This document shows positions 1 to 34,398 of a stretch of 34,398 bases of DNA, one piece after another (the stretch's first letter is position 1; each line of letters opens with the position of its first letter). The stretch is from Planctomycetota bacterium (GTDB lineage: Bacteria; Planctomycetota; Planctomycetia; Pirellulales; Pirellulaceae), in contig CAUJKL010000217.1 in assembly GCA_963204995.1 (NCBI GenBank), forward strand, positions 1 to 34,398. Reading direction: 5' to 3'. A program made the translations under genes and the position numbers. The notes below the pieces were generated by a model. That model was not told the origin of the DNA. It made no database searches and worked only from the letters and a program-made list of their open reading frames with translations.

Positions 1-144
1 GCGGCCAGCGAATCGCACATCGCCGCTTTGATTCAAATGCAGACCAGCAAGGACGAGCTTGCACGCGTGGTCGACGCTGACGGGGCAACCATTGGCTTGC
101 TGTATGCGAGCGAACTCACCGACCCGCTCTTTCGCGAGCCGTAA
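1..144 (+). CDS. C-terminal fragment of probable CBS-domain protein (CorC/CNNM-like), 5' end outside window
   Basis: Open frame 1 from base 1 to TAA at 142-144: ...ELARVVDADGATIGLLYASELTDPLFREP*; 'VVDADGATIGLLYASEL' resembles the end of a CBS domain. Confidence 0.6.
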   Translation, partial: AASESHIAALIQMQTSKDELARVVDADGATIGLLYASELTDPLFREP

Positions 145-153
145 CCGCTGGTG

Positions 154-393
154 TTACGCTTTCGTGTAACCCAACGATTCGATCACGGAGAGCATTTCCT
201 CAAACGTGATAAAGCGGCGACGGTGCCGAAGCTTGTATTCATCAATGGCGTTGGCCAAATCGCGAGCGTCGGGTGTAAGCCCTTCGTGGCTATTCGAAAA
301 CTGGCGGCGCTCACGAACCGGGACTTCTTGCCCGACGTCATAGTTACGGCGGTCGACAAACTGCTCGGCGGGCGTCTCGGTGGCTGGCGACAT
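154..393 (-). CDS. Small conserved-looking hypothetical protein (79 aa)
   Basis: ORF MSPATETPAEQFVDRRNYDVGQEVPVRERRQFSNSHEGLTPDARDLANAIDEYKLRHRRRFITFEEMLSVIESLGYTKA; natural charged composition, better than the competing ORFs at the same place. Confidence 0.7.
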   Translation of the reverse strand: MSPATETPAEQFVDRRNYDVGQEVPVRERRQFSNSHEGLTPDARDLANAIDEYKLRHRRRFITFEEMLSVIESLGYTKA

Positions 394-694
394 AATTGGC
401 CTCGACTAAATGCTGGTAGCTTGAAAGCTCGACAGGTTTCCGAAGAAACACTAGGTCGTGAGTTACCCAGAGTCAAAGTTTGAGGTCAGCGAGAGCCGGT
501 ATCGTTGGTTCGTTCGTCACGACGGTAACAAACGTTCGGATTGTATCCTTGAGTTCTCGGGTATTTCCGTGGTCATTCCATACGCATGTTGCAAAGCCTC
601 GTCGATTGATGCCGGACATCGCTTGTCAGTTCAGGTCAGCTATAATGCATCGCAGTACGAATATTCTGAGGCTAAGCGTTAGTGATGGTGCAAT

Positions 695-1288
695 ATGGTC
701 GAGATTCGGTACAGCGGGGAGGCCCTGTGGGAAAGGATCGAGCGAGCGGTGGAGAATGTTAAAGATCGGCTGCGTCGCGTCACGCAAGCCCTCGAACATG
801 CCAACGTCCCCTATGCCGTGATTGGTGGAAACGCGGTCCAGATGTGGGTGGCTCAGGTCGACGAGTCCGTCGTGCGCAATACTCGCGATGTTGATATTTG
901 CCTGAATCGAGCAGATCTGCCCGCAGCGATCACAGCGTTGGAATCGGCAGGGTTTATCTTTCGGCAAGCGGCCGGCGTGACGATGTTCTTGGACGGGCCG
1001 AATGCCAAAGCCCGCGACGCGGTACATGTCGTCTTCGCTGGCGAGAAGGTGCGCGAGGAGTATCCGGAAGCCGTGCCGTCGATTGACGATTACGAACGAA
1101 TCAAGGACGTCCGTACGCTGACCTTAGAGTCACTGGTGCGGATGAAGCTGACGAGCAACCGAGACAAAGATCGAGTCCATGTGCGAGATATGCTGTCGAT
1201 TGGCTTGATCGACGACACTTGGCTGCCACGCCTGTCACCCGTGTTAGCACAACGGCTGCAAGCATTGATCGATGATCCCGACGGATAG
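695..1288 (+). CDS. Nucleotidyltransferase-fold protein (MNT/AbiEii-like)
   Basis: 197 aa; 'YAVIGGNAVQMWVA...RNTRDVDICL' matches the GG...DVD nucleotidyltransferase signature, followed by 'ARDAVHVVFAGEKVR'. Confidence 0.75.
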   Translation: MVEIRYSGEALWERIERAVENVKDRLRRVTQALEHANVPYAVIGGNAVQMWVAQVDESVVRNTRDVDICLNRADLPAAITALESAGFIFRQAAGVTMFLDGPNAKARDAVHVVFAGEKVREEYPEAVPSIDDYERIKDVRTLTLESLVRMKLTSNRDKDRVHVRDMLSIGLIDDTWLPRLSPVLAQRLQALIDDPDG

Positions 1289-1318
1289 TCCAATCCGCAG
1301 CAGACGACGCCGCGTCGA

Positions 1319-2260
1319 TTAATACCGCCCTACCGCAGCTGTCATCCGTTGTTGCTGCTCGTCGATTTGCCCCTTGAGCTGATTGCTCGCCACGTGAGTT
1401 GGCTCTTGAGCGAGTGCGGCGATTAAGGCCAACCTCGCGTTCGTGGTGTCACCGGACAGTAACTGGGCCTCGGCCAAGTGGAACAGTAGTTCCGTCGAAG
1501 GCTCGCCGCGCCGCGTTGCTTGGGCCAACAGGGTAGCCGCGTTCTCGTGACGTCCCAGTGCTTTCAGGGCCAGACCCTGTTCCAGTAATATTTCTTGAGG
1601 CATCTCATCGGGCGGATAGTGTTCGGCCAAGGCATCGAGTGTTGATAAGGCTCGTCGAGGCCGATTCTGTTCACGATAGATCGCGGCCAGCGCGAGTTGT
1701 ACATGCGGGCAATGTCCTTCGAACGACAGGCTGCGATGATATTCCGCCAACGCCTCTTGCAGCTTTCCCTCATGCCGCCGAACGTCGCCGCGCAACGCCC
1801 AAGCACAAGCCAGGTGGCGATTCGATTGGATCGCCAGTTCCGCTTGCTGCCAGGCTCGCTCTGCATCGCCTTGGGCAAGATACATTTCGCCCAGCCGCAC
1901 GACCAACGCCGGATCGCCGCCCGACAGCTTCACCGATTGCTCCAGGTGCTTAATCGCATCCTCGTGCAGGCTGCGTCGCCACAGCAATTCGGCGTATTGG
2001 ACATGAGCTCGCTCGTCGACCGGATTCGTCTTGATGGCATTCGCAAACCAGGTCTCCGCATCTTCCAGCTTGCCGCGTTCGAGCGAGTCGAATCCGCGTA
2101 GCGACATCTGCCTCGCAGAGATCACGTTCTCCGAGATCGTGTCCTTATGCAGCGAAGTACAGCCAAGACCGTTAACAACGCCGCCTGCCATCAAGAACAT
2201 CGCCACCACGCGACAAACGTCGAAGCGACTGCTGAAAGTTGTGCTTGGCAAACGGACCAT
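1319..2260 (-). CDS. TPR-repeat lipoprotein
   Basis: Repeated TPR-like helices (ERAHVQYAELLWRRSLHEDAIKHLEQSVKLSGGDPALVVRLGEMYLAQGDAERAW...); N-terminal hydrophobic stretch then 'NGLGC' lipobox; start taken at MVRLPS inside the 1319-2326 ORF. Confidence 0.75.
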   Translation of the reverse strand: MVRLPSTTFSSRFDVCRVVAMFLMAGGVVNGLGCTSLHKDTISENVISARQMSLRGFDSLERGKLEDAETWFANAIKTNPVDERAHVQYAELLWRRSLHEDAIKHLEQSVKLSGGDPALVVRLGEMYLAQGDAERAWQQAELAIQSNRHLACAWALRGDVRRHEGKLQEALAEYHRSLSFEGHCPHVQLALAAIYREQNRPRRALSTLDALAEHYPPDEMPQEILLEQGLALKALGRHENAATLLAQATRRGEPSTELLFHLAEAQLLSGDTTNARLALIAALAQEPTHVASNQLKGQIDEQQQRMTAAVGRY

Positions 2261-2566
2261 CTTGACGCGGTCTTCCTGACCTAAAAGCAATCCTCGCGAC
2301 TTCGAACGCTGGACGGGCGAGCCCATATCTGGACTATCGGCACGACGCTTCGGATACGACGAGGCATTCCAAGCGTCGGGATGAAGTCCACGTGTGGGGA
2401 AAATAACACAACCGCTTCAGTCGGACAATGGAAACAGCTTGCCCAATCCCTAGCCCTTTCCACTCCCGGTTTTTCAACCGCCGATCTCTTGCTAGCATAT
2501 CCAGCAAGCACAGACTGCCTGCTCGACGAAAACTCACCGTCTCACCCGCACACACAATTCGATCGC

Positions 2567-3022
2567 ATGACCGTTATCTACGACAAGCTGGGTGTTCGCC
2601 TCATTTACGCCGAGGGGTGGAAGATCACCGAAGATGACCTCGATGCCGAGCCACGTACGCTTTCGATCGAGAGTCCCTGTGGCGGTATCTGGGAGTTGAT
2701 GCTTTACAGCGATCCTCGCGATGGCGACGAGTTGGCTGACGAAGCCTTATCCGTCTTGGGTGAGGAGTACGAAGACCTGGAGACGACTGGTTATACGACC
2801 GAGTTCGCCGATGTCGCCGCCAGTGGCTACGAGATTTATTTCTATCATCTCGACTTGCTGATCCACTCCCGAATCATTACGGCTCCGCTTGGAGGACAGA
2901 CAGCGTTGCTACTCTGGCAAGCCGAGGATCGGGACTTCGACGAACTGGAGCCGGTCTTTCGAGCGATGGCGACGACTCTACTTAACCCGCACAGATTTCC
3001 ATCGCCTGCCAAAGACGACTGA
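2567..3022 (+). CDS. Hypothetical protein
   Basis: In-frame ATG at 2567 (MTVIYDKLGVRLIYAEGWKITEDDLDAEPRTLSIESPCGGIWELMLYSD...) inside the 2381-3022 ORF; the ORF upstream of it looks non-protein-like. Confidence 0.65.
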   Translation: MTVIYDKLGVRLIYAEGWKITEDDLDAEPRTLSIESPCGGIWELMLYSDPRDGDELADEALSVLGEEYEDLETTGYTTEFADVAASGYEIYFYHLDLLIHSRIITAPLGGQTALLLWQAEDRDFDELEPVFRAMATTLLNPHRFPSPAKDD

Positions 3023-3142
3023 CGCTTTTGCACTTCTTACAAATAGCACGAGGTCTTCGACCAAGCGAGCTTTGTAGGACATTGCCAACTTTTTCTTGGA
3101 TTTCTTACTTTTCTATTAAAGTTCACGAGTGCTCGCGCCGAG

Positions 3143-3158
3143 TGGCACGCGACCTGCT
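3143..3158 (+). promoter_or_regulatory. Candidate sigma-54 (-24/-12) promoter
   Basis: TGGCAC-GCGAC-CTGCT against consensus TGGCAC-N5-TTGCW; -24 GG and -12 GC in correct register. Confidence 0.5.
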
Positions 3159-3168
3159 TTACATTCTC

Positions 3169-3305
3169 AAGACAACGCAGACATGGATGCCCGTGGATCT
3201 TAGTGCCGCATCGCCGAGGTATGGCGAAATTACAACACGTTACGTGATGGCCTTTTTCACGGTACGCAGGGCTCGTCTGGATTCCCGTATTCAGGCGAGC
3301 CCTTT
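3169..3305 (+). ncRNA. Putative small structured RNA (sigma-54 promoter to terminator), unassigned
   Basis: No convincing CDS on this strand; contains the hairpins CGCC-GAGGTAT-GGCG and CGTGA-tggcctttt-TCACG and ends in a terminator-like stem. Confidence 0.3.
3269..3305 (+). terminator. Rho-independent-like terminator
   Basis: GGGCTCGTCTG-gattcccgtatt-CAGGCGAGCCC (10/11 pairs Watson-Crick, one G-U) followed by TTT; short U tract. Confidence 0.5.
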
Positions 3306-3344
3306 GCCTTTCGAATTGCTTCCATAAGGCAGCGTCGCCGCAAA

Positions 3345-3403
3345 GTGGGGTAAGCTTCCAGCTTGCCGCCTGCTAAGAAACGCAAGCTAGAAGCTTACGC
3401 CAC
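3345..3403. repeat. REP/BIME-like palindromic repeat (AAGCTT type)
   Basis: GTGGGGTAAGCTTCCAGCTTGC ... GCAAGCTAGAAGCTTACGCCAC, arms match 20/22 as inverted repeats around a 15-nt loop; each arm also folds (AAGCT-N3-AGCTT). Confidence 0.8.
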
Positions 3404-3413
3404 GGCAAAAGTT

Positions 3414-6400
3414 CTATCGCCCCGTTTCGTCATACAGCGGCAGGTGCCGATAGTGAACTTCTAGCGATAGCAAGTTCAACGCGGTTACGTAAAGCCTTCC
3501 AGCATGTGGTGCCCAGCGATCGGCAACCGGTAGTCGCGGGTTCCAACTGCCAGCGTCCGCTCCGGTCTGAATCTGAGCGTCGAGCAAGACAGGACGAAGC
3601 TGGTCGTTCCACTTCTTCCAATGATCGCCGCCCATGTGGAACATCACTTGTGTCGCATAATACCAATAGTAGGTATCACGTTTTGGATCGCGAGCGGTGC
3701 CGATCGCGGGAGGAGACTCTAACAGAAAGTCCGCGCCGCGAGCCATGTTCTCGTTGTCGCGCCGCCAACCGGTATAGAATCGCATCAGCAAGCCCACGGC
3801 GGTCATCGTCTCACTCGCCACGCGTCCGTGTGCTTGCGACTCCGTATCGGGTGCATACGGATTGTAACGATACTTATATCGCTCGCTGCGAGAGCCTTGA
3901 GCCGCATCCAACCACTGCACAATGCGAGCGTAGGTCTCGGTCGGAACTTCCAAGTTGGCCAGGTCGCCGCTCTTGAGCGCCATCATCATCCAACCGGTTA
4001 CCGAAGTATCCGACTCAAGATTCGGTGCGTACCGCCAACCGCCATACTCCTTATGCTGGCTGGCCACAATGAAATCAATGGCCTTTTGAGCGGGTACTTT
4101 CAACTCGGGATCTTGTGTCATGCCGTAAGCTTCACTCATCGCCAGGGCTGCGATGCCGTGACTGTACAGCCAAACGCTGCGGTTCGATTCGTCGTCCAAC
4201 GGAATGAACAAGTCGCCGTCTTCTTTCTGATGCTCGACCAAATAGTCGATGCCGCGTTTTACCACCGCAGCATACTCGTTGTCGCGGTGCGTATAGCCGT
4301 AGCCCTGGAATGCCAACAGTGCTAACCCGGTCGCAGCTGTATCGGAAACCAACTGGGCGGAATGATCGACAGCTTGCAAATTCCAGCTGCCGTCCGCCAA
4401 CTGCTGACGGGCTAAATAAGCCAAGCCGAGCTCGATGGCTTTATCGGACTGCTGACCAGCTGCCGAGCCCATCGAACCGGGCGCGTCGCCCGGCTGACCA
4501 CGGCCGCGGAAGGCATCGGCGGCGACGACGGCTGCGGTGTTGAAGTTGGGCAATCCGCCAACCTCTTGCCGCACGAAACGAGTTGCCTTCGATTGAATTT
4601 GGAGGCTGTCTTCCCGAGCCCGACGGCTGTTCATTCCCACATCGGCCGCCGGTCGATTGCCAAGACCTCCCGCGCCTTCGAGTGCGTCGATTTCGACTGG
4701 AATGGCACTAGCCGACTGGCGTGACATGGGGCCCAGGTCGCTCGCCAATCCGACATCACCTGCGTCAGCACTCGCGAGCGCGGTCGATGACGGAGCCGAC
4801 GGAACATCGACGGTTGCTGCAACGGAATCGCTTAGCCCAGCGGGGCCAACCGTGGAACGTCGCATCGGTGCGGCACTCGACGATTCGTTCCCGACCGACG
4901 GCCCGTCAGAAGCAGATGCAGAACGCGACTGACTCGCGACACCTGCAATCGCTCCGGAATCGGCAACACCTTCGACCATCTGCCGACCTGATGCAGCGCC
5001 GACCGTTGCTGCGACCGGTGATCCACTTCGACCGCCGGTCAACTCGGCGGCTTTGATTCCCGTGGTATCGACAGGCGAGCCCGATGGCGAGCCACTGGAG
5101 TTAGGCGAACCGGCGACCGTCGCCACGCTGGCGACTGCGTTTGCGGTAAAGCTGCGTGAGGGCGATGCTTTGCTGGGCGAACTCGTGCCACCACCCGGCT
5201 CTGGCGCACCTGTAAATCCATCGGTTGCTTCCGCTCGGCGAACAACGACCGCTCCCGTCAACTCGCCGCCTCCACCGGCCGCCGCCGCGACCTCCGTTGG
5301 CCCAGCCGCGCCACCCGCTGCCGGCGCACCACCTGATGACTCCGCGCGAGCCAGTTGACCGCCAGCTGCTTCGGCACCGGAAGCTGGTTCAGCGTTCGAG
5401 GGCTGTCCACCGGCACTCGTCGCCATTCCGGGCGCGAGCTCCGCGCGAACGGCGACTTGCGGCGCGCCGCCCATCGCTTGACGTGCCAGACGACGAGCTC
5501 GTTCCTTTTCTTCTTCGCTCTCTTCGCCGCCAGAGGCTCCTCCTGCTGCGGCGACTTCGGGCATTTGTGGTCCGCCGTCCGCTCGCGTTGGCGTACCTCC
5601 CGCCAGCGCCGCTGAAGCAGCCGGCGCTTCAGCCGGTGCGGATTGGGAAGAAGGAGCAGCGCCCGAGCCGATCTCCGCTGGCGATGGCTCGCCGCGACCG
5701 ACATCGGCCAGCGTCGGCGCGATCCCTTGTGGAGTCGGTTGTCCGCCGCCCGTTCCAGCAGGTGCGGACGTTTCTGCCGCGACGATGCTGCTTGCTAAGG
5801 TGGGCTGCGGCGTTCCTCCGGAACTGCTACGAGCCAACTGTGGTGCCTGTGCGGACGGATTCAAGTCTGGCTGTCCACCGCCGGAGCCTCGGCTCGCACC
5901 GCCACCGCTAACAACTCGCGTCGGCCCGAGATCGACTTGAACTTGCCCGGCATCCGCGGTCACGGCACCCGGCGCGGCATTGGCATTAGCACGCGTCAGC
6001 GCCCCGCTCGAGCTGGCGGTCAGTTCGGCGGGCTGTTGCGAACCAGCCACGGTCGCCGCTCCGGTCGTTGTGGCGAGAGTCGAGGCACTTGGCCGCTCGG
6101 CACCTGCTAGTGAATGTCGAACTAATGCTGGAGCACTCGGGGCCAGCGCGGCTCCCTCCGGAGTGTTCTGTGTCGCTTCCGCCCGGCGCGCCGAGCCGGA
6201 TGCAACCAGCGAAGGGCTATCCGCCGCATCCAACGCTCGGTCCAAATTCGCAGCTTGTCCAACACCCGAAATACCAGCTAACGAACGGGTCATGGCCGTG
6301 CGTGATGCTTCGGGAGTCGGCGCGGCTTCGCCCGAGTTTGCCTGCGCCGTCGCCGGACTGTCGATGTTGGCGGGCGAGGCAGCAAGCTCGGATGTTCGCG

Positions 6401-8414
6401 AACTGCGCGCCGGACTGTTCGATGCAGCCGCCGCGGAATTGACCGTCGGAGCGCTGGAAGCCGCCGCCCGCGATGAAGAAACAACTTGAGTTGCCGGTGA
6501 AAGTTGCGGTCCTCCAGAAGCTGGCGTAGTACCCGCCGTCGATGCTCCCGAAGTCGCTTGCCGACTCACGCTGTTCGACGAGGCGGCAACCGCGCTGGCG
6601 CTCCCGGTCGCTGAACCGGTGGTCGCTTGAGCAACATTGCTCGCCGCAGTTGCTACGTTCGGCGTCGCCTGTGAAGTGCTTCGCCCGGTCGTTGCTGCCG
6701 CAGTGGATGTCGCAACGGCCGGCGCGGCCATTGCCGTTCGCTGCGGACTCGCCATCGAACCCATCAACGACGGCACGTTGGTCGCCGCACTCGGGACACT
6801 GAAGCTGCCTTCGCTCGCTGCAACTTGAGGGCTCGTGACCGCTTGTCGTCGCACTGCGGATGCTGCGGCGGCGAGTTCGGTCGACTGGGCTGATGTGGAT
6901 GCGGTTGCGGTCTGCTCTGCCGCAGCCGATGTTGTTGGCGCGCTGTTGCTGGCCGTGCTACGACGTGCAACTTGCGACTCGCTTGGCTGGGCAGTCGTTG
7001 TGGGCGACGAAGTGGATGGTGTGCGAGTGCTTTGAGTTACCGTGGGCGATGCTGCGGTCGCAGGCGTTGTCGGCTCGGCCATGGCGGTTTGTGTTTGAGC
7101 CTGCGACGTGGATTGCGTCCGCGCGACAGCGCTCGAAGTCGCTTCGACGGTTGGATTCGCTTGCGCGCTCGGAGCGGGTGAAGGCGCAACTTCCGCGGCC
7201 ATCGTCGCCATATCCGGCCGCGAAGTGGCTCGTGCTCGCTGATTCGCGACGGGAGTCGGTGTCTGTGCCAACGTGGGCTGAGGCGCGGCTTGCTGCTCGC
7301 GTTGCGGCGAAGGCGTGGGGACATCCGCAGCAGGGCTCGGCGTTGGCAGAGTTGCCGCACGATCTGCCTGCGGACTGGTCGTTGTCTGTTGCCTGGCGAT
7401 CGTGTTGCTCGGCGCGACCTCTTGTGGTTGCGTCTGACGCGCGACGCTTGGCTGAACGTTGGAATCGACTTGAGTTCGCGGGACAGCTTGCGGCGTGGCG
7501 ATGCTCCGAGGCATGGTGGGGATCGCCGCCGTTGAAGTCTGCGGACTCGGTTGCTCCGTTGGACGAGCGCGTTCGATGCGCGGCTGTTCGGCTTGTGCCG
7601 TGGCATCGGGAGCGGTCATCGCCCGATTCGCTTGAGTCTCGGTGGCCTGGCGTTGCACTTGCGAATCTTGCGACGCGACGGTCGATGGCTGTGGCGTTTG
7701 CTGCGACGCCGGCTGCGGTTGCTCGACACGCTGATTCGGTTGAGGCTGGGTCTTGGCTGTTTGCTTACTCAACTGAGACATCTGTTCCGCCTGACGCGGG
7801 ACTGTCTCGGCAGGCGTCAGTCGTTGGATCTCATTCGGCTTGACCGTTATCTCGCGTTCGGGAGTCGGGGTCGGCTGACGCTCGGTCGGCGGTTCAGGTT
7901 TTTGTTCCTCTTTGGCGAGCTGCTCCATTTCTGGTTCCGGAGTTTTCGTCTCGACGGGACGAAGGAGATCTTGCTGTTGATCCGGTTGCGACTCGAATTG
8001 AACCGAGTCGTAAATGGGCTCGACCAACGGCTCTCGTTCGACTCGCGTGTCGGCCAGTTCGGTGAACTGAGCCCAAATGCGACCGAAGATATTTGTCTCG
8101 ATCGAGATAATGAACAGGATCAAATGCACGATGATGCAGAGTACAGCAGAGAATTGAACGCCGCGACGAACCGCACGACTCTCGATCTTTCGTAGCAGCC
8201 AGATCAACACACAGACGACGATCGGGATCGCGAACAACCACGTCCAAGCGTTGGCGTACCACTGGCGCTCGTCAAAACGAAGATAGGCGAGGACCGTGCC
8301 GACCAAAAAGCCGCCGAGGACAAACAACGCCAGCATGACGGGCCAGAACTGCTCGTCAAACGCCGCCTCTGTCGGCTGTTTTGTCTTTCGGATTGTGCGA
8401 CGTATTTTTGCCAT
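3414..8414 (-). CDS. Giant membrane-anchored protein with low-complexity linker and C-terminal prenyltransferase/squalene-cyclase-like repeat domain
   Basis: 1666 aa: three N-terminal hydrophobic helices (LALFVLGGFLVGTVLAYL, WLFAIPIVVCVLIWLL, FSAVLCIIVHLILFIISI), P/E/K then A/S/T/Q/G-rich linker, C-terminal QW-like motifs (RQQLADGSW, SQHKEYGGW) and repeated helical hairpins. Confidence 0.85.
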   Translation of the reverse strand: MAKIRRTIRKTKQPTEAAFDEQFWPVMLALFVLGGFLVGTVLAYLRFDERQWYANAWTWLFAIPIVVCVLIWLLRKIESRAVRRGVQFSAVLCIIVHLILFIISIETNIFGRIWAQFTELADTRVEREPLVEPIYDSVQFESQPDQQQDLLRPVETKTPEPEMEQLAKEEQKPEPPTERQPTPTPEREITVKPNEIQRLTPAETVPRQAEQMSQLSKQTAKTQPQPNQRVEQPQPASQQTPQPSTVASQDSQVQRQATETQANRAMTAPDATAQAEQPRIERARPTEQPSPQTSTAAIPTMPRSIATPQAVPRTQVDSNVQPSVARQTQPQEVAPSNTIARQQTTTSPQADRAATLPTPSPAADVPTPSPQREQQAAPQPTLAQTPTPVANQRARATSRPDMATMAAEVAPSPAPSAQANPTVEATSSAVARTQSTSQAQTQTAMAEPTTPATAASPTVTQSTRTPSTSSPTTTAQPSESQVARRSTASNSAPTTSAAAEQTATASTSAQSTELAAAASAVRRQAVTSPQVAASEGSFSVPSAATNVPSLMGSMASPQRTAMAAPAVATSTAAATTGRSTSQATPNVATAASNVAQATTGSATGSASAVAASSNSVSRQATSGASTAGTTPASGGPQLSPATQVVSSSRAAASSAPTVNSAAAASNSPARSSRTSELAASPANIDSPATAQANSGEAAPTPEASRTAMTRSLAGISGVGQAANLDRALDAADSPSLVASGSARRAEATQNTPEGAALAPSAPALVRHSLAGAERPSASTLATTTGAATVAGSQQPAELTASSSGALTRANANAAPGAVTADAGQVQVDLGPTRVVSGGGASRGSGGGQPDLNPSAQAPQLARSSSGGTPQPTLASSIVAAETSAPAGTGGGQPTPQGIAPTLADVGRGEPSPAEIGSGAAPSSQSAPAEAPAASAALAGGTPTRADGGPQMPEVAAAGGASGGEESEEEKERARRLARQAMGGAPQVAVRAELAPGMATSAGGQPSNAEPASGAEAAGGQLARAESSGGAPAAGGAAGPTEVAAAAGGGGELTGAVVVRRAEATDGFTGAPEPGGGTSSPSKASPSRSFTANAVASVATVAGSPNSSGSPSGSPVDTTGIKAAELTGGRSGSPVAATVGAASGRQMVEGVADSGAIAGVASQSRSASASDGPSVGNESSSAAPMRRSTVGPAGLSDSVAATVDVPSAPSSTALASADAGDVGLASDLGPMSRQSASAIPVEIDALEGAGGLGNRPAADVGMNSRRAREDSLQIQSKATRFVRQEVGGLPNFNTAAVVAADAFRGRGQPGDAPGSMGSAAGQQSDKAIELGLAYLARQQLADGSWNLQAVDHSAQLVSDTAATGLALLAFQGYGYTHRDNEYAAVVKRGIDYLVEHQKEDGDLFIPLDDESNRSVWLYSHGIAALAMSEAYGMTQDPELKVPAQKAIDFIVASQHKEYGGWRYAPNLESDTSVTGWMMMALKSGDLANLEVPTETYARIVQWLDAAQGSRSERYKYRYNPYAPDTESQAHGRVASETMTAVGLLMRFYTGWRRDNENMARGADFLLESPPAIGTARDPKRDTYYWYYATQVMFHMGGDHWKKWNDQLRPVLLDAQIQTGADAGSWNPRLPVADRWAPHAGRLYVTALNLLSLEVHYRHLPLYDETGR

Positions 8415-8436
8415 GCTTGATTAAACGGGGTTGATG

Positions 8437-8856
8437 CTAACCACCCTCGCCTGCCGTGTTCATCATGTAATCGTGGATTCCCGCTCGCTTACAAAGATTG
8501 ATCGCGGTCACGGTGTACTCGACCGCTGCCCGCTTGTGTGACCGAATGACTACCGATTGATTCACGGGATTGTTCGTGGCAGCACGCACAAGAACTTCCG
8601 CCAACTCGTCGGTCTCCAGCGTTTGTCCGTTGACGTGAAACTTTCCGTCCTGGTCGATGTTGATGAACAATTCCTTCGGCGCGATCGTCAACGGCATCGC
8701 TTCGCTGGCATCTGGTAGCGGCACGTCGATCTCGCGGTCTTCTTGCGCGAAACGCGTCGCTACCAAGAAGAAAATCAACAGGAGGAACACGACGTCGATC
8801 AGCGGTGTGAGGCTGAGCGTCGAGATCGCTGTACCTTTTTGGATTTTGACTGCCAT
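8437..8856 (-). CDS. ExbD/TolR-family biopolymer transport protein
   Basis: 139 aa, 'STLSLTPLIDVVFLLLIFFLVATRF' carries the single ExbD TM helix with its conserved Asp. Confidence 0.92.
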   Translation of the reverse strand: MAVKIQKGTAISTLSLTPLIDVVFLLLIFFLVATRFAQEDREIDVPLPDASEAMPLTIAPKELFINIDQDGKFHVNGQTLETDELAEVLVRAATNNPVNQSVVIRSHKRAAVEYTVTAINLCKRAGIHDYMMNTAGEGG

Positions 8857-8868
8857 GTGAGCGGCCTG

Positions 8869-9747
8869 TTATTTCGACGCTGAAGTGGATGCTGCGACGG
8901 GCGGCGCGGGGACGCTTTCGGGCTGGTCGCTCAATTCGCCATCGCCAGCTTGCCGACCAAACCGGACGCGGCCTTCGAATCGCTCGACTTGTGGCATCAA
9001 GTTGAACAACATCTCGTCAATCTGATGGAACAGCGTCTGGACGCGGCCTTCGAAGTAATGAGCAAAGATCGCGGCGGGAATCGCGACGCACAATCCGCCC
9101 AGCGTCGTGACGAGCGCGACGTAAATGCCTTCGGCCAAATAGTCCGCCTTGTTCAGGTCAGGTGTCAATTGCGTTGTATCGTGAAACGCTCGGATCATGC
9201 CCCAGACCGTACCCAGCAAGCCGAGCAAGGGTGCCACGGCGGCCGCCAGGATCAGCCAGCGGACATTCGCGTACAATCGATTCGCCTCGCGCTCGCCGGC
9301 CTCGGCCACGGCGTGCTCAAGCTCGTTGTGAGGTCGACCGACCTTCAGCAACATCGCGCGGACGACCGTTGCCGCTGCGGAAGGATATTGCTGGCAGAGC
9401 TTATAGGCCTTGCGTGGATCAAAGCCGCCTTGTGGTCCGCCGAGTTGACCCAGGCCAGTGACCAACGCCTCGGGCAACACACGATCTCGCCGCAAGCCAA
9501 TGAAGCGTTCGATGGTAAAGGTCACCACCAGCAGCGACATCAGCAGGATGGGAATCATGAACGCCCCACCCTGCACCAACAGCGTGAAGATGTTGATGCT
9601 TTCGATCTCGGGGCGTGGAGCCGCACTCGTGACGTCCTGACCAAAGGCCAGCGATGGCGAGACGATGCTGACGGCAGCGAACAGCAGCCCGATCGACAAC
9701 ATGGAATACAGGGCGAGCTTGCGCTCGTCGTCGACGCGATTCAGCAT
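8869..9747 (-). CDS. MotA/TolQ/ExbB-family proton channel protein
   Basis: From MLNRVDDERKLALYSMLSIGLLFAAVSIVSPSLAFGQ (signal-like), then 'LLVQGGAFMIPILLMSLLVVTFTIERFIGLRR' and 'APLLGLLGTVWGMIRAFHDT...VTTLGGLCVAIPAAIFAHYFEGRV', typical of TolQ/ExbB. Confidence 0.92.
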   Translation of the reverse strand: MLNRVDDERKLALYSMLSIGLLFAAVSIVSPSLAFGQDVTSAAPRPEIESINIFTLLVQGGAFMIPILLMSLLVVTFTIERFIGLRRDRVLPEALVTGLGQLGGPQGGFDPRKAYKLCQQYPSAAATVVRAMLLKVGRPHNELEHAVAEAGEREANRLYANVRWLILAAAVAPLLGLLGTVWGMIRAFHDTTQLTPDLNKADYLAEGIYVALVTTLGGLCVAIPAAIFAHYFEGRVQTLFHQIDEMLFNLMPQVERFEGRVRFGRQAGDGELSDQPESVPAPPVAASTSASK

Positions 9748-9768
9748 TCGGGGCCTCTCTTCTCTCTG

Positions 9769-9883
9769 GTAGCCATCACGTTCCGCTGTGATGAGCCCGG
9801 TCAGGACAGATCCCGCCGGGTAAAGTCTTCTTTCGATTGTAATCCAACGGCCGAGGCTCATCACGACGGAGCGTGATGGCTAC
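9769..9883. repeat. REP/BIME-like inverted pair between the TPR gene and exbB
   Basis: GTAGCCATCACGTTCCGCTGTGATGAGCC (9769-9797) versus GGCTCATCACGACGGAGCGTGATGGCTAC (9855-9883): 26/29 as inverted repeat; each arm folds as CATCAC...GTGATG next to a GTAG foot. Confidence 0.85.
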
Positions 9884-9890
9884 TTTATGA

Positions 9891-12800
9891 CTACAACTTT
9901 TCCAATTTGCTCAATTGTTCTTTGGCTTGCTGTACTTTGTCGTGCTGGGGGTGACGCTGGACGACGTAGCTAAAGCTGGATTTCGCGTCCGCGATCAACT
10001 TTGCTTTGGCAGCGGCGTCGCTGGCGGACTTGATTTGCACTTCAGCACAGCGCCCCGCTTCGTAACCCGCCACCGCCTGCCAGGGCTTCACATCATCCGG
10101 GGCTTGTTCGCCCCCGTAGCCATACATTACACGCTTAAACGCGCGGATCGCCGCGTCGAACTTCTTCTGCTCGAAGAGAACTTCTCCTACCATGAACTGG
10201 CCGCGAGCACCAACTTCGCCACGCGACAACTCGGTCGCACGTTCGTAATCCTTGATCGCTGCATCGAGATCCTTCAAGTTTTGCTTGGCGAACCCTCGCT
10301 CGTAAATGGCTTCCGCGAGAAAGGGAGATTCTGGAAACTTGGTGGCGATCTGGTCGAGCATCTCGAGACTGGGCTGCCACTGCCCATCTTGAGCCGCACT
10401 CTGCCCACCGTGCAGCAACGTGAGCACTTGCTTCTGCTCGTCGGCAGAGGGCTTCTTCGAGGCGGCGGCAAAGGCTTCGAATGCATCCTTATATCGTTTC
10501 AGCTTGAACAAGCATTCGCCTTTCATGAACAAGCCATCCGCCGCCAAGCTACCGTCGGCATACGCTTTCAGCTGTTCCTCGAACTCTGCCAAGGCAGCAT
10601 CGTACTTCTCAAGTCGAAACTGAGCCCAACCGAGTTTGTGAATCGCGCGCTCGGCAACTTCGCCTCGTTCCGCTTTGCTTTTAGCTGCCGTGTACGACTT
10701 GACCGCTTCGGCGTATTCGTTCTTGTTATAAAGCGATTCCGCCACGTGTAGATTGGCTTCGGCGGAGAGCGGGTTGTCGGGATAACTGGCAGCTAGTTTC
10801 GCGAAAGTCGTCACGGCATCGTCCGGCTGATTCCGGTTCGTGTATGCCCAACCAAGCTCGTACAACACATTCGCGGCACTGGCATAATCCTTATTCTCGG
10901 CCAACAGCGATTCGAAAGTGGCGGTTGCTTGCTCGAACTTCTTCAAGGCGACTTCGGCCAATCCCCGTTCGTACAAGGCGTCGGACTTCTGCGGCTGCGT
11001 GGGATTGGATTTGAGAAAGGAGTCGAAATCCTTGACTGCGTTCTCGAAATCAGCGGTTTGCCGTCGGCACATGCCGCGTGCCAAGTACGATTCTGCGGCG
11101 AGTGTGTGTTCCGGATACTTATCGATTAGTGCTGTAAAGCTCTCCACGCCGGCGGGAAACTGCTTTGCTTTCAGCGACGACCAGCCTTTGCCGAAATAGG
11201 CGTAGGGAGCGAAGACCGAATCGCTCCACTTGGCGATGACCGCATCATAAGCAGCCGTCGCGGCGGCGTAGTCGCCCGACGCATAGTTGTATTCACCCAA
11301 GCGGAAGTTCGCCTGATCGAGCACGGCACTTTCCGGAAAGCCTTTGATCAACTTGCTGACCGTCGTCTTGGCGACATCCAATTGTTTGAGGCCGCGTTGA
11401 GCTCGCGACAAGTACAGCAAGGTCTCGTCGGCTTGTCGCCACTTCGGATCGGCTGCGATCGCTGCCGCGAGTGATTGGGCAGCGGGTTCAAATTGATTCA
11501 ACTGGAACTGGCTGGCCCCCAGCAAGAATTGTCCTTCTGCGATCTGCTCCGGTCGCTTCAACTCCTTGACAGTTTCCTGCAAGGCCGCGATGGCGTCTTC
11601 GTACTTCTTCTCCAGATACAATACGAGCCCCAACCGAACGCGCCATGAATCGTATTCGGCATGCTCTTTGTGGTTCGCCAACAAGTCGCGATAGCCCGCC
11701 TCGGCCTCCTCGTGTTTGCCAAGTTTCAAATTACAATCGGCAGCCACGTACTTGGTGTCCGGCAGGAAGCGGTCATTGGGATACTTGGCGATGAAAGCCG
11801 CAGCGTGCTTGAGCCCCTCGTCGTACTTGCCCAGTTCGAGGGCCGTGAAGGCGGCGTTGTAGAGAGCTTGTGCAGCCAGTTCGCTGTCGCCATGATCGCT
11901 GACGATTTGAAGGTACTTGGCAAGCGACGCTTCGCGACGATCCGGCAATGCGTACATACCGTCCGCTTCGTCCAACTTCAAATTGACGAGGAATTTACTC
12001 TCGGCGGCTTTCGGAAGTTGTTGCTCGGCGAGTGCGATGGCCTTGGCGGGCTCTTTGGCTTGCAGATGAATGCGACAGAGCCAGTGAGCGGCTTCCGGGG
12101 CTTCGGCTTTGCCCGCGTCGATACTCTTTTGGAACCAAATCGCGGCGTTGGTAAAGTCATTTGCGCGGTAAAACGCTCGTCCCGCCGCGATCGTAGCGTC
12201 GCCTAGATAAGTCGATTCTGGATAGTCCGTCGCGAGCTTGGCATATAGCTTTCCAGCCTCGTCAAATTTCTCAAGCTTCGCCGCGCAGTCGGCTTGGCGG
12301 AAGATCGCGTGATCCGCCGCAGCAAACCCTTCGATACCCGCTACCTCGCCGAACATTTTTTGGGCTGCCGCGACATCTCCGCCCTGGAACACGGTCTCGG
12401 CCTTCCGCATGCGAACTTCGTTGTAGAGCGCGCTGCCCTGGAACTCTTTCAAAAACAGGTCATAGATCGCACCTGCATCGGAATACGCTTGCTCTTCTTC
12501 GTAAGTCACTCCCAAGGCATACAACCCGTCGCTGCGCAAGGACGATTTCGGATGATCATCGATCAGTTTGCGATAGGCGGCGATGGCTTCGGGCTTCTTC
12601 TGAAGTTCGTACAGCGATTCGCCCAGGTAGAAAAGCGCCTGATCGGTGTACTTGCCTTTGGGAAACTGCCGGACCAAAGCCGCGAACGCCGCCGCGGCCT
12701 TCGATAGATTTTCGGTTCGGTCCCCCGCCTTGGCCGAATAGCGGCACCAACCGAGGTTGAGAAACGCGTCTTCAGCCAACTCGAACTTAGGATCCGCCTT

Positions 12801-13115
12801 GAGGATCGTTTCAAAATGGTCCGCCGCCTTGTCGTAGGCTTTCAATTGGAGATAGCAAACGCCAGCGTAATGTCGCGCCTTGGGAGCCAGCGGGTCTTTT
12901 GGAAACTCTTTCAGGAACTTCTCCCACTCTTCGGCAGACAAGGCGTATTCGCCGTTATTTTGAAAACTGGCGGCGTCTGAGTAGACAGTCAGTGCCTTGG
13001 GCGAGGATTTTGGCGCTTCAGTGTCCTGCGCGGCACAGTTAGTTGCCGACACGATGACAGTTAAAGCAGCGAAGGTCGCGAGAGCGAACGGCGATCTCAT
13101 GAAAATGGTCCTCAT
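9891..13115 (-). CDS. Large secreted TPR-repeat protein (CpoB/YbgF/BamD-like repeats)
   Basis: N-terminus MRTIFMRSPFALATFAALTVIVSATNCAAQ (signal peptide) then many TPR units (AKARHYAGVCYLQLKAYDKAADHFETILKADP...). Confidence 0.88.
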   Translation of the reverse strand: MRTIFMRSPFALATFAALTVIVSATNCAAQDTEAPKSSPKALTVYSDAASFQNNGEYALSAEEWEKFLKEFPKDPLAPKARHYAGVCYLQLKAYDKAADHFETILKADPKFELAEDAFLNLGWCRYSAKAGDRTENLSKAAAAFAALVRQFPKGKYTDQALFYLGESLYELQKKPEAIAAYRKLIDDHPKSSLRSDGLYALGVTYEEEQAYSDAGAIYDLFLKEFQGSALYNEVRMRKAETVFQGGDVAAAQKMFGEVAGIEGFAAADHAIFRQADCAAKLEKFDEAGKLYAKLATDYPESTYLGDATIAAGRAFYRANDFTNAAIWFQKSIDAGKAEAPEAAHWLCRIHLQAKEPAKAIALAEQQLPKAAESKFLVNLKLDEADGMYALPDRREASLAKYLQIVSDHGDSELAAQALYNAAFTALELGKYDEGLKHAAAFIAKYPNDRFLPDTKYVAADCNLKLGKHEEAEAGYRDLLANHKEHAEYDSWRVRLGLVLYLEKKYEDAIAALQETVKELKRPEQIAEGQFLLGASQFQLNQFEPAAQSLAAAIAADPKWRQADETLLYLSRAQRGLKQLDVAKTTVSKLIKGFPESAVLDQANFRLGEYNYASGDYAAATAAYDAVIAKWSDSVFAPYAYFGKGWSSLKAKQFPAGVESFTALIDKYPEHTLAAESYLARGMCRRQTADFENAVKDFDSFLKSNPTQPQKSDALYERGLAEVALKKFEQATATFESLLAENKDYASAANVLYELGWAYTNRNQPDDAVTTFAKLAASYPDNPLSAEANLHVAESLYNKNEYAEAVKSYTAAKSKAERGEVAERAIHKLGWAQFRLEKYDAALAEFEEQLKAYADGSLAADGLFMKGECLFKLKRYKDAFEAFAAASKKPSADEQKQVLTLLHGGQSAAQDGQWQPSLEMLDQIATKFPESPFLAEAIYERGFAKQNLKDLDAAIKDYERATELSRGEVGARGQFMVGEVLFEQKKFDAAIRAFKRVMYGYGGEQAPDDVKPWQAVAGYEAGRCAEVQIKSASDAAAKAKLIADAKSSFSYVVQRHPQHDKVQQAKEQLSKLEKL

Positions 13116-13213
13116 TATCTGATCGAATCCCTGAAGCTGGTTATTCCAGATTGTGGCCATATGGCGTGTGCGCGCGGAACAGAACTCGCGTTATCGGCCA
13201 TCGTCGGGAGAGA

Positions 13214-13219
13214 ATTATA
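13214..13219 (-). promoter_or_regulatory. Candidate -10 box for the TPR-exbB-exbD operon
   Basis: Minus strand reads CATC-TATAAT-TCTC about 100 bp upstream of the TPR start; no good -35 seen. Confidence 0.3.
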
Positions 13220-13447
13220 GATGGCGTGGGTTCTTTCGTAATGCCTGGCCAGCCTTACCCGCGTATCTTGAATAACAATTTACCGCTCTGGTGGTGAAAA
13301 GGAAAGCCGCAGTTTTGTACGCAGGCCATGCAGGCGAGGGAGAGCTTCACTATGATGTGGCATCCAAACGGGCTATCGGAAGGCTGCGTGGAGCCACAAA
13401 TTACGACTGCGGCAGCTTCACGCCCTGAAAGAAATTACAAAGCGGCA

Positions 13448-14899
13448 ATGAAGACAGGCTCATCGCAAGTTGAATTCGGCGATTTCCAGACGCCTGCGGG
13501 GCTGGCACATTCTGTATGCGCGTACCTCGCGCGGCTGGGGGTTGCGCCGGCCACGATCATTGAGCCAACTTGTGGAGTCGGAGCGTTTTTACTGGAGTCG
13601 CTCGCAGCGTTCCCGCGTGCCGAGAAGGCTCTCGGCTTCGACATCAATGCGGAATATGTCGCGAGTTGCCGACAATTGATCCTGGCGACCGGCCACCAGC
13701 ATCGTGCCCAGGTTACAGAGGCGGACTTCTTTCAAGCCGATTGGCAGAAACTCCTGGACGCTGCCTCACCGCCACTGTTGGTCATCGGCAATCCACCTTG
13801 GGTGACCAATGCCGCTCTGGGAGCGATCGGCAGCTCGAACCTGCCCGTCAAAACGAACTTCCAAGGCCGAAAGGGGCTCGATGCGGTAACCGGCAAGAGC
13901 AACTTTGATATTTCGGAATGGATGTTATTGCACTTCCTGGAGTGGTTGAGTGGTCGCCAGGCGACGTTGGCGATGCTCTGCAAGACGGCCGTGGCGCGGA
14001 AAGTGTTGCGACACGGCTGGAAACAAGGACTTCAGATCGAACGAGCCGAGCTGCACGGGATCAATGCCGTTGCTAACTTTGGAGCGTCGGTTGATGCGTG
14101 CCTGCTGGTCTGTTTCATGCAGCCCGGCTCGCATTCTTGCGACTGCGACGTTTACGAGTCGCTTGACAACTCCGCCAGCCAGCAGCGGACGATCGGCTAT
14201 CACGACGAACGGCTGATCGCGGACCTGGAGTTATACCAGCGGCGACGAGAACTCGCCGGTTCGTCTTCCTACCGCTGGCGATCTGGCGTGAAGCACGATT
14301 GCGCGAAGGTCATGGAGTTGTCTGAATCGCCGGATGGACTCATGAACGGCTTTGGTGAGGTTGTGGAAATCGAAGACGAGTACCTTTATCCCATGCTAAA
14401 GAGTTCCGACGTGGCGAAGCAGGCATTGGCACCGCCGAAGCGATGGATGATCGTCACTCAAGCGGAAGTTGGAGCCGATACATCCGCCATCGAGACATTA
14501 GCGCCGCAGACGTGGACATATTTATCCGCACACGCCGACCGACTGGATCGACGCGGCAGTGCGATTTACCGCAAGCAACCTCGCTTCTCGGTCTTCGGAG
14601 TTGGTGCGTACACGTTTTCACCTTGGAAGGTTGCCATATCTGGTTTCTACAAATCTTTGTCCTTTGCAGTTGTGGGCCCGCATCAAGGGCGACCGGTTGT
14701 ATTTGACGACACGATCTATGCGATTGGGTGTGAAACCGAGCATGAAGCGAGATTACTGCATCGCCTGCTCATGAGCGACGAAGCGCAGGAGTTCTATCGG
14801 TCGATGATCTTCTGGGATGCGAAGCGAACCATCACCGTCGAACTGCTTGCCGCGCTCAGCCTCGATAAGCTCGCCGCTACCTGTGATGCTGTTCGCTAA
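13448..14899 (+). CDS. N6-adenine DNA methyltransferase with C-terminal target-recognition-like region
   Basis: 'QVEFGDFQTP...IIEPTCGVGAFLLESL' (SAM motif I) and 'VIGNPPWVTN' (NPPW catalytic motif); long C-terminal 'PRFSVFGVGAYTFSPWKVAISGFYKSLSFAVVGP' region; start taken at MKTGSSQVEF. Confidence 0.85.
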   Translation: MKTGSSQVEFGDFQTPAGLAHSVCAYLARLGVAPATIIEPTCGVGAFLLESLAAFPRAEKALGFDINAEYVASCRQLILATGHQHRAQVTEADFFQADWQKLLDAASPPLLVIGNPPWVTNAALGAIGSSNLPVKTNFQGRKGLDAVTGKSNFDISEWMLLHFLEWLSGRQATLAMLCKTAVARKVLRHGWKQGLQIERAELHGINAVANFGASVDACLLVCFMQPGSHSCDCDVYESLDNSASQQRTIGYHDERLIADLELYQRRRELAGSSSYRWRSGVKHDCAKVMELSESPDGLMNGFGEVVEIEDEYLYPMLKSSDVAKQALAPPKRWMIVTQAEVGADTSAIETLAPQTWTYLSAHADRLDRRGSAIYRKQPRFSVFGVGAYTFSPWKVAISGFYKSLSFAVVGPHQGRPVVFDDTIYAIGCETEHEARLLHRLLMSDEAQEFYRSMIFWDAKRTITVELLAALSLDKLAATCDAVR

Positions 14900-14967
14900 C
14901 CAGTGTCTGTCCGAAGCGTCTGTGCGGAGGTTGCCGCAACGGCTTACAATGATATCCGCAGGTGAAG

Positions 14968-15104
14968 ACTAGTGCGTCATCCAGTCTTAATCGCGGGGTA
15001 GCGAAACTCGTCAAGAGTTTCGGCCGCCTCGCAAATTGCCGAAAGTCTCGACGACTTTCGCTACCGATCGAACCCCCAATTCTTAGCCTGGATGACACAC
15101 TAGT
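14968..15104. mobile_element. MITE-like element with nested palindrome
   Basis: Outer inverted ends ACTAGTGCGTCATCCAG (14968-14984) / CTGGATGACACACTAGT (15088-15104), 16/17; inner inverted repeat GGTAGCGAAACTCGTCAAGAGTTTCGG (14997-15023) / CCGAAAGTCTCGACGACTTTCGCTACC (15039-15065), 24/27. Confidence 0.75.
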
Positions 15105-15108
15105 AAAT

Positions 15109-15178
15109 CATTTTCCTGCCCACCATTTTCCTGCCATTTCCTGAACGGATTGGCAGGAAGATCGACGGCAGGAAGATG
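15109..15178. repeat. Palindromic repeat built from TTCCTGCC units
   Basis: CATTTTCCTGCCCACCATTTTCCTGCC (15109-15135) versus GGCAGGAAGATCGACGGCAGGAAGATG (15152-15178): 22/27 as inverted repeat; each arm is itself a tandem pair. Confidence 0.75.
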
Positions 15179-15199
15179 ACATCTTCGATTCCTATAACT

Positions 15200-15219
15200 A
15201 ACCTTCCGAAACGAAGGTT
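15200..15219. repeat. Small hairpin
   Basis: AACCTTC-CGAAAC-GAAGGTT perfect 7-bp stem. Confidence 0.6.
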
Positions 15220-15773
15220 CTGAATAAATCAAAGGGGGCAGGCGTTTTTGAATGGTGGTCGAGTTGTGGAATCTCACACCCGTCGTCCGTCCTGGCGCGA
15301 GTTGTTTTATGGCCCGGACCATCCGCGCTGGATGGAATGGTGAGGGGCGAATGATGGGTAGTCACGCCGGCTTCTATCGCGGGCCTGAGCCATCTCTGCT
15401 GAACGCCGAAAGTGAGCACTCACGATCGACTCGGCTCGCGGTTTGGGCGCACGTCAAGGACGAGCTCCAACAAAGTTCACAACCGACAACACCGGCACTC
15501 GCGTGTTGCCGAGATTCTCGCCGCGTCGAGTTGCAAAGTCTCCTTGGCATGCACTAAAATGTGCCAAGTCGAGACCAACCGGTAATGAATCCGCATAGAC
15601 GACCAGCCAAGCGCCTCAGTTCGACGCTCAATCTATCCCTCCGAGTACAGACGGTTAGTTTGTTATTCGTTTTTTTCGTCTGCCGGAGTAGCTGCCAAGA
15701 CGATGTGGCTGCCAACACGATGCGTCGACAGGGACGTTTGTGGGAGCTACGATTAAGGCGTGGAGAAGACCTA

Positions 15774-16004
15774 ATGGAAATTAAGGCATTCATCGATACA
15801 TTGAACCCTGAGCAACAGCAAGTCGCCTTTGATCTTCTTTGGCAACGCTTGGCTGCTGATTCGAGATCACTGGACTCTCCCGCGTGGCACGAAGACGTGC
15901 TTGCGTACCGCACAGCAAACCCTAGTAGCGAACCAACGATGCCTGTCGCTGAGGCTAGAATTGCAGTAAAGCGGATTATCAATGAACGTCGAAATTCGCA
16001 ATGA
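15774..16004 (+). CDS. Addiction module protein (Unstab_antitox-type antitoxin)
   Basis: MEIKAFIDTLNPEQQQVAFDLLWQRLAADSRSLDSPAWHEDVLAYRTANPSSEPTMPVAEARIAVKRIINERRNSQ; 'LLWQRL...SPAWHEDVLAYR' is the family pattern; overlaps the toxin ORF. Confidence 0.85.
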   Translation: MEIKAFIDTLNPEQQQVAFDLLWQRLAADSRSLDSPAWHEDVLAYRTANPSSEPTMPVAEARIAVKRIINERRNSQ

Positions 16005-16278
16005 GGCACAGTTGGACATTGCCCAAGGCGTGGCTTTCTATGACCGGCAAAGCTATGGCGCTGGTGACTACTTTTACCAACGAATTTTTGGCGACATTGA
16101 GTCGCTGAGTGAGACGGCTGGCATCCATGAAATTCATTTCGGCTACCATCGGAAAATCGCGACTCGTCATCCATTTCTGATTTATTACCGATTGACGACG
16201 ACGGGCGTCGAAGTAGTCGCTGTCCTCGATGGTCGTTCACGTCCATCCGATATCGATGCGGTACTTCGACGACGTTAG
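15982..16278 (+). CDS. RelE/ParE-superfamily toxin
   Basis: MNVEIRNEAQLDIAQGVAFYDRQSYGAGDYFYQRIFGDIESL...HFGYHRKIATRHPFLIYYRLTTTGVEVVAVLDGRSRP, a ParE-like fold pattern; overlaps antitoxin by 23 nt. Confidence 0.88.
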   Translation: MNVEIRNEAQLDIAQGVAFYDRQSYGAGDYFYQRIFGDIESLSETAGIHEIHFGYHRKIATRHPFLIYYRLTTTGVEVVAVLDGRSRPSDIDAVLRRR

Positions 16279-16354
16279 CGCGGACGAACCACGCGGATGC
16301 AACTCAGTTCCGGTGCCCCATCAACTTTACAAATGAATCGATCGCCGAAACGAG

Positions 16355-16927
16355 ATGATCCTCACCGTTTTTTTCCCGATGAAGACGGACATTCCTGCCA
16401 CCTGGATGAACAGTATGACGACCGACTCCGGCGGTTTCCCATCCGTGGGCGTTGGACGTCGCGGTGCCCGTGTCATGCTCCGGACTTCCTGATCCGTCTA
16501 CCTCCTTTCGCTGGCAGCGCTTTCGGCTGGAATTGTTCTCTGTGTGATCGACGTCGGCCCGTTCCTGTGGGTATTCGGTCCACCTCTGAGTGTCGGTGCT
16601 ATCGTTGCTCCAATCGGCGTTTCGCTTGTCAATAGATTCATCGGAACGACTTTCGAGGTCGACTTATCGGAACAAGTGGTGACGATATCGCGCCGAAACA
16701 AAACGCGGATTCTCCCGTTCGGCAAAATCGTCGCACTGCAACAGCTTGATGCGCCGCGACGTGGTGGCGGTCAGCTCAACCTCGTTTTCCTAAACGATGA
16801 TGGTGAAATGGATCGTACGTGCATATACTGCCATCGGATTCGCTACTACGTTCATCGGATCGCCCGGCAGTTTGCGTCACAGATACCCTGGCCTGTGATC
16901 GGAGCGGATGGTCACGCAATCGGATAA
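16355..16927 (+). pseudogene. Membrane protein ORF interrupted by an in-frame TGA (or shorter intact ORF 16544-16927)
   Basis: Frame 16355-16492 ends at TGA 16490-16492, but the same frame continues SVYLLSLAALSAGIVLCVIDVGPFLWVFGPPLSVGAIVAPIGVSLVNRF..., a TM segment that the annotated GTG start (16544) would truncate. Confidence 0.4.
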
Positions 16928-17027
16928 CAAGGCGTTCGACCGAAGCGGCGGGCCACGTCGGTTTTGAATTCGAGAGTCGTTCGTCACGTAAGGTTTTGTA
17001 AGACGACTTGCTCCACAACCACGCAAC

Positions 17028-17378
17028 ATGAAACCCTGCGACCGATGCGGCACACCAATCGCGAATTCTGAATCGCTTTGCGCAGCGTGTTTGCTTCAAC
17101 GCGATTCAGATGCGAAACACAACGAACAACCCACGGCAATCGAGCATATGTCCGTCGAAACGGAGTTCTCAACTGCAGCAAGGGATCACTGGTCGCTTGT
17201 CGTTCTCGGCAACCTATTGCGTGGGTTACCTGCCGCATTCATCTTGGCAATTGCATCACAAATCGTGACCTCGCTTCGGATGCCCGTATCGACTTCCTGT
17301 TTTATTGGCGTTGCAGTGGTCTGCGTCTATGGCGTCGTCGGTGCGTTGACCGACCTGCTCTCTCGTCGCGGCAATTGA
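17028..17378 (+). CDS. Hypothetical protein with zinc ribbon and TM helices
   Basis: MKPCDRCGTPIANSESLCAACLLQ (CxxC...CxxC) followed by two hydrophobic segments. Confidence 0.65.
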   Translation: MKPCDRCGTPIANSESLCAACLLQRDSDAKHNEQPTAIEHMSVETEFSTAARDHWSLVVLGNLLRGLPAAFILAIASQIVTSLRMPVSTSCFIGVAVVCVYGVVGALTDLLSRRGN

Positions 17379-17415
17379 ACCCACTAGGACTCTGTCCGAG
17401 AATTAAGAATTAGCT

Positions 17416-17445
17416 GTGTAGGGCGGGTCGCGACCCAGCCTACAC
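17416..17445. repeat. REP-like hairpin (GTAG foot, GGGTCGCGACCC core)
   Basis: GTGTAGG-GC-GGGTCGCGACCC-AG-CCTACAC: perfect outer 7-bp stem and perfect inner palindrome. Confidence 0.75.
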
Positions 17446-17671
17446 CACATCTGCGGCGGAGTGCCATTGGCTTCGCCCGTGTCCTTCTGGCAACGAGACG
17501 AAAGCCGCGTCAGACCGTTGCCCCCCCTTCTCGTTGAGTGAACCGAGCGGCAACGCGGTCGTCGAACCATCGAACGCGCACGACCGTTCTACAACCGACG
17601 TGACGTTGGCACTGAACTCAGCGTCTTGCTTCTAAGCCTCAATGTTCCTTGCTCGATCGGCAAAATCGCTA

Positions 17672-18238
17672 CTACACCGTCGATTGCCGTTGGAGCATCA
17701 CTTCTAATTCTTCGTCACTGATCTGGCGGAAGGAGAATTTGTACCCTTCATAGACGGCGATGGCATAAAACACCACGTCCATCGGACTAAACGACAACTT
17801 CATGAACTCGATGGCAGCCGCTGGCTCCGAGAGGATCGCGAGAGTGGTCGAAACAAGCGGTGCGTCAGCGGACTGAGCGACAAGGCCGCAAATGGCGAGA
17901 AGATTGCCGAGTGCGCAGCCGAACAGCGAGAAACCTCCCCCCGCAATCCCGAAAGTTTTCGTCATGCCTTTACCGAGCGTTCGCACGGCCATTCCTACCA
18001 AGAATCCGATGCCAATTGCCATCCAGCCGATCTGGTAGCCGGACGCGACCGTGACGACGGCCCAAGCAAGCCCACCGGCAATCGCGGCCACCATTCCGCC
18101 CACGATGGCAAGCGGGAGATTCTGTTGGGCAAACAGTTTGGAAAGCAACTCCCGATCCAACGAAGTGACCGCAGGAGTGGTGGTTTGAAGTTCACCGGAA
18201 TCGGACGCCGAACCGGCATGCTGCGAGTCGTCGGACAT
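17672..18238 (-). CDS. Hypothetical integral membrane protein
   Basis: MSDDSQHAGSASDSGELQTTTPAVTSLDRELLSKLFAQQNLPLAIVGGMVAAIAGGLAWAVV...; multiple hydrophobic helices. Confidence 0.7.
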   Translation of the reverse strand: MSDDSQHAGSASDSGELQTTTPAVTSLDRELLSKLFAQQNLPLAIVGGMVAAIAGGLAWAVVTVASGYQIGWMAIGIGFLVGMAVRTLGKGMTKTFGIAGGGFSLFGCALGNLLAICGLVAQSADAPLVSTTLAILSEPAAAIEFMKLSFSPMDVVFYAIAVYEGYKFSFRQISDEELEVMLQRQSTV

Positions 18239-18428
18239 GGCTTCACCTCGAATGAGTAGCAGCATGGATCGTTAAAGGGACGGTCGTTATAGCCAACGAA
18301 TCGGCTTCCGTAAAGTATTCGACAAGCCGGAAAAACGTTGGGGCACGGCGAGTCCTTGCCTCACTCCGGCTGACGGATTAGTCTGACGTCCACCCCTCTC
18401 GCGTCACCCTGCAAGGATCGTTGTCACC

Positions 18429-19415
18429 GTGAAGCAAGTCTTAGTTACCGGCGGAGCCGGATTTATTGGATCGCATTTGACCGAGGCGCTTCTCGCGCGT
18501 GGCGACCGCGTGACGGTGATCGATGACGAGTCGACCGGCAATGCGAATAATCTTGTCGCCGCTCGCCAAAATGACCGTCTGACCTTCATCCAAGGTTCTG
18601 TCGGTGAAGAACAAGTTGTCCGGGAACTGACCGCCGGCGTGGACGAAGTCTATCACTTAGCTGCTGCGGTCGGCGTGGCGTTGATTGCCCGCGCTCCGAT
18701 GGAGACGATCGAGCGGAATATCTTTCCCACCGAGCTGGTTCTATCGAGTCTCCGCGAGCGGATTCAGCGCGGCGAACGCGTGAAATGCTTCCTCGCCAGC
18801 ACCAGCGAAGTCTATGGCAAGAACCCAAAGGAGACATGGTCGGAAGAGGACGATCTCGTCTTCGGTTCGACAACTCGCCCACGCTGGTCGTATGGGGCGT
18901 CGAAGGCCATCGACGAATTCATGGGACTGGCCAGCTATCGCGAGTACGGGTTGCCCGTTGTCATCGGACGATTCTTCAATGTCGTGGGACCGCGACAGAC
19001 GGGCGCTTATGGAATGGTGCTACCGCGATTTGTCGAAGCCGCGTTGGCAGGTCAGCCTTTGGTTGTCCACGACGATGGCCGACAAACCCGCTGCTTCGCC
19101 CATGTCGATGACGTGGTCCGCGCCGTTGTCACCTTGATGGAGACGGAAGCCGCCGTGGGCCGCGTCTTTAACATCGGCAGCGACCAACCGGTTTCGATTC
19201 TCGATCTCGCGAAACGCGTGATCGAGTTGTCGGGATCGAAGTCGTCGATCGCGTATCAGAGCTACGCCGATGCTTACGACGAGGACTTCGAAGACATCCG
19301 GCGGCGGGTCCCCGATCTGACTCGGCTGCGAGCCACCATCGGCCACTTGTCGGATCACAACCTGGATAGCATTATTCACAAGGTGATCGATTTTCACCGG
19401 CACCGCACCAGCTAG
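18429..19415 (+). CDS. NAD-dependent epimerase/dehydratase (extended SDR)
   Basis: MKQVLVTGGAGFIGSHL (GGxGFIG Rossmann motif), YGASK catalytic motif, 'GRFFNVVGPRQ'. Confidence 0.92.
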   Translation: MKQVLVTGGAGFIGSHLTEALLARGDRVTVIDDESTGNANNLVAARQNDRLTFIQGSVGEEQVVRELTAGVDEVYHLAAAVGVALIARAPMETIERNIFPTELVLSSLRERIQRGERVKCFLASTSEVYGKNPKETWSEEDDLVFGSTTRPRWSYGASKAIDEFMGLASYREYGLPVVIGRFFNVVGPRQTGAYGMVLPRFVEAALAGQPLVVHDDGRQTRCFAHVDDVVRAVVTLMETEAAVGRVFNIGSDQPVSILDLAKRVIELSGSKSSIAYQSYADAYDEDFEDIRRRVPDLTRLRATIGHLSDHNLDSIIHKVIDFHRHRTS

Positions 19416-19425
19416 ATCGATTCGA

Positions 19426-19926
19426 ATGTCGAAAGAGCAACACGTATCGGAACTCAACGCACCTAGTTCGCCTCCCCATATCATTTGCCTGCATGGCCCG
19501 TGGCAATACGAGCCTGTGGCGCTGACACAGTTGGGACCAAGTGGGGAATCAATCGACCTGCCGGGTGAATTGCCTCCGCAGGGCACGCTAAGGATTCCCA
19601 GCGACTGGAGTGCGACGCTCGGCTCTGAATTCCGTGGGCGAGTTCGGTACAAGCGTCGGTTCGGTCGGCCTTCCAATCTGGATGCGGACGAGCAAATCGA
19701 CCTGATCCTGCACGAAATCAGTGGGCTCGCGACCATAACGCTCAATGGCAGTCATCTTCGCGAAACGAAGATCGGTGAGCTGGCCTGTCGAATCGACGTC
19801 ACGAGCTTGTTGCTCGCACGCAACGAACTTGAAATCGAAGTCAATCTTCCACGAGGCAGCCACGACATAGCCGTGGGCGGCATCGTCGGTGAAGTTCAAC
19901 TTGTAATCTCCCAAGTCTCACGATGA
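19426..19926 (+). CDS. Small protein resembling a glycoside hydrolase family 2-type sugar-binding (jelly-roll) domain
   Basis: 'GTLRIPSDWSATLGSEFRGRVRYKRRFGRPSN...ATITLNGSHLRETKIGELACRIDVTSLLLARNELEIEV' pattern; ATGA overlap with next gene. Confidence 0.6.
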   Translation: MSKEQHVSELNAPSSPPHIICLHGPWQYEPVALTQLGPSGESIDLPGELPPQGTLRIPSDWSATLGSEFRGRVRYKRRFGRPSNLDADEQIDLILHEISGLATITLNGSHLRETKIGELACRIDVTSLLLARNELEIEVNLPRGSHDIAVGGIVGEVQLVISQVSR

Positions 19927-20954
19927 ACGTGCTGGCCGACTACATCCCGCGATCGATCAACAAAGGTTCGTGGCTGACCGCTTACTCGCTGAACGAACTT
20001 AAGACGCGAATCACCGATCAACGGATCGTGCTGCCAATTTGTTCGCTCGGCACTCCGTTCGAAGAACTCGCGTCTCTAGGAACGTTCGTGCTGCCGCCGC
20101 TCTACCATGAAGCGTTGAACGCCAGACTCAAGCACGACATCATCGCGCAGATTCAGCGATGTTTTCCTTATTACGAGGGCACACGCGAGGCCAGCCGTTG
20201 TTCTGCGGTTGTCGAAGTCGTCGAGTTGCCTCGTGTGCGGCACGCACCACCGTTGAAGCCTCGCATCCTCGCGTTCAGCGTCGATACGGCGGTCGAGCAA
20301 CATGGTCCCCATTTACCGCTGGCAACGGACACGATTCAAAGCTACTTGGCACTCGGACGACTTGCGGAAGATGTTGATGGTTTCTACGTCGGTTCGCCGG
20401 TCGAATATGGGCATCTGACGTGGGGCTTGCCGTTTGGGATGAGTATCGATATCACGCCAACGCTGCTCACCAATTACGTGACCGGGTTTGCCAACGCGAT
20501 GCAGAGTTGGTTGCAGCCGGAGGCCATGTATGTCGTCGATGTGCATGGTTCGATCGTCCATCGCACGGCGATCATCGACGGATTGAAGGCCAGTTCGGTG
20601 GAGCGGTTTGCGTTTCGCTGGCTGTACGATCCGCTGGTCGAATTCGCCGGCGAACGCGGCGATCAGCACGCGGGCGGTGTCGAAACGGCCATGGTCGAGT
20701 TGGCCAGTCCGGAGCTGATCGATCGCCGCTGGTGGCCAGCGAGAATCGACGAACTGGCGACTCAGCAAATGGACCTTGCGACGGCGGTCGATCTGACACC
20801 CGACTTAACTCGTTTTGTCGAACACGTCGAAGCCCGCTCGCTCAACGGGATTGTGGGTGAGGTCCGCAACTATTACAACGTCGATGCACCCACGATGCTG
20901 GCTCGCATGCTTGAACTAACGCGAGCCGACTTAAAGACACTCGCCGGAGCCTAA
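19923..20954 (+). CDS. Creatininase-family protein
   Basis: 'LAFSVDTAVEQHGPHLPLATDT' and 'VDVHGSIVHR...GDQHAGGVETAMV' match creatininase metal-site motifs (EQHGPHLPL, HAG..ETS-like). Confidence 0.85.
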   Translation: MNVLADYIPRSINKGSWLTAYSLNELKTRITDQRIVLPICSLGTPFEELASLGTFVLPPLYHEALNARLKHDIIAQIQRCFPYYEGTREASRCSAVVEVVELPRVRHAPPLKPRILAFSVDTAVEQHGPHLPLATDTIQSYLALGRLAEDVDGFYVGSPVEYGHLTWGLPFGMSIDITPTLLTNYVTGFANAMQSWLQPEAMYVVDVHGSIVHRTAIIDGLKASSVERFAFRWLYDPLVEFAGERGDQHAGGVETAMVELASPELIDRRWWPARIDELATQQMDLATAVDLTPDLTRFVEHVEARSLNGIVGEVRNYYNVDAPTMLARMLELTRADLKTLAGA

Positions 20955-20957
20955 GCT

Positions 20958-22265
20958 ATGCGTACTTGCTTGCCCCATTTCGTTGTTTGCATGACCTTGC
21001 TCTTGCTGACCGGTTGCGGTTCATCACCGGCACCCACGGCGCAAAGTACTCCGACTCCTTCGATCGACTCGAACGTTCCCCCTGGAACTGCCCCGGCAAA
21101 GCTGAGCGAAGTCGTCGAGGACGCGACGCCGCCCGTCACGGAAGCGCCGAGACCACTCACCGATGCAGAGCTCGCCGAAGGCTGGATCTCGCTGTTCGAT
21201 GGCGAAACCTTGTTTGGCTGGACTGCGGCCAACGAAGCGAACTGGCGAGTCGAAGATGGCACGATCGTTGTGGATCAAGGTGAGCAAGGGTTGCTATGCA
21301 CGACCACTCAGTTCGGCGACTACGTTCTTCACGTCGAATTTCGGAGCGCGGCCGCAACCAACAGCGGAATCTTCCTGCACACACCGCTCCAGCCAAAAGA
21401 TCCTGGCACGGATTGCTACGAATTGAATATCGCCGACAGCGACAATCCATTTCCCACTGGTAGCCTTGTTAAACGTGCCAAGGCCGAAGGCAACTTCGAT
21501 AGCAGCGATTGGCAAACGTACGACGTGACGGTTAGCGGAGATCAGGTCGTCGTCAATCTCGATGGAGCGCAAGTTCTGGACTACATCGACCCCCAGCCGC
21601 TCCATCGCGGACACATCGGCTTGCAGTTGAATCAGGGGAAGGTCGAGTTTCGTAATATCAAACTCAAGCCTCTCGGTACGGAAAGTCTTTTCAACGGCCA
21701 GGATCTGACGGGTTGGAAGTCTTATCCCGAACTGCCAAGCAAGTTCACGGTGACAGAGGATGGCTTGCTCAATGTGAAAGACGGTCGAGGCCAATTGGAA
21801 ACGGAAGGTTCGTATGGCGACTTTGTGCTACAGGCTGAATGCATCACAAATGCCGAGCAGCTGAATTCGGGCATCTTCTTTCGGTGTGTTCCTGGCAGTG
21901 CGATGGATGGATACGAATGTCAGATCCACAATGGCATCAAGGAGGGCGACCGCCGCAAGCCGGTCGATTGTGGCACGGGCGGAATCTTTCGTAGGGTCGA
22001 CGCAAGGCTGGTCGTCGCGAATGACAAGGAATGGTTTTTCCAAACGGTGATTGCCGATGGGGCTCACGTTTCGACGTGGGTGAACGGTTATCAAGTGGTC
22101 GATTGGCTGGATGATCGCAGCCCGGACGCAAACCCTCGCAAGGGCCTGCGTCTTGAAGCGGGCACCATCATGATCCAGGGGCACGACCCGACGACCGACA
22201 TCTCGTTCCGCAATCTCCGGATCGCGGAACTCACCCCTCGCCGCGAATCTGCTGCTTCTGAATAA
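20958..22265 (+). CDS. Lipoprotein with two DUF1080 (3-keto-disaccharide hydrolase-like) domains
   Basis: 'LLLLTGCGSS' lipobox; duplicated 'WISLFDGETLFGWTAANEANWRVEDGTIVV' / 'SLFNGQDLTGWKSYPELPSKFTVTEDGLLNV' units with 'SGIF' motifs. Confidence 0.9.
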   Translation: MRTCLPHFVVCMTLLLLTGCGSSPAPTAQSTPTPSIDSNVPPGTAPAKLSEVVEDATPPVTEAPRPLTDAELAEGWISLFDGETLFGWTAANEANWRVEDGTIVVDQGEQGLLCTTTQFGDYVLHVEFRSAAATNSGIFLHTPLQPKDPGTDCYELNIADSDNPFPTGSLVKRAKAEGNFDSSDWQTYDVTVSGDQVVVNLDGAQVLDYIDPQPLHRGHIGLQLNQGKVEFRNIKLKPLGTESLFNGQDLTGWKSYPELPSKFTVTEDGLLNVKDGRGQLETEGSYGDFVLQAECITNAEQLNSGIFFRCVPGSAMDGYECQIHNGIKEGDRRKPVDCGTGGIFRRVDARLVVANDKEWFFQTVIADGAHVSTWVNGYQVVDWLDDRSPDANPRKGLRLEAGTIMIQGHDPTTDISFRNLRIAELTPRRESAASE

Positions 22266-22338
22266 GTGTTGGCAGTTATAGTTTCGCAGCATCACGTAAA
22301 GCTCCTGCCCTGCCCCGCCCGCACCGTTATCATCGCTG

Positions 22339-22357
22339 ACTTCGTGAAGTAATTCAC
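22339..22357. promoter_or_regulatory. Overlapping small palindromes upstream of the CBS gene (possible operator)
   Basis: ACTTC-GT-GAAGT (22339-22350) overlaps GTGAA-GTAA-TTCAC (22344-22357). Confidence 0.25.
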
Positions 22358-22373
22358 AATATCGATGCGATTG

Positions 22374-22403
22374 TTGACTTTGCTATGCGCGTCAGACTAT
22401 GTT
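22374..22403 (+). promoter_or_regulatory. Candidate sigma-70-type promoter for CBS gene
   Basis: TTGACT-N18-TATGTT, about 140 nt upstream of ATG 22547. Confidence 0.35.
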
Positions 22404-22546
22404 GGTGGGCTAAGAGGTTTGCGGCTGTTCAGCTGCAAGGCGGAGAGGGCCGATTCGCAGAGAAGCTCGGTCACAGAGAATCGCCATCCCAGAGAAGACG
22501 GTGAAGTCCCGAAGTCAACTCCATCTCATCCGAGGAGGACTAGCCG

Positions 22547-22972
22547 ATGTTATTGAAAGATATCCTTGCTACCAAGGGAACGACTATTCTCTCGATTGAA
22601 CCGAGCGCTACGATGGCCGAAGCCGTCGACAAGATGGTCGCACATCGCTGCGGTTGTCTGGTGGTCACTAAAGGCGAGTCGATGGTGGGCATTATCTCCG
22701 AACGAGATGTCTTGCGTGCCATTGCCGGCGTCTCCAAAACGCTCGACAAGATTGCCGTCGAAGAACGCATGACCAAAGACATCATCACTGGTACTCCCGA
22801 TCAGAACATCAACGACACGATGGGATTGATGACGGCAAATCGCATCCGCCATCTACCGGTCTTCGACAACGGAAGACTCTGCGGTTTAGTCTCGATTGGC
22901 GACGTGGTGAAAGCCGAGCACCAGAAGCTCGCGATGGAAAACCACTTACTGATGAGCTACATCCAGAGTTAA
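22547..22972 (+). CDS. Tandem CBS-domain protein
   Basis: Two units: 'MAEAVDKMVAHRCGCLVVTKGESMVGIISERDVLRA' and 'INDTMGLMTANRIRHLPVFDNGRLCGLVSIGDVVKA'; GAGGAGG upstream as RBS. Confidence 0.93.
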   Translation: MLLKDILATKGTTILSIEPSATMAEAVDKMVAHRCGCLVVTKGESMVGIISERDVLRAIAGVSKTLDKIAVEERMTKDIITGTPDQNINDTMGLMTANRIRHLPVFDNGRLCGLVSIGDVVKAEHQKLAMENHLLMSYIQS

Positions 22973-22991
22973 CGCTCGGATGGATGTGGCA

Positions 22992-23026
22992 CACTTAGCG
23001 GAAGGACGCTTCCGCGCTTCTAAGTG
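22992..23026. terminator. Bidirectional terminator-like nested hairpin between CBS gene and ispH
   Basis: CACTTAG...CTAAGTG (7/7) enclosing GCGGAAG-GACG-CTTCCGC (7/7); overlaps the ispH stop codon. Confidence 0.6.
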
Positions 23027-23952
23027 GCGATCGCACGCAGTTCTTTCGGCAGCGAGAAATGAACTTCTTCCTTGCGTAGTTCGCGAATCTCCACCGATGC
23101 ATTGAATTTTTCAGTCAGGAATTCGATGCACTCCTGAACGACCGACTCGGGGGCGCTGGCGCCAGCAGTGACAACGACTTTATCACTTTCCTTAAACCAG
23201 CTCGGGTCGATATCTGCGACACCATCGATCAGATAGCCGCGCACTCCTTGTTCGGTCGCCAGCTCTTTCAAGCGTTGGCTGTTGGAACTGTTCTGGCTGC
23301 CCAGCACCAGCACGATGTCCGCGCCTGCGGACAGAACGCGGACGGCCTCTTGCCGATTCTGTGTGGCGTAGCAAATGTCATCTTTGGGCGGCGAGGCGAT
23401 GTGTGGAAAGCGATTCCGCAGTCGTGTGATGATGCGAGTCGCGTCGTCCACCGAGAGTGTCGTCTGTGTCAGATATGCCAGCTTGGTGCCTGCAGGAATC
23501 TCCAGCTTGTCAACGTCTTCTGGCGACTCGACGAGCAGCATGGCATCAGGAGCTTCGCCCATCGTACCCAGGACTTCATCGTGTCCTTCATGGCCGATCA
23601 GGATGATGCGATAGCCTTCTTTCGCGTAACGCACGGCTTCGAGGTGGACCTTTGTCACCAGTGGGCAGGTCGCATCAATAGCGTACAGCTTACGCTCGCG
23701 AGCGATTCGTCGAATCTCCGGAGACACGCCATGTGCCGAGAAGAGCAAGTTCGAGCCTTCGGGAACGTCGCTCAGACTGTCGACAAAGATCGCACCCTTG
23801 TCGCGAAACGTTTCGACGACGTACTTGTTATGTACAATCTCGTGATACACATAGACCGGTGCTCCGAACGCGTTGAGGGCGAGATCCAAACTCTCGATCG
23901 CCATGTTCACGCCCGCACAAAAGCCGCGGGGGCTTGCCAGAATGATTTCCAT
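23020..23952 (-). CDS. ispH: 4-hydroxy-3-methylbut-2-enyl diphosphate reductase
   Basis: MEIILASPRGFCAGVNMAIESLDLAL, 'VYVYHEIVHNKYVV', 'DATCPLVTKVH', 'CYATQNRQEAV', 'VLGSQNSSNSQRLKE': canonical IspH motifs. Confidence 0.96.
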   Translation of the reverse strand: MEIILASPRGFCAGVNMAIESLDLALNAFGAPVYVYHEIVHNKYVVETFRDKGAIFVDSLSDVPEGSNLLFSAHGVSPEIRRIARERKLYAIDATCPLVTKVHLEAVRYAKEGYRIILIGHEGHDEVLGTMGEAPDAMLLVESPEDVDKLEIPAGTKLAYLTQTTLSVDDATRIITRLRNRFPHIASPPKDDICYATQNRQEAVRVLSAGADIVLVLGSQNSSNSQRLKELATEQGVRGYLIDGVADIDPSWFKESDKVVVTAGASAPESVVQECIEFLTEKFNASVEIRELRKEEVHFSLPKELRAIAT

Positions 23953-24049
23953 CTTCAATTGCCTCATTTTCCTGTGACCAGCATAATGCAAATTCGACAC
24001 AGCGACTAGATTGTCAACCGCGACTTTCACACCTGAATAACGGCGACTT

Positions 24050-24994
24050 ATGGCTGACAGTAGATTCGAGGCCGACCTTCGCCGTTACGGTCCACCTACC
24101 ACTGCTCGCCCCATATCATCCCTCGATGAAGCTCGTGCGTACTGCAGCCAACTCGCCTCATCGCATTACGAAAACTTCTCCGTCGTCAGCTGGCTTTTGC
24201 CAAGACACCTTCGTCAGCACTTTTGCAATGTGTACGCCTACTGTCGCTGGGCCGATGATCTCGCCGACGAAATTGGCACCTCGAACGAGCGACTTGCGTT
24301 GCTCAAGTGGTGGCGCGGCGAATTGCTCCATTGCTTCGCGGGGCAGGCTCACCATCCGGTCTTCGTCGCGTTACTTCCCACGATTCGTGAGTTCTCGATT
24401 CCCGAGCCGCCATTTCTGGCTTTACTCGAAGCCTTCGAGCGTGACCAGGTTCAAGTTCGCTACGCAACCCATACGGACATACTCGACTACTGTAGATGCT
24501 CTGCCAACCCTGTTGGACACTTGGTGCTGTACCTGGGACGATGCTACACACCGACGAATGCAGCGTTGTCCGATGCGGTCTGCACGGGGCTGCAATTAGC
24601 CAACTTCCTGCAAGACATCGCGGAGGACTTTGAGCGCGGACGCATCTACCTGCCGCAAGAGTCTTGTGCTGAGTTTGGCTACACGGACGAATGCTTTCGA
24701 CGCAAGCGAGTCGATGCCCGCTGGCGAGACATCATGAAGTTGGAAGTCGACCGTGCGTCCGGATACTTGCATCGCGGCTGGCCGCTTGTCGATCAGTTGC
24801 CGAGGGGTCTTCGCTTTCAAGTGGATTTGTTCGTTCGTGGCGGGATGGCCATCCTGCAAGCGATTCGCGACGTCGACTACGACGTCTGGACAACGAGACC
24901 CACGATTGGGAAACTAACGCAACTGAAGCTTGCAGCCAACAGCTGGCTGCGACAACGCATTAAGGGCCGACGAGCCGCACGGGATCACGGATGA
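24050..24994 (+). CDS. hpnC: Squalene synthase HpnC
   Basis: 'HYENFSVVSWLLPRHLRQHFCNVYAYCRWADDLADE', 'LANFLQDIAEDFERGRIYLPQE'; trans-prenyl synthase Asp-rich motifs, first of hpnCDE. Confidence 0.92.
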   Translation: MADSRFEADLRRYGPPTTARPISSLDEARAYCSQLASSHYENFSVVSWLLPRHLRQHFCNVYAYCRWADDLADEIGTSNERLALLKWWRGELLHCFAGQAHHPVFVALLPTIREFSIPEPPFLALLEAFERDQVQVRYATHTDILDYCRCSANPVGHLVLYLGRCYTPTNAALSDAVCTGLQLANFLQDIAEDFERGRIYLPQESCAEFGYTDECFRRKRVDARWRDIMKLEVDRASGYLHRGWPLVDQLPRGLRFQVDLFVRGGMAILQAIRDVDYDVWTTRPTIGKLTQLKLAANSWLRQRIKGRRAARDHG

Positions 24995-25938
24995 CGAACG
25001 ACCTCCAGGATGCGTATCGATACTGCGAGCAACTTGCCCGCGCATCCGGTTCCAGCTTCTTCCGGTCGTTCCGCTTATTGCCCGCTGAGCAACGCCAGGC
25101 AATGTACGCGCTGTACGCATTCTCGCGGCAAACCGATGATCTCGCGGACAGCAATGAACCTACGGAAACTCGACGCGTGCAAATCGCCGACTGGCGGCAC
25201 CAACTACGAGAAGCCTTGGAAGGCGACGGTCGATCGCCTGTCTGGCAGGCCCTGTATGACACGAAACTTCGCTTTGCCATCCCCGACGAGTATTTCGTTG
25301 CGATCGTCGATGGGGTCGCGATGGATCTCTCGGCTCCGTATTACGAGACTTTTGAAGAGTTGGGCGACTATTGTTACCACGTGGCCTCGGCGGTTGGGTT
25401 AGCCTGCATTCACATTTTCGGATTCGAAGACCCACGTGCGAAGCGGCTAGCGGTGACTTGCGGCGTGGCCTTTCAGCTGACGAATATCCTGCGTGACCTT
25501 TCCGAGGACGCAGTGCAAGGACGAATTTATCTCCCTCGCGAAGAGTTGGCCCAGTTTGATTGCCATCCGGAAGATTTCCAGCCAGGCCAGATGAATTCGC
25601 GAGTTCGTGAACTCGTGCGGTTTCAGATCGCTCGGGCGGAGCAACTGTATGACGAGGCCGCTCCTTTGGCGTCGCTGCTGCATCCGCGCGGGAGACGGGC
25701 ATTCGTACTGATGTTCTCGACTTATCGGACGCTGCTCGGCGAGATCAAACGCCGCGACGGCGACGTTTTTTCGCGACCGGTTCGCCTCGGCCATCGTGGA
25801 AAGTTAAAAGCGTTTTTTACGGCGTTGCGATTCCACGTCACGACGCCCAAGTCCACGAACGACCAGACTGCGTTTTCCCCTCACGCACAGCACATGCCCA
25901 GTCCTCATCGCCCCACCGTTCGGCAATCGGAAAGTTGA
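24991..25938 (+). CDS. hpnD: Presqualene diphosphate synthase HpnD
   Basis: 'SFFRSFRLLPAEQRQAMYALYAFSRQTDDLADS', 'LTNILRDLSEDAVQGRIYLPREEL'; 4-nt overlap with hpnC. Confidence 0.92.
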   Translation: MTNDLQDAYRYCEQLARASGSSFFRSFRLLPAEQRQAMYALYAFSRQTDDLADSNEPTETRRVQIADWRHQLREALEGDGRSPVWQALYDTKLRFAIPDEYFVAIVDGVAMDLSAPYYETFEELGDYCYHVASAVGLACIHIFGFEDPRAKRLAVTCGVAFQLTNILRDLSEDAVQGRIYLPREELAQFDCHPEDFQPGQMNSRVRELVRFQIARAEQLYDEAAPLASLLHPRGRRAFVLMFSTYRTLLGEIKRRDGDVFSRPVRLGHRGKLKAFFTALRFHVTTPKSTNDQTAFSPHAQHMPSPHRPTVRQSES

Positions 25939-25941
25939 ATC

Positions 25942-27369
25942 GTGAGTACGCACGCCGCCTCGACGTCTCCGCAACGGGCTGCGCGGATCGGAATCGTCGG
26001 CGGTGGATTGGCCGGACTTGCGGCGGCCGTGGCGCTGGCCGAGTCGGGGCAGTCCGTCGAGTTGTTCGAGTCGAAGAGAAGGCTCGGCGGTCGAGCAACC
26101 TCGTTCGAAGATCCGCACACGAACGAATCGATCGACAACTGTCAGCATGTTGCGATGGGGTGCTGTACCAACTTTCTCGACTTCTGCGAGCGAGCGAACG
26201 TTCGGCATCTCTTGCGGCGCGACTCGCGGCTTCACTTCTTTGCGCGAGACGGGCGACGGAACGATCTGTGTGCTGTCAGTTGGCTACCGGCACCATTGCA
26301 TCTTGCGTGGGCCTTCCTGCGACTGTCCTATCTCAGCCTGCGGGAGCGAGTTCACGTTTGTCGCGGCCTCGTGCGACTAGCCCAATCTTCATCCCCCACG
26401 GGAAACGAACAACTCACGATCGGAACGTGGCTGCGCAAGGACGGCCAATCCGAACGAGCGATCCGCTGCTTTTGGGAAGTCGTACTGGTGAGTGCATTGG
26501 CCGAATCGCTAGATCGAGCATCTTTCGTGGCGGCTCGCCAGGTGTTCGTCGATGGTTTCCTGCGCGCCAACGCGGCTTATCAGGTTTATGTTCCGGCGGT
26601 TCCCTTGCAACAGTTGTACGACCGAGTGGCGGCCCACTTGTCCGAGCAGGGTGCCGCGATTCGTTTGGGCCAGGCTGTAAAGAGGATTGATCTAAGGGAG
26701 AACAATGTCTGTCTGGAACTTGGCGACGAGTCTGCGCATGAATTCGACTTCGTGATCGTTGCCGCAGAGTGGAGGCGAATGGCGGACATATTGCCGGGCG
26801 AGCTTTCAGGAATTGCGACTGCCGCCGAGGCGATCAGATCGTCTCCGATCACGTCGCTGCACTTGTGGTTCGATCGACCGATCATGGCTCTGCCGCACGC
26901 TGTACTCATCGACCGACTTAGCCAATGGGTCTTCGCCGCCCCGCCAGATAGCCGTACGGCCAAAGAACCAGCATCGCAGTACTATCAAGTTGTAATCAGC
27001 GCTTCACGGAACCTGGCCAGCCGCGACCGCGAGTCGGTACTCAGCGAAGTGCTGGAAGACTTGCGAGCAATTTGGCCGGTTGCTAAGCGAGCCAAGTTGC
27101 TCGATTGGCGGATGATCACGGAACAGCATGCGGTCTTTTCAATTACACCCGAAGTCGAGCGACTACGTCCGTCGCAGCAAACCGCATGTCCACCGATCTT
27201 ATTGGCGGGCGACTGGACTCAGACCGGTTGGCCAGCCACGATGGAAGGTGCCGTGCGTAGCGGCTATCTCGCGGCCGAAGCGATCCTTGCTCAACTCGGC
27301 AACGACCAGCCGCGAGTCGTCCCCGACCTCGAACCCAGTTGGCTCGCCCGCGCGTTGCGGCTGACGTAA
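25942..27369 (+). CDS. hpnE: Hydroxysqualene dehydroxylase HpnE (FAD-dependent)
   Basis: GTG start; 'RIGIVGGGLAGLAAAVALAESGQSVELFESKRRLGGRATSF' dinucleotide motif, C-terminal 'LLAGDWTQTGWPATMEGAVRSGYLAAEAIL'. Confidence 0.92.
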   Translation: MSTHAASTSPQRAARIGIVGGGLAGLAAAVALAESGQSVELFESKRRLGGRATSFEDPHTNESIDNCQHVAMGCCTNFLDFCERANVRHLLRRDSRLHFFARDGRRNDLCAVSWLPAPLHLAWAFLRLSYLSLRERVHVCRGLVRLAQSSSPTGNEQLTIGTWLRKDGQSERAIRCFWEVVLVSALAESLDRASFVAARQVFVDGFLRANAAYQVYVPAVPLQQLYDRVAAHLSEQGAAIRLGQAVKRIDLRENNVCLELGDESAHEFDFVIVAAEWRRMADILPGELSGIATAAEAIRSSPITSLHLWFDRPIMALPHAVLIDRLSQWVFAAPPDSRTAKEPASQYYQVVISASRNLASRDRESVLSEVLEDLRAIWPVAKRAKLLDWRMITEQHAVFSITPEVERLRPSQQTACPPILLAGDWTQTGWPATMEGAVRSGYLAAEAILAQLGNDQPRVVPDLEPSWLARALRLT

Positions 27370-27429
27370 CATGAGTCCCGGTCGCCACGACCGAAGTTTT
27401 GCCCCGATCGAACCAAAGTAGCAGTTCCC

Positions 27430-30078
27430 TTGACGCGCACTCGCCTTCTCATCGTTGCCATCATTGCCATCGCTTTCCTGTGGTGCTTCGGATCAGTCTT
27501 GTGTCGCGATCGCAGTTTCGGGTTTCGAGATGCCGCGAACTACTATTACCCGTTGTTTGAATGGGAATGCCACGAGTGGCGTGCCGGACGGTTACCGTTA
27601 TGGAACCCACTCGATAACGGCGGAACACCGGTACTAGCCGACACGACCTCCAGCGTTCTCTATCCAGGCAAACTTGTATTTACATTGCCGATCAGCTTTC
27701 GGTTGCGCTATCACCTCTACATCACCGCACACATCCTGCTGGCTGCGGGAATGGCTTATCGTCTGGCGAGGCACTGGCGGCACAGCGTTGAAGCCTCGGG
27801 GCTGGCAGCGATTTCGTATGCCTTCGGCGGTAGTGTGCTCTTTCAATATTGCAACGTTGTTTTCCTGGTTGGAGCAGCCTGGTTGCCGTTCGGCTTGCTG
27901 GCCGCTGATCGGATGCTACGTGAGCGAAGCTTCGGTTGGGCTCTGACGCTTGGCGCGACGCTGGCGCTGATGGTTCTGGGTGGCGATCCGCAAGCGGCGT
28001 ATCACACGGGGGTGCTATCGGCACTCTATGCGTTGTTGCTTCGTTACGATCGCGGAGCGGCTTCGCTCACGACAGTAAACTCATTTTGTAGGAGCCGCCC
28101 TGCCCTTCTCGCGACGGCAGCTGTCGCCGGGATCTGCCTCGCATTCGTCCAGATCCTTCCCGCAGCTGAGTGGGCGCGGCACAGCACTCGCGATTCGCCC
28201 GATGCTCCACGAAACGTGTACGAGATTGCCGCTTCGATCGTGCTAGGCAAGGCGTCGGACGAAACCGAGAACGGGGGCGGTTTGTTTACAAGTCCACAGA
28301 CAGGTACACATTCGCGGCACGTTTATGAGTTCTCAGTCGGCCCGTGGCATCTCACTGAGTTCGTGTGGCCGACCTTCTTTGGTCGCACGTTTCCTAAGAA
28401 CGAGCGCTGGAGTACGGCGTTTCCCGGCGAAGGCCGCACTTGGACGCCGTCGCTATATCTCGGATTGCTGCCGTTCGTGTTGGCGATCTGTAGCTGGCGA
28501 GTTCGGCGGTGCGATGCACGTGTACGTTTTCTGTCGTTACTCACGTTGCTCGCGTTGCTGGGAAGTTTCGGTTGGTACGGAGTTGGTTGGATCGTCTATG
28601 AGTTACGCGCGAGCTGGTTGAACCAGTCGCCGGACACCTTGTTAATCGGTGAGCCCGTTGGTGGGCTGTATTGGTTCTTCGTCACCTTGCTGCCGGGCTA
28701 TGTCTACTTCCGGTATCCCGCCAAGCTGCTTGTGATCGCATCGCTCGGTATCAGCATGTTAGCTGCTCGCGGTTGGGACGAAGTGCTTGCGGCGAACTCG
28801 CGTCGAATCGCCCGCGTGCTCGCTGCAATTGCCGCCATCAGCCTGTTCGCCGCTGCTGGATTCGGGCTATGTCAAACGCCGTGGAAGGCGTGGCTCGCCG
28901 AGACCGCTCCGGATGCGATCTTCGGATCGCTCGACATCGAGGCAACCACAGGCTGCGTCTTGAACGCCTTGTTACACGCAACGGTCTTGGGGCTCGGATA
29001 TTGGTTCCTGCTCCGCGCGACAAACTCGCGGCTTGCCCGTTCCCGCAGCGTGTTGCTACTCGGAATCACCGCGATCGAACTTTGTTTGGCCAACGGCTGG
29101 ATGACGCTTTCCATCCCCGGCGATGTGTGGTCGCAAAGACAACCGCTCGCCGAGGCAATCGTCTCCGCTGCGGATAGATCATCGCCACCGCGATTGTTTC
29201 GCGACTCGTCGGTAACGATGTTGCCGAAAGTGTGGAGTGAAGAAAGTGATGACGAGCGTCTCGCCGAGGTGGTCCGGTGGGAGCGTGCGAGCTTGCTGCC
29301 GAAGCATCATCTTCAGCAGGAGGTCGCCATAGTCGGAAGCCACACGACGCTGACATCCGCCGATTGGCAATCGTTCTTGCGAGTTGCTCGCCAGTGGGAC
29401 AGCGAGCGCGCGACCGATCAAGACGGCACGCTCCTGAATTCGATGTCCGTGCAGTTTCTAGCGACTGACAAGAGCATTCGGACATCAGAAGTCCACGAGT
29501 TGAACGCTACGTTGGAAGACAACGTCCGGTTGTACGCCGACTCGCGAGCGTTTCCTCGTGCATGGATCGTCCATGAAGTCGAAGTCATTCCGCCCTTAAC
29601 CAAGCGATCCCGCTCGGTGATCGATCAAAGGACTCGCGAGGTGTTCTTGGACGGTGATCGCCCGCGCGATCTTCGCTCGGTCGTCGTGCTTGAAGCGGAG
29701 GCGGTGCTAAGCCTTCCGAAATATCAAAACCTTCGGAAGGCTCACGAAGCGGAACCGTGCTCAATCACCCACTATTCGCCGCAACGTGTGGAGATTGCAG
29801 TGACCCTGACGGAACCCGGATGCCTTGTCTTCAATGACACGTTTTATCCCGGCTGGCACGCCGTTCGAGTGACGGACGGCGTAATCCACTAATTGGAACT
29901 CAATCTAGCCAATCGATTGATGCGAGCCGTGCTTTTGCCTGCTGGCCAGCATCGCGTCGTCTTTACGTACCGCCCACAACGAGTCGCCATCGGAGGCGTG
30001 GTAAGCGGTTGTGCTTGGCTACTGCTGCTGGCTTACGGTATTCGCTGGGCGCGTAAGTCCCCGACGGTCGTGACCTAA
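27430..30078 (+). pseudogene. YfhO-like multi-TM membrane protein, interrupted by in-frame TAA at 29890-29892
   Basis: TTG start, about 12 hydrophobic helices; 'CLVFNDTFYPGWHAVRVTDGVIH*LELNLANRLMRAVLLPAGQHRVVFTYRPQRVAIGG': the family's C-terminal 'YPGW...N.L.RAV.LPAG.H.V.F.Y.P' motif continues in the same frame past the stop. Confidence 0.7.
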
Positions 30079-30104
30079 GACGGTCCTCGCCCCATCAGGC
30101 GTTG

Positions 30105-31073
30105 TCAGATCTGATAGTTCGCATCGGGGTTCAACTCGTCCGGCGTTTCGGCACGAATACGGAGCTTAGGCGACTCGATCGTCACGGTCGTGCGAGGGGC
30201 GACGCTCTTGGTTAGCCAGACGCTCGAACCGATTACGCTGTCGTGGCCGATCACCGTCTTGCCGCCGAGTACGGTAGCGCTGGCGTAGATCACGACGCGA
30301 TCTTCTAGCGTCGGATGACGCTTCATGTTGCGTAAGATGTTGCCGTCGGCGTCCGTGGGAAAACTCAGAGCCCCCAGCGTCACACCTTGATAGAGTTTCA
30401 CATGGTTGCCGATTTCGCACGTCTCGCCGATTACGACTCCGGTCCCGTGATCGATGAAGAAGTGGTGGCCAATCTTGGCACCGGGATGGATGTCGATGCC
30501 CGTTTCTTTGTGAGCCCACTCGGTCATCATTCGCGGGATGAACGGGACACCGATCTTATGCAATTCGTGAGCGAGGCGATGCACCGTCACGGCTTCTAGG
30601 CCGGGGTAGCAGAAAATGACTTCGTCCAGATTCTTGCAAGCCGGATCGCCCACGAACGCGGCTTCGGCATCCGTTGCCAGAATGCTGCGTAAATCGGGTA
30701 TTCGTTCCAGAAAGTCGATAGCCATCGCTTGGCCCTTGGCTTCGTAATCGACTTGGTGTTCGCAATCTTCGATGCTCTTCGTGACACGATCTTCATGGTG
30801 GAGCGCACGCCCAATCTGGATCGTGAGCGTATCGTGCAAGCGGTCGATCAAATCTCCCACGTGATACGTCACGTTTCCCATGTGCAGACCTTCGCGACGC
30901 CGATAGCCGGGGTAGATGATCTCCTTCAAGTCTTCCAACGCTCCGATGATTTCTTCGTACTTGGGCAGCGGGCAATGCCCCAGATGATTGATCTTGCCGA
31001 CCTCGGAGTAGGTGCGCACGATCCGGTCGGTCAGGCGAGGCAGTTGTTCTTTGAGGCGAAAGTCCGATGACAT
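30105..31073 (-). CDS. Serine O-acetyltransferase (CysE/EpsC type)
   Basis: '[46 protein letters not shown]', left-handed beta-helix hexapeptides; start at [11 protein letters not shown]. Confidence 0.93.
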
Positions 31074-31383
31074 GCTAGGACTCCAAGAGGCCTGCGAATC
31101 GTTTGAGGCGATTCGCGGTGGCTGGTGGAAAGCGAAAGTAGAAACGCGATAGACACTATGTCTGCACTGCAAGTTGGTCCAGGTTACCCCGGACAACTAC
31201 AGAGACAACAGCAAGCAATGCTGCGAGGAGTGAGGAATCGAGGTCTCTGATGAATAGGCATAAACGCATTCCCTTTGCCGGGAATCGTAGGCATTACAAC
31301 CAGCACAATCAAGGTATCAGAATTATCTTCGGGCTTCGCGAGCCACAAAGTTTAGGCCATTCTTTTGGGACGAAATCTCTAAG

Positions 31384-33480
31384 TTACTCGTCTTCTTCGT
31401 CGTGGCCTTTGAACTTGGCCATGACCTCTTGTTGAATATTGCCGGGCATCACGTCGTAGTGGCTGAACTCCATGTGATAGCTGCCTTGACCGCCCGTCAT
31501 GCTGGACAACGTCCGAGCATACGTCATGACCTCGCGGAGCGGAATCTCCGCGTTCACGGTCTGCATTCCGCCGCCTGCCGTATCGGCTCCTTGAACGCGG
31601 CCGCCGCGAGATGACATGTCGCTATAGACGTCGCCGACATTCGATTCGGGAACCGTGATCGCGATCTTGACGATCGGTTCGAGCAAGCAAGGTCGCGCCT
31701 GCTCGAAGACTTGGCGAAAGACCATTCGCCCTGCCGTCTTAAAGGCTGCTTCGGAACTATCCACGGGATGATGCTTGCCGTAGTGGACCTCGATGCACAG
31801 ATCCTGCACCATCTGTCCCGCGATGACACCGCCTTCCAATCGTTCCTTAAAGCCCTTCTCGATCGCCGGCATGAAATTGCCGGGGATCACACCGCCCACC
31901 ACCGAATCGACCCACAAGAAATTGTGTTTCTCGTCATAGTGATAGGTCTTCATGCTCGGAAAGTTCACCTTCGTGCAGAACTCGTCCAAGTCGGTGCCGC
32001 GCGGCAATGGCCGCATGCGAATATGTACCTCCCCAAACTGACCGCGACCGCCGGATTGCTTCTTGTGACGGTAACTACCTTCGGCCGACGTTTGAATCGT
32101 CTCGCGGTACGAAATCTTCGGCTCGTGCGTATCGATTTCTAACTTGTCACGGCGAGCCAGACGTTGACGAATGACGGTCAGGTGCAATTCACTCATGCCC
32201 GTCATGACCAGTTCTTTCGTCTGGGCATTCAGTTCGACATGAAAGGTTGGATCTTCTTCGACGAGCTTATGAAGCGCGGTCGACATTTTCGTTTCATCGC
32301 CGCGACTCTTGGGCATCACGGCTAATCCCACCATCGGTGTCGGGAATTCGATCGGCGGCATGGCGATATCACCCAAGCTGCTGCCGATGTGCAAGTCCTC
32401 CATCTTGGCGACGGCGACGATGTCACCTGCCTCGGCACGATCGATCGGCGTCGTGGCTTCGCCCATCACTTCCAACAGCGGGCCCAGCTTGATGTCTTTC
32501 CGCGCGGTGGATGCGTGAAGGTGATCGTCCTTCTTCAGTTGCCCGGAGTAGACTCGGATGAAACTCAGCTTCTGTACGAAAGGGTCGATGCGAGTCTTGA
32601 ACACCTGAGCGACTAACGTGCCGTTGGGGTCGGGAGTGACTTGGACCTCCGCGCCGTCTTTCGTCGCGGTCCGCGCGACGTCACCGGGAGCCAGCCCACA
32701 GATGTCGATAGCGTCAAGCAACTCGGAGACTCCGATGTCCTTGAGGCCCGAACAGCAGACGATCGGAATGAAGGTACCAGCAGCAACTGCCTTGACGATC
32801 AAACCCGACAACTCGGCCAGCGATGGCGACGTACCCTCGAAATATCGCTCCAGCATCGCTTCGTCCGATTCGATGATCGATTCAACCAGCGAGTCGTGGA
32901 TTTCGCTGGGGTCGACCAACGCGCCGCTTGTATCTTCGGGTAAGTTCAGTGTACTGGCGACGCCACGGAAGCTGGCTCCCGATCCAAGCGGAACGTTCAA
33001 CAAGACACAGGCACCGCCCCACAACTCGCGTATGTCGTTGACCAGCCCCTCGAAATCGATGTTATCAGTATCCATGCGATTGATCACGATCATTCGCCCG
33101 ATACCAGCCTTCTCGGCTTCCTTGAACATCCGCCGCGTATTGACAGCGATGCCCGAATGCGCGTCGATGACGATGGCCGCCGTCTCAACCGCTCGCAACG
33201 CGCCAATCGCCTGGCCGACGAAATCGGGATAGCCCGGTGTGTCGATCAGATTAAATCGCTTGCCAGCATGGTTGCAATGCACAACACTCGCTTCGATCGA
33301 GTACTTGTGATCTTTCTCTTCTTGATCAAAGTCGCAGATGCTTGTGCCATCAGCGACACTAGGGTTACTGCTGACTGCTCCCGTTTTGACCAAAATCTTG
33401 TCGACCAGCGTTGTCTTGCCAGCCGAACCGTGACCACAAAACGCAATGTTGCGGATGTCTGCGACTTTCACCTTCGCCAT
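31384..33480 (-). CDS. Elongation factor G-like GTPase (non-canonical EF-G paralogue)
   Basis: P-loop GHGSAGKTT, 'DTPGYPDFVGQAIGALRAVETAAIVIDAHSG', 'INRMD', C-terminal 'MSSRGGRVQG...EIPLREVMTYARTLSSMTGGQGSYHMEFSHYD'. Confidence 0.9.
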   Translation of the reverse strand: MAKVKVADIRNIAFCGHGSAGKTTLVDKILVKTGAVSSNPSVADGTSICDFDQEEKDHKYSIEASVVHCNHAGKRFNLIDTPGYPDFVGQAIGALRAVETAAIVIDAHSGIAVNTRRMFKEAEKAGIGRMIVINRMDTDNIDFEGLVNDIRELWGGACVLLNVPLGSGASFRGVASTLNLPEDTSGALVDPSEIHDSLVESIIESDEAMLERYFEGTSPSLAELSGLIVKAVAAGTFIPIVCCSGLKDIGVSELLDAIDICGLAPGDVARTATKDGAEVQVTPDPNGTLVAQVFKTRIDPFVQKLSFIRVYSGQLKKDDHLHASTARKDIKLGPLLEVMGEATTPIDRAEAGDIVAVAKMEDLHIGSSLGDIAMPPIEFPTPMVGLAVMPKSRGDETKMSTALHKLVEEDPTFHVELNAQTKELVMTGMSELHLTVIRQRLARRDKLEIDTHEPKISYRETIQTSAEGSYRHKKQSGGRGQFGEVHIRMRPLPRGTDLDEFCTKVNFPSMKTYHYDEKHNFLWVDSVVGGVIPGNFMPAIEKGFKERLEGGVIAGQMVQDLCIEVHYGKHHPVDSSEAAFKTAGRMVFRQVFEQARPCLLEPIVKIAITVPESNVGDVYSDMSSRGGRVQGADTAGGGMQTVNAEIPLREVMTYARTLSSMTGGQGSYHMEFSHYDVMPGNIQQEVMAKFKGHDEEDE

Positions 33481-33523
33481 GCGGATGTTCCTTATTCAGT
33501 CGTTTCCTCGGCACTGGTATATA

Positions 33524-33578
33524 TGTAGCCGAAGTCGGGAGTCTTCGTAATATCTGAAGTCTCACGACTTCGGCTACA
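33524..33578. repeat. REP/BIME-like palindromic repeat (GAAGTC type)
   Basis: TGTAGCCGAAGTCGGGAGTCTTCG (33524-33547) versus TGAAGTCTCACGACTTCGGCTACA (33555-33578): 21/24 as inverted repeat; GTAG foot; right arm folds GAAGTC-TCAC-GACTTC. Confidence 0.85.
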
Positions 33579-33608
33579 GGTACGTTGTCTTCTGTTAGAT
33601 TCTCGCGT

Positions 33609-34340
33609 TCATTTTTTAAAGCCGCCGATCTTGGCTGCCGACACCGCGTCCGCGATTGTCAGCGTCCGTTCGTATAAGGCTCGACCGATGATACAGCCAG
33701 CCATATCCATCCGAGCCAATTGGCGGACATCTTCGACATTCGTCACGCCCCCCGACGCAATTACTGGGATATCGACCGCCTCCTTCATCTCGAGCATCGC
33801 GGGCAGGTTCGTGCCCGCCATCATGCCATCCTTTGCAATGTCGGTATAGACGATCGCGGCGAGCGGTTCGTCGGCATACTGCTTTGCCATATCCGTGGCC
33901 GAGACGTCGCTGACATCCAGCCAGCCATCCGTCGCAACTCGCCCGTTGCGTGCATCAATTCCCAGTACCAGCTGCTGCGGATAGGTGCGGCACATCTCGC
34001 GGAACCAGTCAGGCTCCTTGAGCGCCTTCGTGCCGATCACCAAACGATACAGCCCTGCGTCCAGCCACGATTTGATTGTCGCTTCGTCGCGCACTCCACC
34101 TCCCAGTTCGCACGGGATATCGACGGCGGCGAGGATTGCGGCGACGGCTGCTTTATTGGCGGAAGTTCCATCGCGAGCTCCGTCCAAATCGACGAGATGC
34201 AGATACTCCGCACCTTCATCGACCCACCGACGAGCCATTGCCGCCGGGTCGTCACCGAACACCGTTTCGCGTTTGTAGTCGCCTTGCTGAAGGCGAACAC
34301 ACTTCCCACCACGCAGGTCGATCGCAGGCCAGATTTGCAT
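33609..34340 (-). CDS. hisA: 1-(5-phosphoribosyl)-5-[(5-phosphoribosylamino)methylideneamino]imidazole-4-carboxamide isomerase
   Basis: MQIWPAIDLRGGKCVRLQQGDYKRETVFGDDP, 'LHLVDLDGA', 'VPVIASGGV'-type motif (IPVIASGGVTNVEDV). Confidence 0.96.
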   Translation of the reverse strand: MQIWPAIDLRGGKCVRLQQGDYKRETVFGDDPAAMARRWVDEGAEYLHLVDLDGARDGTSANKAAVAAILAAVDIPCELGGGVRDEATIKSWLDAGLYRLVIGTKALKEPDWFREMCRTYPQQLVLGIDARNGRVATDGWLDVSDVSATDMAKQYADEPLAAIVYTDIAKDGMMAGTNLPAMLEMKEAVDIPVIASGGVTNVEDVRQLARMDMAGCIIGRALYERTLTIADAVSAAKIGGFKK

Positions 34341-34398
34341 CCTTCTCTATCCGCTCTCTAGGAGTCGAAGAAAGGTCGCAATATGCCACAGCGTTGGG

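Follow-up and report, generated by a model that had tools for sequence, protein, structure and literature searches.

The four-gene operon analysed here probably encodes a trans-envelope machine driven by the proton motive force, in which an ExbB/ExbD-type motor would power a giant protein that is docked through its third transmembrane (TM) helix and carries an alpha/alpha-toroid as effector at the end of a long linker. In our best reading the giant works like TonB/TolA in mechanism but stands outside their family, with the toroid as its effector. The gene linkage, the motor residues, the docking motif, the topology by charge bias, the toroid fold and the independence from TonB receptors and TolB are all supported by our analysis. 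The window, i.e. the whole stretch of DNA that was analysed, comprises 34,398 nt of contig CAUJKL010000217.1 (GCA_963204995.1) from the order Pirellulales. The annotated features are given below in window positions.

9891-13160, minus strand: TPR protein gene, 1089 aa (1074 aa if the start is at 13115), with an N-terminal hydrophobic signal and TPR repeats over most of its length
8869-9864, minus strand: ExbB/TolQ-type motor subunit, 331 aa from a GTG, likely start 9747 (292 aa); PF01618, 4e-26
8437-8856, minus strand: ExbD/TolR-type motor subunit, 139 aa, Asp21 in its single TM helix; PF02472, 1e-23
3414-8414, minus strand: giant putative force transducer, 1666 aa, with three TM helices, a disordered linker and a C-terminal alpha/alpha-toroid
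8103-8162, minus strand: third TM helix of the giant (about residues 85-104), with Cys93-x3-His97 as the counterpart of the TonB/TolA Ser-x3-His
7953-8018, minus strand: motifs of the giant following TM3, P-[ED]-Y (133-135) and D-[WFYL]-x-[KRQ]-P-V (149-154), from the ortholog alignment
4464-8042, minus strand: low-complexity linker of the giant (about residues 125-1317), from composition
3417-4463, minus strand: C-terminal alpha/alpha-toroid of the giant (residues 1318-1666), from the AlphaFold2 model, Foldseek and HMM matches

A sequence-only reading of this DNA had described four head-to-tail genes on the same strand in the order TPR-ExbB-ExbD-giant, and the ORF check returned them as claimed, all on the minus strand with 12 bp between ExbB and exbD and 22 bp between exbD and the giant. 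The 1089 aa given for the TPR protein hold with the ATG at 13160, whereas position 13115, where that reading ended the gene, is an internal ATG that leaves 1074 aa. The true start of ExbB is probably Met40 (window 9747) since the near orthologs are 292 aa long, and the gap between the TPR and ExbB genes would then be about 140 bp instead of 26. Pfam and NCBIfam matches were found for ExbB (4e-26), ExbD (1e-23), the TPR protein and the squalene-cyclase-like C-terminus (PF13243, 27.5 bits, above the cut-off). The TPR protein matches TIGR02795 over 11 stretches, as expected for any TPR_6-rich protein. The dN/dS values of the giant against a near ortholog (locus L107) are 0.047 for the N-terminus, 0.118 for the linker and 0.034 for the toroid, which indicates that the whole frame is real and constrained, i.e. 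a translated and conserved protein with both linker and toroid under purifying selection.

The arrangement of the four genes is well conserved. Of 40 relatives sampled, 31 gave a strong toroid match, each genome a single one, and most of their neighbourhoods contain the TPR-ExbB-ExbD-giant set. An independent scan of genome contigs gave 80 ortholog loci, of which 66 have enough upstream sequence to be judged. Directly upstream and on the same strand, exbD occurs in 62 of the 66 testable loci; exbB and exbD are both upstream in 51, and the TPR gene is also present in 48. The neighbourhood linkage that the sequence-only reading had proposed to check is therefore kept, and the giant shares with the TonB/TolA family its linkage to the motor genes. 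Four testable loci (L129, L135, L147 and L152) are without exbB, exbD and the TPR gene, and a second look again found them without exbBD. In about 15 loci, several of them from Pirellula genomes, exbD adjoins the giant and an adjacent exbB is missing. The named carriers include Rhodopirellula baltica (L149), Blastopirellula marina (L186), Roseimaritima (L119) and Stieleria (L153, L156). Strict orthologs of the giant (E<=1e-85) are confined to the order of the window in a phylum sample of 294 genomes.

The residues of the motor are highly conserved in the orthologs. In ExbB the pore residues T219 (53/53), T253, T254 and P263 (54/54 each) show no variation and Ser110 of TM1 is kept in 51 of 52 sequences, while the proton-binding Asp21 of ExbD occurs in all 68 orthologs with a letter at that position. 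The proton path, consisting of the threonines in TM2 and TM3 of ExbB and the aspartate in the ExbD TM helix, is intact. In E. coli, His20 and Ser16 of TonB contact Ser34 in TM1 of ExbB, and His22 and Ser18 of TolA contact Ser28 in TM1 of TolQ, the histidine being essential in both proteins (PMC12215075). By positional alignment we equate Ser110 of the window ExbB with these two serines. Each relative genome carries 6-11 ExbB-family genes, so that motors are plentiful. A physiology lead is offered by R. baltica, where exbB RB12053 and exbD RB12055, tags not mapped onto the present operon, are induced by high salinity (PMC2754498).

Three TM segments were located in the giant by KD windows (residues 26-44, 56-74 and 85-103), with net charges of +3 in the N-terminus, 0 in the first loop, +4 in the second loop and -2 after TM3. 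By the positive-inside rule this charge bias predicts an N-in protein with linker and toroid in the periplasm, as the sequence-only reading had it, and a TM3 running from inside to outside as in TonB. Within TM3, position 97 is His in 64 and Asn in 9 of 73 orthologs, and position 93 is Ser in 53, Cys in 14 and Gly in 6 (S/C/G in 73/73), the window protein having Cys. The background frequency of S-x3-H is about 1%: unrelated proteins of the same loci have it in 4 of 469 TM helices, and an extended set gave 4 of 332. Ser-x3-His represents the first half of the SHLS motif, the later Leu and Ser of which are not conserved in the giant orthologs. The Ser-x3-His of the TonB/TolA docking helix has its equivalent in TM3 (Cys93-x3-His97), and the S/C/G-x3-H pattern together with the topology points to a docking helix that is present as TM3 instead of TM1. 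This conserved motif is the decisive addition beyond the earlier reading. Of the four loci that lack linked exbBD, three have Asn in place of His97; this correlation is suggestive but small and is weakened by the six of nine Asn97 orthologs that still adjoin exbD.

Binding of TonB to ExbD involves the D-box, in which hydrophobic and polar residues alternate along a strand (PMC10907165). The canonical D-box pattern was found in none of the 73 giant orthologs, fewer than the average of 6.6 in shuffled sequences. Two other motifs, P-[ED]-Y and D-[WFYL]-x-[KRQ]-P-V, sit about 30-50 residues past TM3 (P133 in 47, Y135 in 47, D149 in 61, P153 in 67 and V154 in 54 of 73 orthologs) and are candidates for a motor or wall contact that replaces the D-box. 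The AlphaFold2 model of the N-terminus has three helices, the third extending to residue 123, and adds little because its pTM is 0.49 and it contains no strand after TM3.

The linker of the giant consists of about 1200 residues, P/E/Q-rich and then A/S/T/G-rich, almost without aromatics and cysteine. Its length varies from 356 to 1810 aa across the orthologs (median 501), with both ends of the protein conserved. The AlphaFold2 model of the toroid, with 59 orthologs as input, is essentially all-helical (pLDDT 93, pTM 0.92). Its Foldseek neighbours at TM of about 0.6-0.67 are the small squalene-hopene cyclase-like cyclases 8paj and 6sbe and other alpha-toroid enzymes, and HMM matches to squalene-hopene cyclase were also found. 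The squalene-cyclase-like toroid that had been recognised at the C-terminus is therefore borne out by the PF13243 match, the model and the structural neighbours. No Pfam match to TonB_C was found in the giant and the toroid model is without the mixed alpha/beta fold of TonB/TolA; a vWA C-terminal domain was likewise not present in the Pfam search or the AlphaFold2 model.

The similarity of the toroid to squalene-hopene cyclases and type II terpene cyclases (PF13243; 8paj, 6sbe) is weak but significant in sequence and extends to the common alpha/alpha-toroid fold. However, the giant has one toroid where the cyclases have two, it is attached to a membrane anchor and a linker, and it is devoid of the catalytic DXDD acid motif. 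The absence of this motif, already remarked on in the sequence-only reading, holds across the orthologs, as any D.DD string occurs in just one of 59 orthologous toroids, and squalene-cyclase catalysis through the known acid motif was rejected. The toroid is the most conserved part of the giant. Many acids, aromatics and histidines are invariant across the orthologs, including E1428, D1435, D1469, D1580, D1632, E1652 and a YYWYY stretch, and a conserved site for either binding or catalysis is therefore likely.

Further toroid genes were found in the genome of the window. One of them belongs to a second TPR-ExbB-ExbD-toroid operon on contig C106 (locus L021), and relatives of this class in 20 further genomes have kept exbB and exbD upstream, although at locus L227 about 2 kb separates exbD from the toroid gene. 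All 21 loci of the C106 class have S-x3-H in the last TM helix. A D-box-like strand such as GEEMRVTMVED occurs in 10 of 20, against 1.6 expected by shuffling. S-x3-H is also present in other toroid genes of the same genome (SSMLH, SLVFH, SMIVH and SLVAH). In a phylum-wide sample, toroids at E<=1e-40 were found in 54 of 79 genomes and an N-terminal TM helix with S-x3-H in 25 of 29 toroid proteins examined. In the tree the anchored toroids group together in a single clade that excludes the soluble ones (100/100), and inside this clade the giants and the C106 class are distinct groups. Outside the order, a neighbourhood screen found exbD beside two of 20 S-x3-H toroids, a lower bound because the phmmer screen dropped some ORFs by overlap (six loci lost their own toroid). 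Most of these toroids are without adjoining exbBD and would need a motor in trans; a shared one is assumed here. Taken across Planctomycetota, the S-x3-H-anchored toroids may form a phylum-wide family of PMF-driven envelope effectors in which each genome has several paralogs, some served by an exbBD of their own and many sharing motors in trans. Such a family would partly replace TolA/TolB and act alongside or instead of TonB; we put this forward tentatively, at slightly less than even chances.

For the operon itself, ExbB and ExbD would constitute an ion-driven inner-membrane motor of the standard type. Proton flow would turn ExbD within the ExbB pentamer, a mechanism borrowed from the E. coli Ton and Tol literature, and the Ser/Cys-x3-His contact of TM3 suggests that the giant docks on the outside of ExbB. 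The long disordered linker may then cross the periplasm and pass motion or tension to the toroid, which as the effector end would grip a partner in the periplasm or outer envelope, or act on it. For the role of partner or adaptor of the toroid, the secreted TPR protein is the candidate that suggests itself. Physical docking, force transmission, a toroid ligand and the role of the TPR protein are what we infer in this scheme. Several observations speak against this scheme, namely the missing canonical D-box, the Asn97 of some orthologs, the presence of three TM helices, the loci without adjacent exbB and the mostly unlinked toroids of the wider phylum. The proposal of the sequence-only reading that the giant is a TonB/TolA analogue is supported by linkage, topology, toroid fold and Ser-x3-His; the giant is an analogue that stands outside the TonB/TolA family because it has neither a canonical D-box nor a TonB/TolA C-terminal fold.

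Another explanation for the conserved toroid is an enzymatic one: a cyclase, lyase, epimerase or glycosidase-like enzyme would be tethered to the inner membrane by a long arm, with ExbBD energising or gating substrate access rather than transmitting force to a partner. The many invariant acids and aromatics in this most conserved part of the protein would suit such a role, its structural neighbours are mostly enzymes (cyclases, AprG aldolase, sugar epimerases and GH76), and 25 loci have a gene for a nucleotide-sugar epimerase close to the operon, which in the listed cases is upstream and divergent. We regard a tethered enzyme as rather unlikely, as DXDD is missing and nearly all paralogous toroids share the S-x3-H anchor, an indication that coupling to a motor is what they have in common; a toroid could in any case both catalyse a reaction and transmit force. 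It is less probable still that the operon is the Tol system of the order, with the giant as a highly diverged TolA and the TPR protein as CpoB, serving outer membrane attachment at division. The TPR gene does adjoin a TolQR-like motor, the best-scoring NCBIfam equivalogs for ExbB and ExbD are TolQ and TolR respectively, and TolB (TolB_N) was absent from all eight relatives tested, so that a substitute for the classical Tol system is possible. However, there is neither a TolA fold nor TolB, the terminal domain is an all-alpha toroid, and the TPR-first gene order is unlike that of tol-pal. A reduced Tol-Pal system has been reported in Planctomycetes (PMC8871954), in line with the missing TolB.

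The remaining alternative, in which ExbBD serves an ordinary Ton system and happens to share its operon with the toroid protein as an envelope protein of no related function, draws on the TonB_C and TonB-dependent receptor genes present in most relatives, and we find it very improbable. The TonB_C genes are located away from the operon, several beside receptors and none beside the operon, and each relative has 6-11 genes of the ExbB family. Genome G023, which is 99% complete, has the operon without TonB_C and a receptor barrel, and G013 is also without TonB_C. An ordinary Ton system would furthermore leave the S-x3-H motif and the two operon classes unexplained. ExbBD as part of a Ton system was rejected on the separate TonB_C and receptor loci and on these two genomes.

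The textbook systems by which diderm bacteria drive processes at the outer membrane are Ton and Tol. Planctomycetes are known for unusual envelopes and division without FtsZ. The proposed machine shares with TonB-ExbBD the ExbB/ExbD motor with an intact proton path, a Ser-x3-His docking helix, a Pro-rich periplasmic linker and a globular C-terminal domain. The giant differs in having neither TonB_C nor a D-box, and three TM helices in place of a single N-terminal one; a TPR gene is part of the operon and the TonB-dependent receptor is dispensable, as seen in G023. With TolQRA-CpoB it has in common a motor pair beside a TPR gene, a protein with a long linker and the best scores to TolQ/TolR, whereas TolB was not found in the eight relatives and the terminal domain is unrelated to domain III of TolA. 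A conserved motor with a ring-shaped effector end is a concrete, testable candidate for powering the planctomycete outer envelope.

A third kind of transducer, ending in a vWA domain, was proposed only in 2025 for the PVC group, where a TPR gene, a tolQ-like motor gene and tolR-like gene(s) precede a TM(SHLS)-linker-vWA protein (Williams-Jones et al. 2025, PMC12204202). Our operon parallels this logic in PVC bacteria, with TPR and motor genes followed by a TM-linker-globular protein whose end is non-homologous to TonB/TolA, but the effector is unrelated, a vWA Rossmann fold there and an alpha/alpha-toroid here. The present operon also has a single exbD where the vWA systems have a tolR pair, three TM helices and, across the orthologs, a far longer linker than the approximately 100 aa found there. 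Neither 'toroid' nor 'squalene' occurs in the text of PMC12204202, and no description of a toroid-ended force transducer was found in a literature search that had most subscription papers outside its reach. The search found no phenotype data, and ExbB, TolQ and TonB are not mentioned in the main text of the Planctopirus essential-gene paper. The sister family of the giants has both S-x3-H and D-box-like strands, which suggests that the Ton/Tol motor side can be reused as a module and has in the course of evolution been fitted with three or more unrelated end domains. Proteins with a vWA domain and S-x3-H were also found at other loci of the window's genome (L031 and L022).

The genome that carries the window holds a second TPR-ExbB-ExbD-toroid operon, and the following loci on its other contigs (L numbers, each with its own coordinates) were annotated:

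L021:2407-8848 (contig C106), the second TPR-ExbB-ExbD-toroid operon
L022:5797-9995 (contig C175), a vWA protein adjoining a toroid protein
L031:2067-6531 (contig C637), a vWA protein, a TPR gene, ExbB and two ExbD-like genes
L020:4248-9846 (contig C620), an ExbB-like gene, two GYF/TM proteins and two small TM proteins

The L021-type operon is conserved order-wide, and its 711-aa toroid protein contains both the S-x3-H motor-contact motif (as SVFAH) and a D-box-like IRLAFV. TonB-like anchors were also found in both L022 proteins, with SLTVH in the TM helix of the vWA protein and SSMLH in that of the toroid protein; no exbBD genes occur on the fetched stretch of this locus. In L031, an S-x3-H vWA protein lies upstream of the TPR, ExbB and two ExbD-like genes, a set that resembles the vWA force transducers reported in 2025 (PMC12204202).

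The L020 genes, arranged in the order listed, possibly represent another motor variant. The second GYF/TM protein ends in a toroid, and both small TM proteins, neither of which has a Pfam match to ExbD, carry an Asp close to the helix. Among the loci orthologous to the window operon, L135, L147 and L152 have a giant protein with no linked exbBD, and in it Asn replaces the motor-contact His, as if these proteins were uncoupled from the motor.

Three further ORFs were annotated in the window:

13328-14899 (+), 523-aa ORF with an NPPW motif
18429-19412 (+), NAD-dependent nucleotide-sugar epimerase/dehydratase
1319-2326 (-), TPR protein whose signal contains a Cys

The ORF has no Pfam match at 1e-5; NPPW is typical of DNA adenine methyltransferases. 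The epimerase/dehydratase lies close to the operon in about 25 loci, a possible link to envelope polysaccharide; in many orthologous loci the homolog adjoins the TPR gene in divergent orientation, while the window copy is 5 kb off. The TPR protein, a possible lipoprotein from its signal, is conserved at about 15 loci in the neighbourhood of the toroid gene.
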